Positions 1 through 64,000 of a stretch of DNA of 64,000 nt are shown here, piece after piece. Position 1 is the stretch's first letter, and each line of letters starts with the position of its first letter. Position numbers and translations under genes: made by a program. The notes beneath the pieces are model-generated. The model saw only the letters and a program-made list of their open reading frames with translations, did no database searches and was not told where the DNA came from. This DNA comes from Solirubrobacter pauli (GTDB lineage: Bacteria > Actinomycetota > Thermoleophilia > Solirubrobacterales > Solirubrobacteraceae). The DNA lies in NCBI RefSeq assembly GCF_003633755.1, contig NZ_RBIL01000001.1:2155426-2219425 (forward strand), read 5' to 3'.

Positions 1-308
1 GAAGTAGTCGGCGAGGAAGACCGGGAAGTCGGGCGGGACGCGCGCGGTCTCGATGTCCAGCTTGCGCGCGGCGCGCAGGCACACCTCGGCCTCGATCGCG
101 AGCCGGTCCCAGCCCTGGGCGATCAGGTCGTCCTGCCCGAGCGCCTGCGGGTCGATCGTCTCGATGCCGTGCGGCGTGACGCTGTGCGCGTCCAGCACGG
201 ACACGGTCGCCACGCGGCGGCCGTCGTTCTCCAGGTACAGGAACGGGTCGCCGATGCCCGCGGGGATCTCGTGGAACAGCGTGGCCGAGACCTCGGGGGC
301 GCCGTAGA

Positions 309-324
<16 letters not shown>
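1..324 (-). CDS. Aminopeptidase P-like (M24 family) N-terminal domain, partial
   Basis: Open frame of 108 codons that runs off the left edge. It translates to a start-proximal IPAVLIYGAPEVS, a middle containing DPFLYLENDG and an end containing PPDFPVFLADYF. This pattern fits the creatinase-like N-terminal domain that precedes the M24 metallopeptidase domain of Xaa-Pro dipeptidases, but the catalytic part lies outside the window. No ATG, GTG or TTG is in frame near the beginning. A near-perfect Shine-Dalgarno (GGAGGTGATC) sits just before an ATC codon at 324-322, so the proposed start is ATC. It overlaps the end of purB by 16 nt and is probably translated from the same mRNA. Family assignment is by recollection of similar proteins and is moderate. 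Confidence 0.6.
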
Positions 325-1588
<1,264 letters not shown>

Positions 1589-1592
<4 letters not shown>

Positions 1593-2050
1593 ACGTTCAG
1601 TATGCGAGCCGCCAGTGCCGCAGCGTTCTTGGGGTTGTCGACGCCGACCGTCGCCACCGGGACGCCCGGGGGCATCTGGGCGATCGACAGGAGGGCGTCG
1701 AGGCCGCCGGCGACGGTCATCGACGACGTGAGCGGCACGCCGATCACGGGGAGGTCGGTGTGCGCCGCGACCACGCCCGGGAGCGCGGCGGCGAGGCCGG
1801 CGCCGGCGATGATCACCTTCAGACCCCGCATGCGTGCGTTCTTGGCGTACTCGGCGACCATGTCGGGGTCGCGATGGGCGGACATCACGCGGATCTCGTT
1901 GAGGATCCCGCGGTCGGTCAGCTCCTTCGCGGCCTTCTCCATAACCGGCATGTCGGACTTGGAGCCCATGACGATGCCGACGACCGGCGCATCCACCGGC
2001 AGGGCTTCGAGTTCGGTTTCCAGCTGCGTCTCGGTGGTCGGTTCAGTCAT
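1589..2050 (-). CDS. purE: N5-carboxyaminoimidazole ribonucleotide mutase
   Basis: 153 aa from the ATG at 2050, which overlaps the purD stop (ATGA). Longer open frames upstream are only purD read in another frame. VGIVMGSKSDMPVME begins the fold, and SAHRDPD and GAGLAAALPG form the nucleotide-binding and active-site loops, with GVPL and SIAQMPPGVPVATV following. The enzyme converts N5-CAIR to CAIR in the purine pathway. The partner ATPase PurK is not in this window. The first 20 residues are an acidic Thr/Glu-rich extension that is not part of the conserved fold. Confidence 0.95.
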
Positions 2051-3240
2051 CGCGCGATATCTCGTCTGTAGGTCTTGCCAGGGAAGTCGATCTTGTCCGC
2101 CGCAGCATAGGCAGCGGCGCGGGCGGCCTCCCGGTCGGAGCCGAGCGCCGTGACGTTCAGGACGCGTCCGCCCGCGGTGACGATGGCGCCGTCCTCCGTG
2201 GCGGTGCCCGCGTGGGTGACCTCGGCGTCGGCCGCGTCGAGCCCGGTGATCACGTCGCCGGACGACGAGGTGGCCGGGTAGCCGCGGGAGGCGAGCACGA
2301 CGGTCACGCACGCGCGCTCGTCCCACTCGAGCTCGACGCCGCTCAGGCCGCCGGGCGTGGTCGCGCGCACGAACAGGTCGAGGATGTCCGACTTCAGGCG
2401 CGGGAGGACGACCTGCGTCTCCGGGTCGCCGAAGCGGACGTTGAACTCGAGCGTCGACGGGCCGTCCTCGGTGAGCATCAGGCCCGCGTAGAGGACGCCG
2501 TGGAAGGGCGTCCCGCGCCGCTTGAGCTCGTCCACCACCGGCTGCAGAATGCGCACGCGCACGTCCTCGATCAGCTCGGGCGTGGCGCCGTCGACCGGCG
2601 AGTAGGCGCCCATGCCGCCCGTGTTGGGGCCGGTGTCGCCCTCGCCGATGCGCTTGAAGTCACGCGCCGGGGCGAGCGGGATGGCGTTCTCGCCGTCGCA
2701 CAGCGCCAGGACCGAGAGCTCGGTGCCCTGGAGGAACTCCTCGACGACGACGGGCACCTCGCCGAAGCGCTGCTCGACGAGCATCTCCTCCAGCGCGGCG
2801 CGCGCCTCGGCCTCGTCGCCCGCGATCACGACGCCCTTGCCGGCGGCGAGGCCGTCGGCCTTGATCACCGTGGGGTAGCGGGCGATGGCGCCGAGCCCGG
2901 CCTCGACGCTGTGGACGACCGTGTACGCAGCGGTCGGGACCCCCGCGGCGATCATCACCTCCTTGGCGTGCGCCTTGGAGCCTTCGAGCTGAGCGGCGGC
3001 CGCGCTGGGACCGAAGACCGGCACCGGGCAGTCGTCGGCGAAGCCCGCGACCAGCGGCGCCTCCGGGCCGACGACGACGAGGTCGAAACCGTCGAGCTTG
3101 TTCGGATCGTGGTACGGGGCGTCGGCCGCGATCCCGGCGTTGCCGGGCGCGCAGAAGACCTCAGGCGCCTGGGGCGAGCGCTTGAGCGCCCGCACGATGG
3201 CGTGTTCGCGGCCTCCGCCGCCGATGACAAGAACCTTCAC
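2047..3240 (-). CDS. purD: Phosphoribosylamine-glycine ligase (GAR synthetase)
   Basis: 397 aa, slightly shorter than the usual 420. It ligates glycine to phosphoribosylamine using ATP, the second step of purine synthesis. KVLVIGGGGREHA opens the N-terminal domain. The ATP-grasp part contains KADGLAAGKGV near residue 130, EEFLQGTELSVL near 165, GPNTGGMGAYSP near 203 and the metal-binding EFNVRFGDPETQ near 266. The ATG overlaps the stop of the upstream GYD gene (ATGA), so translation is probably coupled to it. Confidence 0.97.
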   Translation of the reverse strand: MKVLVIGGGGREHAIVRALKRSPQAPEVFCAPGNAGIAADAPYHDPNKLDGFDLVVVGPEAPLVAGFADDCPVPVFGPSAAAAQLEGSKAHAKEVMIAAGVPTAAYTVVHSVEAGLGAIARYPTVIKADGLAAGKGVVIAGDEAEARAALEEMLVEQRFGEVPVVVEEFLQGTELSVLALCDGENAIPLAPARDFKRIGEGDTGPNTGGMGAYSPVDGATPELIEDVRVRILQPVVDELKRRGTPFHGVLYAGLMLTEDGPSTLEFNVRFGDPETQVVLPRLKSDILDLFVRATTPGGLSGVELEWDERACVTVVLASRGYPATSSSGDVITGLDAADAEVTHAGTATEDGAIVTAGGRVLNVTALGSDREAARAAAYAAADKIDFPGKTYRRDIAR

Positions 3241-3518
3241 AGGGCAGCGATGAAATCATCAATCGGAATCGCGATCAGCGTTTCGTACCGACCGGACCCC
3301 CGCGATCCCAGCTCCAGCGAGATCCGCGCCATCGTCGTGTCGTCGGGCGCCTCGATCACGTTCACGAAGTCGAACGAGCCCAGGGTCGCCCACTGCGCCT
3401 TGACCTCGGCGCCGAGCTGCTGCACCTCGCGGTTGACCTCGCGGATGCGGCTCGGGTTGTTCTTGACGGTCTGGACTCCCTCAGGCGTGAGCGTCGAAAG
3501 CATGATGTAGGTCGGCAC
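3237..3518 (-). CDS. GYD-domain small protein
   Basis: 93 aa, starting with GTG at 3518 behind a strong Shine-Dalgarno (GAGGAGG). The sequence TYIMLSTLTPEGVQTVKNNPSR with a later GSFDFVNVIEAPDD and ELGSRGSGRYETL is typical of the GYD family, a small ferredoxin-like alpha/beta fold of unknown biochemical role. It is the first gene of the purD-purE-purB operon and overlaps purD by 4 nt. The position suggests a link to purine synthesis, but the sequence shows no catalytic motif. It should not be confused with PurS, which is of similar size but different sequence. Confidence 0.8.
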   Translation of the reverse strand: MPTYIMLSTLTPEGVQTVKNNPSRIREVNREVQQLGAEVKAQWATLGSFDFVNVIEAPDDTTMARISLELGSRGSGRYETLIAIPIDDFIAAL

Positions 3519-4241
3519 AGCGTCCTCCTCGATGAGTTCTGTGAACCTTCTACCGAACCTCCGTCGCCCATGCCGTGTTCATGACGTCGATGTTCCTGCG
3601 CACCACCGCCACCGCCACCGCCCTTTTCGCCCTGCTCGCCGGGTCGGCTTCCGCCGCGACCCTGACGCGGCCGCTCGACCCGTGCTACGTCGTCGCCACG
3701 GAGGCGCAACGGCAGAGCGTGCTGGTCGAGGCGGAGGGCTTCACACCGTTCAGCAAGGTCGACATCTTCGTCGACGAGGTGCTGCAGGACCAGCCGCCGA
3801 CGCTCTGGGACGGGAAGATCTCGGGCCGCGTGCTGGCGCCCTGGAGCGAGGTCGGCCAGCGCGCGTTCACGCTGCGCGTGTCCGAGCCCGCCAAGCCGGA
3901 GAACACGATCGAGGCGACGTCGCTGGTGACGCGGCTGTCGGTGCAGCAGTCGCCGTCCCGGGCGCGGACGGCCGACCGCGTGCGCTTCCGCGGCAGCGGC
4001 TTCCTGCAGGCGGGCCTGCCCGTGTACGCGCACTACGTGTTCGCCGGCAAGGCGCGCAAGACCGTCAAGCTCAACGTGCCGCAGGGTCCCTGCGGCACGT
4101 TCTCGGTCAAACGCCGGCAGTTCCCGTTCAAGAACAGCCCGCGCGTGGGCGTGTGGACGATCTGGTTCGATCAGAACCCGCGCTACGACCCGAAGGCGGC
4201 CGGCACGCGGGTTCCGATGACCATCAAGGTGCGTCGGACCA

Positions 4242-6806
<2,565 letters not shown>

Positions 6807-6816
6807 GTGGTCCTAA

Positions 6817-6866
6817 ATCTCAGTCGGGTTGACTGAGATATTAGCTGCCGCACCCCTACGGATCAA
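6817..6866 (-). promoter_or_regulatory. clpB promoter with HspR-type inverted repeat
   Basis: On the minus strand there is -35 TTGATC (6866-6861), a 17-nt spacer and -10 TAATAT (6843-6838). Directly downstream is a perfect 9-bp inverted repeat with 5-nt loop, ATCTCAGTC-n5-GACTGAGAT at 6817-6839, lying 11-33 nt before the clpB ATG. The same repeat occurs at the dnaK promoter. Repressor binding here would block the -10 and the transcription start. The binder is inferred to be HspR, whose gene is in the dnaK operon. The -35 lies inside the end of the ferredoxin gene. Confidence 0.8.
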
Positions 6867-7065
6867 CCTCAATTCCGCTCGCCGCTTCGAGGAGGATGAT
6901 CGCGCCGGCGGGGCAGGCGCGCGCCGCTTGCCGCAGCTGCTCGTCGGTCCCGGGGGCGTGCTGCTCCGCGACGTCCCCTTCGAGGATGAACACGTTCGGC
7001 GCGACGTGGACGCAATCGCCGTGGCCGAGGCAGGCGGCGTCGTCGATCTGGGCGATGAGGGTCAT
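6856..7065 (-). CDS. 3Fe-4S type ferredoxin
   Basis: 69 aa. Cysteines at 12, 18 and 51 (CLGHGDC and ACPAGAI) are spaced as in the small 3Fe-4S ferredoxins of actinobacteria that serve cytochromes P450. The position of the fourth ligand is His15 rather than Cys, which favours a 3Fe-4S cluster. The protein is acidic and cytosolic. Its ATG overlaps the stop of the flavin reductase gene by 4 nt, so the reductase is the natural redox partner. It is the last gene of the six-gene redox operon. Confidence 0.88.
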   Translation of the reverse strand: MTLIAQIDDAACLGHGDCVHVAPNVFILEGDVAEQHAPGTDEQLRQAARACPAGAIILLEAASGIEVDP

Positions 7066-7982
7066 GCGGCCTCCTTGAGGGCTTGGCGTGCCTGGCGCAC
7101 GCGGTGCGGTTCGTTGAGCAGGACGACGGCGCTGAGCCGGCCGGCGCGGCTGTAGGTCAGGTCCCCGTTGGGCGTCGCGTCGCGGGGGTCGCCGACGCGC
7201 TGGATGCGGACGCCGTGCTGGTCGGACCAGACGAGCGGCGCCGGCTCGGGCTTGGGCTGCAGGCCGAGCATGCGGCGGGCGGCGCTCTGCCCCTGCGTGA
7301 CGGCCGCCTCCCAGTGGGCGCTGCCGGTGACGTCCCCGGCGTGGAAGACGTTCGGGCCGGTCGCGGTCCAGTTCGGCCTGACGCCGACCGCGACGAGGAT
7401 CGTGTCGGCGTTCAGCGGCCCGGTATTGGGGTTGCCCAGCCGCAGCTCGACGCCGTTGTCCTCGTGCAGGCGCCGGAGGTGGTGGCCGCCGCCCGGGCCC
7501 ATCAGGGCGTCGAACGGGTTCGGGTCGAGGTCGATCAGCGTGGTGCGGATGCCGCGCGCGACGGCGGCGGACGCGACCTCCTGGCCGATCAGGCCGGCGC
7601 CGACGATCGCGAGGTGGCGCGTGGTGGTGAGCGCCTCGTCGAGGGCGATCGCGTCCTCGCGGGTGCGCAGGGTGTGCGCGTGCGGGAAGGCGTCCAGCGT
7701 GATCGGCGTGGCGCCGGTGGCGATCAACGCCGTGTCGTAGGTGAGCGCGTGGAGGTCGGTGACCCGCTGTTGGCGGAAGTCGACGTCGTGGTCGCGGTAC
7801 CAGCGGTCCGGCTTGAGGCGGACGTCCGGCCGCTCGCCCTTGAGGAAGGCCTTCGAGAGCGGCGGGCGGTCGTAGGGCAGCTCGTCGCCGTACATGGCGA
7901 TCGGGCCGTCGTGGCCGAGGGCGCGCAGGGTCTCCGCGCAGCGTTGCGCGGCGAGTCCGGCGCCGATCAGGACGACTCTCAT
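7062..7982 (-). CDS. FAD-dependent ferredoxin reductase-like oxidoreductase
   Basis: 306 aa pyridine nucleotide-disulphide oxidoreductase. VVLIGAGLAAQRCAETL at the N-terminus binds FAD, PYDRPPLSKAFL matches the ferredoxin/rubredoxin reductase subfamily, ALIATGATP is the linker motif, AIVGAGLIGQEVA near residue 125 is the NAD(P)H site, and VFHAGDVTG near 210 is the second FAD motif. Family members are usually about 400 aa, so the interdomain and C-terminal dimerisation parts are shortened. It should pass electrons between NAD(P)H and the adjacent ferredoxin. It overlaps both neighbours by ATGA. Confidence 0.88.
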   Translation of the reverse strand: MRVVLIGAGLAAQRCAETLRALGHDGPIAMYGDELPYDRPPLSKAFLKGERPDVRLKPDRWYRDHDVDFRQQRVTDLHALTYDTALIATGATPITLDAFPHAHTLRTREDAIALDEALTTTRHLAIVGAGLIGQEVASAAVARGIRTTLIDLDPNPFDALMGPGGGHHLRRLHEDNGVELRLGNPNTGPLNADTILVAVGVRPNWTATGPNVFHAGDVTGSAHWEAAVTQGQSAARRMLGLQPKPEPAPLVWSDQHGVRIQRVGDPRDATPNGDLTYSRAGRLSAVVLLNEPHRVRQARQALKEAA

Positions 7983-8527
7983 GCGGTGGCCCCCTTCGGG
8001 CGAGGTCTCTTGGCCAGGCGCGCGAGGAGCAGCGCGGCGGCGGGGACGGCCGTCGCGAGCATGAACGCGCGCAGCCAGGACGAGCCGGCGTCGGTGCCGG
8101 CCCCGAGCGTGTGGATCAGGCCGAGGACGTAGACGACCGGCGTGGCGCGGTGCAGCTTGCGCCAGCGCTTGCCGCCGATGCGGCGGCGGGCGTAGAAGCT
8201 CAGGCCGAGCGCCGCGGCCAGGTAGCCGGCGATGATGCCGAGGCCGACGTAGACCGGCTTGAAGTCGATCACGAACGGGATCGCGATGCCGGCGACGCCG
8301 GGCTCGAGGAAGCCGTCGCCGAGCAGGGCGAGGCCGTGCACGGCGATCGCGATCAGGGAAGCGAGCGCCGTCTGCTCGTGGATGGCGACGAGCGCTCGGC
8401 GGCGCTGCGGTGGTCCCCCGAGGCCGGCGGCGAGCGTGAGGCCGATCAGAACCGACGTGGCGACCAGCAGGAGCGCCACGACGCCTGCGGAGCGGCTGAC
8501 GAGCCAGAGCTCGTGACCTTCTGTCAT
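7979..8527 (-). CDS. Ferric-reductase-like transmembrane haem protein
   Basis: 182 aa from the ATG at 8527, which overlaps the apbE stop; the longer upstream frame is a shadow of apbE. It has four to five hydrophobic segments (about 14-34, 50-70, 85-110, 128-145, 152-170). His50 and His64, and His126 and His139, form two pairs spaced 14 and 13 apart, as expected for bis-haem ligation across two helices in the YedZ/MsrQ and ferric reductase family. It lacks the cytosolic FAD/NAD domain of full ferric reductases. That function could come from the neighbouring reductase and ferredoxin. Its role is inferred to be transmembrane electron transfer. Confidence 0.82.
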   Translation of the reverse strand: MTEGHELWLVSRSAGVVALLLVATSVLIGLTLAAGLGGPPQRRRALVAIHEQTALASLIAIAVHGLALLGDGFLEPGVAGIAIPFVIDFKPVYVGLGIIAGYLAAALGLSFYARRRIGGKRWRKLHRATPVVYVLGLIHTLGAGTDAGSSWLRAFMLATAVPAAALLLARLAKRPRPKGATA

Positions 8528-9381
8528 GCGTGGATCACCGATCCGTCGTCGAGGATGAACAGGCCGCCGTGGCGGCGGAGCCATCGGTGTGCGTGATCGG
8601 GGCCGCTGAGCAGCGCGGCCTTGGCGAGCGTGTCCGCCTCGGCGGCGGTGGGCGCGAGCGCCGTGGTGCCGATCACGCCCGTCCACGCGGGTTCGCGCGT
8701 GGCGGGGTCGAGGATGTGGTGGCGCGGCGTGCCGTCGGGCGCGCGCCACAGGCGGCGGTCGACGCCCGACGTGGCGACCGCCTGATCCTGGAGTTGCAGG
8801 GTCTCGACCGTCTCGCCCGTGAGCGGGTGCCGGACGTTGACCGCGAACGCGCCGGAGACGCGCAGGTCGCCGCCGCAGTCGATCGCCCAGCGGCCGCCGT
8901 TGAGGCGCAACGCGAGCATGTCGACCGCGAGGCCCTTGCCGATCCCGCCCGTGTCGAGCTGGAGACCCGGCGGGCGGCGGATCGAGTGGTCGGTGACCTC
9001 GACGCGCGTCCACGCGCTGCCGGGAGTGGCGGGCGCGCGCGGCGGGGCTTGGTCGAGCGCGTCCTCGAGCGGCAGCTCGGGGTCGCGACGCGTGCGGTCG
9101 TACCCGTTCGCCTCGAGCGCCTGGGTGAGCGTCGGGTCGACGAGCCCGCTCGTGAGCTCGGCGGCCACGAGCCCGGCGGACACCGCGGCGCGCAGCAGCG
9201 CCGACGCCTCGACCTCCGCGTGCGGGCTCGCGTTCAGCCGCGACAGCTCGCTCTCCGGCCGGAACCGCGAGAGCGCGCGATCGAAGTCGTGCAGGAACTC
9301 CTGGCACGCGAGCGCCGTGGCCTCGTCCGCGACCACGAGCCGCACCGTCGTGCCCATGCAGTCGAACGACCGGTCCGTCAT
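8524..9381 (-). CDS. apbE: FAD:protein FMN transferase (ApbE family)
   Basis: 285 aa. ApbE enzymes transfer FMN from FAD to a Thr or Ser of an acceptor protein. Family features: FDCMGTTVRL at the N-terminus, FRPESELSRLN near 40, LDTGGIGKGLAVD near 145, an AIDCGGDLRVSG strand and HHILDPATREPA near 225. The protein starts directly at the domain without a signal peptide or lipobox, unlike most extracytoplasmic ApbE, so it may act in the cytosol. No protein in the operon shows a recognisable FMN-binding domain with an SGAT-type acceptor site. It overlaps both neighbours by 4 nt. Confidence 0.92.
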   Translation of the reverse strand: MTDRSFDCMGTTVRLVVADEATALACQEFLHDFDRALSRFRPESELSRLNASPHAEVEASALLRAAVSAGLVAAELTSGLVDPTLTQALEANGYDRTRRDPELPLEDALDQAPPRAPATPGSAWTRVEVTDHSIRRPPGLQLDTGGIGKGLAVDMLALRLNGGRWAIDCGGDLRVSGAFAVNVRHPLTGETVETLQLQDQAVATSGVDRRLWRAPDGTPRHHILDPATREPAWTGVIGTTALAPTAAEADTLAKAALLSGPDHAHRWLRRHGGLFILDDGSVIHA

Positions 9382-10061
9382 GACGAGCGCGTCTCCAACG
9401 GGGCGGGAGCCGGCGCCGCGGGCGCGGGCGCGGGTGCCGGGGCGGGCGCGGCCGGTGCGGGCGCCGCGGCCGACCCCGACGACGCAGGCGCGGACGGCGC
9501 CGTCGTCTGCGGCTGCGCCGGCGGCGTGGCGCCCCGCCGCGGCCGGTGCTCGACGATCCGCGTGACGATCACCCGCCGGACGACGACCTGCCGTGGCGCC
9601 TGCGGTGCCGCCGCCACGAGCTGCGGCTCGCCCTTGCCGATCGCCGGGTCCGCCCCCGCTCGCATCTGAAACGCGAGCAGCGCGACGATCACGAAGAACG
9701 TGCCGAGCGAGGCCGCGACGACCGGGAAGGCGCTGGGCTTCTTGATCGGCCGCCGCGCGGCGCGCGGCGAAGCGCCCGGTGCGGTGCGCGGCGGAGGCGC
9801 GTCGGGATCGGAAGCGGCCGGACCGGCTGCTGGGACTGGGGGTGGCACCGGCCCGGCCACTTGGTGACGCGCCGAGCCCGCGCCGGCGGGCTCGTCGCCG
9901 GCCGCGCCCACGATGGGGTCGGCGGCGGCGGGCGTCGAGGACTCGTGCTCGCGAGCGCCCGCGGCGGCGCGCGGCGCGCTCGTGGGCAGCGGCGGCAGCT
10001 TCTGCGTCGGCGCTTCGCTGCGCTCGGGGCGGGGCGGCTCGTCCCAGCGGCGGTCAGTCAT
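9378..10061 (-). CDS. Single-pass membrane protein with Pro/Ala-rich arms
   Basis: 227 aa from the ATG at 10061, overlapping the upstream gene by 8 nt. Residues 1-110 are a disordered Pro/Ala/Glu-rich cytosolic arm ending in RRPIKKPS. Residues 112-131 form one transmembrane helix. The outside part carries a short strand-like segment VVVRRVIVTRIVEHR (about 162-176) and then an Ala/Pro tail of roughly 45 residues. A similar basic strand (KTIRRTVHVVRR) occurs in the preceding gene product. No known family. Position inside the ApbE/ferric-reductase operon suggests a scaffold or acceptor for that system. Confidence 0.75.
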   Translation of the reverse strand: MTDRRWDEPPRPERSEAPTQKLPPLPTSAPRAAAGAREHESSTPAAADPIVGAAGDEPAGAGSARHQVAGPVPPPVPAAGPAASDPDAPPPRTAPGASPRAARRPIKKPSAFPVVAASLGTFFVIVALLAFQMRAGADPAIGKGEPQLVAAAPQAPRQVVVRRVIVTRIVEHRPRRGATPPAQPQTTAPSAPASSGSAAAPAPAAPAPAPAPAPAAPAPAPLETRSS

Positions 10062-10617
10062 CGTCGTCGTCTCCGCCGCGCCCACGGCCGCGTCCGCGGC
10101 CCGAGTCGCCATCGCCGTCGTCGTCGCCGCCCCGGCCGCGGCCGTGGCCCGAACCGTCGTCGTCGCCCCGGCCGCCGCCGTGGCGCGAGTCGTCGTCGCC
10201 GCCTCGGCCGCGCTCGTGGCCCGAGTCGTCGCCCTCGCTGCCCCGGCCGCGGCTGCGGCTCGAGTCGTCGTCGCCGCTGTCCCGGCCGCGGCTGCGGCTC
10301 GAGTCGTCGTCGCCGCTGCGGGCGGACCGGGCGGCGGGTGCCGGCGCGGGGGCGGCCGGGGCGCTCGTGCGCGGCGCGGAGGACGCGCCCGTGCCGCCAC
10401 TGGTGGAGGACGACGATGCGTCGCCGTCGCGGCGGACGACGTGGACGGTGCGGCGGATCGTCTTGGTCCGCACCTCGGGGGTCGGGGTCGCGGACGGCGT
10501 GGCCGCCGCGATCGTCGGCCGCGGCGGCGTGGACGGCAGGGCGACCGCCGCCACGGCGACGCCGCCGAGCGCCGACAGCAGGGCGACGGCGACGATGACG
10601 GGGGTGCGCAGGCTCAT
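10054..10617 (-). CDS. Secreted or anchored protein with Asp/Arg-Gly repeat tail
   Basis: 187 aa from the ATG at 10617; an in-frame start at 10629 is possible. The N-terminus LRTPVIVAVALLSALGGVAVAAVAL is a signal peptide or anchor. A Thr/Pro linker and a KTIRRTVHVVRRDG strand follow. From about residue 95 to the end the protein is a low-complexity tail of DDD, SRSRGR and RGRGRGG blocks, ending in five Asp. The tail is built from units of 11-13 residues, two of them nearly identical at DNA level. It is the first gene of the redox operon. The tail might bind metal ions or a charged surface, but no function is known. Confidence 0.7.
   Translation of the reverse strand: MSLRTPVIVAVALLSALGGVAVAAVALPSTPPRPTIAAATPSATPTPEVRTKTIRRTVHVVRRDGDASSSSTSGGTGASSAPRTSAPAAPAPAPAARSARSGDDDSSRSRGRDSGDDDSSRSRGRGSEGDDSGHERGRGGDDDSRHGGGRGDDDGSGHGRGRGGDDDGDGDSGRGRGRGRGGDDDDD
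10242..10318. repeat. Perfect 38-bp direct repeat, period 39 bp
   Basis: 10242-10279 and 10281-10318 are identical. The 39-bp period is 13 codons, so the repeat adds one in-frame DDDSSRSRGR-type unit to the tail of the encoded protein. This is a site where slippage would change tail length without breaking the frame. Confidence 0.9.
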
Positions 10618-10657
10618 GCCACACACCATCGGCTCCGGTCACCCAAGCGGCGGGTAG

Positions 10658-10679
10658 GCGAAGGGAAAGCTTTGGCAAA
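10658..10679 (-). promoter_or_regulatory. Putative response-regulator box (11-bp direct repeats)
   Basis: On the minus strand, TTTGCCAAAGC is followed directly by TTTCCCTTCGC, two 11-bp units in tandem, ending about 40 nt before the first redox-operon gene. The promoter of the upstream two-component system has TTTCCCTTCTC and TTTGCCTTCGG in the same 11-bp phase. OmpR/PhoB-type regulators bind such tandem 11-bp repeats, so this is a candidate target of the regulator encoded at 12656-13357. Confidence 0.5.
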
Positions 10680-10718
10680 AGGTGCCATGACCGCCCACGA
10701 AGGCCCAGCCGTGCAGGG

Positions 10719-10767
10719 GGGGTGGGCCGGGGAAGTTTCGCTATTGGAAAGCCAGCCGGCCCACCCC
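10719..10767. repeat. 12-bp inverted repeat in the 327-bp gap 10618-10944
   Basis: GGGGTGGGCCGG (10719-10730) and its exact complement CCGGCCCACCCC (10756-10767) flank 25 nt. A smaller hairpin, GGAACGCG-aac-CGCGTTCC, lies at 10799-10817. In minus-strand RNA these would form strong structures in the leader of the redox operon. The gap otherwise holds the 14-bp hairpin at 10869-10904 and the regulator box at 10658-10679, and I see no gene in it. Confidence 0.7.
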
Positions 10768-10868
10768 TCGCGAAACCGGTCCTCGCCCTACAAGACGGGG
10801 AACGCGAACCGCGTTCCACAGTCCGGGGAACCTGGCTCACCCGCACAAGAGCGCGCCGGTCGCGACGG

Positions 10869-10904
10869 GTCAAGCAACTCGCCGCGAAGCGCGAGTTGCT
10901 TGAC
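10869..10904 (-). terminator. 14-bp perfect hairpin after the two-component operon
   Basis: GTCAAGCAACTCGC (10869-10882) pairs exactly with GCGAGTTGCTTGAC (10891-10904) across an 8-nt loop. It lies 41 nt past the stop of the small secreted protein gene and well before the redox operon start. No U-tract follows, so it is an atypical terminator candidate or an mRNA-stabilising 3' hairpin. Confidence 0.55.
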
Positions 10905-10944
10905 GCGGCGCCAGACGGTGTGCTCAGCCGTTCCCGCGGCCGCG

Positions 10945-11304
10945 CTAGTCGTCCCCGCCTCGACCCCGGCCTCGGCCTCGGCCTCTCCCGCGGCCGGAGT
11001 CGTCGTCCCCGCCAGAGCCCGAGTCATCGTCGACCGTGGGCGTCGGCACCGCCGTGCGCGTCGGCCGCGGCGTCGCGGTCCTCGTCGGCCGCGGCGTCGC
11101 CGTCCGAGTCGGCCGCGGAGACGGCGTCGGCGTCGATGTCGCCGTTGCCGCCGGGGCCAGCCCCTCGCCCGCCGTCAGCGGCTCCGACGACAGGCCCACG
11201 CTCTGCCCGGACAACGAGCTCGCGGCCGTCGTGAGGCCCGCCGCGACGACGAGGCCGAGCACGGCCGCCGCCACGATCGCCGCGGTGCGGCGCCAGCCCG
11301 TCAC
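10945..11304 (-). CDS. Small secreted/anchored protein with PRPTRTAT repeats and D/RG tail
   Basis: 119 aa. Residues 5-30 form a hydrophobic signal or anchor. A Thr/Pro region (55-90) contains three copies of an 8-residue PRPTRTAT repeat, encoded by 24-bp DNA repeats around 11050-11124. The end is DDDSGSGGDDDSGRGRGRGR with more RG and Asp. This tail closely matches that of the protein encoded at 10054-10617. The ATG overlaps the stop of the sensor kinase gene by 4 nt, so it is made with the two-component system and could be its extracytoplasmic partner. No known family. Confidence 0.72.
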   Translation of the reverse strand: MTGWRRTAAIVAAAVLGLVVAAGLTTAASSLSGQSVGLSSEPLTAGEGLAPAATATSTPTPSPRPTRTATPRPTRTATPRPTRTAVPTPTVDDDSGSGGDDDSGRGRGRGRGRGRGGDD

Positions 11305-12668
11305 GCGGTCGCCTCCCTGGCGGGCTCGTGCGGCGTCGTGCCGTCGGCGGGCGGCAACGTGATCGTCGCGACGGCACCGCCGCCGTCGCCGTTCGCCAGG
11401 GTGACCGTCCCGTGCCAGCGGCCGACGAGCTCGCGGGCGATCGGCAGGCCCAGCCCGGTGCCGCGACGACGGGAGGCGCGGCCGACGACGCCACGGTGGA
11501 AGCGGTTGAACACGGTCTCCTCCTCGCCCGGGGTCAGGCCCGGCCCCTCGTCGGCGACCGCGAGGCGGCCGGGAGCGACCGTGACGGTGATCGTCTGCCC
11601 GGCGGGCCCGTAGTCGATCGCGTTCTCGAGCACGGCGTCCAGCACGCGGTCCAGGTCGGCGGCCGTGCAGCGGACCAAGGACGGCGACCCACGCAGCTCG
11701 ATGATGGCCGCCGGGTAGCGCGAGACCGCCCGTGCGGCGCCCGCCAGGAGGTCGGTGACCGCGTCCGGGGCCCGCGCCGCGCCGGCCTCGCTCAGGACGA
11801 GCAGCTCGGAGACCACCGCCGACAGGCGGTCGACCTCCTCGAGCGCGCCATCGAGCTGCTCGCGTGAGCCGGTCGCCGCCGCCTCCTCGATCCGCAGCCG
11901 CAGGCCCGTCAAGGGCGTGCGCAGCTGGTGGGAGGCGTCGGCGACGAAGTCGCGCTGCGCGTCGACCATCCGCTGCACCCGCCCGGTCATCTCGTTGAAC
12001 GCCTGGCCGACCTCGCGCTGCTCGAGCGAGCCCTCGACCTCGACGCGCGTGCTCAGGTCACCCTCGCCGGCGCGCCGCGCGGCGGACGCGAGCCGCCGCA
12101 GCGGCCGCGTGATCGAGGCCGCCAGGAACGCACCCGCGCCCAGCCCGAGCGCCAGCACGATCCCACCGACCAGCACGAGGCCGATCGTCGCCGACGACAC
12201 GGCGCGGTCCACCGCGTCGACGCTCTGTGTGATCCGGACGGCGCCGTCGGGCCGTCCCTGCCGCAGCACCGGGACGGCCGTGGCGAGGATCCGCTCGTCC
12301 AACGTGGCGCTCTCACGCTCGACCTGCGACGGCACGCCCCGCAACGCCGAGGCGATCTCCGGCCGCGACGCGTACTCCGCCCCCACGCCGCCGGGCGACG
12401 AGTCCGCGACCACCACGCCGCGCGCGTCCAGCACGAGCACGCGGCCCCGGACCTGCCGCGCGGCCGTGGTCGCCAGCGCCCCCAGGTCGGAGGAATCCCC
12501 CGCGGTGGCCGCCACCACCTCGGCCTGCGAGACGGCCGCCGTCGCCACCTCGGCGGAGATCCGGTCCCGGACCGACCGCACCAAGGGCACGAGCATCGAC
12601 CCGATCGCCAGCACCAGCACGTAGGCCAGCACCAGCACGATCCGGGCGCGCAGCGTCAGGACGGCCAC
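11301..12668 (-). CDS. Sensor histidine kinase (HAMP, HisKA, HATPase)
   Basis: 455 aa from a GTG at 12668 that overlaps the regulator gene by 13 nt; the longer frame upstream is a shadow. Two transmembrane helices (about 8-30 and 170-195) bracket an extracytoplasmic sensor of about 140 residues. A HAMP linker starts at SITRPLRRLA. The phosphoacceptor is in DASHQLRTPLTGL. The ATPase domain has N-box ENAIDYGPAG, ADEGPGLTPGEE and GTGLGLPIARELVG. The linked small D/RG protein and the downstream redox operon suggest it senses an envelope or redox signal. This is inference. Confidence 0.93.
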   Translation of the reverse strand: MAVLTLRARIVLVLAYVLVLAIGSMLVPLVRSVRDRISAEVATAAVSQAEVVAATAGDSSDLGALATTAARQVRGRVLVLDARGVVVADSSPGGVGAEYASRPEIASALRGVPSQVERESATLDERILATAVPVLRQGRPDGAVRITQSVDAVDRAVSSATIGLVLVGGIVLALGLGAGAFLAASITRPLRRLASAARRAGEGDLSTRVEVEGSLEQREVGQAFNEMTGRVQRMVDAQRDFVADASHQLRTPLTGLRLRIEEAAATGSREQLDGALEEVDRLSAVVSELLVLSEAGAARAPDAVTDLLAGAARAVSRYPAAIIELRGSPSLVRCTAADLDRVLDAVLENAIDYGPAGQTITVTVAPGRLAVADEGPGLTPGEEETVFNRFHRGVVGRASRRRGTGLGLPIARELVGRWHGTVTLANGDGGGAVATITLPPADGTTPHEPAREATA

Positions 12669-13357
12669 TCGTCCGGCCCCGTGAAGCGGAACCCCACGCC
12701 GCGCACCGTGTGCACGAAGCGCGGCGCGGCCGCGTCGTCGCCGAGCTTGCCGCGCAGCCAGCCGACGTGGACGTCCAGCGTCTTGGTCGACCCGAACCAG
12801 TTCTCGTCCCACACGCGCGCGATCAGATCCTCTCGCGTGACCACCTCACCGGCGTGCCGCGCCAGCTCGGCCAGCAGGTCGAACTCCTTGCGTGACAACG
12901 CGACCTCGTCACCGTCCAGGAAGACCCGGCGAGCACCGAGCTCCACGCGCAGCGGCCCGACGACGACCTCAGCCGCAGCGGCCGGGGCCGGCTTGACGCG
13001 CCGCAGGACCGCCCGCATGCGCGCGATCACCTCCGCCCCGCTGAACGGCTTGACCACGTAGTCGTCGGCGCCGAGCTCGAGCCCGACCACCCGCTCGAGC
13101 TCCGTCCCACGCGCGGTGAGCATGATGATCGGCACCTCCGAGCCCGAGGCCCGGACCTCCCGCGCGAGGTCGCGCCCGTCCCCGTCCGGCAACATCAGGT
13201 CGAGCAGCACGAGGTCGAACGACCCGCCCGCCAGCGCCGCCCGCGCCTCCGCGAGCGACTCGGCCACCACCGGGTCGAACCCCTCGCGCGACAGGGCGCT
13301 GGAGAACGGCCCGGAGATCGAGGGCTCGTCCTCCACGAACAGCACACGCGGCTTCAC
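12656..13357 (-). CDS. OmpR-family response regulator
   Basis: 233 aa from GTG at 13357. The receiver domain (1-120) shows FVEDEP, phosphoacceptor LLDLMLPDGDG, the TARG switch residue and the KPF lysine. The winged helix (about 130-230) has LSRKEFDLLAELARHAGEVVTREDL and TLDVHVGWLRGKLG. A -10 TAGCAT sits 7 nt before the GTG with no Shine-Dalgarno, so the mRNA is probably leaderless. Tandem 11-bp repeats lie just upstream and are likely its own binding site. It is the first gene of a three-gene operon with the kinase and the small secreted protein. Confidence 0.94.
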   Translation of the reverse strand: MKPRVLFVEDEPSISGPFSSALSREGFDPVVAESLAEARAALAGGSFDLVLLDLMLPDGDGRDLAREVRASGSEVPIIMLTARGTELERVVGLELGADDYVVKPFSGAEVIARMRAVLRRVKPAPAAAAEVVVGPLRVELGARRVFLDGDEVALSRKEFDLLAELARHAGEVVTREDLIARVWDENWFGSTKTLDVHVGWLRGKLGDDAAAPRFVHTVRGVGFRFTGPDEWPS

Positions 13358-13364
13358 AACCGCG

Positions 13365-13397
13365 ATGCTAGGTACCCGAAGGCAAAGAGAAGGGAAA
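13365..13397 (-). promoter_or_regulatory. Promoter of the OmpR-type operon with 11-bp direct repeats
   Basis: Reading the minus strand: TTTCCCTTCTC (13397-13387), TTTGCCTTCGG (13386-13376), 5 nt, then -10 TAGCAT (13370-13365), then 7 nt to the GTG start. The repeats occupy the -35 region, as for class II activation by PhoB/OmpR-type regulators. Autoregulation is inferred. Confidence 0.55.
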
Positions 13398-13458
13398 TCC
13401 GCGAAGCGATTTCCAAGCGACCGAAGCAACCGGCGAAGCCGGTTCGCAAGGCTCGCCG

Positions 13459-14115
13459 CTATCGAGGCGGCGAGACGAGGCCGGCGTCCACGGCCTTCTT
13501 GACCAGCTCGAAGCGCTTGCGGTACGGCGCCGACGACTGCAGGTCGAACGCGTCGAACAGCGCGCGCATGTGCGTCTTCACCGTGTCTATGGACACCGTC
13601 AGCTCGTCCGCGATCTCCTCGTTGGAGGCCGGCCCGTCCGCCGGGCGGCACAGCGCGCCGAGCACCCGCAGCTGCGCGGGCGTCAGGGTCGGGATGGCGA
13701 CGTTGCCGGCGACCTCGGTCAACTTGGAGTCCTGCCCCGCCTCCGAGGGGTCGTGGAAGCGCAACCGCGTGGCGCCGACCCGGATCACGTCCAGATGCCG
13801 CAGCGTGCGCCGCCCCGCCACGCGCTCCTCATTGACGAAGGTGCCGTTCGTGGAGCGCCCGTCGTCGAGCACGGTCCACACGCCGTCCAGGCACTCGATC
13901 GACGTGTGCGAGCGCGAGACCTGCGCGTCCCACGGCAGCGCGAGCCCCGCCGAAGGGGACCGCCCGACCGTCAGCTGCGCCTCGAGCGGGACGATCTGCT
14001 GCACGCCGTCGCCGTCCCGCAGCTCCAGGAACGGCGCCTCCGCCCGTTCGGCGGCCAGACGCGCTTGCAGCTCAGCGGGGGACGAGGCGTGACGTTCAGG
14101 CCAGTCGTGCACCAC
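13459..14115 (-). CDS. FHA-domain protein with C-terminal LuxR-like helix-turn-helix
   Basis: 218 aa. The FHA domain spans about residues 25-105: LTVGRSPSAGLAL, VSRSHTSIE and DDGRSTNGTFVN are the conserved phosphothreonine-binding loops (Arg, Ser-x-x-His, Asn-Gly). The C-terminus (about 140-215) reads LTPAQLRVLGALCRP, then ASNEEIADELTVSIDTVKTHMRALF, which is a GerE/LuxR-type DNA-binding helix. The combination suggests a transcription factor controlled by a Ser/Thr kinase phosphoprotein. No kinase is nearby. It is a single gene, divergent from the decarboxylase fragment. Confidence 0.88.
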   Translation of the reverse strand: MVHDWPERHASSPAELQARLAAERAEAPFLELRDGDGVQQIVPLEAQLTVGRSPSAGLALPWDAQVSRSHTSIECLDGVWTVLDDGRSTNGTFVNEERVAGRRTLRHLDVIRVGATRLRFHDPSEAGQDSKLTEVAGNVAIPTLTPAQLRVLGALCRPADGPASNEEIADELTVSIDTVKTHMRALFDAFDLQSSAPYRKRFELVKKAVDAGLVSPPR

Positions 14116-14167
14116 AAACTCACTCTACGCGACACGACCACCCCACCGCCACTTAGTCCTCATCCCC

Positions 14168-14210
14168 GGGGGTGAACCGACCAACCCCGGGGGCGAGCAG
14201 GTTCACCCCC
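14168..14210. repeat. 11-bp inverted repeat between divergent genes
   Basis: GGGGGTGAACC (14168-14178) and GGTTCACCCCC (14200-14210) flank 21 nt that again contains CCCCGGGGG. It lies upstream of both the FHA gene and the decarboxylase fragment. It could be an operator, or a terminator left from a lost gene. Confidence 0.6.
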
Positions 14211-14254
14211 GCAGCGGGTGGTCCATTACCCGACCATCGATCAGGGTTCTGTCC

Positions 14255-14650
14255 ATGGCCGCCCCATCGTTGATCTTCTTCCCGCCGTCCGAGCTCCTCA
14301 CCCCGGTCCGCGACTTCGCGGTCGAGGCCGAGCTCGAGCGTGTCCGCACCGCCGCGATGACCGCCCGCGACCGGATCGCCGAGATCGACGGCGTCCGCGT
14401 CCTGGGCCCCGAGGTCAAGAGCTCCTCGAGCACGGTGCGGCTCGCGATCGACCTGCGCGACACGGGCAAGGACGCCTGGAAGGTGGCGTGCGAGATGGCG
14501 GGCCGCGGCTTCAAGCTCGACACGGCGTCCAACCGCGTGATCGTCGTGCGCCTCGACGCGGGCGACGTCAAGGACGCGGCGCACCACCGCCTCGCCAGCG
14601 CCCTGGAGCTCGCGCTCTGGGCTACGCCGGCTGCTGCTGCGGCGGAGTGA
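14255..14650 (+). CDS. Fragment resembling the C-terminus of Orn/Lys/Arg decarboxylase
   Basis: 131 aa. Residues 25-125 (ELERVRTAAMTARDRIAEI, DGVRVLGPEV, STVRLAIDLRDTGKDAW, GRGFKLDTASNRVIVVRL) follow the pattern of the C-terminal small domain of PLP-dependent Orn/Lys/Arg decarboxylases. The large PLP domain with its lysine is absent. The ATG has only a weak AGGG upstream. It is either a remnant left by a deletion or a free-standing domain. The last 29 bases overlap the MarR gene on the other strand. Assignment is by pattern only. Confidence 0.5.
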   Translation: MAAPSLIFFPPSELLTPVRDFAVEAELERVRTAAMTARDRIAEIDGVRVLGPEVKSSSSTVRLAIDLRDTGKDAWKVACEMAGRGFKLDTASNRVIVVRLDAGDVKDAAHHRLASALELALWATPAAAAAE

Positions 14651-15005
14651 GCGTCTCCGCGAGCACCCGACGGTGCGTGGGGCGCGCCGCCTCGTAGCGC
14701 TCGCGACCCTCATCCGTCAGGCACACCGCCACGCCGCGCCGATCCTCCGGGCACATCGCGCGGCCCACGAGGCCGTCCTTCTCGAGCCGGCCGACCGTGC
14801 GCGACAACGCGCTCTGGCTGAGATGCACCGCAGCGGCCAGCTCCTGCATCCTCGGTCGTTCGCCGCATTCGCACGCGAGCCGCTCGAGCACCTCGTACTC
14901 GCTCATGCCCAGCCCGTGGGCGCTGAGCGCCTCGTCCAGCGCGCAGACCGTGCGCGCATGCTGCGACAGCAGGTCACGCCACTGATGCGCTAGCTCTTCG
15001 GGCAC
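14622..15005 (-). CDS. MarR-family transcriptional regulator
   Basis: 127 aa if it starts at GTG 15005, where a TACGAT -10 lies 6 nt upstream and fits a leaderless mRNA. An ATG at 15038 gives 138 aa but would lie inside the operator. The winged helix reads LSAHGLGMSEYEVLERLA, MQELAAAVHLSQSALSRTVGRLEKDGLVGRA and the wing CPEDRRGVAVCLTDEGRER. It is divergent from an MFS exporter and very probably represses it and itself through the inverted repeat between them. Confidence 0.9.
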   Translation of the reverse strand: MPEELAHQWRDLLSQHARTVCALDEALSAHGLGMSEYEVLERLACECGERPRMQELAAAVHLSQSALSRTVGRLEKDGLVGRAMCPEDRRGVAVCLTDEGRERYEAARPTHRRVLAETLTPPQQQPA

Positions 15006-15031
15006 CCCTAGATCGTACCCGATGCATAGGT

Positions 15032-15056
15032 TGCACATGCATTAGATGCACGTGCA
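15032..15056. promoter_or_regulatory. MarR-type operator
   Basis: Inverted repeat TGCACATGCAT-tag-ATGCACGTGCA, 11-bp arms with one mismatch and a 3-nt centre, placed between the MarR gene and the MFS transporter and ending 3 nt before the transporter ATG. Length and position fit a MarR dimer site controlling both promoters. Confidence 0.75.
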
Positions 15057-15059
15057 TGT

Positions 15060-16439
15060 ATGGTTCTGGGAGTGACCTCCTCCTCCCCCAAGTGGGACGC
15101 CCGACTGTGGGGCGCCCTGATCCTCCTCTGCGGGATCGTCTTCCTCGACGGCCTCGACGTCTCCATGGTGGGCGTCGCGCTGCCGTCCATCCAGGCCGAC
15201 CTCGGCCTCACCACGTCCGAGCTGCAGTGGATCGTCTCGGCCTACGTCCTTGGGCTCGGCGGTCTGCTGCTCCTCGGCGGCCGCGCGGCGGACCTGCTCG
15301 GGCGCCGGCGCGTGCTGTTCGGCGCCCTCGCCGTGTTCACCCTCGCGTCACTGGTCGGTGGGCTCGTCGACGACCCCGCGCTGTTGATCGCCGCCCGCTT
15401 CGTCAAGGGCGCCGCGGCGGCGTTCACCGTCCCGGCCGCGCTCTCGCTGATCACGACGACCTTCACCGAAGGCCCCGCCCGCAACAAGGCGCTCGCGATC
15501 TTCAACGCGTTCGGCGCCAGCGGGTTCTCCTTCGGCCTGGTCTTCGGCGGCCTCCTGACCAGCGCGGACTGGCGGTTGACGTTCCTGCTCCCGGTGCCCG
15601 TCGCGGCGATCGTGCTCGCGTTGATCCCCCGCTATCTCGCCAAGGACCGCCCGTACCTGGGCGCCAAGCGCGCGTACGACCTCCCCGGCGCCGTCCTGCT
15701 GACCGCGGGCATGCTCGTGCTCGTCCACGCGCTGGTCGAGAAGAACTGGCCCGAGGTGATCGGGGCGGTCGCGTTGCTCGCCACGTTCGTCATCGTCGAG
15801 CGGCGGACCCGGCAGCCGCTCGTGCGGCTCGGCATCCTCCGGTCGGGCTCGCTCGTCCGGGCGAACCTCGGTGCGATGGCGCTGTTCGGCGCCTACGTCG
15901 GCTTCCAGTTCGTGGCCACCCTCTACCTGCAGGGCACGCTCGGCTGGAGCGCGCTCGAGACCGCACTGGCCTTCCTCCCCGCCGGCCTGCTCGTGGCCTT
16001 CGGCGCGCCGCGGATGGGTGCCGTGATCAGCCGGTACGGCACCACGAAGCCGATCCTGGCGTCGACAGTCGCGTTCACGGCCGGATACGCGCTGTTCCTG
16101 CCGATCGACGCCACGCCGTACTTCCTGACGTTCTTGCCGGTGATCCTGCTGCTCGGTCTCGGCTTCGCGCTCGGCTACGCGGCACTCAACGTGCAGGCCA
16201 CCGCCGGCGTGTCCGACCACGAGCAGGGTCTTGCGGCCGGCCTCGTCCAGACGTCCTTCCAGATGGGTGGCGCCGTCGTGCTCGCGGCCGTGACCTCGGT
16301 GGTCGGCGCGGGCAGCACGACCGATTACCGGGCCGCGACCGGCGTCGTGCTCGGCGTCGCGGTGGTGAGCGTGCTGCTCGCCCTGATCGGCGTCGCGCGT
16401 CCCCGCACGGAGGAGGCGTACGCGCTAGATCCAGCCTAG
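15060..16439 (+). CDS. MFS multidrug exporter (DHA2-like)
   Basis: 459 aa, 12-14 hydrophobic helices. The N-terminus has FLDGLDVSMVGVALPSI, typical of the EmrB/QacA (DHA2) group, and the loop motif GGRAADLLGRRRVLF. WRLTFLLPVP follows helix 6. It would export small toxic compounds by proton antiport. An in-frame GTG at 15072 is an alternative start. Control by the adjacent MarR regulator is likely because the operator touches its start. The final 15 bases overlap the convergent response regulator gene. Confidence 0.9.
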   Translation: MVLGVTSSSPKWDARLWGALILLCGIVFLDGLDVSMVGVALPSIQADLGLTTSELQWIVSAYVLGLGGLLLLGGRAADLLGRRRVLFGALAVFTLASLVGGLVDDPALLIAARFVKGAAAAFTVPAALSLITTTFTEGPARNKALAIFNAFGASGFSFGLVFGGLLTSADWRLTFLLPVPVAAIVLALIPRYLAKDRPYLGAKRAYDLPGAVLLTAGMLVLVHALVEKNWPEVIGAVALLATFVIVERRTRQPLVRLGILRSGSLVRANLGAMALFGAYVGFQFVATLYLQGTLGWSALETALAFLPAGLLVAFGAPRMGAVISRYGTTKPILASTVAFTAGYALFLPIDATPYFLTFLPVILLLGLGFALGYAALNVQATAGVSDHEQGLAAGLVQTSFQMGGAVVLAAVTSVVGAGSTTDYRAATGVVLGVAVVSVLLALIGVARPRTEEAYALDPA

Positions 16440-17030
16440 GCGCCGCGCGATGGCGACGGCCTCGTGGCGGTTGGACGCCCCGAGCTTCGTCATCGCGTTC
16501 GACAGGTAGTTGCGCACCGTGCCCGGCGAGAGCGCCGCGCGGTCGGCGATCTCGTCGACCGGCGCGCCGCTCGCCGCCAGCTCGAGCACGTCGGCCTCAC
16601 GCGGCGTGAGCGGGCTGTCGCCGGCGGCGATCGCCTCCGCGGCCAGCTCGGGGTCGACGTGGCGGCCGCCGCCGTGCACGGTGCGCACGACCGAGGCGAG
16701 CGTCACCGCGGACGTCGTCTTGGGCAGGAACCCGCGCACGCCGGCGCTGAGCGCCCGCTTGAGGTGGCCGGGCCGCCCGTGGCTCGTGACGATCACGCAG
16801 CCGCAGCCGGGCAGGCGCTCGGTCAGCTGCTCGGCCACCGCGATGCCGTCCAGCCCGGGCATCTGCAGGTCGAGCACGGCCACATCGACCGCGTGCTCCA
16901 CGGCCAGCTGCACGGCGACATCGCCGGACGCCGCCTCGGCGACGACGCTCAGGTCGTCCTCGAGGTCGAGCATCTGCGCGAGCGCGGTGCGGATCAGGTG
17001 CTCGTCGTCGGCGAGCAGGATGCGGATCAT
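16425..17030 (-). CDS. NarL/LuxR-family response regulator
   Basis: 201 aa. The receiver (1-115) has LLADDEHLIR, phosphoacceptor VLDLQMPGLDGI, VTSHGR and FLPKTTS. The HTH (138-200) reads LTPREADVLELAASGAPVDEIADRAALSPGTVRNYLSNAMTKLGASNRHEA. It resembles DesR-type regulators. The ATG overlaps the kinase stop by 4 nt, and the gene ends the ABC exporter operon. Confidence 0.93.
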   Translation of the reverse strand: MIRILLADDEHLIRTALAQMLDLEDDLSVVAEAASGDVAVQLAVEHAVDVAVLDLQMPGLDGIAVAEQLTERLPGCGCVIVTSHGRPGHLKRALSAGVRGFLPKTTSAVTLASVVRTVHGGGRHVDPELAAEAIAAGDSPLTPREADVLELAASGAPVDEIADRAALSPGTVRNYLSNAMTKLGASNRHEAVAIARRLGWI

Positions 17031-18205
17031 GGCCTCTCCTGTCTGGCGCTCAGCGGTCCGGCGTGAGGCAGCCGGGCGGTGACGACCCAGTGCCCGTCGT
17101 CCGCCGGCCCCGCTTCGAGGTCGGCGCCGAGGGGCGCGAGCCGCTCCCGCAGGGTCTGCAGGCCCGAGCCGTCACCGTCGGCGGACGGCCGCGCGCCGTC
17201 GTTGTCCACGCGCAGGACGCCATCGGCGTACGCGATCTCCACGCACCGCGCGCGGGAGTGCCGGAGCACGTTGGTGACGGCCTCGCGCACGACCCAGCCG
17301 GCGGCCTCGTGCCACGCGCGCGGCAGATCCCCGCCGCTGCACCGCACGTCGATCCCCGCCGACCGCAGCAGCGACTCCGCCCCGCGCAGCTCGGTGCCGA
17401 AGTTCGTCGCGCGGTAGCCGCGGGCGAGCTCGCGCGCCTCGCGCAGCGCCTCGTGGGCGACGCTGCGCACCTCCAGCATCCGCTCGGCCGCGCGCTCGTC
17501 CCCGCGCGAGGCGAGGGTCGCGGCCAGCTCGGCCTGGACGGCGATCGTCGAGAGCCGCCGCCCGAGCACGTCGTGCACGTCGCGCGAGAAGCGCAGGCGC
17601 TCCTCCACGACCGCCAGCTCGGCCTTGACCTGGCTGGCCTCGTCGAGGTCGACGACGATCCCGAGCAGCCACAGCGAGGCGCGCACCGTGAAGACGAAGA
17701 ACGTGCCGACGATCAGGCCCACGGCGAACCCGGCCGGCGCCCACGAGGTCAGGCCGAACAGCAGCGCCGAGGCCACCAGCAGCACGCCGACGATGGCGTT
17801 GCCGGGCTGCAGGGAGAGCGTGATCAGCAGCGTCGACGCCACGACGAACACCGCGGCGCCCTGCACGTCGCTCGGCAGGGACGTCTCGGCGAACACGAGG
17901 ACCGCGGCGCCCACGACCACCAGCGGGCCGAGCTGCCGCCACGACGGCGGCGGTACGTCCGGCCAGCGCCGCATGGCCGGCACGAAGGCCGCGAACGCGC
18001 ACGCGCTCACGGCCAACCCGCCGGCCAGGATCAGGATCGCGTCGGTGGCGGAGTCCAGGTCCAGCGCCGCGGGCAGCAGCACCGAGACGTTGAACAGCCA
18101 CAGGAACAGGTACAGCGACTGGCGCGTGTAGAGCCCGACGCGCTCGACGCGCGAGAGCTCCGACCAGCGCCGCCTGCCCCGGAGGTTCAGGACCGCGGCT
18201 CCCAC
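17027..18205 (-). CDS. Sensor histidine kinase, HisKA_3 type
   Basis: About 392 aa. The start is uncertain: no ATG is near, and GTG at 18205, overlapping the permease stop, is the best choice. Five to six transmembrane helices occupy residues 25-190. The dimerisation domain holds the phosphoacceptor in FSRDVHDVLGRRLS. The ATPase part has EAVTNVLRHSRAR and GSGLQTLRERLAPLGADLE. This is the DesK/LiaS-like architecture often paired with ABC-2 exporters. It forms one operon with the exporter and the NarL-type regulator. Confidence 0.9.
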   Translation of the reverse strand: MGAAVLNLRGRRRWSELSRVERVGLYTRQSLYLFLWLFNVSVLLPAALDLDSATDAILILAGGLAVSACAFAAFVPAMRRWPDVPPPSWRQLGPLVVVGAAVLVFAETSLPSDVQGAAVFVVASTLLITLSLQPGNAIVGVLLVASALLFGLTSWAPAGFAVGLIVGTFFVFTVRASLWLLGIVVDLDEASQVKAELAVVEERLRFSRDVHDVLGRRLSTIAVQAELAATLASRGDERAAERMLEVRSVAHEALREARELARGYRATNFGTELRGAESLLRSAGIDVRCSGGDLPRAWHEAAGWVVREAVTNVLRHSRARCVEIAYADGVLRVDNDGARPSADGDGSGLQTLRERLAPLGADLEAGPADDGHWVVTARLPHAGPLSARQERP

Positions 18206-18984
18206 CGCATCGAGCGCTTCGCGAGCGAGACGGCGACCGCGGTCCACGCCACCATCACGCCCAGCGGCCCGACCGCGGCGCTCCACGTGTCCGCGAAGTC
18301 CAGCGTCGTCTTGGTGGCGTCGAGCCCGTCGAGCCCGAACCAGCCGATCCGCACCAGCTCGCCCATCGCGGAGCCGGGCGTGAGCTCGGCGAGATCGCGG
18401 AGCACGTCCGGGAGGCCCGACATGGAGGAGAACACCGGTCCGAAGGAGACGATCAGGATGATCGGGAGGCTAGTGAGCTGCGCGGACTCGGCGCTCTTCG
18501 TCCACGCCGCCGTCCAGAAGGCGAACGCGGAGAGCATGACCACGGTCAGCACCGCGCCGGCCAGGTACAGCGGCAGGTTGACCGGCAGATCCTGCCCCAA
18601 GGCGACGGCCACGGGGACGGAGATCACGGCGATCGCGAGCGCGCTGGCCACGCCCGGGAGCGCGATGCTGGCGACCAGCTCGGCGTCCCGCACCTCGCCC
18701 GTGCGCATGCGCTTGAGCACCAGCTCGTCGCGCCGGTTCACGAACTGGGCGAGCACGTTGTAGTAGACGGGGAACAGGCCGGCGACGAGGAACACGGTGG
18801 TGATGGCGCTCGCGCCGGACGTCTCGGAGCCGCGGTCGCCGGTGAGCAGCAGCAACAGCGGCAGCAGCGGCATGACGACCGCGTAGACGAACGCCAGCCG
18901 GTTGCGGGTCAGCAGGACCAGGTTCCAGCGCGCGAGGCTCGTGGTCCGCTTGACGGAGAAGCGGTCTGCGGTGGCCGTGCTCAT
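18187..18984 (-). CDS. ABC-2 type exporter permease
   Basis: 265 aa with six hydrophobic helices. The N-terminus TTSLARWNLVLLTRNRLAFVYAVVMPLLP is typical of ABC-2 permeases. It lies between the ATPase gene (4-nt overlap) and the sensor kinase. It forms the membrane channel of a drug or lipid exporter; the substrate cannot be read from sequence. Confidence 0.9.
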   Translation of the reverse strand: MSTATADRFSVKRTTSLARWNLVLLTRNRLAFVYAVVMPLLPLLLLLTGDRGSETSGASAITTVFLVAGLFPVYYNVLAQFVNRRDELVLKRMRTGEVRDAELVASIALPGVASALAIAVISVPVAVALGQDLPVNLPLYLAGAVLTVVMLSAFAFWTAAWTKSAESAQLTSLPIILIVSFGPVFSSMSGLPDVLRDLAELTPGSAMGELVRIGWFGLDGLDATKTTLDFADTWSAAVGPLGVMVAWTAVAVSLAKRSMRWEPRS

Positions 18985-19949
18985 CGGAGGGTCTCCTCCA
19001 CGATCGGGGTCTCGGTGGGAAGGTCGGGGTCGCGGCCGTCAGCGATCGCGAGGAACACGCTCTCGAGGCTCGGGCTGCGGGCGTCGAGGTCGTCGAGGCG
19101 CACCTCGTTGTGCGCCGCCCAGGCCATCAGCTCGGTCAGCGAGTCCTGCAGGTCGGAGGTCTCGAGCGTCGTGCGGTTGTGCTCCTGGATGACCCGGCGG
19201 ACGCCGAGCAGGTCCTCGGGCACGTCGGGGCGGGGCGCGAAGCTGATCGTCGACGGGTGCCCCTTGGCGATCTCGGTCGGCGTGCCCGAGCGGACGATCT
19301 GCCCGGCGTGCATGATCTCCAGCCGGTCCGCGAGCGTCTCGGCCTCTTCCAGGTAGTGCGTCGTGACGAGCACGGTCGCGCCGCGCTCGCGCAGGCCCTC
19401 GACCAGGCGCCAGACCTCACGCCGGCTCTCGGGGTCGAGGCCGGTCGTCGGCTCGTCGAGGATCACGAGCTCGGGGTCGCCCATCAGGGCGGAGGCGAGG
19501 TCGACGCGGCGTGTCTCGCCACCGGAGAGCGCGAGCATGCGCACGTCGGCGCGGCTCTCGAGCGAGAGCATGGCCAGCATCTCGTCGATCGGGCGCGGGT
19601 TGGTCAGCGTGCCGGCCCACTGCCGGAGCGTCTCGCGGACCGTCAGGTCGCCGGAGAAGCCGCTGCGCTGCAGCAGCACCCCGGTGCGCGCGCGGATCGC
19701 GGCGCGGTCGGCGAGCGGGTCGAGGCCCAGGACGCTGACCTGGCCCGCGGTGGCGGGCGCCAGGCCCTCGATGACCTCCAGCGTGGAGGTCTTTCCGGCG
19801 CCGTTCGTGCCGAGGAGGGCGGTGATCGTTCCGGCGGGCACGTCGAGGTCGACGCCGCGCACCGCCTCGTACGCCGTGTGCCCGTGCCCGTACGTGCGAC
19901 GCAGTCCACGAACCCGCACGGCCGGCTGGGAATCTGTGCCGTTGTTCAT
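18981..19949 (-). CDS. ABC transporter ATP-binding protein
   Basis: 322 aa. Walker A is GTNGAGKTS near residue 40, the Q-loop is VLLQRSGFSG, the signature is LSGGETRRVDLA, Walker B is LVILDEPTTGLDPESRREVW and the switch His is in TTHYLEEAE. The C-terminal 80 residues form the extra domain found in CcmA/NatA-type exporters. The start ATG at 19949 has a good GGAGG site 3 nt before it. It is the first gene of the ABC/two-component operon. Confidence 0.95.
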   Translation of the reverse strand: MNNGTDSQPAVRVRGLRRTYGHGHTAYEAVRGVDLDVPAGTITALLGTNGAGKTSTLEVIEGLAPATAGQVSVLGLDPLADRAAIRARTGVLLQRSGFSGDLTVRETLRQWAGTLTNPRPIDEMLAMLSLESRADVRMLALSGGETRRVDLASALMGDPELVILDEPTTGLDPESRREVWRLVEGLRERGATVLVTTHYLEEAETLADRLEIMHAGQIVRSGTPTEIAKGHPSTISFAPRPDVPEDLLGVRRVIQEHNRTTLETSDLQDSLTELMAWAAHNEVRLDDLDARSPSLESVFLAIADGRDPDLPTETPIVEETLR

Positions 19950-20000
19950 GCCTCCAAGGTCGCGCGGACCGAGGAGGGCGGGTAGAGCCGCGAATCACCA

Positions 20001-20028
20001 GTTCGCCATGACATTCGTCATGGCGAAC
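20001..20028. terminator. 12-bp perfect hairpin downstream of hspR
   Basis: GTTCGCCATGAC (20001-20012) and GTCATGGCGAAC (20017-20028) with a 4-nt loop begin 5 nt after the hspR stop. No U-tract follows. It is probably the end of the dnaK operon transcript. It also lies about 50 nt upstream of the ABC gene, so an operator role is not excluded. Confidence 0.6.
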
Positions 20029-20033
20029 CAGCG

Positions 20034-20471
20034 TTACTTCTTCACGTGCCTGATCGGGATCAGCGAGGTGCCGGGGGCGGCCTCGTAGCGCACGATCTCG
20101 GCCTTGACCGACTCGCGCTTCTCCTCGAGGCGGACGATCTCCTCCTGGAGCTGCTCGGCGCGCCGCTCGAGCACCTGGACCTTGCGCTGCATCCGGTCCA
20201 GCTGCTCCTCGAGCTCGAAGACCTTCTCGACGCCGGCGAGGTTCATGCCCCACTCGGTCGTCATCTCCTGGATCTTGCGGAGCCGCTCGACGTCCGCCTG
20301 CGAGTACAGGCGCGTGCCCTTCGGCGAGCGCTTGGGCTCGATCAGGCCGCGCGCCTCGTACATGCGCAAGGTCTGCGGGTGCATCTCGGCGAGCTCGGCG
20401 GCGACCGAGATCATGAACACGCCGCGGTCGTGGTCGACACGCGCGGTGATGCGGGTGCGCCGGACGCCCAT
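20034..20471 (-). CDS. hspR: Heat-shock repressor HspR (MerR family)
   Basis: 145 aa. The MerR-type winged helix reads [62 protein letters not shown] and a coiled coil (about 75-125) follow. HspR represses the dnaK operon and clpB with DnaK as co-repressor in actinobacteria. It is the last gene of dnaK-grpE-dnaJ-hspR, overlapping dnaJ by 1 nt. The inverted repeats before clpB and dnaK are its likely targets. Confidence 0.95.
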
Positions 20472-21589
20472 CAGCGCGCTCCGGCCGCCCGCAGGATCCG
20501 CTCGCGCGGGTTCCCGTTCATCACCTTCGAGAGCTGCTCGACGGCCGCCTTCTGCTCGTCGTTGAGCGAGGACGGCAGCTCGATCACGAAGCGGTAGTGC
20601 AGGTCGCCGTTGCCCTTGCCGCCGAGGACGGGCGCGCCCTCGCCGCGCAGGCGCTGGACGGTTCCGTGCTTGGTGCCCGGCGCGACACGCAGCTTCTTCG
20701 TGCCGTGCAGCGTGGGCACCTCGACCTCGGCGCCGCCGAGCGCCTCGGCCACCGTGATCGGCACCTCGACCTCGAGGTGGTCGCCCTTGGGCTTGAAGAC
20801 GTCGGACTCCGTCACGTGGGTCACCACGTACAGGTCGCCCGGCGGCCCGCCGCGCAGCCCCGCCTCGCCCTTGCCGGCCAAGCGGATCCGCGAGCCCTCG
20901 CGCACGCCCTTGGGGATGTTGACCCGGTAGCGCTTCATCTCGCGCAGCCGGCCCTCACCGCCGCAGGTGCCGCAGGGCTCCTCGATGACCGTGCCCGAGC
21001 CGTTGCAGCGCGAGCACGGGCGGGTGACCGAGAAGACGCCCTGGCCCTGGGCCTCGACGCCGCGGCCGTTGCAGACCGGGCAGACCTTCGGCGAGGTGCC
21101 GGGCCGCGCGCCCGAGCCGCGGCACGTCGTGCACGCGGAGTGCGTCGCGACCGAGACGGGCACCTGCGCGCCCGCCAGCGCCTGCTCGAACGACAACGTC
21201 ACCGACGTCTCGAGGTCCTGCCCGCGCTCCGTCGCCGGCTTCGTGCGCACGCGCCCGCCGCCGGTGTTGAAGATGCCGGAGAGGATGTCCGAGAAGGACC
21301 CGAAGTCCGCGCCGGCGCCGGCACCACCGCCGGACGCCCCACCGCCGAAGGGCGACTGGGCGCCCCCGAACATCGAGCCGCCACGGTCGTACTTCTTGCG
21401 CTTCTCGGGGTCGCCGAGGATGTCGTAGGCCTCGGAGATCGCCTTGAAGCGCTCCTCGGCTCCCGCGTCCTTGTTCGTGTCCGGGTGGTACTGCCGGGCG
21501 AGCTTGCGGTACGCCTTCTTGATCTCCTCTTGGGAGGCCTTCTTCTCGACCCCGAGGGTCTTGTAGTGGTCGGTACCGCGAGAAGCCAT
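20471..21589 (-). CDS. dnaJ: Chaperone DnaJ
   Basis: 372 aa. The J domain (1-70) has the HPD motif in [14 protein letters not shown] Gly-rich region (75-115) contains [13 protein letters not shown]. The zinc domain has four repeats: [24 protein letters not shown] and CGTCGGEG. The C-terminal substrate-binding domain follows. It stimulates DnaK ATPase and presents substrates. It begins 2 nt after grpE. Confidence 0.98.
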
Positions 21590-21591
21590 CG

Positions 21592-22181
21592 CTACTGCGC
21601 CACCACCACACGCGCGGGCCGGAGCACGGACCCGTTGATCCGGTAGCCGGACTGGTAGACCTCGGCGACGGTGCCGGACTCGGCGCCCTCGACCGGGGCC
21701 TGGGCCATCGCCTCGTGCTCGTTGGGGTCGAACACCTCGCCCTTGGGCGAGAACGACTGGATCCCGACGCGCCCGAGCGCGGCCTGCAGCTCGCCCGCGA
21801 CCATCGCGAAGCCCTTCACCACGTCCTCGTGCCCCTCGGCGGCCTTCAGCGCCAGCTCGAGGTGGTCGAGCGCGGGCAGGAGCTCCTTGGCGAGCTTCGC
21901 CACGCCGCGGTCGGCGGCCGCGGCGTTCTCGCGGGCCATCCGCTTGCGGTAGTTGTCGAAGTCGGCCTGGGCGCGCTGCGCCAGGCCGAGGTACTTGTCG
22001 CGCTCGGCCGTGAGCGTGTCCAGCTCGGAGTCACCCGTCTTGGGCTCTGACGCGGGCGGCACCTCCGCGTCCGCGAAGGACGTCTCGCCCGCGCCCGAGG
22101 CCGCCGGGTCAGGCGGCGCGGCCGCGGAGAAGTCCTCGGACTCCTCCGCGGCGACCTCGGTGTTGAGGTTCTCGTCCGCCA

Positions 22182-22182
<1 letters not shown>
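21592..22182 (-). CDS. grpE: Nucleotide exchange factor GrpE
   Basis: 196 aa. The first 50 residues are acidic and disordered. A long helix follows with [22 protein letters not shown], the dimer-forming part. The beta domain has [24 protein letters not shown]-like segments and the end [18 protein letters not shown]. It exchanges ADP for ATP on DnaK. The start overlaps the dnaK stop (TAATG). Confidence 0.97.
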
Positions 22183-24104
<1,922 letters not shown>

Positions 24105-24124
24105 GCGTCTTAGCTCCTCTTAGA

Positions 24125-24152
24125 AATCTCAGTCAGCTTGACGCAGATTGTA
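24125..24152 (-). promoter_or_regulatory. dnaK promoter -10 and HspR-type inverted repeat
   Basis: The inverted repeat AATCTCAGTC-n5-GACGCAGATT at 24125-24149 has 10-bp arms with one mismatch and matches the perfect repeat before clpB. The -10 TACAAT (24152-24147 on the minus strand) overlaps its edge. All of the -10 and most of the repeat lie inside the last codons and stop of nth. Confidence 0.8.
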
Positions 24153-24806
24153 GCCGGTGGGGCACATCCGCAAAAGCGCACATCGGTCACATTTAGGCGC
24201 CCTTGAGTGACAGGTCCGGCGACCGTGCCGGAGCAGGTTCACGTGGAACTCGAGCTCCTGCCCGCGCGGGGTGATCTCGAGCATCGCGTCGTGGAGCTCC
24301 TCGAACGGCGCCTTCTCGCGGAACAGCCCCAGGCGCGTGCCTACGCGTGAGACGTGGGTGTCGACGGGGATGTCGCGCTTGCCGTAGGCGAACAGCAGCA
24401 CGCAGGCGGCGGTCTTGCGGCCGACGCCCGGGAGGCCGACGAGGAGGTCGCGCCCCTCGGCGACGCTCATCCGCTCGAGGTCGGCGTCGAACGTGTCGAT
24501 GTCGATCGCCCGCAGGATGTCCTGGATCCGCGCGGACTTGACCTTGGAGATGCCGCCGGGACGGATCGAGCGCTCCACGTCCGCGTTGGGCGCGTCGCGC
24601 ACGGCGGTCCAGTCGGCGAAGTCACGGCGCAGCGCGAGGTAGGCGACGTCGCGGTTGCGGTCGTTCGTCGACTGCGAGAGGACGGTCAGGATCAGCTCGT
24701 CCAGACCTTGGCCGTGCGGCGGGGCGAACGGCCGGCCGTAGACGAGGCGAAGGCGGTCGCGGATGCGGCGGACGCGGGCTCGGTCGGGCGGGGTCACGGC
24801 GGTCAC
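24129..24806 (-). CDS. nth: Endonuclease III, DNA glycosylase/AP lyase
   Basis: 225 aa from GTG 24806, preceded by GGAGG about 10 nt upstream. The helix-hairpin-helix is LPGVGRKTAACVLLFAYG, including the catalytic Lys, and the catalytic Asp is in PVDTHVSRVGTRLG. The 4Fe-4S cluster loop is C-x6-C-x2-C-x5-C (CHSRAPKC...CALLRMC). It removes oxidised pyrimidines in base excision repair. Its end, GYNLRQAD and stop, is also the dnaK promoter and operator. Confidence 0.95.
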   Translation of the reverse strand: MTAVTPPDRARVRRIRDRLRLVYGRPFAPPHGQGLDELILTVLSQSTNDRNRDVAYLALRRDFADWTAVRDAPNADVERSIRPGGISKVKSARIQDILRAIDIDTFDADLERMSVAEGRDLLVGLPGVGRKTAACVLLFAYGKRDIPVDTHVSRVGTRLGLFREKAPFEELHDAMLEITPRGQELEFHVNLLRHGRRTCHSRAPKCDRCALLRMCPTGYNLRQAD

Positions 24807-25025
24807 CGTACCGACGGCCTCCGTTACCCCGGTTTGGCGCTTTTCGATCGCACCCTGTATATTTTCTGACCGGATCCGGGGTTTGCGAGCTGCGGATGCA
24901 GGAAGCGACCTTTAGGTTGCGGGCCGCGCCGACGGATCGGCGCTGGTCGAAGTACGGCGACGGACTGCGCCGAAATGGTCAAACACCCCGGTGGCCTTGG
25001 TCGGGCTACCGGTCCCAGGGGGCCC

Positions 25026-25490
25026 ATGTCCATCAAGACGCTGCGGCGCGCGCTGCTCGCCGTGCTCATGATCTGCGTGTTATCGCCGAGCGCCGTCGCG
25101 CACGCCTCGGCCCGTACCGACCGCCTCGAGGCGGGGATCCTGCGCGCCATGAACGACTACCGCGCCCAGCACGGCCTGCCGAAGCTCCGCACGCAGAGCG
25201 GCTTCGCCCGCGCGGCGGACGTGCACTCGGCGAAGATGCTGCGCGAGAACCGGCTCGCCCACGACCAGTACGGCAAGCGGGTCCGGCGCTACGTGCGCCG
25301 CGTCGCGCGCGTGGGTGAGAACCTCGCCTGGATGAGCCGCTGCAAGCCGCAGGCGATCGTCCAGATGTGGGCGCAGTCGGCGACCCACCGCAAGGTCATG
25401 CTGTCGCGCTCGTTCCGCCGCGTGGGCGTCGCCAAGCGCGCCACGTCGAACATCTGCTTCGTCACCGCGGACTTCGGTACGGCTAGATAG
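25026..25490 (+). CDS. Secreted CAP/SCP-like domain protein
   Basis: 154 aa from the ATG at 25026 behind CAGGGGG. Signal peptide: IKTLRRALLAVLMICVLSPSAVAHA. The CAP domain (about 35-150) has AMNDYRAQHGLPKL, ARAADVHSAKMLRENRLAHD, RVGENLAWM and VQMWAQSATHRKVML. The His and Glu cluster of this fold is present. Bacterial CAP proteins are extracellular with mostly unknown roles. The 219 nt upstream, shared with nth, contain an AT-rich patch near 24855 and no gene that I can see. Confidence 0.9.
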   Translation: MSIKTLRRALLAVLMICVLSPSAVAHASARTDRLEAGILRAMNDYRAQHGLPKLRTQSGFARAADVHSAKMLRENRLAHDQYGKRVRRYVRRVARVGENLAWMSRCKPQAIVQMWAQSATHRKVMLSRSFRRVGVAKRATSNICFVTADFGTAR

Positions 25491-25514
25491 AGCGGCCCCG
25501 CCCGAGCGGCGGGG

Positions 25515-25520
25515 TAGGCT
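25515..25520 (+). promoter_or_regulatory. -10 element TAGGCT, 11 nt before the start
   Basis: TAGGCT lies 11 nt upstream of the ATG at 25532 with no Shine-Dalgarno between. It matches the TANNNT elements placed similarly before several other first genes in the window. Confidence 0.5.
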
Positions 25521-25531
25521 CTTCCCCGCAC

Positions 25532-27088
25532 ATGCGGCGCGCGTTCGAGCACCCTCTCGCGCCGGCGCTTGGATGCGCGCTGGCCTGCTTGGCGTACCTG
25601 ATCGCGCAGCCGGCCACCGCCGACATGGCTGCGCACAGCTACCGCGCGTGGCTGTTCGAGCACCAAGGGCTGACGGTCTGGAACGCCCAGTGGTACGGCG
25701 GTCATCACGTGCTGGGCTACTCGCTGCTGTTCGCCCCGTTCGCGCTCGTGCTGGGCCCGGCGCTCGTCGGCGTGGTCTCCGCGCTCGTCGCCACCGTGCT
25801 CTTCGCGCCCCTCGCGCAGGCCCACGCGCCGTCGCGCACGGCCGGCGCGATCGCGTCCTGGCTGTTCACCGCCGGCGTCCTGTCGAACGTCGCGATCGGC
25901 CGGATGCCGTTCCTGCTCGGCATCGCCTTCGCCGTGGCCGCGTGGACGGCCGCGCGCCGTGACCGCCACGTGATCGGCGGCGTCCTCGCGCTGTGCACGA
26001 TGCTCGCCAGCCCGGTCGCGGGCGTGTTCCTGATGCTCGGCGCGTGCGCGAAGCTGATCGCCGACGGCCGGCCCGCGCTGCGCGCGGCCGCCTGGGTCTT
26101 CGTCCCGACGTTGCTCGGCGGCGTCGCGCTGTGGGCGCTGTTCCCCGAGGGCGGCAACGACCGGTTCGCCGCGTCCGCCTTCTGGCCGATGCTCGTGCTG
26201 AGCGCCGCCGGCGTCGCGCTGCTCGCGCCCGGCCGGCGGACGATCTGGGCCGGCGGCCTCCTGTACCTGGGCGTGCTCATCGGCGCGTTCTTCGTCCCGA
26301 CCCCGTTCGGGCAGAACGCGCTGCGGCTCGGCGTGCTGGCCGGGCCGTCCGTGCTGGCGCTCGCGCACCGCAAGAAGGTGCCGGCGATCGCGATCGTCGT
26401 GATCGGCGGCGGGCTGCTGTACCTGCAGTGGCTGCCGGCAGTGCGCGCGGTGGCGGAGGCGCACGGCGACCCGTCGACGCGGCTCGCGTTCCAGGCCGAG
26501 GCGCGGGACTTCCTGACGAAGATGGCCAAGCCGGGCGAGCGCGTCGAGGTGCCGTTGACCAAGAACCACTGGGAGGCGGCGGACCTGGCGAAGGTCGTCC
26601 CGCTCGCCCGCGGGTGGGAGCGCCAGCTGGACGCGAAGGCGAACCCGATCTTCTACGACGACGAGCAGCTCACCCCCGCGCGCTACCACGAGTGGCTGCG
26701 CGAGAACGCGGTGCGCTTCGTCGCGCTCCCGAGCGCGCCGCTGGACTACTCCGCGCGCTCGGAGGCGCTCCTGCTCGAGCAGGGGCTCGGCTACCTGGAC
26801 CTCGTCTACGAGTCCCCACGCTGGCGGATCTGGGAGCTGCGCGATCCGGTCTCGCCCGCGTCGGGCGGCGCGACGCTGCTCGCGGCGGGGCCGAACTGGT
26901 TCATGGTCGACGCGGCCAAGCCGACCGTGGTCAAGTACCGCTACACGCCGTACTGGCAGACGACGAACGCGTGCGTGAGCCGCGCCCCGGGTGGGTGGAC
27001 GCGGGTCGAGCCCGAAGAGCCGGGCGTGCTGATGGTGCAGGCGCGCTTCGGCATCGAGCGCAGCCGCCGCGCGAAGACCTGCCATTAG
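25532..27088 (+). CDS. Polytopic membrane protein, GT-C glycosyltransferase-like
   Basis: 518 aa. Residues 1-300 contain about nine to ten transmembrane helices, and residues 310-518 form a soluble outer domain. The first loop, ATADMAAHSYRAWLFEHQGLTVWNAQWYGGHHVLGYS, resembles the acidic first loop of GT-C fold transferases that use polyprenyl-phosphate sugars. No firm family motif beyond that. It is followed by PAP2-family and phosphatidylinositol-phosphate genes, which fits a role in envelope glycolipid assembly. The enzyme class is inference. Confidence 0.65.
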   Translation: MRRAFEHPLAPALGCALACLAYLIAQPATADMAAHSYRAWLFEHQGLTVWNAQWYGGHHVLGYSLLFAPFALVLGPALVGVVSALVATVLFAPLAQAHAPSRTAGAIASWLFTAGVLSNVAIGRMPFLLGIAFAVAAWTAARRDRHVIGGVLALCTMLASPVAGVFLMLGACAKLIADGRPALRAAAWVFVPTLLGGVALWALFPEGGNDRFAASAFWPMLVLSAAGVALLAPGRRTIWAGGLLYLGVLIGAFFVPTPFGQNALRLGVLAGPSVLALAHRKKVPAIAIVVIGGGLLYLQWLPAVRAVAEAHGDPSTRLAFQAEARDFLTKMAKPGERVEVPLTKNHWEAADLAKVVPLARGWERQLDAKANPIFYDDEQLTPARYHEWLRENAVRFVALPSAPLDYSARSEALLLEQGLGYLDLVYESPRWRIWELRDPVSPASGGATLLAAGPNWFMVDAAKPTVVKYRYTPYWQTTNACVSRAPGGWTRVEPEEPGVLMVQARFGIERSRRAKTCH

Positions 27089-27127
27089 CCGCTGTTGGGA
27101 CGCCGCGAGCCCGCGTCCGCCGCCGGT

Positions 27128-27133
27128 TAGGGT
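27128..27133 (+). promoter_or_regulatory. -10 element TAGGGT, 9 nt before the start
   Basis: GTTAGGGT precedes the GTG at 27143 by 9 nt with no ribosome-binding site. This implies a leader of only a few bases. Confidence 0.5.
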
Positions 27134-27142
27134 GTTACGGCC

Positions 27143-27910
27143 GTGTTGTCCCGTGTGCTCCCCCGCGGTCCCCGTGACCTGTTGTGGCAGATCCTCTTGT
27201 TCTGCGGCGCGTACTGGCTCTACCGGCTCGTGCGCGGGCAGGTGTTCGACCAGTCGGCCGCGGCGTTCGCGAACGCCCGCTGGATCGTCGACCTGCAGCA
27301 GACGCTCCACGTCTTCGTCGAGCCGGACATCCAGCGCTGGGCGATCAGCACGGGCTGGGTGGAGTCGGTGGGCTCGTGGATGTACCTGAACACGCACTTC
27401 GTGGTCACGACGGTCACGCTCGCGTTCGTCTACCTGTTCCGCAACGAGCACTTCTACTGGGTGCGCAACATGTTCATGGTCGGGATGGGGTTCGCGCTGC
27501 TCGGGTACGTCCTGTTCCCGACCGCGCCGCCGCGGCTGATGCCCGGGCTGGGCTTCATCGACTCGGTCTCCGACTTCACCGGCGTCTCCAGCGACTCGGA
27601 CGTCAACGCGCTCTACAACCCGTACGCCGCGGTGCCGTCGATGCACGTCGGGTTCGCCCTCATGCTCGCGATCTCGATGGTGCGGATGACGCGCCACCGC
27701 TGGGTGAAGGCCCTGTGGGTCGCCTACGCGCCGATCGTCTCGCTCGTGGTCGTCGTGACCGCCAACCACTGGATCTTCGACGCGGCCACCGGCGCCGCCG
27801 TGGCGGTCGTCTCCGCGGTCCTGGCGCAGACCGTGTTCGCGCGCGTGCGTCCCGCTCAATGGGCGTGGGAGCCGGAGCCGGCCCTACCCGCGCCGGCGCG
27901 CGCCGGATAG
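27143..27910 (+). CDS. PAP2-superfamily membrane phosphatase/transferase (AUR1-like)
   Basis: 255 aa, about six transmembrane helices. PTAPPRLMPGLGF, NPYAAVPSMHVGFAL and VTANHWIFDAATGA correspond to the three PAP2 phosphatase motifs, with catalytic His in SMHVGFA and NHWIFD. The FPTAPPRL form is typical of the group related to yeast inositol-phosphorylceramide synthase AUR1. The next genes make phosphatidylinositol phosphate and inositol phosphate, so this protein may dephosphorylate or transfer an inositol-phosphate lipid. Confidence 0.88.
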   Translation: MLSRVLPRGPRDLLWQILLFCGAYWLYRLVRGQVFDQSAAAFANARWIVDLQQTLHVFVEPDIQRWAISTGWVESVGSWMYLNTHFVVTTVTLAFVYLFRNEHFYWVRNMFMVGMGFALLGYVLFPTAPPRLMPGLGFIDSVSDFTGVSSDSDVNALYNPYAAVPSMHVGFALMLAISMVRMTRHRWVKALWVAYAPIVSLVVVVTANHWIFDAATGAAVAVVSAVLAQTVFARVRPAQWAWEPEPALPAPARAG

Positions 27911-27913
27911 GCT
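27908..27913 (+). promoter_or_regulatory. -10 element TAGGCT, 9 nt before the start
   Basis: GGATAGGCT overlaps the stop codon of the preceding gene (its TAG) and lies 9 nt before the ATG at 27923. It would give an independent short-leader transcript. Confidence 0.45.
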
Positions 27914-27922
27914 CACCGCCCG

Positions 27923-28528
27923 ATGGCCACACGCGACTACCAGACGGAGTTCCGCAACCGTCTCATCGAATCACGGCTCACGCCGAACGCGATCTCGTTG
28001 ACCGGGTTCGTGCTCTGCGTCGTCTCCGCCGTGCTCATCCTGCAGGGCTGGTGGATCGCGGGCGGGATCGCGTTCATCGTCGGCTCGGTGTGCGACACGC
28101 TCGACGGGCGCTACTCGCGCATGTCCGGCAAGGGCACGCCGTTCGGGGCGTTCCTGGACTCGACGCTGGACCGCATGGAAGAGGGCATCGTGCTCGCCGC
28201 GGTCGCCGTCCAGTTCGTGCGCGACGACGATCTGACGTTCATCTTCGGCGGCGATGTCGCCGTCGGCGTCACGGCCCTGGCCGTGCTCGCCTCCTTGATG
28301 GTCTCCTACACGCGAGCGCGCGCTGAAGCGCTCGGCGTGGAGTGCAAGGTCGGCATCGCGGACCGCGCCGTGCGCGTCGTCGTGCTGTCGGCGGGGCTCG
28401 TCTTCGGCTTCCTGCAAGCCATCGAGCCCGCCGTGTACCTGCTCGCCGCGATGGCGATCATCACCGTCTTCCAGCGCATCTTCCACGTGCGCTCCGAGCT
28501 CAAGCAGCCTGTAACCGACGCCGCCTAA
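27923..28528 (+). CDS. CDP-alcohol phosphatidyltransferase, likely phosphatidylinositol-phosphate synthase
   Basis: 201 aa, about six helices. The family motif D-x2-D-G-x2-A-R-x8-G-x3-D-x3-D appears as [19 protein letters not shown] followed by AFLDSTLDR; Ala is replaced by Ser. It condenses CDP-diacylglycerol with an alcohol phosphate. The inositol-1-phosphate synthase gene directly downstream makes inositol phosphate the likely acceptor, as in mycobacteria. Location: cytoplasmic membrane. Confidence 0.88.
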
Positions 28529-28536
28529 CGGCGTAT

Positions 28537-28549
28537 TGACCGTCGGTCA
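28537..28549. promoter_or_regulatory. 13-bp palindrome upstream of inositol-phosphate synthase
   Basis: TGACCGTCGGTCA has 6-bp arms around a single central base, 22 nt before the TTG start. It could be an operator for this gene. There is no second copy that I can see. Confidence 0.35.
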
Positions 28550-28571
28550 CCAACCATCGAAGGGGAATGCC

Positions 28572-29762
28572 TTGACGGCGTCTACGAACGGCAACGGTCG
28601 TTATCAGAACGAAAAGGTCCGCGTCGCGATCATCGGCGTCGGCAACTGCGCGAACGCCTTCGTGCAGGGCGTGCACTACTACAAGAACGCTCCTGTGGAC
28701 ACGCGTGTCCCGGGCCTGATGCACGTCGACCTCGGCGGCTACCACGTCGGCGACATCGAGTTCTCCGCGGCGTTCGACATCGACTCCGAGAAGGTCGGCA
28801 AGGACCTCTCCGAGGCGATCTGGAGCGGCCAGAACAACACGATCAAGTTCGTCAAGGAAGACATCCCGAACCTCGGGGTGCCGGTCCAGCGCGGCATGAC
28901 GCACGACGGCCTCGGCAAGTACCTGTCGCAGAAGATCACGAAGGCCGAGGGCTCGACGGTCGACATCGTCCAGGTCCTCAAGGACACGAAGACCGACGTC
29001 GTCGTCTCCTACCTCCCGGTCGGTTCCGAGCAGGCCACCAAGTGGTACGTCGAGCAGATCCTCGAGGCCGGCTGCGCGATGGTCAACTGCATCCCGGTGT
29101 TCATCGCCCGCGAGCAGTACTGGGACAACCGCTTCAAGAAGGCCGGCCTGCCGATCGTCGGCGACGACATCAAGTCGCAGGTCGGCGCCACGATCGTCCA
29201 CCGCCAGCTGGCCCGCCTGTTCGGCGACCGCGGCGTCGAGCTGCAGCGCACGTCGCAGCTCAACGTGGGCGGCAACATGGACTTCTACAACATGCTCGAG
29301 CGCGAGCGCCTCGAGTCCAAGAAGATCTCCAAGACGAACGCGGTCACCTCGATCGTCGACCACGAGATGCCCGAGCACGACGTGCACGTCGGCCCGTCGG
29401 ACTACGTGCCGTGGCTCACGGACCGCAAGTGGGCGCACATCCGCCTCGAGGGCGCGGCCTTCGGCGACGTCCCGCTGACCGCCGAGCTCAAGCTCGAGGT
29501 CTGGGACTCCCCGAACTCGGCCGGCATCGTCATCGACGCCGCCCGCTGCTGCAAGCTCGCCATGAACAACGGCATCGGCGGCCAGCTCGACGGCCCGTCG
29601 TCGTACCTCATGAAGTCGCCGCAGAACCAGCGCCCGGACGACCAGGCGCGCCAGGCGACCGAGGAGTTCATCGCCCGCTACGCGCGCGCCGAGAAGGTCG
29701 CCCGCGCCGCGCGTGAGAAGAAGGCCACCGAGGAGTCCTCGGAGAAGGCCACGGCCGAGTAG
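28572..29762 (+). CDS. ino1: Inositol-1-phosphate synthase
   Basis: 396 aa from TTG 28572, chosen because AAGGGGA lies 6-7 nt upstream; the frame extends to 28536 without a binding site. [19 protein letters not shown] binds [40 protein letters not shown] and [12 protein letters not shown] are the conserved catalytic segments, with the Lys residues of the active site. It converts glucose-6-phosphate to inositol-1-phosphate, feeding the upstream phosphatidylinositol-phosphate synthase. The tail is Lys/Glu-rich. Confidence 0.95.
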
Positions 29763-31061
29763 CTAGCTCCTTCGCAGGATCTCCGGGGTCGCTTCGGCGA
29801 CCCCGGTCAGGCCGCTCAGGCCGAGCGTGAGGTCGAGCTCGGCGACGATGTTGGCGACGGCATCGCGGGCGCCGCGGCGGCCGTCGATCGCGAGCCCGTA
29901 GACGTGCGGGCGGCCGATCAGGACGGCGTCGGCGCCGAGCGCGAGCGCCTTCAGGACGTCCGCGCCGGTGCGGATGCCGCTGTCGAAGAGGATCGTCAGG
30001 TTCGTGTCCGCGACGGCCGGCGCGATGTCCGTCAGCGCGTCCAGCGCCGCGACCGCGCCGTCGACCTGGCGGCCGCCGTGGTTGGAGACGACGATGCCGT
30101 CAAGGCCGAGGTCGGCCGCCTGGCGGGCGTCGTCCGGGTGCAGGATGCCCTTGAGCAGCACCGGCAGGTCGGTGCGCTCGCGCAGCGTGGCGATGTCGTC
30201 CCAGGTGAGGCTTGGACGCGAGTACGTGTCGAGGAACGTCTCGACCGCCGCGCGCGGCTCGGGCGAGCGCAGGTTGGCCAGGAACGGGCCGGGGAACTTG
30301 CGGGTCATGGTCGCGAGCGCGCGCAGCGCGGCGAGCGTGGGCCGGCCGGTCGAGGCGGCGCCCGACAGGCCCGCCTGCAGCCGCTCGCGCACCAGCTCGC
30401 GGAAGCGTGGGTCGCTCAGGTACTGCGCGATGCCCTCCCCGCGCGAGAACGGCAGCGAGCCGAGGTTGAGGTCCTGCGGCCGCCAGCCGAGCATCGTCGT
30501 GTCGAGCGTGACCACGATCGCCTCGCAGCCCGCGGCCTTCGCCCGCGCGAGGAAGGAGTCAACGACGCCCTCGTCCCGGCTCCAGTACAGCTGGAACCAC
30601 CGCGGCGCGTCGCCCATCACCGCCGCGCACTCCTCCATCGAGAAGCACGCCTGGCTCGAGAAGACGTACGGCAGGCCGAGCTCGGCGGCGGCGCCCGCGA
30701 TCGCCCGGTCGGCCTCGGGGTGCAGCAGCTCCGCGGCTCCGACCGGCGCGAGCAGCACCGGCGCCGGGATCCGCCGCCCGAGCAGCTCCACCGACAGGTC
30801 CCGCCGCGAGACGTCCCGCAGGACGCGCGGCACGATCGCCCAGCGATCGAACGCGGCGCGGTTCGCACGCATGGTCACGCCGTCACCCGCACCGCCGGCG
30901 ACGTACGCCCACCCGCGGACGCTCGCCTTGCGCTTGGCGGCCGCCTCGAGCGACGCCGGATCGGTCGGCACACGCGGCCGGCGGCCGAACACGCCGTCGC
31001 GGTAGATCGCGGCCTGGCGCTCGCGGCCGGGCCCGGGGCTGGTCGTCTCGCTGTCGCTCAC
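29763..31061 (-). CDS. FMN-dependent alpha-hydroxy-acid oxidase/dehydrogenase
   Basis: 432 aa from GTG 31061; upstream frame is a shadow. TIM-barrel flavoprotein: VLLAPVGAAELLHPEAD, FSSQACFSMEE, LYWSRDEGV, the catalytic His-Arg in IVSNHGGRQVDG, LLKGILHPDDA, and FDSGIRTGADVLKALALGADAVLIGRP for the FMN phosphate. Similar proteins are lactate 2-monooxygenases or lactate dehydrogenases. The stop codon directly abuts that of ino1. Confidence 0.93.
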   Translation of the reverse strand: MSDSETTSPGPGRERQAAIYRDGVFGRRPRVPTDPASLEAAAKRKASVRGWAYVAGGAGDGVTMRANRAAFDRWAIVPRVLRDVSRRDLSVELLGRRIPAPVLLAPVGAAELLHPEADRAIAGAAAELGLPYVFSSQACFSMEECAAVMGDAPRWFQLYWSRDEGVVDSFLARAKAAGCEAIVVTLDTTMLGWRPQDLNLGSLPFSRGEGIAQYLSDPRFRELVRERLQAGLSGAASTGRPTLAALRALATMTRKFPGPFLANLRSPEPRAAVETFLDTYSRPSLTWDDIATLRERTDLPVLLKGILHPDDARQAADLGLDGIVVSNHGGRQVDGAVAALDALTDIAPAVADTNLTILFDSGIRTGADVLKALALGADAVLIGRPHVYGLAIDGRRGARDAVANIVAELDLTLGLSGLTGVAEATPEILRRS

Positions 31062-31117
31062 CGCGTCAGCTTGACGGGTGCACGACCCGTGAGCGGCAGC
31101 CGGCGGACGCGGATGAC

Positions 31118-31123
31118 TATCCT
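31118..31123 (+). promoter_or_regulatory. -10 element TATCCT, 8 nt before the start
   Basis: TATCCT lies 8 nt before the GTG at 31132 and no Shine-Dalgarno is seen. A leaderless mRNA is likely. Confidence 0.45.
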
Positions 31124-31131
31124 CCCGCTGA

Positions 31132-33033
31132 GTGGCTGAACGCTTCGCCATCGCCCAGGTCGCGCCGCATCCGCTCGAAGACGCGAACGAGGTCGGGACG
31201 TTCGCCGACGAGGTCTCGCGGGAGCTCGCCGCGCGGGGCCACCGAGTGCTGCTGCTCGCGCCGTCCCGGTCGCCCGAGCTGGTCCGTGAGTCGCGCAAGC
31301 TGATCCGCGCCGCGCGCGAGAAGCCCGAGACGCTGTTCGACCCCGACGGCGGCGTGCGCGTGCTCGGCGTCGGCGAGCTGCTGTTCAACGCGAGCCGGAA
31401 GGGGATCAACCCCGCCCCGCCGATCGACATCTCGCGCACGATCGAGGAGGTGCTCTCGGTCGCGCAGCTGGACTTCGTGCACGTGCACGAGCCGTGGGCC
31501 CCGAGCGCGGGGAGCGTCGCGCTGCGGCACTCGCGCGCCCTGAACGTCGGCTCCTTCCACGCGCCCGCCGAGCGCGTGCTCAGCACCCAGGTGGCGCGCA
31601 AGTTCGTCGAGCTGTTCTTCGGCCGCATGGACGCGCGCACGGCGTCCTACGAGGCGACCGCGGAGCTGATGAACCGCTTCTTCCCGTCCTCGTACCGGCT
31701 GCTGCGGCCCGGCATCACGCCTGAGCAGCGCGCCCCGCAGACCGGCGGGCCGGTCCGCATCGCCTTCTCCGACCGCGAGGAGCGCGGCGCGCTGCGGCTC
31801 TTCCTGCGCGCCCTGCGGCATCTGCCGGAGGAGCTGCCGTGGGAGGCCGTCGTCTACTCCAAGAGCGGCATCCCGACGCTGCGCTCGAGCCTGCGCAACC
31901 GCGTGAGCGTGGTCACCGACGAGGACGCGGCGTTCGCCTCCGCGGACATCGTCGTCGCCGCGAGCCTCGGGCAGGTGACCGCGCCCGGCGTGCTGGTCAA
32001 GGCGCTCGGCGTCGGCGCCGTGCCGCTCGCCGCGCGCACGTCGGTCTACGAGGAGGTCCTGCGCGACGGGGACCTCGGCTTGCACTTCGACGTCGGCGAC
32101 GTGGACGTGCTCACGGCCCAGCTCGAGCGCGCCATCAAGGACGAGGACCTGCGTACCCAGCTGGCGCGGGCGGGCGGCGAGGCGCGCGAGGAGCTCGCGT
32201 GGGCGCGGGTCGCCGACCAGGTCGAGGAGATCTACACCGGCCTCGCGGCGCTCCGGCACGACCCGGATCCGAAGCCCGAGGTGCGCAAGCGCGTCAAGAA
32301 GAACCGCCTGATCGACGTCGACCTGCACATGCACACCGACCACTCGAGCGACTGCGCGACGCCGGTGGACGTGCTGCTGGCCACCGCGCGGGACGTCGGG
32401 CTCGGCGCGATCGCCGTCACCGACCACAACGAGATCTCCGGCGCCTACGAGGCGGCCGAGAAGGCGTCGCAGTACGGCGTGAAGGTGATCATCGGCGAGG
32501 AGGTGATGACCGCCGACCAGGGCGAGGTCATCGGCCTGTTCCTGACCGAGAAGATCCCGCGGGGGATGACGCTCGAGGAGACGATCGCCGAGATCCGCCG
32601 CCAGGGCGGCATCGTCTACGTGCCGCACCCGTTCGACCGCCTGCACGCCGTGCCCGACTACGAGCACATGCTCGCCGTCGTGGAGAAGATCGACGCGATC
32701 GAGGTCTTCAACCCGCGGATCGCGATCCCGGCCTTCAACGAGGAGGCGGTGCGGTTCGCCGGCAAGTACCGGATCGTCGGCGGCGCCGGAACTGACAGCC
32801 ACGTTGCACAGGGCCTGGGTGCCGTGCGGATCACGATGCGGGACTTCGACGGCCCCGAGGAGTTCCTCGAATCGCTGCGCGACGCGAACATCGCCGCGAA
32901 GCCTTCTTCCCTGCGTTACGCGCAGGTTCAGGCCCTCAAGTTCCTCCAGACGAAGGCCACTCCACCGGCCGCTCGGCGTGCCACACGCCGGCGCAAGGTG
33001 GCCAAGGCCGTGGCGGGTCGCGGCGGGCAGTGA
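31132..33033 (+). CDS. Glycosyltransferase (GT4-like) fused to PHP phosphoesterase domain
   Basis: 633 aa. Residues 1-385 have the two-lobe GT-B layout: N-terminal FAIAQVAPHPLEDANEVGTFADEVSRELAARGHRVLLLAP, VHVHEPWAPSAG, SFHAPAER, and a second lobe with IVVAASLGQVTAPGVLVKALGVGAVPLA. Residues 394-600 are a PHP domain with metal ligands in DVDLHMHTDHSSDC, VTDHNE, GEEV, VPHPFDR and GGAGTDSHVA. The tail is Lys/Arg-rich. The fusion suggests coupled transfer and hydrolysis of a phosphorylated glycan or lipid. Both domains look intact. The link to the inositol-lipid genes just upstream is inference. Confidence 0.88.
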   Translation: MAERFAIAQVAPHPLEDANEVGTFADEVSRELAARGHRVLLLAPSRSPELVRESRKLIRAAREKPETLFDPDGGVRVLGVGELLFNASRKGINPAPPIDISRTIEEVLSVAQLDFVHVHEPWAPSAGSVALRHSRALNVGSFHAPAERVLSTQVARKFVELFFGRMDARTASYEATAELMNRFFPSSYRLLRPGITPEQRAPQTGGPVRIAFSDREERGALRLFLRALRHLPEELPWEAVVYSKSGIPTLRSSLRNRVSVVTDEDAAFASADIVVAASLGQVTAPGVLVKALGVGAVPLAARTSVYEEVLRDGDLGLHFDVGDVDVLTAQLERAIKDEDLRTQLARAGGEAREELAWARVADQVEEIYTGLAALRHDPDPKPEVRKRVKKNRLIDVDLHMHTDHSSDCATPVDVLLATARDVGLGAIAVTDHNEISGAYEAAEKASQYGVKVIIGEEVMTADQGEVIGLFLTEKIPRGMTLEETIAEIRRQGGIVYVPHPFDRLHAVPDYEHMLAVVEKIDAIEVFNPRIAIPAFNEEAVRFAGKYRIVGGAGTDSHVAQGLGAVRITMRDFDGPEEFLESLRDANIAAKPSSLRYAQVQALKFLQTKATPPAARRATRRRKVAKAVAGRGGQ

Positions 33034-33064
33034 CTTGCAGGGGCAAGGAGAACCCGGCCCCGGC

Positions 33065-33688
33065 GTGAACCTCGTCGGCGGAATGCCCGCCACCGACGAC
33101 GAGATCCGCGAGAAGTACCTCGAGCGCGCCATCCGCGAGCTCAACACGTTCACCCACGACCTGCAGAGCTGCGAGCGCTGTGCACGCGGCAACCTGATGC
33201 CGGTGCTCGGCTCGGGCCATCCGCAGGCGGACGTGTTCATGCTCAAGTACGCGCCGACCCCAGCGGAGGTCGAGGAGGGCGTTGCCTTCTACGGCCGAGC
33301 CGGAACCGCCTTGATGAAGTCGCTGCGGCGGCTCGACATCGACCCGCTGGTCGTCTACGGCACGCTGTGCGTCAAGTGCCCGGTCGCCGATCCTTCGCTG
33401 GCCGCGCCGGAGTGCGTCGCGCGGCTCGTGGAGGAGATCGCGATCGTGCAGCCCAAGATCCTCGTGGTCATGGGCACCGACGCGCTCGACGTGCTCAACG
33501 ACCTCCAGCTGCCACTCGCCCGCGAGATCCAGGAGGTCCCCGGTGCGATCCAGCGCCTGACGCCCTCGATCGACGCGCTGTACGTGCCCGACATCGACCG
33601 GTCGCTCGACGAGGAGTCCGCGAAGCGCGACTTCTGGCGCGCGTTCCGCGAGCTGGGAACCTGGTGGAGCGACTTCCCGCCGTACTAG
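33065..33688 (+). CDS. Uracil-DNA glycosylase-fold protein (family 4-like, divergent active site)
   Basis: 207 aa from GTG 33065; ATG 33083 is an alternative. The four iron-sulphur cysteines of family 4 UDGs are present (Cys36, 39, 105, 117 in CERCARGN, LCVKCP and APECVARL). GVAFYGRAG matches the G-x-PFVGRAG segment. The catalytic motif usually reading GEAPG is KYAPTP here, and the later His-Pro motif is replaced by VPDID. So the fold and cluster are kept while catalytic residues differ. It may have another substrate or only bind DNA. Confidence 0.75.
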   Translation: MNLVGGMPATDDEIREKYLERAIRELNTFTHDLQSCERCARGNLMPVLGSGHPQADVFMLKYAPTPAEVEEGVAFYGRAGTALMKSLRRLDIDPLVVYGTLCVKCPVADPSLAAPECVARLVEEIAIVQPKILVVMGTDALDVLNDLQLPLAREIQEVPGAIQRLTPSIDALYVPDIDRSLDEESAKRDFWRAFRELGTWWSDFPPY

Positions 33689-33726
33689 CGCTCCGCGAGC
33701 TCGCTCGCATCCCGCTCGGGGACGGG

Positions 33727-34305
33727 ATGGACTTCCGCCCCATCCGCCGGCCGCTCGGCGTGAGCGCCTTCGGCATCAACGCGTACACGGCCGACGAGGG
33801 CACGGTGATCGAGCCGCACGACGAGCTCGGCTCCGGCTCCGGCCACCACGAGGAGCTGTACTTCGTCGCCAGCGGCCACGCGCGCTTCACGCTCGACGGC
33901 GAGGAGCTCGACGCGCCGGCCGGCACGATCGTCTTCGCGGCTCCCGAGCAGCATCGCGCCGCGACCGCGCACGCGAAGGACACGACCGTGCTCGTGATCG
34001 GCGGCAAGCCGGGCGCGGCGGGGCCGCCCTCGCCGTTCGAGTTTTGGTACTTCGCCGGCGCGCAGGCGGAGCAGGGCCGGCCCGAGCAGGCCTACGCGAC
34101 CGCCGCGGAGGCGCTCGAGCACTACCCGGACAACCCGGGCTTGCACTACAACCTGGCCTGCTACGCGGCGCTGGCCGGGCGTCGCGAGGACGCCCTGCGC
34201 CATATCCGGGTCGCCTTCGAGGGCCGGCCCGAGGCCCGCGAGTGGGCGAGGGAAGACCCGGACCTCGACCTGATCCGGTCAGATATCCAGGACGACCTTG
34301 CCTAG
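33727..34305 (+). CDS. Cupin-domain protein with TPR-like tail
   Basis: 192 aa from ATG 33727. The cupin (about 20-95) has the metal-binding pattern in SGHHEELYFVASGHARFTLDGEE and APAGTIVFAAPEQHRA. The C-terminal third, FAGAQAEQGRPEQAYATAAEALEHYPDNPGLHYNLACYAALAGRREDALRHI, forms two TPR-like helical pairs. The role is unknown. The final 27 bases overlap the convergent quinone oxidoreductase gene. Confidence 0.8.
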   Translation: MDFRPIRRPLGVSAFGINAYTADEGTVIEPHDELGSGSGHHEELYFVASGHARFTLDGEELDAPAGTIVFAAPEQHRAATAHAKDTTVLVIGGKPGAAGPPSPFEFWYFAGAQAEQGRPEQAYATAAEALEHYPDNPGLHYNLACYAALAGRREDALRHIRVAFEGRPEAREWAREDPDLDLIRSDIQDDLA

Positions 34306-35217
34306 CTTCTTGCCCGCGCTGAAGCGCTCGTAGGCGGCGGGCGCCTCCTCGAGCGGGAAGCTCGCCGTCACCGGCACGGACAGGTCGCCGGACGCGAACC
34401 CCGGCAGCACCATCTTCTCCACCAGTCGCGCGGCGATCGCCTTCTCCTCGATCGGGCGGGTGCGCAGCGTCGAGCCGTGGATCCGGCCGCGCTTCTGCAT
34501 CAGCTTCATGAGGTTGATCTCGGTCTTCGCGCCCGCACCGACGCCGATCACGCAGATGCGGCCGCCGGTGGCGAGCGCGTCCAGGTTGCCGTCGAGGTTG
34601 ATCGCCCCGACGAGCTCGAGGATCACGTCGTACTCCCCCTCGTCGACGAAGGCGGCCGGGTCGATCGCGTTGACCCCGAGGGCCTTGACCTGCTCGCGCG
34701 CGTGCTCGTCACGCACGGTCGCCGTGACGCGCGCGCCGGCCATCACGCCGAGCTGGACGGCCGCCATGCCGACCCCGCCGGCTGCCCCGTGCACGAGCAG
34801 CCGCTCGCCGACGGTGAGGCCGGCCTGGGTGAAGAGCGCGTCGTGGGCGGTGGTGAAGACCTCCGGGACGCCGCCGGCCGCGGTCCAGTCGAGCTCGTCC
34901 GGGACGGGCATCGCGGTCCGCTCGTGGACGACGGCGAGCTCCGCCTGGCCGGCGCCGGCGACGACCGCCATCACGCGATCCCCCGGCTCGAAGCGCCCGG
35001 CGCGACGGCCGCAGGCGACGACCTCGCCCGCGAGCTCGAGCCCGGGGATGTCCGCCGGGACACCCGGCGGCGGCGGATAGTGACCGGCGACCTGCAGGAT
35101 GTCGGCACCGTTGAGCCCGGCGGCGCGGACGCGGACGAGCAGCTGCCCGTCCTGGGGCTCGGGATCGGGACGATCGGCGACCTCGACCCGGCCGTCGACG
35201 ATGGTGGCGGCACGCAT
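34279..35217 (-). CDS. NADPH:quinone oxidoreductase (zeta-crystallin type MDR)
   Basis: 312 aa from ATG 35217. Medium-chain dehydrogenase without zinc ligands: VRVRAAGLNGADILQVAGHYP, PGLELAGEVVACG, VPEVFTTAHDALF and the NADPH loop LLVHGAAGGVGMAAVQLG. FPLEEAPAAYERFSAGKKLGKVVL is the usual C-terminus. It reduces quinones or acts as an enoyl reductase. Cytosolic single gene. Confidence 0.93.
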   Translation of the reverse strand: MRAATIVDGRVEVADRPDPEPQDGQLLVRVRAAGLNGADILQVAGHYPPPPGVPADIPGLELAGEVVACGRRAGRFEPGDRVMAVVAGAGQAELAVVHERTAMPVPDELDWTAAGGVPEVFTTAHDALFTQAGLTVGERLLVHGAAGGVGMAAVQLGVMAGARVTATVRDEHAREQVKALGVNAIDPAAFVDEGEYDVILELVGAINLDGNLDALATGGRICVIGVGAGAKTEINLMKLMQKRGRIHGSTLRTRPIEEKAIAARLVEKMVLPGFASGDLSVPVTASFPLEEAPAAYERFSAGKKLGKVVLDI

Positions 35218-35300
35218 GCTCGCAACGGTACTCCCAGCACCCGTCCGGGGGAGCCCTCGACCATGGTTTGTGGTGATCCGCACAGAATTCGGGTAAATAT

Positions 35301-36068
35301 GTGGACGTGGGCGTTTCACTTCCGCACTTCCCCCCGCTCTGGCGTGAGTCCTTCGCCGGCGTCGAGGCCGCGGCGCTGCGCCGCAGCTCCGTCTGGCGCG
35401 GTGGCGGAGTGCCGAACGGGGAGGGACGCCCCGTCCTGCTGATCCCCGGCTTCATGGCCGGCGACGGGTCGCTGGCGACGATGACCCAGTGGCTGCGTCA
35501 GAACGGCTACCACACGCGCCGGGCCGGCATCCGCATGAACGTCGGCTGCTCGGCGGACGCGTGCGCGCGGATCGAGGAGCGGCTCGAGCGCTTCGCGGAG
35601 GAGAGCGGTGAGCGCGTGGCGCTCGTCGGCCAGAGCCGCGGCGGGATCTTCGCCCGCCATCTCGCGGTCCGCCGCCCGGACCTGGTGAGCGGGATCGTCA
35701 CGCTCGGCTCGCCGACGGTCAATCAGCTCAACACGCACCCGGTCGTGCTCGCCAACATCCTGCTCGTGGGCACGCTCGGCACCGGCCGAGTACCCGGGAT
35801 GCTCCGCTTCACGTGCCTGCGCGGCGACTGCTGCCGGCGCTTCCGCGAGGAGTTCCACGCCGACGTCCCGCCCGAGGTCGGCTACACGGCGATCTACTCC
35901 AAGACGGACGGGATCGTCAACTGGCGCGCGTGCCTGGACCCGTGCGCCGACAAGGTCGAGGTCCGGGCCTCACACCTGGGCATGGGCCTCAACGCGGAGG
36001 TCTTCGCCGAGGTCGGGCACGCGCTCGCGTCCTACAAGGACGAGCACGTGTGGGCGCGGGCCGCTTAG
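35301..36068 (+). CDS. Alpha/beta-hydrolase, lipase-like
   Basis: 255 aa. PVLLIPGFMAGDGSLATM holds the oxyanion segment, VALVGQSRGGIFARHLA contains the nucleophile Ser, and TAIYSKTDGIVNW and the His of SHLGMGLN would complete the triad. Cys pairs in VGCSADAC and CLRGDCC are notable. TAAATAT directly precedes the first GTG, so translation from a second in-frame GTG at 35307 on a leaderless mRNA is possible. Substrate unknown. Confidence 0.85.
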   Translation: MDVGVSLPHFPPLWRESFAGVEAAALRRSSVWRGGGVPNGEGRPVLLIPGFMAGDGSLATMTQWLRQNGYHTRRAGIRMNVGCSADACARIEERLERFAEESGERVALVGQSRGGIFARHLAVRRPDLVSGIVTLGSPTVNQLNTHPVVLANILLVGTLGTGRVPGMLRFTCLRGDCCRRFREEFHADVPPEVGYTAIYSKTDGIVNWRACLDPCADKVEVRASHLGMGLNAEVFAEVGHALASYKDEHVWARAA

Positions 36069-36727
36069 GCGCCGACCCGGACGAGCCCGCTCTCGTAGGC
36101 GAGCATCACGAGCTGGGCGCGGTCGCGCGCGCCGAGCTTGAGCAGGATCCGGCTCAGGTGCGTCTTGGCCGTCGCGTGCGTGATCACGAGCCGCTGCGCG
36201 ATCTCGGCGTTGCTGAGCCCGCCGGCGACGAGCACCAGCACCTCACGCTCGCGGTCGGTGAGCTCGTCCAGGGACGGCGCCACACGCGCCGGCTGCTCCG
36301 GCTCGGCCACGAAGCGCGCGATCAGCCGCCGCGTGACGCTCGGCGACAGCAGCGCCTCGCCCGCCGCGACCACCCGGACGGCGCGGCGCAGCTCGTCCGC
36401 GCCCGCGTCCTTGAGCAGGAACCCGCTCGCGCCCGCCCGCAGCGCCTCGAAGACGTACTCGTCGAGGTCGAACGTCGTGAGCATGAGCACGCGCGTGGCG
36501 CTCGCCGCCGGATCCGACAGGATGTGGCGGGTCGCCTCCAGCCCGTCCATCGCCGGCATCCGCACGTCCATCAGCACGACGTCGGGGCGCAGCTCGCGCG
36601 CGGCCGCGACCGCCTCGGCGCCGTCGGCCGCCTCGCCCACGACCTCGATCCCGTCGGTGCGGTCGAGCAGGACCCCGAAGCCGGTGCGCACGAGCGTCTG
36701 GTCGTCGGCGAGGAGGACGCGGATCAT
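36065..36727 (-). CDS. NarL/LuxR-family response regulator
   Basis: 220 aa. The receiver has LLADDQTLVRTGF, VLMDVRMPAMDGLEAT, MLTTFDLDEYV and FLLKDA. The HTH reads LTDREREVLVLVAGGLSNAEIAQRLVITHATAKTHLSRILLKLGARDRAQLV. The ATG overlaps the kinase stop. Together they face the MMPL transporter gene across 132 nt and may control it. Confidence 0.94.
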   Translation of the reverse strand: MIRVLLADDQTLVRTGFGVLLDRTDGIEVVGEAADGAEAVAAARELRPDVVLMDVRMPAMDGLEATRHILSDPAASATRVLMLTTFDLDEYVFEALRAGASGFLLKDAGADELRRAVRVVAAGEALLSPSVTRRLIARFVAEPEQPARVAPSLDELTDREREVLVLVAGGLSNAEIAQRLVITHATAKTHLSRILLKLGARDRAQLVMLAYESGLVRVGA

Positions 36728-37827
36728 GGCGTCGGCAGGGTCGCGCGGACGCGGAAGCCGCCTTCAGGTGCGCGCTCGGCGGTGAGCGTCCCACCGACCG
36801 CAGCGGCGCGCTCGCGCATGCCCAGCACGCCGTGGCCGGACCCGTTCGCCGTCCCGCCCACGCCGTCATCGGCGATCTCGAGCACCAGGGCGGCCGGGTC
36901 GTAGCGCACATGCACGCGCGCGGCGGGCGTGCGCGCGTGCCGGATGACGTTCGTCAGCGACTCCTGGATGATCCGGTAGGCGGTCATGTCGATCGCCTTC
37001 GGCAGCGGCCGCGCCGTGCCGTCGACCGCCACCGCCACCTCGACGCCCGCGCCGTGCGTGAGCTCGACGAGCCCGGCGAGGCCGTCCAGCCCCGGCGCGG
37101 GTGCGCGCGGCGCCGTGTCCTGGTCTCCCTCGCGCAGCACGCCGACCACGGCCCGCAGCTCGGCCATCGCCTCTGTGCTCTGCGCGCGGATCGCCCGCAG
37201 CGCCTCCTTCGCGGCCTCCGGCGAGTCGTCGATCACGTCCGCGGCGACGCTCGCCTGCACGCTGACGCCGACGATCGTGTGCGCCATCACGTCGTGCAGC
37301 TCGCGCGCGATCCGGAGCCGCTCCTCCTCGGCGCGCTGCTCCGCCTCCAGGCGCTCGCGGGCGCGGACCTCCTCGCCCCACGAGCGACGGCTGCGGACCG
37401 CCTCGCCGAGGACGATGACCGCCGCGAACAGCGCGACGTCGGCCAGCGAGTTGGTGCCGAGCACGGTGTCGAGCGGCATCTCGTCGGCCAGGACGCGCCA
37501 ACCCGTGCTGAAGACGACGGCCAGGCCGAGGATGCACGCGGCGGGGACCGCGCGGCCGGCCAGCGCGGCGAAGAACGCCGTCGGCGTCAGGGCGACCGCC
37601 GGCGAGAAGGCCGGATACCCGAGGTCGTAGTAGAGCACCAGCGTCAGGATCGTCCCGATCAACGCGCCGAGCGGGGACGCGCGGCGCAGGAGGACCCACG
37701 CCGAGGCCGCCAGCCCGAGCAGGTAGGCGACCGCGTCCGGGGCCTCCGAGCCGGGCTCCGTGACGCCGGTGATCGTGAGCGTGATGGCGGCGGCGAGCGC
37801 CGCCGCGACGCCGAGGTCGATGCGCAT
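36724..37827 (-). CDS. Sensor histidine kinase, HisKA_3 type
   Basis: 367 aa from ATG 37827; the longer frame is a shadow. Residues 1-145 hold four to five helices. The phosphoacceptor is in RIARELHDVMAHTIVGVSVQA, followed by ESLTNVIRHARTPAARVHV and ADDGVGG...GHGVLGMRERAAAVGGTL. A TACGGT element lies 8 nt before the ATG on the minus strand, again suggesting a short leader. It pairs with the downstream NarL regulator. Confidence 0.93.
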   Translation of the reverse strand: MRIDLGVAAALAAAITLTITGVTEPGSEAPDAVAYLLGLAASAWVLLRRASPLGALIGTILTLVLYYDLGYPAFSPAVALTPTAFFAALAGRAVPAACILGLAVVFSTGWRVLADEMPLDTVLGTNSLADVALFAAVIVLGEAVRSRRSWGEEVRARERLEAEQRAEEERLRIARELHDVMAHTIVGVSVQASVAADVIDDSPEAAKEALRAIRAQSTEAMAELRAVVGVLREGDQDTAPRAPAPGLDGLAGLVELTHGAGVEVAVAVDGTARPLPKAIDMTAYRIIQESLTNVIRHARTPAARVHVRYDPAALVLEIADDGVGGTANGSGHGVLGMRERAAAVGGTLTAERAPEGGFRVRATLPTP

Positions 37828-37959
37828 CGTCGCCAACCGTAGCCCGTACGGCGACCGCCGGCATCGGCACGGGGACGTACATCTCGCGCTGTACGAGGCG
37901 CCTCCAAGTGCGCTCTGGCGGCCGATGACCTCAGGCGCCGGCGTGCCGAGCATTCCCCC

Positions 37960-39975
37960 ATGAGCTTCTTCGAACGCATCGCCGCCTGGGCGTACCGTCA
38001 CCGCCGTCGCATGGTCGCCGCCTGGGTGGTGGTGGCCGCCGGCGTCTTCTTCGGGGCCGCGGTCGCCGGCAGCGCCTACAACAACGACTTCTCACTCCCC
38101 GGGACCGAGTCCCAACGCGCCCAGGACACGCTCGAGGCCGGGGGCGCGGACGAGGGCGGCGATTCGGTCGACCTCGTCTTCGCCGGCACGCTCGACGGGC
38201 GCGTCGACTCGATCATCGACGACGTGCGCGCGCTGCCGAGCGTGGCGGGCATCGGCGAGCTGCAACGCTCGCGCGACGGCACCGTCGCCTACGCGACGGT
38301 CGCGCTCGACAGCGGCTCGGCCGAGGTGCCGACGGAGGACGTCGTGCGGCTCATCGACACGGCACAGGCCGGGGCCGGCGACGGGCTGCAGGTCGAGGTC
38401 GGCGGCGAAGCGGCGCGGGACGCCCAGGAGAGCGAGGGCGGCATCGCCGAGCTGATCGGGATCGTCGCCGCGCTGGTGATCCTCGTGCTGCTGTTCGGCT
38501 CCCTGCTGGCCGGCGCGCTGCCGCTCGTGACCGCGGTGTTCGCCGTCGGCTCGTCACTCGCGTTGATCACGCTGGCGTCGCACCAGGTGACGATCGCCGA
38601 CTTCACGCCGGCGGTGATGGCTCTCGTGGGCCTCGGCGTCGGCATCGACTACGCGCTGCTGATCTTCTCGCGCTACCGCAGCGAGGTGCAGGACGGCAGC
38701 GAGGGTGAGCTGGCGGTCAGGACCGCGCTCAACACCGCCGGCCGCTCGGTGTTCTTCGCCGGCTGCACGGTCATGTTCGCGCTGCTCGGCCTGTACGTGC
38801 TCGGGCTCGCGTCGCTGAAGGGCATCGCGCTGGCCGTCGCGCTGACGGTGCTGCTGACGATGATCGCCTCCCTGACGCTGCTCCCCGCGCTGCTCGGGCT
38901 GTTCGGCAAGCGCCTCGAGCGGTCGATCCACAAGCGCTCGGCGAAGCGGCCCGACGGGGTGCGCTGGGAGCGCTGGTCGGCGTTCGTGCAGCGCCGCCCG
39001 CTGCCGGCGCTGGTGATCGCGCTGCCCGTCCTGGTCGCGCTCTGCCTGCCGGTGACCGGGATGCACCTCGGCTTCGCCGACGCGGGCAACGACGCGAAGT
39101 CGACGACGGCCCGCCAGGCCTACGACCTGCTCGCGAAGGGCTTCGGCCCGGGCTTCAACGGGCCGCTGCTGGTGGTCAGCGAGGGCGGTGACCCCGCCGC
39201 GCTGGAGCGCGTGATCGCCGACACGCCGGGCGTGGCGCAGGTGGCCCCGGCGGAGGTGGAGGGCAACGTCGCCACCCTGCTCGCGTTCCCGGCCAGCGCC
39301 CCGCAGGACAAGCTGACCGACGCGTTGATCAAGCGCCTGCGCGACGACGTGCTGCCGCGCCAGCCGGGCACCAACCTCGTCGGCGGATCGACCGCCGCGG
39401 AGCTGGACTCCACGGCCGAGATCAACAAGGGCATGCCGATCTTCCTGCTCGTGGTCGTCGGCCTCTCGGCGGTGCTGTTGGCGGTCGTCTTCCGCTCGGT
39501 CTTCATCCCGCTCAAGGCCGCGGTGCTCAACCTGCTGACGATCGGCGCCTCGCTCGGCGTCGTCACGCTCGTCTTCAACGGCAGCGGCCCGATCGACGCC
39601 TTCGTGCCGGTGATGATCTTCGCGATCGTCTTCGGCCTCTCGATGGACTACGAGGTGTTCCTGATGTCGCGCATGCACGAGGAGTACGAGCGCGGCTCCG
39701 GCCCCGAGCGCGCGATCTCCGTCGGCCTCTCGACCACCGGCCGCGTGATCACGGCCGCGGGCGCGATCATGATCGTCGTCTTCGGCGCGTTCATCGTCAG
39801 CCCGGACCTGCTGCTGCAGCAGTTCGGACTCGGGCTCGGCGTCGCGATCCTGCTCGACGCCTTCCTGATCCGCTGCCTGATCGTGCCCGCGGCCATGCAG
39901 CTGATGGGCGACCGCGCCTGGTGGATGCCGACCTGGCTGGCGCGCCGGCTGCCCCGCGTGGCGTTGGAGGCGTGA
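37960..39975 (+). CDS. MMPL/RND-family transporter
   Basis: 671 aa with 11-12 helices in two repeats. Each repeat has a large outer loop (about 45-150 and 350-490). Conserved pieces: ALVGLGVGIDYALLIFSRYR with the GIDYALL motif in the first half and FAIVFGLSMDYEVFLMSRMHEEYERG in the second. Such proteins export lipids or drugs in actinobacteria. Divergent from a two-component system, which is its likely regulator. Confidence 0.93.
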   Translation: MSFFERIAAWAYRHRRRMVAAWVVVAAGVFFGAAVAGSAYNNDFSLPGTESQRAQDTLEAGGADEGGDSVDLVFAGTLDGRVDSIIDDVRALPSVAGIGELQRSRDGTVAYATVALDSGSAEVPTEDVVRLIDTAQAGAGDGLQVEVGGEAARDAQESEGGIAELIGIVAALVILVLLFGSLLAGALPLVTAVFAVGSSLALITLASHQVTIADFTPAVMALVGLGVGIDYALLIFSRYRSEVQDGSEGELAVRTALNTAGRSVFFAGCTVMFALLGLYVLGLASLKGIALAVALTVLLTMIASLTLLPALLGLFGKRLERSIHKRSAKRPDGVRWERWSAFVQRRPLPALVIALPVLVALCLPVTGMHLGFADAGNDAKSTTARQAYDLLAKGFGPGFNGPLLVVSEGGDPAALERVIADTPGVAQVAPAEVEGNVATLLAFPASAPQDKLTDALIKRLRDDVLPRQPGTNLVGGSTAAELDSTAEINKGMPIFLLVVVGLSAVLLAVVFRSVFIPLKAAVLNLLTIGASLGVVTLVFNGSGPIDAFVPVMIFAIVFGLSMDYEVFLMSRMHEEYERGSGPERAISVGLSTTGRVITAAGAIMIVVFGAFIVSPDLLLQQFGLGLGVAILLDAFLIRCLIVPAAMQLMGDRAWWMPTWLARRLPRVALEA

Positions 39976-39997
39976 TGGTGCCCTTATCCTCGGAGGT

Positions 39998-40213
39998 ATG
40001 GCCAGACACCAACCAGCGGGCCGTCAGCACGCCGGGGAGCCACCGCCGCCGAAGGTGACGATGCGCTTCGACGCCGCCACCGGCCGCTTCGTCCCGGTGG
40101 AGGAGCCACGCGACACGACCCCGACGACCGAGGCCGCCGAGCGTCCACCGACGCCCGACGACCCGCGCCCGGCCGCGTTCCGCAACATCCCGCCCTTCGG
40201 CGGGGCCGCCTAG
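39998..40213 (+). CDS. Small conserved-looking hypothetical protein
   Basis: 71 aa. It has a strong GGAGGT directly before the ATG, and a TATCCT -10-like element 7 nt upstream. The sequence is Pro/Thr/Arg-rich with a short central TMRFDAATGRFVPVEEP, and the ends look disordered. It lies 22 nt after the MMPL gene and its last 4 nt overlap a convergent gene. The good ribosome-binding site supports a real gene. Function unknown. Confidence 0.6.
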   Translation: MARHQPAGRQHAGEPPPPKVTMRFDAATGRFVPVEEPRDTTPTTEAAERPPTPDDPRPAAFRNIPPFGGAA

Positions 40214-41214
40214 CGCGCGGTCACCTTCCCGCTCGCGAGCAGCTTGCCGTCCACGTGCACCCGGACGGCGAGCTGGCCGTGGCGCACCGGCGTCGTGATC
40301 TTCTGCGTGCCGCGGACGACGAACGTCCTGGTCACGGCCTTCTTGCCACCGCCCGAGACCTTCACCGAGACCTTGCACGCCGGGACGCACGCGATCTGCC
40401 CGACCGTCAGCTTGCCCTGGCTGCGCAGCGCCCGCTCGCGCAGCTTGGCCGTCTTGACCGGGCGCAGGACGGGCTCGATGATCGTCGGGGCGATCGTCAC
40501 CGGAGCCGATGCGGACATCACGCCCCAGTCATCCCGTGCGAGCGCGGCGAAGCGGTGGTTGAGGCTCCACAGCTGGCCGACGAGGGTCCTCGCGGGGAAC
40601 CCGCGCTGGTCGGCCGGCTGGCGCTGCTCGACCGCCATCAGGTGGTGCCCCGCCAGCACGGGCGGCAGCGCGGCCGGCCCGTCGTAGCTGGGCGCGAAGG
40701 AGGCCATCGGGCTCGGCGTGGTCGTGCACGGCGCCGCGCACTGGGCGGCCGGTGGCAGGTAGACGCAGTCGGTGCCCTGCGGGCTGGTGCAGGCCACCAG
40801 GAACGGCGCGGACCGCTCGTCGCCCCAGCCGCCTGACCACGTGGCCGGGACGGGCGCGACATGGTTCGTGGTGGACGCGCTGCCGCTGATCGACGGCGGC
40901 GCGGTCGCGACCAGGCGGCCCTTCCAGGCGGGGCTGCGCTCGGTGACGCCGTCGGCGCGGCGGGTCACGACGAAGGTGGTCCCGACCGGCGTCTCGCCGG
41001 GCTCGTAGACCCCTACGTGGATCGGGTCCGGCGTCCACGACACCGGGGTGCACGCGGAGCCGTCGGGCGGGCAGACCGCGAGGTCGAGGTCCGAGGGGAC
41101 GACGCGGCCGGTCGAGATCCGTGGATGCCCGTCGGGCGTGAGCTCCCAGTAGGCCTGGGCGGTGGCAGGGACGACAGCCAGGATGAGGGCCGTCAGCAGC
41201 GCGACGCGGAACAT
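40210..41214 (-). CDS. Secreted protein, paralogue family A, full-length member
   Basis: 334 aa. Signal peptide FRVALLTALILAVVPATAQA. The mature part begins YWELTPDGHPRISTG and has a conserved middle VPATWSGGWGDERSAPFLVACTSPQGTDC. The C-terminus (about 250-334) has ALRSQGKLTVGQIACVPACKVSVKVSGGG and ends LAVRVHVDGKLLASGKVTAR. Two more members of the same family lie at 46761-47741 and 47738-48448. Cys residues are probably disulphide-bonded outside the cell. No known function. Confidence 0.78.
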   Translation of the reverse strand: MFRVALLTALILAVVPATAQAYWELTPDGHPRISTGRVVPSDLDLAVCPPDGSACTPVSWTPDPIHVGVYEPGETPVGTTFVVTRRADGVTERSPAWKGRLVATAPPSISGSASTTNHVAPVPATWSGGWGDERSAPFLVACTSPQGTDCVYLPPAAQCAAPCTTTPSPMASFAPSYDGPAALPPVLAGHHLMAVEQRQPADQRGFPARTLVGQLWSLNHRFAALARDDWGVMSASAPVTIAPTIIEPVLRPVKTAKLRERALRSQGKLTVGQIACVPACKVSVKVSGGGKKAVTRTFVVRGTQKITTPVRHGQLAVRVHVDGKLLASGKVTAR

Positions 41215-41296
41215 GAGTGCGAAGCTAGCGCTGACTGAGCAGAAATGACGCGGGGCGACGGGAAACCCGCCGCCCCGGTCATCGAACGTCCGTTGG

Positions 41297-44200
41297 CTAC
41301 GGAGTCGTGGTGCTCAGCGTAAACACCAGCGTGGTGCCGTAACGGCCCGAGCGGAGCGGGTCGTTCTCGGCGATCGACTGCTTGAACTGCAGGTCGACCG
41401 TGGTCTTGCCGATCGGGCCGGTCCAGGTGGCGAGGGAGGACGGGACGCCCTTCCACTCGCCGGCGCCCGCCTTGACCTGCAGCGGCTTGGCCAGCGCGTA
41501 GCTGCCGTTGGACAGGTAGCCGCTCTTGGCCGCACCCGGGTCGTTGACCGTCAGCGCCGCGTCGCCGGCCGTGGAGACGACCGTCGCCGTGGTCGACGTC
41601 GTGTAGTCGCGGGTCTCACCCGGCACGAAGGCCGGGAAGCCCGTGGCCGTGCTGAGCGTGAGGCCCAGCGTCGGCGCGACGTCGCTGCCGAGCTCCACCG
41701 GCGTGCTCGTGGACGCGCCCTCGACGGTCACCACGACCGTCGCGGACGCCGTGAGCGTGCCGTCGGAGACGGTCACCTTGGCGGTGTAGACGCCGGCGGT
41801 GGCGAACGTCGTCGTCGGGTTCTTGGCCGTCGAGTCGGTCGTGCCGTCGCCGTTGAGGTCCCACGCGTAGGTGAGCGTGTCACCGTCGGCGTCGGTGGCC
41901 GTGACGTCGTACTGCGGCTTCAGCGGCGCCGTGCCCTTGTTGGGCGTGGCGGTCGTGGCTGTGATCACCGGCGCACGGTTGGCGGGGACGCCGCTTCCGA
42001 TGCGGAAGAAGTCGAACCGCGCCGGCTGGCCCTGGCCGTGGTACCCGGCGAGACCGACCTTCGCCCCGGTCAGCGTCTTGGCGACGCTGAACGAGGTCCA
42101 CGTGACGCCGTCCAGCGACCACTGCGCCGAGACGGTCCCGCCGTCGCCGACCAGCTTGAGCCAGACGCCGTTGGTGTTGGCGGTGGCCGGCAGGTTGGCG
42201 GTGCGGTCACGGCTCGTGACGTTCGTGGTCACGCCGTTGAGGTCCTGGCCGAACTCGAGCTGGAAGCCCGAGCCCTCGGTGTCCATCAGCATGAGCTTGA
42301 TGAAGTTCTTGCTGTCCTTGTAGAGCACCAGGCCGCCCTGCTCGTACGAGCCGCCCTGGGCCAGCTTGACCTTGGTGGTCGCCTCCCACTTGCCCGCCTG
42401 CGGAGCCGGCTGCAGGAGGACGTTCTTGGCCGTGTCCGTGCCGTTGTAGAGATCGCCGTCGATCGTGTCGATCTGCAGCTCGCCGTCCTGGACGCGGACC
42501 TCGTTCGCGACCGGGCGCAGCACGCTCCAGCGGCAGTCGTTGAGCGTGGTGCCGTCGAACTCGTCGTTGGCCGTCGAGAGGTTGAACCACTCGAAGGACG
42601 CGGGCGTGCCGGCGGTGCCGTTGAACGCGGAGATGCCGATCTGCGGGCTCGTCATGCGGTCCAGCGGACGCGCCTCGCCGACCTGGGTGAAGTTCACGCC
42701 GTCACGCGAGAACCACACGGTCAGGTTGGTGCCGTCGCTCTGCATGCGCAGGTAGACGGTGTTGCCGGCGTCCGTCGGGAAGATCGCCGAGCGCGCCACG
42801 TACGCGTCCGTGCCGGCACGCAGCCCGACGAACTCGACGTTGCGGCCCTCGGCGGTGCGGATGAACGCAGCCTTGTAGATCTCCGCGTTGCCCTGGCTGA
42901 GGACGATCGCCGCCTGCTCGCCGTTGGCGACCTGGGCGAGGCTCACCTTGGTGGTGGCCGTCCACACGCCGGCCGGGGCCGGGCGGGAGACGATGTTCTT
43001 GGCCGTGACCGCACCGGTCCACAGGTCACCCGCGACGGCGTTGATCTTCAGGACGCCGTTCTCGACCTTGTAGTTGGCCGCGTCCTCGCGGGTGATCGTC
43101 GGCCAGACCGTGCGGTCCAGCGTCGAGCCCGTGAACGTGTCGGTGCCCGGGCAGGTGCCGAGGACCTCGATCTGGAAGGACTTCGACGACTTGCGACCGT
43201 CGGCGTCCGTCGCGGTCACCGTGGCGGTGTAGATGCCCCGCTGGGTGTAGGTGTAGGACGCGTTGGCCGTGGTGGCCGTCGCGCCCGCGACGCCGAAGTT
43301 CCAGGCGTAGGTGACCGCCTTGCCCTCCGGGTCGACGGCGCTGGACGTGAAGTCGACCTTCAGCGGAGCGCCGCCGGCGAGGGTCGAGGCGTTCGCGGTC
43401 AGGTTGGGCGCGGCGTTGCCGTTCGCGCCTGCGCCGTTGAACGTGAGCTCGTCGATGTCGAAGCCGGTCGTGGCCGCGACGATGTAGAGGTCACGCGTAC
43501 CGCCCGGATCGGTGATCGCGGCCGGCGCCTGCACCAGGTACTTCTCCCAGTCGCCCGAAGCGGTCACCGGGACGTTCGCGACCAGCGGGCCGGTCGGGGA
43601 GTCCGCGTGCAGCTCGATGCGGCCGGCGCTCGTGCCGCTGGTGCGGAACGTGACGCTGTCGATGCCGACGAGGTTGATCTTGTCGAAGCGCAGGTAGTCG
43701 CCCACGTCGGTGTAGCCCATGCGGCCGTTGCCGCCGGCACCGCTCGCGGCGAGGTTCGGCGTGAACCCGCTGTTGACGTCGGCCTGCTCGCCCTGGAGCG
43801 TCTTCCACTCGAGCTCGACCTGGCTGGAGCCGGTCAGCTCCAGGCCCGTGGTCTTGTCGGTGTAGCTGGCCGAGACGATGTACCAGATGTGCTGGGTCTT
43901 GTCCTCCCAGGCACCCGGGATGGTGAACTCACCCGAGCAGCCGGTCATCGACTGGTCGCCGTGCGAGTGGTCGTTGTGGCCGAGCGCGGTGTTGACGGAC
44001 ACCTTCGCGCAGTCGATCGTCCCGTCCTCGGGGTCGGTGACCGTGACCGTGTACTTGATCTTGTCGCCGTAGTCGAAGAACGCGCCCTGCGGCGGCAGGT
44101 TGATCTTCACCGTCGGGGCGGTGTTGCCCGCGGTGATGTTGAAGGACGAGAACGCCTCCTGGCCGGTGGCGTCCTTGATCGTCAGGGTCGCCGTGCGCTT

Positions 44201-46591
44201 GCCGGCCGTCGTGTACGTGTACGTCGGGCTGATCGCCGTCGAGTCGACGGTGCCGTTGCCGTCGAAGTCCCACGCGTACGTGAGCGGGGTGCCATCGGGG
44301 TCGAGCGAGCCCTCGGCCGAGAACTTGACCGTCAGCGGGGCCGGGCCGGACGTCTTGTCGGCCGTGGCCTTGACGATCGGCGAACGGGCGCCCTGGACGT
44401 AGTCGATCCGGTAGACCGCCGAGTTCTCGTCGCCCTGGAAGAAGCCGCCCGTGCCGTAGTCGAGGACGTACAGCGCGCCGTCGGGACCGAAGGTCATGTC
44501 GATCGGCTTCTTGATCGGGAAGCCCTGGAACCAGGTCTCGACCGCCGGGAACGTGCCGTCGGTGCCGCCCGTGAACGTCTTGATCCAGGCGCGGCCGTAC
44601 TCGTAGGCGAAGTTCTTGCCGTCGAAGTACGCGGGGAACTTGGTCGTGGACGGGTTGGCCGCGTCGAACTGGTACGTCGGGCCGCCCATCGGGGACTCGG
44701 AGCCGGAGCCGAACTCCGGGATCGAGCCGCCGTCGTAGTCGATCCACGCCGGGACCGCGGCGGGGATGTCGACGAGGCCCGTGTTGTGACGCGACTCGTT
44801 CTTGAGCGCCGCGCAGTTGAACTTCGGGCCGCTCTGCGTCGCGAAGTCGTAGTCGTTGTAGGCCTGGTTCTTGCCGATGCAGTAGGGCCAGCCGTAGTTG
44901 CCCGGCTGCTTGATCAGGTTGAACTCGACCAGGCCACCCGGGCCGCGGTTCGCGTTGGCGGCACCGGCGTCCGGGCCGTACTCGCCGAGGTAGATGTAGC
45001 CCGTCTTCTTGTCGACCGAGAAGCGGAACGGGTTGCGGAAGCCCATCGCGTAGATCTCGGGCTTCGTGCCCATCGTGCCGGGCGTGAACATGTTGCCGGC
45101 CGGGATGGTGTAGGTGCCGTTGTCCTGGACCTTGATCCGGAGCACCTTGCCGCGCAGGTCGTTCGTGTTGCCCGACGTGCGGCGCGCGTCGAAGGCGGGG
45201 TTCTTGTTCGCCCGGTCGTCGAGCGGCGCGTAGCCGTCCGAGGAGAACGGGTTCGTGTCGTCGCCCGTGACGATGTACAGGTTGCCCTGGGCGTCGAAGT
45301 CCATGTCGCCGCCGACGTGGCAGCACTGGCCGCGGTCGGTCGGGATCCGGAGGATCTCCTGCTCGGACGCGAGGTCCAGCTTGCCGTTGTCGCCGAGCTT
45401 GAAGCGGGAGACGAGGTTGTAGCCCTTGTACGCCGCGAACGCCGCGTCATCGCCGTCGGTCGGCGAGTCGGTGAGCGGCGTGCTCAGGCGCGGGGCGTAG
45501 AAGAGGTAGACCCACTTGTTCTGCGTGAAGTTGGGGTCGACCGCGACGCCCTGCAGGCCGTCCTCGTCGTGCGAGTAGACGTTCAGCTGCGCGGCCACCG
45601 AGGTGACCGAGTTCGGCGTCGTGATGAAGAGGCGGCCGTCACGCGCGGTGTGCAGCACGCGGCGGTCGGGCAGCACGTCCATGCCGATCGGCTCGCCGAT
45701 CTTGTCGGCGCCCTTGGCGAGCGTCGCGACCTCGAAGTCGTCGTTCGTGGGGGTGCGCTGGCGCTCCGGGCCGCAGTCGGCGTCGACGGCCTTGGCCGCG
45801 GTCTTCAGGCCACCGAGGAGGTGCTTGAGCGCGTCCGGCTCGGAGAAGGTCGCCTGCGTGTGGCCGATGCCGGTGTACCAGGCGCGGCCGCCGTCGAAGT
45901 TCGAGCACCACGCGATCGGGTGGTCGTCGGCCTCGGCGGAGTCGTCGACCTCGTCGTAGGTGGACTCGTCGACCGTCGCGAGCACGTGCACGCCGCTCGT
46001 GCGCGGGGAGTAGTCCGGGATGCCCGGCTGGTTGCCGTTGACGACCGGGTTGCTCGGCTTCTGGAAGTTGTACCACTCGTCGTTGCGCGTCCAGGCGGCC
46101 GGGATCCCCGTCGTGGAGGGCTCGTCGCCGTCCTCGATGCGGATCGTCGCCTGCGGCGTGCCGGACGGGTGGTTGCGGAAGTACGCGCCCACCATCTGGC
46201 CGTAGTAGGGCCAGGTGTACTCGGTGTCGGACGCCGCGTGGACGCCGACCCAGCCGCCGCCCGCGTGCATGTAGCGCTCGAACGCGTCCTGCTGGTCCTT
46301 GTTGAGGATGTCGCCCGTCGTCGACATGAAGACGATGACGTCGTACTGGGCGAGGTTCGCGTCGGTGAAGACCGTCGCGTCCTCACTCGCGGTCACCGTG
46401 AAGTTGTTCTCCGTCCCGAGCTTCTGGATCGCCGCGATGCCCTGCGGGATCGAGTCGTGACGGAAGCCGGCCGTCTTCGAGAAGACGAGCACCTTCGACA
46501 GTGGGTCGGCCGCGTGCGCGGGCGCCGCGCTGAGCGCGCAGGCGAGAATGGCAGCGAGCAGCGCAAGGACTGCTCCACCTCTGGAACGCAA
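41297..46591 (-). CDS. Giant secreted ThuA / PQQ-type sugar dehydrogenase / PKD protein
   Basis: 1764 aa from TTG 46591, chosen because GAGGAGGAG lies 5 nt upstream and the signal peptide (RSRGGAVLALLAAILACALSAAPAHA) then starts at residue 2. Order: ThuA-like domain (31-260, KVLVFSKTAGFRHDSI and GGWVGVHAASDTEY), six-bladed glucose/sorbosone dehydrogenase (285-735, CCHVGGDMDFDAQGNLYIVTGDD), PKD (743-820), linker, CBM6-like (934-1050), PKD (1057-1147), two concanavalin-like domains (1147-1343, 1343-1532), PKD (1538-1624) and a final beta domain. It probably oxidises and binds polysaccharide outside the cell. Single gene. Confidence 0.9.
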   Translation of the reverse strand: MRSRGGAVLALLAAILACALSAAPAHAADPLSKVLVFSKTAGFRHDSIPQGIAAIQKLGTENNFTVTASEDATVFTDANLAQYDVIVFMSTTGDILNKDQQDAFERYMHAGGGWVGVHAASDTEYTWPYYGQMVGAYFRNHPSGTPQATIRIEDGDEPSTTGIPAAWTRNDEWYNFQKPSNPVVNGNQPGIPDYSPRTSGVHVLATVDESTYDEVDDSAEADDHPIAWCSNFDGGRAWYTGIGHTQATFSEPDALKHLLGGLKTAAKAVDADCGPERQRTPTNDDFEVATLAKGADKIGEPIGMDVLPDRRVLHTARDGRLFITTPNSVTSVAAQLNVYSHDEDGLQGVAVDPNFTQNKWVYLFYAPRLSTPLTDSPTDGDDAAFAAYKGYNLVSRFKLGDNGKLDLASEQEILRIPTDRGQCCHVGGDMDFDAQGNLYIVTGDDTNPFSSDGYAPLDDRANKNPAFDARRTSGNTNDLRGKVLRIKVQDNGTYTIPAGNMFTPGTMGTKPEIYAMGFRNPFRFSVDKKTGYIYLGEYGPDAGAANANRGPGGLVEFNLIKQPGNYGWPYCIGKNQAYNDYDFATQSGPKFNCAALKNESRHNTGLVDIPAAVPAWIDYDGGSIPEFGSGSESPMGGPTYQFDAANPSTTKFPAYFDGKNFAYEYGRAWIKTFTGGTDGTFPAVETWFQGFPIKKPIDMTFGPDGALYVLDYGTGGFFQGDENSAVYRIDYVQGARSPIVKATADKTSGPAPLTVKFSAEGSLDPDGTPLTYAWDFDGNGTVDSTAISPTYTYTTAGKRTATLTIKDATGQEAFSSFNITAGNTAPTVKINLPPQGAFFDYGDKIKYTVTVTDPEDGTIDCAKVSVNTALGHNDHSHGDQSMTGCSGEFTIPGAWEDKTQHIWYIVSASYTDKTTGLELTGSSQVELEWKTLQGEQADVNSGFTPNLAASGAGGNGRMGYTDVGDYLRFDKINLVGIDSVTFRTSGTSAGRIELHADSPTGPLVANVPVTASGDWEKYLVQAPAAITDPGGTRDLYIVAATTGFDIDELTFNGAGANGNAAPNLTANASTLAGGAPLKVDFTSSAVDPEGKAVTYAWNFGVAGATATTANASYTYTQRGIYTATVTATDADGRKSSKSFQIEVLGTCPGTDTFTGSTLDRTVWPTITREDAANYKVENGVLKINAVAGDLWTGAVTAKNIVSRPAPAGVWTATTKVSLAQVANGEQAAIVLSQGNAEIYKAAFIRTAEGRNVEFVGLRAGTDAYVARSAIFPTDAGNTVYLRMQSDGTNLTVWFSRDGVNFTQVGEARPLDRMTSPQIGISAFNGTAGTPASFEWFNLSTANDEFDGTTLNDCRWSVLRPVANEVRVQDGELQIDTIDGDLYNGTDTAKNVLLQPAPQAGKWEATTKVKLAQGGSYEQGGLVLYKDSKNFIKLMLMDTEGSGFQLEFGQDLNGVTTNVTSRDRTANLPATANTNGVWLKLVGDGGTVSAQWSLDGVTWTSFSVAKTLTGAKVGLAGYHGQGQPARFDFFRIGSGVPANRAPVITATTATPNKGTAPLKPQYDVTATDADGDTLTYAWDLNGDGTTDSTAKNPTTTFATAGVYTAKVTVSDGTLTASATVVVTVEGASTSTPVELGSDVAPTLGLTLSTATGFPAFVPGETRDYTTSTTATVVSTAGDAALTVNDPGAAKSGYLSNGSYALAKPLQVKAGAGEWKGVPSSLATWTGPIGKTTVDLQFKQSIAENDPLRSGRYGTTLVFTLSTTTP

Positions 46592-46760
46592 GAAGACTCC
46601 TCCTCGATCTTGCGTCCGCGAATCCTTGCGGACGCTCAAGTCCGCTGAAATTATCACGCTTTTACCGCCGGATGGACGGATGTACGTCGAGCCCTAGACG
46701 TAAGTGGCGCTTTGGCGTGTGATTACACGAGAAAGCAGCCAGTAAACGTTTGCCGAGACG

Positions 46761-47741
46761 TCAGCGTGCGCTCATGCGGCGTGTGGCGAGCAGCTTCCCG
46801 TCCACCCGCACACGCACCAGCAGCCGCCCCCGGCGTCGCGGAATCGTCAGCGCTTTGGGCCCTTCGGTGGAGAACGTGCGCTTGAGCGCGCGTCCACCGC
46901 CGAACACCGCCAGCCCGACGGTGCACTCGAGCGTGCAGTCGACGCGACCGACGAGCAGGCGCCCGCCGGAGCGGATGGCGCGCGTGCGCAGCGTCGCGGT
47001 GGGCGCCGGCGGGTCCGGGTCCGCGGCGGGCGCGGGGAGCGTGCAGCACACGCGCAACGGTGTGGAGCCGTACGCGCGCGTCGCGCTGCCGCGCATGTCC
47101 GCGATCGTGGGAAACGGCCAGAAGGCGATCACAGCGACCGGCTTCCCCAAGTTGTCGCCGTCGCTACGCGACGAGGCCGCGAACAGGTACCACCCGGCCC
47201 AGCGCTGGGTGAGTGGACCGGCCGGGTTGAAGCTCCAGCAGCCGGTGCGCTCGGGTGTGCGGCAGGCGATCACCCAGCTGTAGGTCCGCTCCGAGAGCAC
47301 CTCGCCACGCCACCCAGGACGGTCACCCCAGCCGCCGCTCCACGTCCCGTCCACGGCCGTGACGGTGCCGCCGACCCTCGCCTCGCCGACGAGCGTCGGC
47401 AACGTGACGGCGGTCGGCGGGCCCTGCCACGGAACGGACCGGATCGTCGTGAGGACTCCCGCCGAGCTCCGCACGTCGGCCTCGAAGACCGTGCCGGGCG
47501 CCGTCACGCCGGCGGAGTACTCACCGAAGCCGGACGGGCTGAATGCGATCGGCTCGCAGGGCGCGCCGCCGGGCGCGCAGCGTCGAAACGCCTCGACCTT
47601 GTCCCCGTTGGCGGTCGCGATGCGGATGATCGGATCGCCGTCGTTGGAGTACTGGCTGGCGATCCGCGAGTCGGACTGCTGGGCGAGCGCAGGCGCCGGG
47701 GACAGCGCGAGCACCGTGAGCGCAAGGATCAACCGCTTCAC
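46761..47741 (-). CDS. Secreted protein, paralogue family A
   Basis: 326 aa. Signal peptide KRLILALTVLALSPAPALA. It shares with the protein at 40210-41214 the middle block WSGGWGDRPGWRGEVLSERTYSWVIAC and the end LLVGRVDCTLECTVGLAVFGGG followed by LLVRVRVDGKLLATRRMSAR. The first 100 residues are more divergent. The ATG overlaps the stop of the next paralogue upstream by 4 nt, so the two are co-expressed. Function unknown. Confidence 0.75.
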   Translation of the reverse strand: MKRLILALTVLALSPAPALAQQSDSRIASQYSNDGDPIIRIATANGDKVEAFRRCAPGGAPCEPIAFSPSGFGEYSAGVTAPGTVFEADVRSSAGVLTTIRSVPWQGPPTAVTLPTLVGEARVGGTVTAVDGTWSGGWGDRPGWRGEVLSERTYSWVIACRTPERTGCWSFNPAGPLTQRWAGWYLFAASSRSDGDNLGKPVAVIAFWPFPTIADMRGSATRAYGSTPLRVCCTLPAPAADPDPPAPTATLRTRAIRSGGRLLVGRVDCTLECTVGLAVFGGGRALKRTFSTEGPKALTIPRRRGRLLVRVRVDGKLLATRRMSAR

Positions 47742-48448
47742 TTCGCGCTCCTGACGAGGCCGCTCGGCTTGGACACGGCGACGACCGGCGAGGCGATCGG
47801 CCTCGAGGCCGGACCGGGTTCGAGCTCCGGTGCCGGGCCGTCCGCGGGCGTGCGGTGGTCGACCGCGTACACGAGCCAGCCACGGTGCTTGCGCGTCAGC
47901 GTGCGCGGGCCGGGACCGGTGACGGTGTTCTGGGCCGTCACGAGGTATTCACACGTCGCGCGTGTCGAGGCGGGGCAGGCCACGAGGGCCAGGGTGCTGC
48001 CGTCGTCGGCCCAGCCGCCGGACCACAGCGCGCCGACCGGGCGCAGCCGCTGGCCGACCCGCAGCGACCCGGTCACGCGCGGATGGTTGCGCGGCCCGAC
48101 CCGACCCATCCACATCGGGCTGCGCTCCTCGACGAGCGCGACACCCGCGGAACCGCCCACGCTCGTGTAGCCCGTCCCCTCGAAGAACGTCCCGCGGGCG
48201 GCTTCGCCCGGGGCGAGCTGCACGATGTCCCGGAACGCGGACGAGCCGGTCCCGGGAGCGATGAGCGCGCGACACGCCTCCGACGGCGGGCACGTCCACC
48301 ACTGCATGACCGACGGGACGTCGCCCGTGACCGTCAGCAGCGGCTGGCCGTCCGGCGCGAGGCCCCAGCGGACCGTCTCGGCGGCGTGGGCGGTCGGGGC
48401 GGCAGCGACCGCCAAGAAACCTGCAGTGATGAGCGCGCGCCAGACCAT
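47738..48448 (-). CDS. Secreted protein, paralogue family A, short member
   Basis: 236 aa. Signal peptide WRALITAGFLAVAAAPTAHA. It has the family blocks WGLAPDGQPLLTVTG, CPPSEACRALIAPG and LWSGGWADDGSTLALVACPAS, but lacks the C-terminal Cys-containing domain of the other two members. First gene of a two-gene operon. Function unknown. Confidence 0.75.
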   Translation of the reverse strand: MVWRALITAGFLAVAAAPTAHAAETVRWGLAPDGQPLLTVTGDVPSVMQWWTCPPSEACRALIAPGTGSSAFRDIVQLAPGEAARGTFFEGTGYTSVGGSAGVALVEERSPMWMGRVGPRNHPRVTGSLRVGQRLRPVGALWSGGWADDGSTLALVACPASTRATCEYLVTAQNTVTGPGPRTLTRKHRGWLVYAVDHRTPADGPAPELEPGPASRPIASPVVAVSKPSGLVRSAK

Positions 48449-48496
48449 GCGCCGAAGGTAGCGGCGCGGTGCCTGAAACTGACGCTGGACGCTCGG

Positions 48497-49873
48497 CTAG
48501 TCGCGATCGGGGTTCTTGACCCCGTCGGGACCCGCTTCCAGCAGGGCGACGCACTCGATGTGCGGCGTCTGCGGGAACATGTCGACCGGGCGCACCTTGA
48601 TCAGGCGGTAGCCGGCCTCGACGAGCTGCGCGGCGTTGGGCGCGAGCGTCGTCGGGTTGCAGGAGACGTAGACGATGCGCGACGGGGCCGCGTCGACGAT
48701 CCGCCGGACGATCTTGGCCGACAGGCCCGCGCGCGGCGGGTCGATCACCGCGAGGTCGGGCTTGCCCTCGGCCTCCACCAGGTCGCGCAGCGCGAGGCGC
48801 GCGTCGCCGGCGTAGAAGTTCGCGTTCTGGATGTCGTTGAGCTTCGCGTTCGCGATCGCGTCGGCAACGGCGGGCGCGACGATCTCCAGCCCGGTCACGT
48901 GGCGGGCGCGCGTGGCCATCGTCAGCGCGATCGTGCCGATGCCCGAGTACAGGTCGAAGACCTTCTCGTGGCCGCGCAGGCCCGCGTACTCGAGCGCGAT
49001 GCCGTAGAGCTGCTCGGCCATCTCGGTGTTCGTCTGGAAGAACGCCTCGGGCGAGATCAGGAAGTCCAGCGAGCCGATCCGGTCCACGAGCTGCGGCGCG
49101 CCGGCCAGGAGCGTCGTCTCGCCGCCCTGCGTGCTCTCGCCGAGGTCGGCGGTCTGCGTCCACCACAGGCCGTCGGTGTCCACGGCATCGATGAAGCCGT
49201 CGACGTCGAGCTTGCCGGGCGAGGTGACGAGGCGGACCTGCGTCTGGCCGGTCGCGCGGCCCTCGCGGATGACGAGGTTGCGCAGGAAGCCGCGCTGGTC
49301 GCGCCGGTCCCACGGCATCAGGCCGTTGCAGAACTGCAGGACCTGGCGGCGCAGCTCGTTGACCTTCTCCGACGCGAGCATGCAGTCGTCCATCGGGACT
49401 ATGTCGTTCCAGCGGCCGGGGGCGTGGAAGCCGCACACGAGCTGGCCCTCGTCGCCGGAGCCGAACGAGAACTCGAACTTGTTGCGGTAGCGCCACTGCT
49501 GCACGGCCGGGACGATCGGCTCCATCTCGAACCCGTCGAGGTGGCCGATCCGGCGCAGCGCGTCCTCGACCTGCTCGGCCTTGACCTGCAGCTGCTTCTC
49601 GTACGCCATGACCTGCCACGGCGCGCCCGGATGGTCCGCGACGGGCTCGATCCGGTCGGGGCCCGGCTCGAGGACCTCGGTCACCCGCGCCTCGGCGTAC
49701 GCGCGCTTGGCCTTGCCCACCTCGGCCTTCACCCGGTCGCCCGGGAACCCACCGGCGACGAAGACGACGTAGCCGTCCTTGCGGGCGACGCCGTTGCCGC
49801 CGTGCGCGAGCGTGTCGATCGTGAGCTCGAGGACGTCGCCGCGGTTGGGTCGGGTGGGAAGTGCCGATGACAT
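48497..49873 (-). CDS. RNA uridine-5 methyltransferase, TrmA/RlmD family
   Basis: 458 aa from ATG 49873. A TRAM domain (10-65) precedes the SAM methyltransferase domain: FQTNTEMAEQLY, DLYSGIGTIALTMA, VIDPPRAGLS and the catalytic Cys in YVSCNPTTLAPN. The iron-sulphur cysteines that precede PWQ in RlmD and RlmC are missing: the segment reads ADHPGAPWQVMAYEKQL. So it is a cluster-less member. The target is probably 23S rRNA but cannot be fixed from sequence. Confidence 0.9.
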   Translation of the reverse strand: MSSALPTRPNRGDVLELTIDTLAHGGNGVARKDGYVVFVAGGFPGDRVKAEVGKAKRAYAEARVTEVLEPGPDRIEPVADHPGAPWQVMAYEKQLQVKAEQVEDALRRIGHLDGFEMEPIVPAVQQWRYRNKFEFSFGSGDEGQLVCGFHAPGRWNDIVPMDDCMLASEKVNELRRQVLQFCNGLMPWDRRDQRGFLRNLVIREGRATGQTQVRLVTSPGKLDVDGFIDAVDTDGLWWTQTADLGESTQGGETTLLAGAPQLVDRIGSLDFLISPEAFFQTNTEMAEQLYGIALEYAGLRGHEKVFDLYSGIGTIALTMATRARHVTGLEIVAPAVADAIANAKLNDIQNANFYAGDARLALRDLVEAEGKPDLAVIDPPRAGLSAKIVRRIVDAAPSRIVYVSCNPTTLAPNAAQLVEAGYRLIKVRPVDMFPQTPHIECVALLEAGPDGVKNPDRD

Positions 49874-49894
49874 GGGATGTGTGAGGATGACAGG

Positions 49895-50629
49895 GTGTCC
49901 ATCGACTCCCCTGATGAGCTGGCCGCTCTGCGCGCCACGGGCCGCGTCGTCGCCGAGGCCATCCGCGAGATGGCCCGCCGCGTCCGCCCCGGCGTGAGCA
50001 CGGGCGAGCTCGACGACGTCGCCGCGCAGGTCTTCAAGCGCCACGGCGCCCGCTCCGGCCCCCAGCTCGACTACGACTTCCCCGGTGTCACGTGCCTCTC
50101 GGTCGACGACGAGGCCGTCCACGGCATCCCCGGCCCGCGCCGCCTGCGCGAGGGCCAGCTGATCAAGCTCGACGTCACCGCCGAGCTCGACGGCTTCTAC
50201 GCCGACGCCTGCCGCACGGTGCCCGTCGGCCGCGTGCGCCCGCGGGAACAGCGCCTGATGGCGGCCTCGCAGTCGGCGCTCAAGCGCGGGCTCGAGGCGG
50301 CGAAGGCCGGTGTGAACGTCGGCGTCGTCGGCAAGGCCGTCAACGACGAGGTCACGCGCCGCGGGTTCAACGTGATCGAGGAGCTCGCCGGCCACGGCAT
50401 CGGCCGCAAGATCCACGAGGAGCCCGACGTGCCGAACATCGACTGGGACGGGCCGACGCTCACCGACGGCCTGGTGATCACGATCGAGCCGATCATCGCC
50501 GCCGGCGACGGGGAGGTCTACATGCACGACGACGGCTGGACCGTGAAGACCTACGACGGCTCCTCCTGCGCGCACTTCGAGCACACGCTGGTCGTGACCG
50601 AGGGCGCCCCGATCCTGGTGACGGCATGA
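49895..50629 (+). CDS. map: Methionine aminopeptidase type I
   Basis: 244 aa from GTG 49895, with GAGGATGACAGG just upstream. Metal ligands: two Asp in KLDVTAELDGFYADAC, His in GHGIGRKIHEEP, Glu in ITIEPI and Glu in HFEHTLVVTE. VDDEAVHGIPG is the substrate-loop motif. It removes the initiator Met from new proteins. Divergent from the methyltransferase with only 21 nt between, and overlapping the aldo-keto reductase start by 4 nt. Confidence 0.96.
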   Translation: MSIDSPDELAALRATGRVVAEAIREMARRVRPGVSTGELDDVAAQVFKRHGARSGPQLDYDFPGVTCLSVDDEAVHGIPGPRRLREGQLIKLDVTAELDGFYADACRTVPVGRVRPREQRLMAASQSALKRGLEAAKAGVNVGVVGKAVNDEVTRRGFNVIEELAGHGIGRKIHEEPDVPNIDWDGPTLTDGLVITIEPIIAAGDGEVYMHDDGWTVKTYDGSSCAHFEHTLVVTEGAPILVTA

Positions 50630-51555
50630 CGGTCGTCCCCGGCCGGATCGGCCTCGGCTGCATGGGCATGACGTGGGCCTACGGGGCCGCGGAGCGCGAC
50701 GACGCCGAGTCGATCCGCGTCATCCACCGCGCGGCCGAGCTCGGCGTCACCCTGCTCGACACCGCCGACATGTACGGCCCGTTCACGAACGAGGCGCTCG
50801 TCGGACGCGCGATCGACGGCCGCCGCGACGACTACTTCGTCGCCACCAAGTGCGGGCTCGTGGTCGAGGACGCCGACGAGTACGTGCTCAGCAAGGACGG
50901 GCGCCCGGAGCACGTCCGCGAGGCCGTCGACGGCTCGCTGCTGCGGCTCGGGATCGACCACATCGACCTCTACCAGCTGCACCGCATCGACCCCGAGGTT
51001 CCGCTCGAGGAGACGTGGGGCGCGATGGCCGAGCTCGTCGCCGACGGCAAGGTGCGGGCGCTCGGGCTGTCCGAGGTGAGCGTCGAGGAGATCGAGCGCG
51101 CGCACGCGATCCACCCGGTGGCCTCCGTGCAGTCGGAGGGCTCCCTGTGGACGCGCGACGCGTTCGACGCGGTCGTGCCGTGGTGCGCGGCCCACGACGC
51201 CGCGTTCCTGCCGTTCGCCCCGCTGGGCCGCGGGTTCCTGACCGGCGCGCTCACGCCGCAGTCGTTCCCCAAGGGCGACTTCCGCAAGAACAACCCGCGC
51301 TTCCAGCCCGAGGCGATGGACGCCAACCAGGCGCTGGTCGCGCGCGTGGTCGCGGTGGCCGAGCGGCGCGACGTCACGCCCGCGCAGGTCGCGCTCGCCT
51401 GGCTGCTCGCGCAGGGCGACCACGTCGTGCCGATCCCCGGCACCAAGAAGGTCTCGCGCCTGGAGGAGAACGCCGCGGCGGCGAGCGTGACGCTCACCGC
51501 CGAGGACCTCGCGGAGCTGGACACGCTCCCGCAGGCAGTGGGCGAGCGTTACTGA
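50626..51555 (+). CDS. Aldo/keto reductase
   Basis: 309 aa from ATG 50626 (ATGA with map). The TIM-barrel catalytic residues are seen as Asp and Tyr in LLDTADMYGPFTNE, Lys in FVATKCG and His in YQLHRID. The NADPH site is in PIPGTKKVSRLEENAAAASV. SVQSEGSLWTRDAFD and APLGRGFLTG are typical of the YakC/AKR13 group. Physiological substrate unknown. Confidence 0.93.
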   Translation: MTVVPGRIGLGCMGMTWAYGAAERDDAESIRVIHRAAELGVTLLDTADMYGPFTNEALVGRAIDGRRDDYFVATKCGLVVEDADEYVLSKDGRPEHVREAVDGSLLRLGIDHIDLYQLHRIDPEVPLEETWGAMAELVADGKVRALGLSEVSVEEIERAHAIHPVASVQSEGSLWTRDAFDAVVPWCAAHDAAFLPFAPLGRGFLTGALTPQSFPKGDFRKNNPRFQPEAMDANQALVARVVAVAERRDVTPAQVALAWLLAQGDHVVPIPGTKKVSRLEENAAAASVTLTAEDLAELDTLPQAVGERY

Positions 51556-51917
51556 TCGAGCCGTGAGTCGACCGCGTTGAGCACGGTCTTGCGGTTCGCG
51601 TTGCGGCGCTCGTAGTCACGCACGCGGCGCAGGTCGACCGTCTCGAGGGCATCGAGATGGGACACGATCTGCGCTGCGGTCAGCTCGTCGTAGTCGGCGA
51701 TCGGGAACTCGTCCTCCGCCGCGCCGATCGCGGCCTTGACCTCCTGGACGACCCGATCGGCGGGCGCGGAGATCGCGCGCCGCACGATCTCGGACATCAG
51801 CTCGGCAGCGTCGTCGCGGGTCATCCGGCCGCGCCGGACCGCGTCGTCCAGCGTGTCCTGCAGGCGCTCACGCGTGATCACCATCACGTCGAGCGGGTTC
51901 TTGAGCTGCGGGGACAT
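51549..51917 (-). CDS. Hypothetical helical protein
   Basis: 122 aa from ATG 51917. Mostly helical and charged: ITRERLQDTLDDAVRRGRMTRDDAAELMSEIVRRA in the first half, then EEFP-like acidic turn and LTAAQIVSHLDALETVDLRRVRDYERRNANRKTVLNAVDSRL. The first half resembles the polar helix of phasin-like or magnesium-binding small proteins, but I do not assign a family. The gene lies 13 nt upstream of where argF ends, in the same direction. Its end overlaps the aldo-keto reductase by 7 nt. Confidence 0.65.
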   Translation of the reverse strand: MSPQLKNPLDVMVITRERLQDTLDDAVRRGRMTRDDAAELMSEIVRRAISAPADRVVQEVKAAIGAAEDEFPIADYDELTAAQIVSHLDALETVDLRRVRDYERRNANRKTVLNAVDSRLDQ

Positions 51918-51930
51918 GGACCGACCCTGC

Positions 51931-52827
51931 CTACCCCTCGTCCGCCGGGGCCGAAACGAGCAGCTCGAGCAGCGCCTTCTGCGCGTGGCGGCGGTTCTCG
52001 GCCTGCTCCCAGATCCGCTGGCGATCGCCGTAGAGCACGGATTCCGTGATCTCCTCGCCCGGATGCGCCGGAAGGCAGTGCAGCGCAACCGCGCCGTCGT
52101 TGGCGTGGTCCATCAGCTCGTCGGTGATCGCGTAGTCCTTCAGGGCCTCGCGCCGGGCGGCGGCGGAGCTCTCGTCGTCGCTCATGCTCACCCAGACGTC
52201 GGTGTAGACCGCGTCGGCGCCCTGCACCGCCTCGACCGGGTCGGTGTAGAGCTTCGCCGGCGTGTCGGTGATCTGGTAGCCCTCGGGCGCCGCGATCCGC
52301 ACCTCCACCCCCGCGATGTCGCCCACGACCGCCAGCGAGCGCGCGACGTTGTTGCCGTCGCCGACGTAGGTGAGCACGCGGCCACCCAGGTCGCCGAAGA
52401 CCTCCTTGAGGGTCAGCAGGTCGGCGATCGCCTGGCACGGGTGATGCCCCGGGCTGAGCATGTTCACGACCGGGACGGTGGCGTGCTCGGCCAGCCCGTC
52501 CAGCTCCGCCTCGTCACCCGTGCGCAGGCCGATGAGCGCGCTGTGGCGCGACAGGATGTACGCGGTGTCGCGCACGGACTCCCCGCGCGTGAGCTGCATC
52601 TCGTCCGGGCGCAGGATCATCGGGTGCCCGCCCAGCTCGAACACGCCGGACTCGAACGACGTGCGCGTCCGGGTGGACGGCTTGTTGAACACCAGCGCGA
52701 CCGTGCGGCCCTCCAGCGCACGGGAAGACAGCGGAGCCTCCTTGAGCGCGGCCGCGCGGTGCAGGAGGAGCGCGAGCCGGTCGGCATCCAGCTCGGCGCC
52801 GGTGATGAAGTGTTGGGGTGCTGGCAT
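51931..52827 (-). CDS. argF: Ornithine carbamoyltransferase
   Basis: 298 aa from ATG 52827. Carbamoyl-phosphate site STRTR in FNKPSTRTRTSFE, HPCQAIADLLT for phosphate and ornithine binding, the DVWVSMSDD loop and the catalytic Cys in LHCLPAHPGEEIT. It makes citrulline for arginine synthesis. Other arg genes are not in the window. The 5' end overlaps that of the divergent EEP gene by 10 nt. Confidence 0.95.
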   Translation of the reverse strand: MPAPQHFITGAELDADRLALLLHRAAALKEAPLSSRALEGRTVALVFNKPSTRTRTSFESGVFELGGHPMILRPDEMQLTRGESVRDTAYILSRHSALIGLRTGDEAELDGLAEHATVPVVNMLSPGHHPCQAIADLLTLKEVFGDLGGRVLTYVGDGNNVARSLAVVGDIAGVEVRIAAPEGYQITDTPAKLYTDPVEAVQGADAVYTDVWVSMSDDESSAAARREALKDYAITDELMDHANDGAVALHCLPAHPGEEITESVLYGDRQRIWEQAENRRHAQKALLELLVSAPADEG

Positions 52828-53480
52828 TGAGCTGGAACCTCTACCACGGTCGCGCGCGAAATCCCGTGCGGCGGTCGCTGCTCGACGACTTTTCCGCGGC
52901 GCTGGACGGTTGGGAATGGGACGTCGCCATCTTGCAGGAAGTGCCGCCGTGGTGGCCCGCGGTCCTCGGACAGCGATGTGGCGCGTCCGCGCGCTGGGTG
53001 CTGACGTCACGCAACTTCGGCCTGGCCGTGCGGCGGCGGGTGTCCGAGCGCGACCCCGAGCGGCTGAAGGCGAACGGCGGCGGGTGCAACGCGATCCTGG
53101 TCCGGGGCGCGGTGCACGGGCATCGTGTCGTCCGTCTGACCTGGTGGCCGGAGCGGCGCTGGGCGCACGCCGTGACCGTGGACAGTGGGCTGACGGTCGT
53201 GAACCTGCACGCCTCGACGCACCGCGACGCGTGGGCGGCGCGCGACGTGGCGCGCGCGGCGGCCGCCTGGTCGGGGGTCTCGCCGCTCCTGCTCGGCGGC
53301 GACCTGAACCTGCGCCGGCCGGCGCTCGACGGGATGACGTGGCTCGGCGGGAACCATGTGGACCACTTCTTCGGGCGTGGCGTCGAGCCGCTCGGCCCGG
53401 CGGAGGTGCTCGACCGCGGGGAGCTGTCGGACCATCCGCCGATCCGCGTCAGCCTCGTAGCCCGAACCCCCGCAGCATGA
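52818..53480 (+). CDS. Endonuclease/exonuclease/phosphatase-family protein
   Basis: 220 aa from GTG 52818; TTG 52827 is an alternative. Family motifs in order: LSWNLYHGR, AILQEVPP, VVNLHASTHRD, LLGGDLNLRRP, GNHVDHFFGRG and LSDHPPIRVSL. All expected Asn, Glu, Asp and His residues for the metal site are present. Substrate unknown: DNA, phosphoinositide or another phosphodiester. The end overlaps the SnoaL-like gene by 32 nt. Confidence 0.88.
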   Translation: MLALSWNLYHGRARNPVRRSLLDDFSAALDGWEWDVAILQEVPPWWPAVLGQRCGASARWVLTSRNFGLAVRRRVSERDPERLKANGGGCNAILVRGAVHGHRVVRLTWWPERRWAHAVTVDSGLTVVNLHASTHRDAWAARDVARAAAAWSGVSPLLLGGDLNLRRPALDGMTWLGGNHVDHFFGRGVEPLGPAEVLDRGELSDHPPIRVSLVARTPAA

Positions 53481-53919
53481 GCATCGCCCGCTCGCCCGCC
53501 GTGCCCGGCTTGGGCAGCACGCCGAGGTCCATCGCGGCGCTGTAGACGTCGTAGAAGGCGCGGATGCGCAGGAAGCGGCCGTCGCCGTCGAGCTCCGCGT
53601 AGACGATCGCGTGCACCTCGAGCGCCTTCTTGGTCGGGTGGATGCGCCCGATCTCGCCCAGGTGCGTGCCGAGGATCCGGCAGGGGGCGGAGACGAACGT
53701 GCCGTCGCTCAGCCGCGCGCCGGTGCTGTTGACCCGCGCGTCCGGCATCGCCTTCCACAGCTGGCGGGCGTGCCTGGCGAGCCGCCGCGTGCCGATCAGC
53801 GGCTCCTCGGTCAGCGGGTCCTCGTAGTGGACCTCCGGGTTGCAGATGGACTCGAACCCGCGCGGATCGCGGCCGGACCAGGCGCGATCCCACGCGTCGA
53901 AGAGCTCGTCCACCTCCAT
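53449..53919 (-). CDS. SnoaL-like/NTF2-fold protein
   Basis: 156 aa. Alpha+beta cone fold pattern: ELFDAWDRAWSGRDPRGFESICNPEVHYEDPLTEEPLIG, LWKAMPDARVNSTG, APCRILGTHLG and IVYAELDGDGRFLRIRAFYDVYSAAMDLGVLP. This resembles polyketide cyclase-like or ester cyclase families. Catalytic identity is not clear. Confidence 0.78.
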   Translation of the reverse strand: MEVDELFDAWDRAWSGRDPRGFESICNPEVHYEDPLTEEPLIGTRRLARHARQLWKAMPDARVNSTGARLSDGTFVSAPCRILGTHLGEIGRIHPTKKALEVHAIVYAELDGDGRFLRIRAFYDVYSAAMDLGVLPKPGTAGERAMLMLRGFGLRG

Positions 53920-54029
53920 CGGACGCCCATGATGGCCGATGACGGGCGGGAGTGATTGCCCGTTTTCTTGCCCGACCGGGCGCCACGATCACGGACGTTC
54001 GGCGGTTGCGCGGTCTTCCGCGCGCGGGT

Positions 54030-54035
54030 TAGGGT
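54030..54035 (+). promoter_or_regulatory. -10 element TAGGGT, 9 nt before the beta-helix array
   Basis: TTGCGC (54006-54011), an 18-nt spacer and TAGGGT form a promoter ending 9 nt before the first ATG of the array at 54045. No Shine-Dalgarno is present. Confidence 0.5.
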
Positions 54036-54044
54036 CGCCTGCAG

Positions 54045-55682
54045 ATGAGACTTCGAGTGGCGCTCCTCGCCCTAGCCGCGAGCCTGGCGATAGCGGCGCC
54101 GGCCGCGGCGTCGACCTACACCGTGACCGGCTTCGGCGACGGCTTGTCCGGCTCGTGCCAACCGACCGGGGAGGGCGCAGTCTCGTGCACGACGCTCCGG
54201 GCCGCCGTGCAGTCGGCCAACGAAGGGGCCGACGAGGACGCGATCACCCTGTCGGCCGGTACCTACACCGTCAACTTCGGCGCCATCGTCGTCAACCAGG
54301 CCGTCACCATCAGCGGCGTCGGCACGCGCTCAACGGTGGTCAACGCCGCGGGCAACAGCGCGCCGGCGTTCACCGTCAGCGGCCCGGACGCGTTCTTCGG
54401 GAACCTGACCATCACCGGCGGCTCGGGCGCCAACCTGACCGTGGTGCCGGGCGGGGACGCGGGGCTCGCGTTCACGCGGCTGACCGGGGCGCAGACCGGC
54501 GTCGGCGCGGTCAACGAGGGCACGCTGACCGTCACCTTCAGCCTCATCGACACGAACCCGAGCGGTGGCATCAACAACGTCGGCGGAAGCGGCGCCGCGA
54601 CCCTGACCGTCGGCGGCTCGACGATCACGAACAACACGAATCACGGCATCGCCTCCACGGGCGGCTCGCAGAACGCGGTCGACCTGATCCACACGACGAT
54701 CGCCCGCAACGCCGGCGCCGGCATCATCTTCGACTCCGGCCAGCAGCCCGGGTCGGCGGACGCGTCGATCCTCGCGAACAACAGCGTCAACTGCAGCGGC
54801 GGGACGCTCGTAGGGCAGTTCAACGTGGAGAGCACCACCGGCTGCGCGCTCGACGCCGGGACCAACCGCGTGGTGTCGGATCCGCTGCTCGGGGCCGCGC
54901 TGAGCAACCAGGGCGGGTTCACGGACGTGCTGACGATCCCGGCCAACAGCCCGGCCGCCAACTACGTGTCGCCGTGCTTCCTGCTCCTCGACCAGCGCGG
55001 CTTCACCCGGCCCTCCGGCCAGCCGTGCGACGCGGGCGCGTACGACCGCGAAGCCGTCGACCCGGGGATCGTCGTCCCGCCGCCCCCGCCCGATCCTCCG
55101 GCGCCGCCGCCGCCCCCGCAGCCCACGCCCACGCCCTCGCCCGAGCCCACGCCGGTGGCGAACCAGTCGGTCGTCGGCGACGAGGAGCGCGGCACGGTGA
55201 AGGTCAAGCTGCCCGGCACGAGCACGTTCGTCGACCTCAACGACGTCAAGAGCCTGCCGAACGGCACGGAGATCGACACCCGCAGGGGCGCGATCAGGCT
55301 GAAGGCGGCGCCCAAGCCGGGCGCGCCGGTCGAGGAGGCGCTGTTCTACGACGGCCTGTTCAAGCTCAAGCAGTCGCGCGGCATCACCACGCTGACCCTG
55401 AGCGAGGCCCTGGACTGCACCAAGGCGAAGGGCAAGAAGGCGTCCGCCGCCGCGAAGAAGCCGAAGAAGCGCAAGCTCTGGGGCGACGGCAAGGGCGCGT
55501 TCCGCACGCAGGGCAAGTACAGCGCCGCCACCGTCCGCGGCACCAAGTGGCTGGTCGAGGACACGTGCACCACCACGACGGTGACGGTCAAGCAGGGTGC
55601 CGTCACGGTGGAGGACCTCGTCAAGAAGAAGCGCACCGTCGTTCGCGCCGGCAAGAAGTACGTGGCGCGGGCGAGACGATGA
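54045..55682 (+). CDS. Secreted beta-helix protein with C-terminal FecR-like module (array member 1)
   Basis: 545 aa. Signal peptide [20 protein letters not shown]. Residues 25-345 are a parallel beta-helix-like region that starts with [21 protein letters not shown] and ends with the [19 protein letters not shown] motif of choice-of-anchor Q proteins. A Pro-rich hinge (345-375) and a C-terminal module (380-545) follow: [42 protein letters not shown], a [14 protein letters not shown] block and [13 protein letters not shown], resembling FecR. No sortase or anchor signal. First of five tandem paralogues. Confidence 0.85.
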
Positions 55683-55863
55683 AGTTCGTCCACCTCGACG
55701 CAACTCGCGGCGTCCCCGCGGGTTCGACGATCGACACGGGAATGGGCGCCGTCGCGCTGAGGGCGGCGCCGAAGCCGGGCGCTGTGCCCGAGAAGGCGAC
55801 GTCCATGACGGGTTGTTCGAGGTGACCCAGACCAGCGGCCTGACGACGTCGACGCTGTTCGAG
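55681..55863 (+). pseudogene. Decayed C-terminal FecR-like module
   Basis: Between array members 1 and 2 the DNA encodes [18 protein letters not shown] and [20 protein letters not shown] in one frame, then after a one-base shift near 55803 [21 protein letters not shown] in another. These line up with the first half of the C-terminal module (compare [19 protein letters not shown] and [19 protein letters not shown] in member 2). It is a broken extra copy whose remaining part is lost. Confidence 0.75.
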
Positions 55864-57774
55864 GAGCGTGGCCGCCCCAAGGGCGGGCGGACCGTCCGCC
55901 GGGTCCTGCTCGCCGCGGCCGGCGCCGTGCTTGTCGGTGCTGCGCCCGCGCACGCGGCGACGTTCGCCGTCAACACGACGGCGAACAACTCGACGTGCAA
56001 CGCGCTCACCTGCTCGTTGCCGGGTGCGTTCAACGCGGCGCTCGCCACGCCCGAAGCGGACACGATCACGGTGCCGGCGGGCATCTACTCGGTGCCGGAG
56101 CTCACGACGACCGGCGCCCCGCGCGTGACGATCGTGGGTGCGGGCGCGAACGCGACCTTCATCCAGCCGGCCGCCACCACCCGCGTGTTCAGCGCGGGCT
56201 CGAACTCGTCGCTCGCGCTCGCTGACCTCACCGTCCGTGGCGGTCGCGGCGGGACCGGCAGCGGCGGCAACGTCCTCGCCCAGAGCGCCTCGACGGTGTC
56301 GCTCGCGGGTGTGCGCCTCACGGACGGCCAGGCGGCAACCGGCGGTGGGCTGGGCAGCCTCGGCGCCTCGTCGCTGACGATCGCCGAGAGCCTGATCGAC
56401 ACCAACACCGCGACCGGCGGCGGCACCGGCGGCGGCGTCTACCTCCGGGGCGAGACCTTTGGAACCACACTGACCGTCACGGACTCGACGATCGCGCGCA
56501 ACAGCGCGAGCACCGGCGCGGGGATCTGGAGCTCCGCACAGCCCGCGATGACGCTGCGCGGCGTGACGCTGGCCTACAACGCGGCTCGAAGCACGCAGCT
56601 CAGCGTCGGAGGGCTGCAGTCGTCGAACGGTGCGGGAGGCGCCGTGTTCCAGGGCTCGCTGATCACAGGCAACACCGCGCCCTTCGTCACCGGCTCGGAC
56701 ACGATCGACAGCCCCTCCAACTGCGCGATCACCGGCCCGGTGACCGACCAGGGCGGGAACGTCGAGGATGTCGCGCAGTGCGGCCTCGGCGCGTCGAGCC
56801 GGCCCAACACCAACGCACTCCTCGCCACGACGTTCGACACCTCCGAGCCGCCCGTCCTGACGCTCCCCGCGTCCAGCCCCGCGGTCGACTTCGCCGACTG
56901 CGCCGGCCGCACGCTCGACCAGCGCGGCGTGCCACGGCCCCAGGGCGCGCGCTGCGACGCCGGCGCGTACGAGTTCAACCCGGTGCCGACGACCGCGGTG
57001 GCGGGCGCGGCGCCGCCGTTCACGTTCAGCTCCAACGAGGCCGGCGCCACGTTCCAGTGCTCGCTGGACGGCGGGCCGTTCACGGCGTGCGCGTCGCCGT
57101 TCGACCCCGGCGCCGGACCGGGGACGCACACGCTCGCCGTCCGCGCGGTCGATGCCCAGGGGCAGCCTGACCCGAACCCGCAGACGGTGACGTTCACGGT
57201 CCAGCCGCCGCCGCCGACGCCGACCCCGACGGCCACGCCCAGCCCGACGGCGACGCCCGTCGCCGGTCGGGTGATCGTCGTCGGCCCGTCGCGGGGGACG
57301 GTGCGGGTGAAGGTCCCGGGGTCCAAGCGCTACGTCGACCTCGACGAGACGCGGGGCATCCCGGTCGGCTCGAGCGTCGACACGCGCAAGGGCCGCGTGA
57401 CGCTGACCGCGATCCCGAAGGCGGGCGCGAAGCCGGAGACCGCCGTGTTCTTCGACGGCCTGTTCAAGGTCACGCAGTCGCGGGGCATCACGACGCTGAC
57501 GCTCACCGAGCAGCTCGCCGCGTGCCCCAAGCGCAAGAGCGCCCGCGCGAGCGCCAAGAAGCCCAAGAAGCGCAAGCTCTGGGGTGACGGCAAGGGCTCG
57601 TTCCGCACGGCCGGCAAGTACAGCGCCGCCACGGTCCGCGGCACCAAGTGGCTCGTCGAGGACTCGTGCGCGGGCACGCTCACGCGGGTCACGCGCGGCT
57701 CCGTGCGGGTCGACCACGGCAGGAAGCGGATCATCCTGCGGGCCGGCAAGCGCTACCTGGCGAAGCCGCGATGA
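55822..57774 (+). CDS. Secreted beta-helix protein with Ig-like and FecR-like modules (array member 2)
   Basis: 650 aa from GTG 55822, the only plausible start codon before the signal peptide; it lies inside the decayed module and has no Shine-Dalgarno. The signal peptide [20 protein letters not shown] begins only about residue 29. The beta-helix runs from [16 protein letters not shown] to [19 protein letters not shown]. One Ig-like repeat follows ([19 protein letters not shown]), then a Pro/Thr hinge and the C-terminal FecR-like module ending [20 protein letters not shown] and [11 protein letters not shown]. The native start may have been lost by recombination. Confidence 0.8.
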
Positions 57775-59471
57775 AGCGCGCGCTCCTCACGCTGCTGGCC
57801 GCTCTGGCGTTCGCCGCGCCCGCGCAGGCCGCCACGATCGCGGTGACGACGTTCGACGACGGCGCGAACGCGTTCTGCCCGTCCGCGACGCAGTGCTCGT
57901 TGCGGGCCGCGATCGCACTCAGCAAGAGCAACGGCGGGACCAACAGCGACGACACGATCGTGCTGCAGGCGGGCACGTACCAGCTCGCGAACGCGCCGCT
58001 GTCCACGAGCACGACCAACCAGGGCGTGACGATCCTCGGCGCCGGCGCGGACAAGACGGTCATCCGCGCGGCGCTGAACCAACGGTTGCTCGAGGTGCAG
58101 GGCGAGTCGGCCTTCACGCTGCGCGGGCTCGCGTTGGCGGGCGGCGACGCCGGTGCCGACGCCAACGGCGGCAACGTCCTCGTGAGCTCCGCGGAGCTCC
58201 GGCTCGACCACGTCCGGGTCACCGGTGGGCGCGCGGTGCAGGGCGGCGGGATCGCCGCCCAGAACGGGCAGGTGCTCGCCGACCACACCCTGATCGACAA
58301 CAACGTCGCCACGCAGAGCGGCGGTGGAATCGCGAGCTACGGCGGCAGCGAGCTCTCCCTGTTGACCTCGACGGTGACCGGAAACAGCGCGCTACAGGGC
58401 GGCGGGATCTCCGTCAGCGACCAGCAGACGGTCGCGACGCTCCTCGCGCTGACGACGCTGGCGAACAACACCGCCTCGACATCACCCGGTGGCGGGCTGT
58501 TCGTCACCAACAGCGCCGGCGCGCCGACCGTCGCCGCCTCGATCGTCGCCGGCAATCTCGGCCGCCTCCTCCGCCAGGGACCGCTCGTGGCCTCCAACTG
58601 CGGCGGGATCCTCCCCACGGACGGCCGCGGGAACCTCGAGTCCGGCACGGACTGCTCGTTCGACGACCCGGCCTCGCGCCAGACGCCCAGCACCGGACTC
58701 GCGGCGGCGCTCGTCGACGACGGCGGCACCATGCCCGTCCTCCCGATCAGCGCCGACAGCGCTGCCCGCGACCTCGCCGGGCCGTGCACGAGCACGGACC
58801 TGCGGGACGTCCAGCGTCCGGTCGGCGGCGCGTGCGACGCCGGTGCCTACGAGTACGTCCCGCCGCCGCCACCGGCGGCGACGCCGACCCCGGAGGCCCA
58901 ACCGCCCGTCGTCACCCCGACCCCCACGCCAACCGTCGTGCCGGTGCCGACCCCCGTCGCCGGACGCGTGATCGTCGCGGCCCGGGACCGCGGGACCGTC
59001 CTGGTGAAGCCGAAGGGCGCGAAGCGCTACGAGCCGCTCGACGCCGCCAAGGGCATCCCGGTCGGCTCGACCATCGACGCGCGCAAGGGCCGCGTCCGCC
59101 TCACGTCGATCCCGAAGGCGGGTGCCCCGCCCGAGACGGCGGTCTTCTACGCCGGGATCTTCCGGATCACCCAGGCACGCGGCATCACCGACCTCAAGCT
59201 GGTCCAGGCGCTCGCCGCCTGCCCGCGGGGCAAGGCGAGCAGCGCCGCGAAGAAGCCGAAGAAGCGCCGGCTCTGGGGCGACGGCAAGGGCTCGTTCCGC
59301 ACCAGCGGCAAGTACAGCGCCGCCACCGTCCGCGGCACCAAGTGGCTCGTCGAGGACTCCTGCGCGGGCACGCTCACGCGGGTGGCGCAGGGCAGCGTGA
59401 CCGTCCGCCACGGCAAGCGGACGATTGTCGTACGCGCCGGCAAGCGGTATCTGGCCCGTCCTAGACGCTAG
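57771..59471 (+). CDS. Secreted beta-helix protein with FecR-like module (array member 3)
   Basis: 566 aa from ATG 57771 (ATGA with member 2). Signal peptide [19 protein letters not shown]. The beta-helix (20-360) starts at [18 protein letters not shown] and ends at [16 protein letters not shown]. There is a Pro/Thr hinge and the C-terminal module with [54 protein letters not shown] and [20 protein letters not shown]. No Ig-like repeat. Coupled to member 2 and 52 nt before member 4. Confidence 0.86.
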
Positions 59472-59523
59472 AACAGGAATTCAGGCGCGTGGCGGGTTAG
59501 CCTCGTGGCAAGGAGGCGGAGGA

Positions 59524-62001
59524 ATGTCGATGCGGTTCACACGGACGGTCTTGTTGATGGTGCTCGCGTGCTTCGCGATCGCCCCGGCTGCGCACGCGGC
59601 GACCTTCCAGGTCACGACGTTCGGCGACGACCCGAGCGACGCGTGCTCGGGCACGAGCTGCCGGTCGATCCGCGCGGCCGTCGCGGCAGCGGCGCTGTCC
59701 ACCGGGCCGGACACGGTGCGGGTCCCCAGCGGTGACTACCAGCTCGCGCAGGGCCAGATCCTGCTCACGTCCGACGTGACGATCGAGGGCGATGGCGCGC
59801 GCACGACGATCGTGCGCGGCAACGCGAGCGCCTTCCGGGCGTTCGAAGTGCCGACCGGCGTGACCGCGTCGATCACCGGCGTGAGCCTCGTCGGGGGTCG
59901 GGCGACCGACGAGAACAGCCCGACGTTCTACGCCGGCGGCCTGATCCGCAACTCGGGCTCGCTCACGCTCAGTCGCGTGCGGGTGACGGGCGGCTCCGCT
60001 TCCAGCGGCGGCGGCATCGCCAACGTCGGCGGCACGATGGCGATCGACCGCAGCCTGATCCACGGCAACACCGCGAACATCGGCGGCTCGGACTCAGGCG
60101 GGATCGTGAACCAAGGCGGCGGCAACCTCGTCGTACGCAACACGACGATCGCCTTCAATCACGCGAACGCCGGCGGCGGCGCGTACGCCTCCTGGGGCGG
60201 AAGCCAGGCCCGGCCGAACACAGCGCTGTTCGAGTTCGTCACGATCGCGCGCAACACCGCCGGCAACGGCAACGGCGGGGTCGCCTTCGACTCGGGCGCT
60301 GGGGACAGCCTGCGCGTCCGCGGCTCGATCATCGCGGCGAACGGCACGACCAACTGCGCGGGAACTCCGGAGTCGATCGACGCGAACTTCACGGACGACA
60401 CCTCGTGCGGGATCGTCCCGACCAGCGCGCCGCTCGTATCCGACGAGCTGACCAACCAGGGCGGCGAGACCAACGTCGTGAACCTGACGTCGGGGAGCCC
60501 CGCCCTGGAAGCCATCCCGGCCGGCCAGTGCCTGCCGACCGACCAGCGCGGCGTCACCCGCCCGGTCGGTGCGGCGTGCGACGCGGGCGCGCTCGAAGTG
60601 GGCACCGCGCCGCCGGTGGTCAGCTACCCCGCGCAGGACGGCTTCACGAACGACAATCCGCTGACGATCGCGGGCAACGGCGTCGCGCCCGGGGCGGCGG
60701 TGGAGATCTTCGAAGGCGGGACGACCCCGATCGGGTTCACCGAAGCCGACGGGGACGGCAACTGGTCGATCCCGCTGGCCGCCGACCAGGCCGCCGGGCT
60801 GCACACCTACACCCTCACGGCCAACGACGGCTCGGGCGACTCGACGGCAACGACCCACCGCGTGACGTTCGACTACGAGGCCCCGCAGACGCTCCTCGGC
60901 GAAGTCCCGCCGTCGGCGACGAACCGCTCGAACGTCACGTTCACGTTCAGCTCGACCGAGCCTGGCACGTTCGAGTGCAGCCTCAGCGGCCCCGGTCGCG
61001 ACCCGGAAGCCGTCCCCTGCGACGCGGGGAGCATCACCTACGACGGCCTCGCGAACGGCTCATACGCGTTCCAGGTGCGCGCGGTCGATCGCGCGGGCAA
61101 CGTCGACCAGTTCGAGAGCTACGAGTTCCAGGTCGACTCCGGCCTGATCGCCCAGCCGACCGTGGGTGAGCCGGCGGTCGAGCCGAGCGCCGCCACGATC
61201 ACGTTCGCCAGCTCGCAGGCCGAGCGGACGTTCCGCTGCCGGCTGGAAGGACCCGGCCGTGACGGCGCGTTCCAGGACTGCGCGTCGCCGCAGCGCTACG
61301 ACGGGCTCGCCGCGGGCGCCTACACGTTCACGGTGCGCTCGAGTGACCGGGCGGGCAACTTCGCCGACTCGGCTCCGCGCACGTTCTCGGTCGCCGGTCC
61401 GCCGGTGCAGACGCAGCCCGTGGCGACGGCCAGCCCGGTCGCGACGCCCGCCCCGACCCCCACAGCCACGCCGACCCCCACGCCCACGGTCAACGAGGAC
61501 GTGACGATCCGCCCGACGGGCAAGGTCCTGGTCAAGGTGCCGGGGACGAACCAGTTCATCCCGGTGAACCGGCTCGAGGACGTGCCGCTCGGGTCGGAGA
61601 TCGACACGACCAACGGCCGCGTGGTGCTGCGGTTCGAGTCGGAGAAGGGCAAGGTCCAGACCGCCACGTTCTACGGCGGCGTCTTCCGGATCACGCAGGT
61701 GGGGAAGATCCTCGACCTCAAGCTGACGGAGCCGCTGGCGGCGTGCCCGAAGCGGGGCAAGGCGGCCACGGCGCAGAGCAAGAAGAAGGCGAAGAAGCGC
61801 AAGCTCTGGGGGGACGGCAAGGGGTCGTTCCGCACCAGCGGCAAGTACAGCGCGGCCACCGTGCGCGGCACGAAGTGGCTGGTCGAGGACTCGTGCGCGG
61901 GCACGCTGACGCGGGTGGCGACGGGCGTCGTGCAGGTCAAGCACGGCAAGAAGACGCTGCTGCTGCGCGCGGGGAAGCGGTACCTGGCCAAGCCGCGCTA
62001 A
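59524..62001 (+). CDS. Secreted beta-helix protein with three Ig-like domains and FecR-like module (array member 4)
   Basis: 825 aa from ATG 59524 with GGAGG 7 nt upstream. Signal peptide RFTRTVLLMVLACFAIAPAAHA. The beta-helix (25-360) runs from GTSCRSIRAAVAAAAL to DQRGVTRPVGAACDAGALE. A bacterial Ig domain (about 365-450, NPLTIAGNGVAPGAAVEIFE) and two Ig-like repeats of the FxCSL type (FECSLSGPG, FRCRLEGPG) follow. Then a Pro/Thr hinge and the C-terminal module ([65 protein letters not shown]). Confidence 0.87.
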   Translation: MSMRFTRTVLLMVLACFAIAPAAHAATFQVTTFGDDPSDACSGTSCRSIRAAVAAAALSTGPDTVRVPSGDYQLAQGQILLTSDVTIEGDGARTTIVRGNASAFRAFEVPTGVTASITGVSLVGGRATDENSPTFYAGGLIRNSGSLTLSRVRVTGGSASSGGGIANVGGTMAIDRSLIHGNTANIGGSDSGGIVNQGGGNLVVRNTTIAFNHANAGGGAYASWGGSQARPNTALFEFVTIARNTAGNGNGGVAFDSGAGDSLRVRGSIIAANGTTNCAGTPESIDANFTDDTSCGIVPTSAPLVSDELTNQGGETNVVNLTSGSPALEAIPAGQCLPTDQRGVTRPVGAACDAGALEVGTAPPVVSYPAQDGFTNDNPLTIAGNGVAPGAAVEIFEGGTTPIGFTEADGDGNWSIPLAADQAAGLHTYTLTANDGSGDSTATTHRVTFDYEAPQTLLGEVPPSATNRSNVTFTFSSTEPGTFECSLSGPGRDPEAVPCDAGSITYDGLANGSYAFQVRAVDRAGNVDQFESYEFQVDSGLIAQPTVGEPAVEPSAATITFASSQAERTFRCRLEGPGRDGAFQDCASPQRYDGLAAGAYTFTVRSSDRAGNFADSAPRTFSVAGPPVQTQPVATASPVATPAPTPTATPTPTPTVNEDVTIRPTGKVLVKVPGTNQFIPVNRLEDVPLGSEIDTTNGRVVLRFESEKGKVQTATFYGGVFRITQVGKILDLKLTEPLAACPKRGKAATAQSKKKAKKRKLWGDGKGSFRTSGKYSAATVRGTKWLVEDSCAGTLTRVATGVVQVKHGKKTLLLRAGKRYLAKPR

Positions 62002-62042
62002 GAACTGCCCGATCGGCCTTGTCAGGCAGATGACGATGCGGT

Positions 62043-62048
62043 TAGTGT
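62043..62048 (+). promoter_or_regulatory. -10 element TAGTGT, 9 nt before array member 5
   Basis: TTGTCA (62019-62024), an 18-nt spacer and TAGTGT, then 9 nt to the ATG at 62058. The geometry is identical to the promoter of array member 1. Confidence 0.5.
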
Positions 62049-62057
62049 CGCTCCGAA

Positions 62058-64000
62058 ATGGGGTGGCGCGCAGCGTTCATCGTCGTGATTGCCGCGCTGG
62101 CCCCGGCGCCGGCCGCGTACAGCGCCGTCTTCACCGTCACCGGCGCGGGTGAGGGCGGGACGTGCTCGGGCACGTCGTGCCCGAGCCTGCGGGCCGCGAT
62201 CACCGCCGCCGAGGGGACCCGAGCCGAGGCGGATACGATCAACGTCCCCGAAGGCGTGATCGGCATCTCGGGCGACCTGGTCGTGCAGTCGGAGATGACG
62301 ATCAATGGGGCCGACGCGCGCAAGACGGTCATCGACGGCGGCGCCAAGTACCGCTTGCGCACCACCGCGAGCGGGATCCTGACCCTGAACCGCTTCACGA
62401 TCCGCAACGGCGCGGCGGGTGGCGGCGACATCACCGACGGCGGCGGCATCTACAACGCCGGCCGCCTGAACCTGCAGGACGTGCGGGTCACGGGCAGCAC
62501 GGCGGTGCGGGGCGGCGGGATCGCGAACAACCTCGGCATCGTCGTGGCCGACAACCTGCTCGTCGACAACAACGTCGCCACCGGCGCGGGCGGCGGAGGC
62601 GGCATCCTCAACGTCGCCGGCCAGGAGCTCCCGGAGCTCAGGGGCTGGCTGATCGTCACCGACACGACGATCTTCAAGAACACCGCCACCGGCACGGGCG
62701 GGATCGGCGGCGTCTTCTCGACGGGCACCGGCGCCTCCGTGTCGCTGAACCGCTCGACGATCGCCGACAACGTCGGCAGCGCCACACGGGGCACGGGCGG
62801 AATCTTCCCGTCGGGCAACACGCAGGCCACGGGCAGCATCGTCGCCCGCAACCTCGCCGGCAGCGCGACGGTGAACTGCTCCGACCCGCTCACCAGCGGC
62901 CTGTTCAGCGTCGAGGACGACACGGACTGCGGGCTCGCGCCCGGCAACCTGAAGCCGCAGCTCGCCACCGCGTTGAGCAACCAGGGCGGCCAGGTCGACG
63001 TCCTGACGATCCCGACCACGAGCGACGCCTTCAACCGGATGCCGTTCGGCGACACCCCGTGCGAGAGCACCGACGCGCGAGGCCTCTCCCGCCCGCAGGG
63101 CACGGCCTGCGACGCGGGTGCGTTCGAGATCGACCAGCCCGCGACCGTGACCATCACGGAGGGGCCGACGGGCACGATCACCTCCACCAGCACCCAGTTC
63201 AACTTCCAGGCCAACGAGCCGGACGTGACCGTCGAGTGCGACCTCACCGGCCCGGGTCAGACCGCGGGCTTCGAGCAGTGCTACAAGTCGAACGCGCAGC
63301 CGTACTCGAACCTCGCGGACGGCCCGTACACGTTCTCGGTGCGCGCCGTCAGCGCCGCGTTCCCGAACCCGACGCCGACCACGCGCAGCTTCGTCGTCAA
63401 CGCCGCGGGCGCGCCGAACACGACGATCACGGGCGGCCCGACCGGCACCGTGGCCTCGACGTCGGCCGCGTTCACGTACACGTCGAGCGAGCCCGGCTCG
63501 ACGTTCCAGTGCGCGCTCGACGGCGCCGCGTTCGGCAACTGCCCGGCGAGCTACACCGGGCTCGCGCAGGGCGGTCACACGTTCCAGGTGCGAGCGGTCG
63601 ACGCCGCCGGTGTCCCCGACGCGACGCCCGCCTCCCGGACCTGGACCGTCGACACCGTCGCGCCGGACACGACGATCGGCAGCGGCCCGACCGGCGCCGT
63701 CGCCAGCACGACCGCGACGTTCACGTTCACCTCGCCCGAGAGCGGCGTGAACTTCCAGTGCGCGCTGGACGGCGGCGCGTTCGCGTCCTGCCCGGTCAAC
63801 TACACCGGACTCGCGCAGGGCGCGCACACGTTCCAGGTCCGCGCCGTCGACGCCGTCGGAAACGCCGACGCGACGCCCGCGTCCCGGACCTGGACCGTCG
63901 ACACGATCGCGCCCACGGTGACCATCGACACGTCCCCGGCGCGGACGAACGACACCACGCCGTCGTTCACGTTCAGCGCCAATGAGGCCGGCGTGGGCTT
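62058..64000 (+). CDS. Secreted beta-helix protein with repeated Ig-like domains, partial (array member 5)
   Basis: 647 codons, open to the right edge. ATG 62058, signal peptide GWRAAFIVVIAALAPAPAAYS. The beta-helix (25-360) starts at GTSCPSLRAAITAAEG and ends at DARGLSRPQGTACDAGAFE. At least three complete Ig-like repeats follow, with VECDLTGPGQ, STFQCALDGAAFGNCPASYTG and NFQCALDGGAFASCPVNYTG cores, and a fourth begins at the edge. Whether the C-terminal FecR-like module is present cannot be seen. Confidence 0.85.
   Translation, partial: MGWRAAFIVVIAALAPAPAAYSAVFTVTGAGEGGTCSGTSCPSLRAAITAAEGTRAEADTINVPEGVIGISGDLVVQSEMTINGADARKTVIDGGAKYRLRTTASGILTLNRFTIRNGAAGGGDITDGGGIYNAGRLNLQDVRVTGSTAVRGGGIANNLGIVVADNLLVDNNVATGAGGGGGILNVAGQELPELRGWLIVTDTTIFKNTATGTGGIGGVFSTGTGASVSLNRSTIADNVGSATRGTGGIFPSGNTQATGSIVARNLAGSATVNCSDPLTSGLFSVEDDTDCGLAPGNLKPQLATALSNQGGQVDVLTIPTTSDAFNRMPFGDTPCESTDARGLSRPQGTACDAGAFEIDQPATVTITEGPTGTITSTSTQFNFQANEPDVTVECDLTGPGQTAGFEQCYKSNAQPYSNLADGPYTFSVRAVSAAFPNPTPTTRSFVVNAAGAPNTTITGGPTGTVASTSAAFTYTSSEPGSTFQCALDGAAFGNCPASYTGLAQGGHTFQVRAVDAAGVPDATPASRTWTVDTVAPDTTIGSGPTGAVASTTATFTFTSPESGVNFQCALDGGAFASCPVNYTGLAQGAHTFQVRAVDAVGNADATPASRTWTVDTIAPTVTIDTSPARTNDTTPSFTFSANEAGVG
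63400..63906 (+). repeat. Two near-identical Ig-domain repeats of about 250 bp
   Basis: Units at about 63400-63654 and 63655-63906 share long DNA identity, for example CACACGTTCCAGGT and GACGCGACGCCCGC followed by CGGACCTGGACCGTCGACAC in both. Each encodes one Ig-like domain of about 85 residues ending in RTWTVDT. This is consistent with recent in-frame duplication. Confidence 0.8.

What the first reader, a model, noticed from the sequence alone, without database searches (positions are those of the whole stretch)
55681..55900. Broken module between array members 1 and 2, and probable loss of the native start of member 2
A frameshifted half-module sits between the genes, and the signal peptide of member 2 is fused in frame to its tail without ATG, GTG or Shine-Dalgarno near the expected start. 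The only nearby start, GTG 55822, gives a 28-residue leader before the signal peptide. This looks like a deletion or recombination scar.
Basis: seen in the sequence. Interest (0 to 1): 0.5.

Follow-up and report, generated by a model that had tools for sequence, protein, structure and literature searches.

The report
Scar of a lost array gene
Between two neighbouring genes for secreted proteins of a soil bacterium lies the broken tail-end of a third gene that a related species still has whole, and the damage also removed the normal start signal of the next gene, which probably now starts a little further upstream.

Summary
Observation confirmed; interpretation supported and made specific. 55685-55892 is the relic of the C-terminal FecR-like tail of a lost array gene, X. 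In G003 (apparently Solirubrobacter phytolaccae) X sits whole in this slot, between the orthologues of members 1 and 2. The relic matches X at 165/194 nt and groups with it (ultrafast bootstrap 97-99). About 1.28 kb of X body and ~236 nt of its tail end are gone; a 1-nt gap at 55802/55803 breaks the frame. In 4 of 4 relatives with an alignable junction member 2 starts with GTG; here that codon is GTC (55894). Relatives show no strong Shine-Dalgarno there either: starts overlap stops. Member 2 is still open with GC3 0.95 and only a slightly longer branch, so it is probably still made. Likely route (inferred): gene 1 stop/ATG overlap (55679), a 48-codon relic ORF, then a GTGA overlap restarting at GTG 55822, adding 24 residues before the native start position. 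The GTGA comes with the module's KVTQ codons and needs no selection. A sequencing indel could explain only the frameshift. Another species (G002) has a second such relic. Ordinary gene decay with a neat restart; modest interest.

The parts
54027..54037 (+). promoter-like motif GGTTAGGGTCG upstream of member 1; possible promoter of a member 1-2-3 operon
   Evidence: motif GGTTAGNNTCG: 11 hits in the window and six relative array loci, 11 of 11 on the + strand just upstream of an array member; none upstream of members 2 and 3; promoter role inferred
54045..55682 (+). array member 1 (secreted, choice-of-anchor Q / beta-helix body plus FecR-like tail); orthologue of G003 gene A
   Evidence: NCBIfam NF041518; alignment and tail tree with G003_A
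55679..55825 (+). 48-codon relic ORF: ATG overlapping the member-1 stop (ATGA), ends TGA 55823-55825 overlapping GTG 55822 (GTGA)
   Evidence: read directly
55685..55892 (+). relic of the tail module of lost gene X (front half and part of the linker; similarity weak after 55878)
   Evidence: 102/118 and 63/76 nt identical to G003 X tail; tree support 97-99 with G003_X; profile hit E=8.4e-11
55802..55803 (+). 1-nt gap relative to X, breaking the module frame
   Evidence: alignment
55822..55824 (+). GTG in the member-2 frame; most likely present start of member 2
   Evidence: in frame, GTGA overlap; use as start inferred
55894..55896 (+). GTC at the position of the native member-2 start (GTG in relatives)
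55897..57774 (+). array member 2 (signal peptide, choice-of-anchor Q body, FecR-like tail), still open
57771..59471 (+). array member 3, joined to member 2 by ATGA overlap

Best explanation
The stretch is the scar of a lost gene, X, that stood between members 1 and 2 of a tandem, translationally coupled array of secreted proteins. A deletion joined the region of X's start to the middle of X's own C-terminal FecR-like tail (about 1.28 kb lost). Further indels broke the remaining tail: a 1-nt loss at 55802/55803 and loss of about 236 nt of the tail end, with X's stop and member 2's GTG (GTC now). Shown: the relic's identity, its slot, the missing parts and the GTC. Inferred: member 2 is still translated. 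Ribosomes ending gene 1 restart at ATG 55679, read the 48-codon relic ORF, stop at TGA 55823 and restart at the overlapping GTG 55822 in the member-2 frame, making member 2 with 24 extra residues ahead of the native start position of its signal peptide. The confidence given is for the gene-loss relic; I put the restart at GTG 55822 at about 0.6.
For: X intact in the same slot in G003. Relic groups with G003_X at ultrafast bootstrap 99 (full tails) and 97 (tail front); 165/194 nt identical. No better candidate for X elsewhere in the window's genome: of 17 matches the best is member 1 at 59%, and one weak match is the relic. Start read as GTG in G003, G004, G001, G006 (4 of 4 alignable junctions; G001 and G006 nearly the same), GTC here. 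Relic-specific changes fall 4/6/1 on codon positions 1/2/3, against 2/2/11 and 0/0/1 for the X-type tails of G004 and G003 (counts; Fisher p=0.0013). Member 2: 624 codons counted from 55900 without a stop, GC3 0.95 as in relatives; window-branch dN about 0.157 against 0.120 (G003) and 0.149 (G004), my arithmetic from the distances. Stop/start overlaps without strong Shine-Dalgarno are usual at these junctions. Translation was strictly coupled in 13 of 14 overlapping gene pairs tested by Huber et al. 2019 (PMC6728339, abstract and passages).
Against: No RNA, ribosome or protein data. Huber et al. found that removing the Shine-Dalgarno lowered reinitiation in 4 of 5 E. coli pairs (passage), so a weak-site restart at 55822 may be inefficient. 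The window branch of member 2 is slightly the longest of the three in dN and also in the body tree (0.40, against 0.23 for G003 and 0.36 for G004). With two member-2 tails added as controls the codon-position test is weak (10:1 against 21:18, p=0.035, uncorrected, chosen after seeing the data). pN/pS of the relic against X (0.13/0.16) is not clearly different from intact tails (0.15/0.21 and 0.18/0.32). The GTGA overlap is not evidence of selection: 139 of 180 one-base deletions in the intact X tail give such an overlap. TTG 55813 is an alternative start. The site before GTC 55894 scores somewhat better for Shine-Dalgarno pairing (-7.9) than that before GTG 55822 (-5.1), though GTC is not a usual start. 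The number and order of deletions near 55892/55894 cannot be resolved.
Confidence: 0.9

Rival explanations
1. Member 2 lost its start and is no longer made: a silent gene that has not yet decayed. The scar is the same gene-loss relic.
For: Native GTG replaced by GTC, X stop gone, no array promoter motif and no strong Shine-Dalgarno at the possible starts; slightly longest branch of three.
Against: 624 codons without a stop, GC3 0.95, branch only slightly longer than in relatives; only 3 window-specific base changes in its tail, in 2 codons, although both change the residue; member 3, which overlaps member 2's stop, is intact.
Confidence: 0.17
2. Sequencing or assembly error: a false 1-nt gap near 55803 hides an intact module.
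For: A single-base gap in GC-rich sequence is a common error type (general knowledge); no reads could be checked.
Against: Putting the gap down to error leaves the missing X body, the missing end of the tail, the lost stop and the GTC unexplained.
Confidence: 0.04
3. The half-module is an extra tail copy inserted or duplicated from another array gene, not the relic of a gene that stood there.
For: Tails seem to recombine in this family: G004 gene 1 looks like an A body with an X-type tail.
Against: Among the seven array loci compared, the best match is X of G003 from the same slot (101/117 nt); the best copy in the window's own array is 81/117; tree support 97-99. Tails outside the arrays were compared only by profile, not by nucleotide identity.
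Confidence: 0.04

Closest known systems
Gene relic (truncated pseudogene) left by deletion in a tandem gene array
   Same: Body lost, decaying fragment left in the orthologous slot, intact copy in a relative.
   Different: The relic lies in a chain of stop/start overlaps and took the next gene's start codon with it.
Translational coupling by termination-reinitiation at stop/start overlaps (Huber et al. 2019, PMC6728339; abstract and passages seen)
   Same: 4-nt overlaps link members here and in G003.
   Different: Here the middle cistron is a 48-codon gene relic; coupling is inferred, not measured. The overlap at 55822 is GTGA; that word has 0 occurrences in the paper's main text.
Overlaps formed after loss of a start or stop codon and use of another one in the adjacent gene (Fonseca et al. 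2013, PMC3887535; abstract and start of text seen)
   Different: The replacement start lies in a gene relic, and deletion rather than point change alone was involved; the paper holds 5'-end extension to be the rarer route.
Choice-of-anchor Q / beta-helix secreted proteins with a FecR-like tail
   Same: Members 1-5 match NCBIfam NF041518 (5 of 5 scanned); the tail has weak FecR hits.
   Different: The relic itself keeps only the tail's front.

Membership tests
Relic of array gene X | closest to X among the tail copies compared | tested here: met
   seven array loci (101/117 in G003; next 90/117 in G004, G001 and G006); tree 97-99
Relic of array gene X | same slot as intact X | tested here: met
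   G003 order A - X - member 2
Relic of array gene X | cannot encode X | tested here: met
   body and tail end missing, frame broken; no better candidate for X elsewhere in the genome
Relic of array gene X | relaxed protein constraint in the relic | tested here: inconclusive
   p=0.0013 against X-type tails, p=0.035 against four controls; pN/pS not clearly different
Coupled termination-reinitiation | stop/start overlap or very short gap between cistrons | tested here: met
   ATGA 55679, GTGA 55822, ATGA 57771
Coupled termination-reinitiation | downstream translation depends on upstream translation | not testable with these tools
   needs reporter or ribosome profiling
Choice-of-anchor Q domain protein (member 2) | NF041518 above cutoff | tested here: met
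   50.7 bits, cutoff 25
FecR-like tail | Pfam PF04773 or FecR fold | tested here: inconclusive
   PF04773 in 7 of 10 tails at E<=1, best 0.00083, not among the listed hits of the five whole proteins at 0.001; Foldseek best hit PupR signalling domain 6ovk, E=0.011, none at 0.001, model mean pLDDT 67.9

The most novel reading that the evidence does not exclude
Tail relics are kept on purpose in such arrays: after the body of a member is lost, selection keeps a short tail-derived ORF as a relay cistron that hands ribosomes from the previous member to the next. The window (48 codons, ATGA in, GTGA out) and G002 (an 80-codon tail-derived ORF with a TGATG overlap out) would be two independent cases.
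Probability: 0.13. Interest if true: 0.5.

Novelty: new member of a known kind. Interest (0 to 1): 0.28.

Why it matters
It catches a tandem operon after loss of one member and shows how the next gene can survive losing both its start codon and its coupling stop. The junction is small enough to test with a two-reporter construct, and relatives suggest three fates of one slot (kept in G003, apparently fused in G004, relic here).

Tried and rejected
Sequencing error as the whole cause: rejected, because several independent parts are missing. Module copied from elsewhere: disfavoured on identity and tree. Relocation of X in the window's genome: no better candidate; one full-length but distant match (36%, one TGA inside) lies on another contig. 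The GTGA restart as a sign of selection: rejected as evidence, 139 of 180 one-base deletions give it. dN/dS of member 2 as a clean test: values 0.44-0.63 over the six pairs, so only branch comparison was used. Own promoter for member 2: a generic scan of 53900-59600 found 0 promoter-like sites and the array motif is absent there. Papers: 2 for 'choice-of-anchor Q' or 'CSLREA', listings only, on Acinetobacter; 46 on translational coupling, of which two were opened; 0 for Solirubrobacter with beta-helix; 4 unrelated listings for deletion-scar terms. Nothing wider is claimed about what is in print.

Rows left out: 7 genus genomes were searched, but the junction was aligned only for G003, G004, G001 and G006; the nearest G002 hit (50%) seems to start with ATG after an intergenic stretch and G005 has no clear orthologue. 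The trees hold no G005 or G006 rows, and the tail trees lack G003 member 2 because my pattern missed its tail. Nucleotide matching used seven array loci, one strand.

Full report
Setting. The window holds an array of genes for secreted proteins: signal peptide, choice-of-anchor Q / beta-helix body (NCBIfam NF041518 in 5 of 5 members scanned), proline-rich linker, and a C-terminal tail module. The tail gives weak FecR hits (PF04773 in 7 of 10 tails at E<=1, best 0.00083); its model (mean pLDDT 67.9) is closest to the PupR signalling domain (6ovk, Foldseek E 0.011, none at 0.001). The tail profile matches 78 of 146 genomes of the family. Two of the relatives appear to be Solirubrobacter: contig lengths of G003:C89 and G004:C189 equal those of S. 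phytolaccae KCTC 29190 and S. taibaiensis KCTC 29222 records.

Observation. Gene 1 ends at 55682. A tail-like sequence follows at once, in two frames separated by a 1-nt gap at 55802/55803, and the second frame runs without a stop into the signal peptide of member 2. In-frame starts near it are TTG 55813 and GTG 55822; the native place holds GTC 55894.

What was lost. In G003 the orthologue of member 1 (A, L013:723-2357) is followed by X (L013:2354-4081, 575 aa) and then the orthologue of member 2 (L013:4078-5958), each joined by a 4-nt GTGA overlap. The relic aligns with the X tail at 102/118 nt (55685-55802) and 63/76 nt (55803-55878), with weaker similarity to about 55892. In trees of tails the relic joins G003_X with ultrafast bootstrap 99 (full tails) or 97 (front part) (13 intact tails, G003 member 2 missed by my pattern, no G005 or G006). 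Ungapped, segment 1 matches 101/117 in G003, 90/117 in G004, G001 and G006, 81/117 in the rest of the window's array, 71 in G002, 60 in G005, and at most 57 for 20 shuffles. Searched with X, the window's genome gives 17 matches: the best is member 1 (59% identity), one weak match is the relic, and none is a better candidate for X.

Missing parts. Against G003, about 1.28 kb from X's start to the middle of its tail and about 236 nt of the tail end are gone, with X's stop (from the alignments). A 9-base stretch ACCGTCCGC before the signal peptide also occurs in the intact tail, so the last join may have used it; one deletion plus a G-to-C change fits equally well.

Start of member 2. Relatives read GTG: GTGA overlap in G003, TAAGTG in G004, TAGGTG in G001 and G006. 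The window has GTC in register. Pairing scores to a 16S tail recalled from memory are weak at the coupled starts scored (-3.5 to -5.2 kcal/mol, four in relatives and member 3 here) and at GTG 55822 (-5.1), against -7.5 at member 1, -12.5 at member 4 and -7.9 before GTC 55894. So the missing Shine-Dalgarno is not itself a loss. A motif GGTTAGNNTCG lies just upstream of member 1, member 4 and the next array gene but not of members 2 and 3 (11 hits in the window and six loci, 11 of 11 on the + strand upstream of array members), which suggests that members 1-3 form one operon; a generic scan found no promoter.

Is member 2 alive? From 55900 it has 624 codons without a stop, GC3 0.95 as in relatives. 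From pairwise dN (0.276, 0.305, 0.268) I compute branch values 0.157 (window), 0.120 (G003), 0.149 (G004): slightly the longest, not clearly accelerated; the body tree says the same (0.40, 0.23, 0.36). In its tail only 3 window-specific base changes were seen, in 2 codons, both changing the residue. The relic by contrast shows 4/6/1 changes at codon positions 1/2/3, against 2/2/11 (G004 X-type tail) and 0/0/1 (G003 X): Fisher p=0.0013; with two member-2 tails added as controls (3:0 and 14:6) p=0.035. These tests were chosen after the fact, and pN/pS of the relic (0.13/0.16) is not clearly different from intact tails (0.15/0.21, 0.18/0.32).

Mechanism. ATG 55679 overlaps gene 1's stop; the relic ORF of 48 codons ends at TGA 55823, overlapping GTG 55822 in the member-2 frame. 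Restart there would give member 2 with 24 extra residues before the native start position. Translation was strictly coupled in 13 of 14 overlapping pairs tested in Haloferax volcanii and E. coli, though removing the Shine-Dalgarno lowered it in 4 of 5 E. coli pairs (PMC6728339, abstract and passages). The overlap needs no selection: the KVTQ codons of the intact module carry GTGA in the shifted frame, and 139 of 180 one-base deletions would expose such an overlap.

Second case. Of 95 tail matches in 7 genus genomes, 5 cover less than 60% of the profile: this relic; G002:C2:429111-429320, between two array members; G002:C7:189890, a tail-end fragment that looks decayed; G003:C99:30024, at the end of an RHS-like frame; and G003:C33:84292, which on reading is a divergent tail in an open frame. 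In G002 the relic is an 80-codon ORF (counted from its ATG) whose stop overlaps the next start (TGATG).

Verdict. A well-supported gene-loss relic with start-codon loss; the restart is likely (about 0.6) but untested. Known kind, modest interest.

Noticed in passing
L015 reversed, about 5199-5441 (G002:C2, around 429111-429320): A second tail-module relic between array members in G002: an 80-codon ORF keeping the module front and the last residues, its stop overlapping the next gene's start as TGATG.
   Followed up: partly
L040 (G003:C99:30024-30128, - strand): An RHS-like frame whose C-terminus ends in a fragment of the array tail module ([25 protein letters not shown] then stop); RHS is my reading, no family search was run.
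   Followed up: no
window 54027, 59495, 62040 (+): Motif GGTTAGNNTCG shortly before a start codon, found only before array members (11 of 11 hits); 10 of the 11 have TTGC or TTGT 21 bases before the motif. Possible promoter giving very short leaders.
   Followed up: partly
L014:3091-4716 (G004 gene 1): Looks like an A-type body joined to an X-type tail, as if a clean deletion had fused two array members in the same slot.
   Followed up: partly
window 54045-55682, alignment columns about 30-90: This part of member 1 is nearer to X and to G001 gene 1 than to A, while most of the rest is nearer to A: possible gene conversion.
   Followed up: no
L041 (G002:C7:189890-189994): A tail-end fragment outside the array without the module front and with extra residues; looks decayed.
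   Followed up: no
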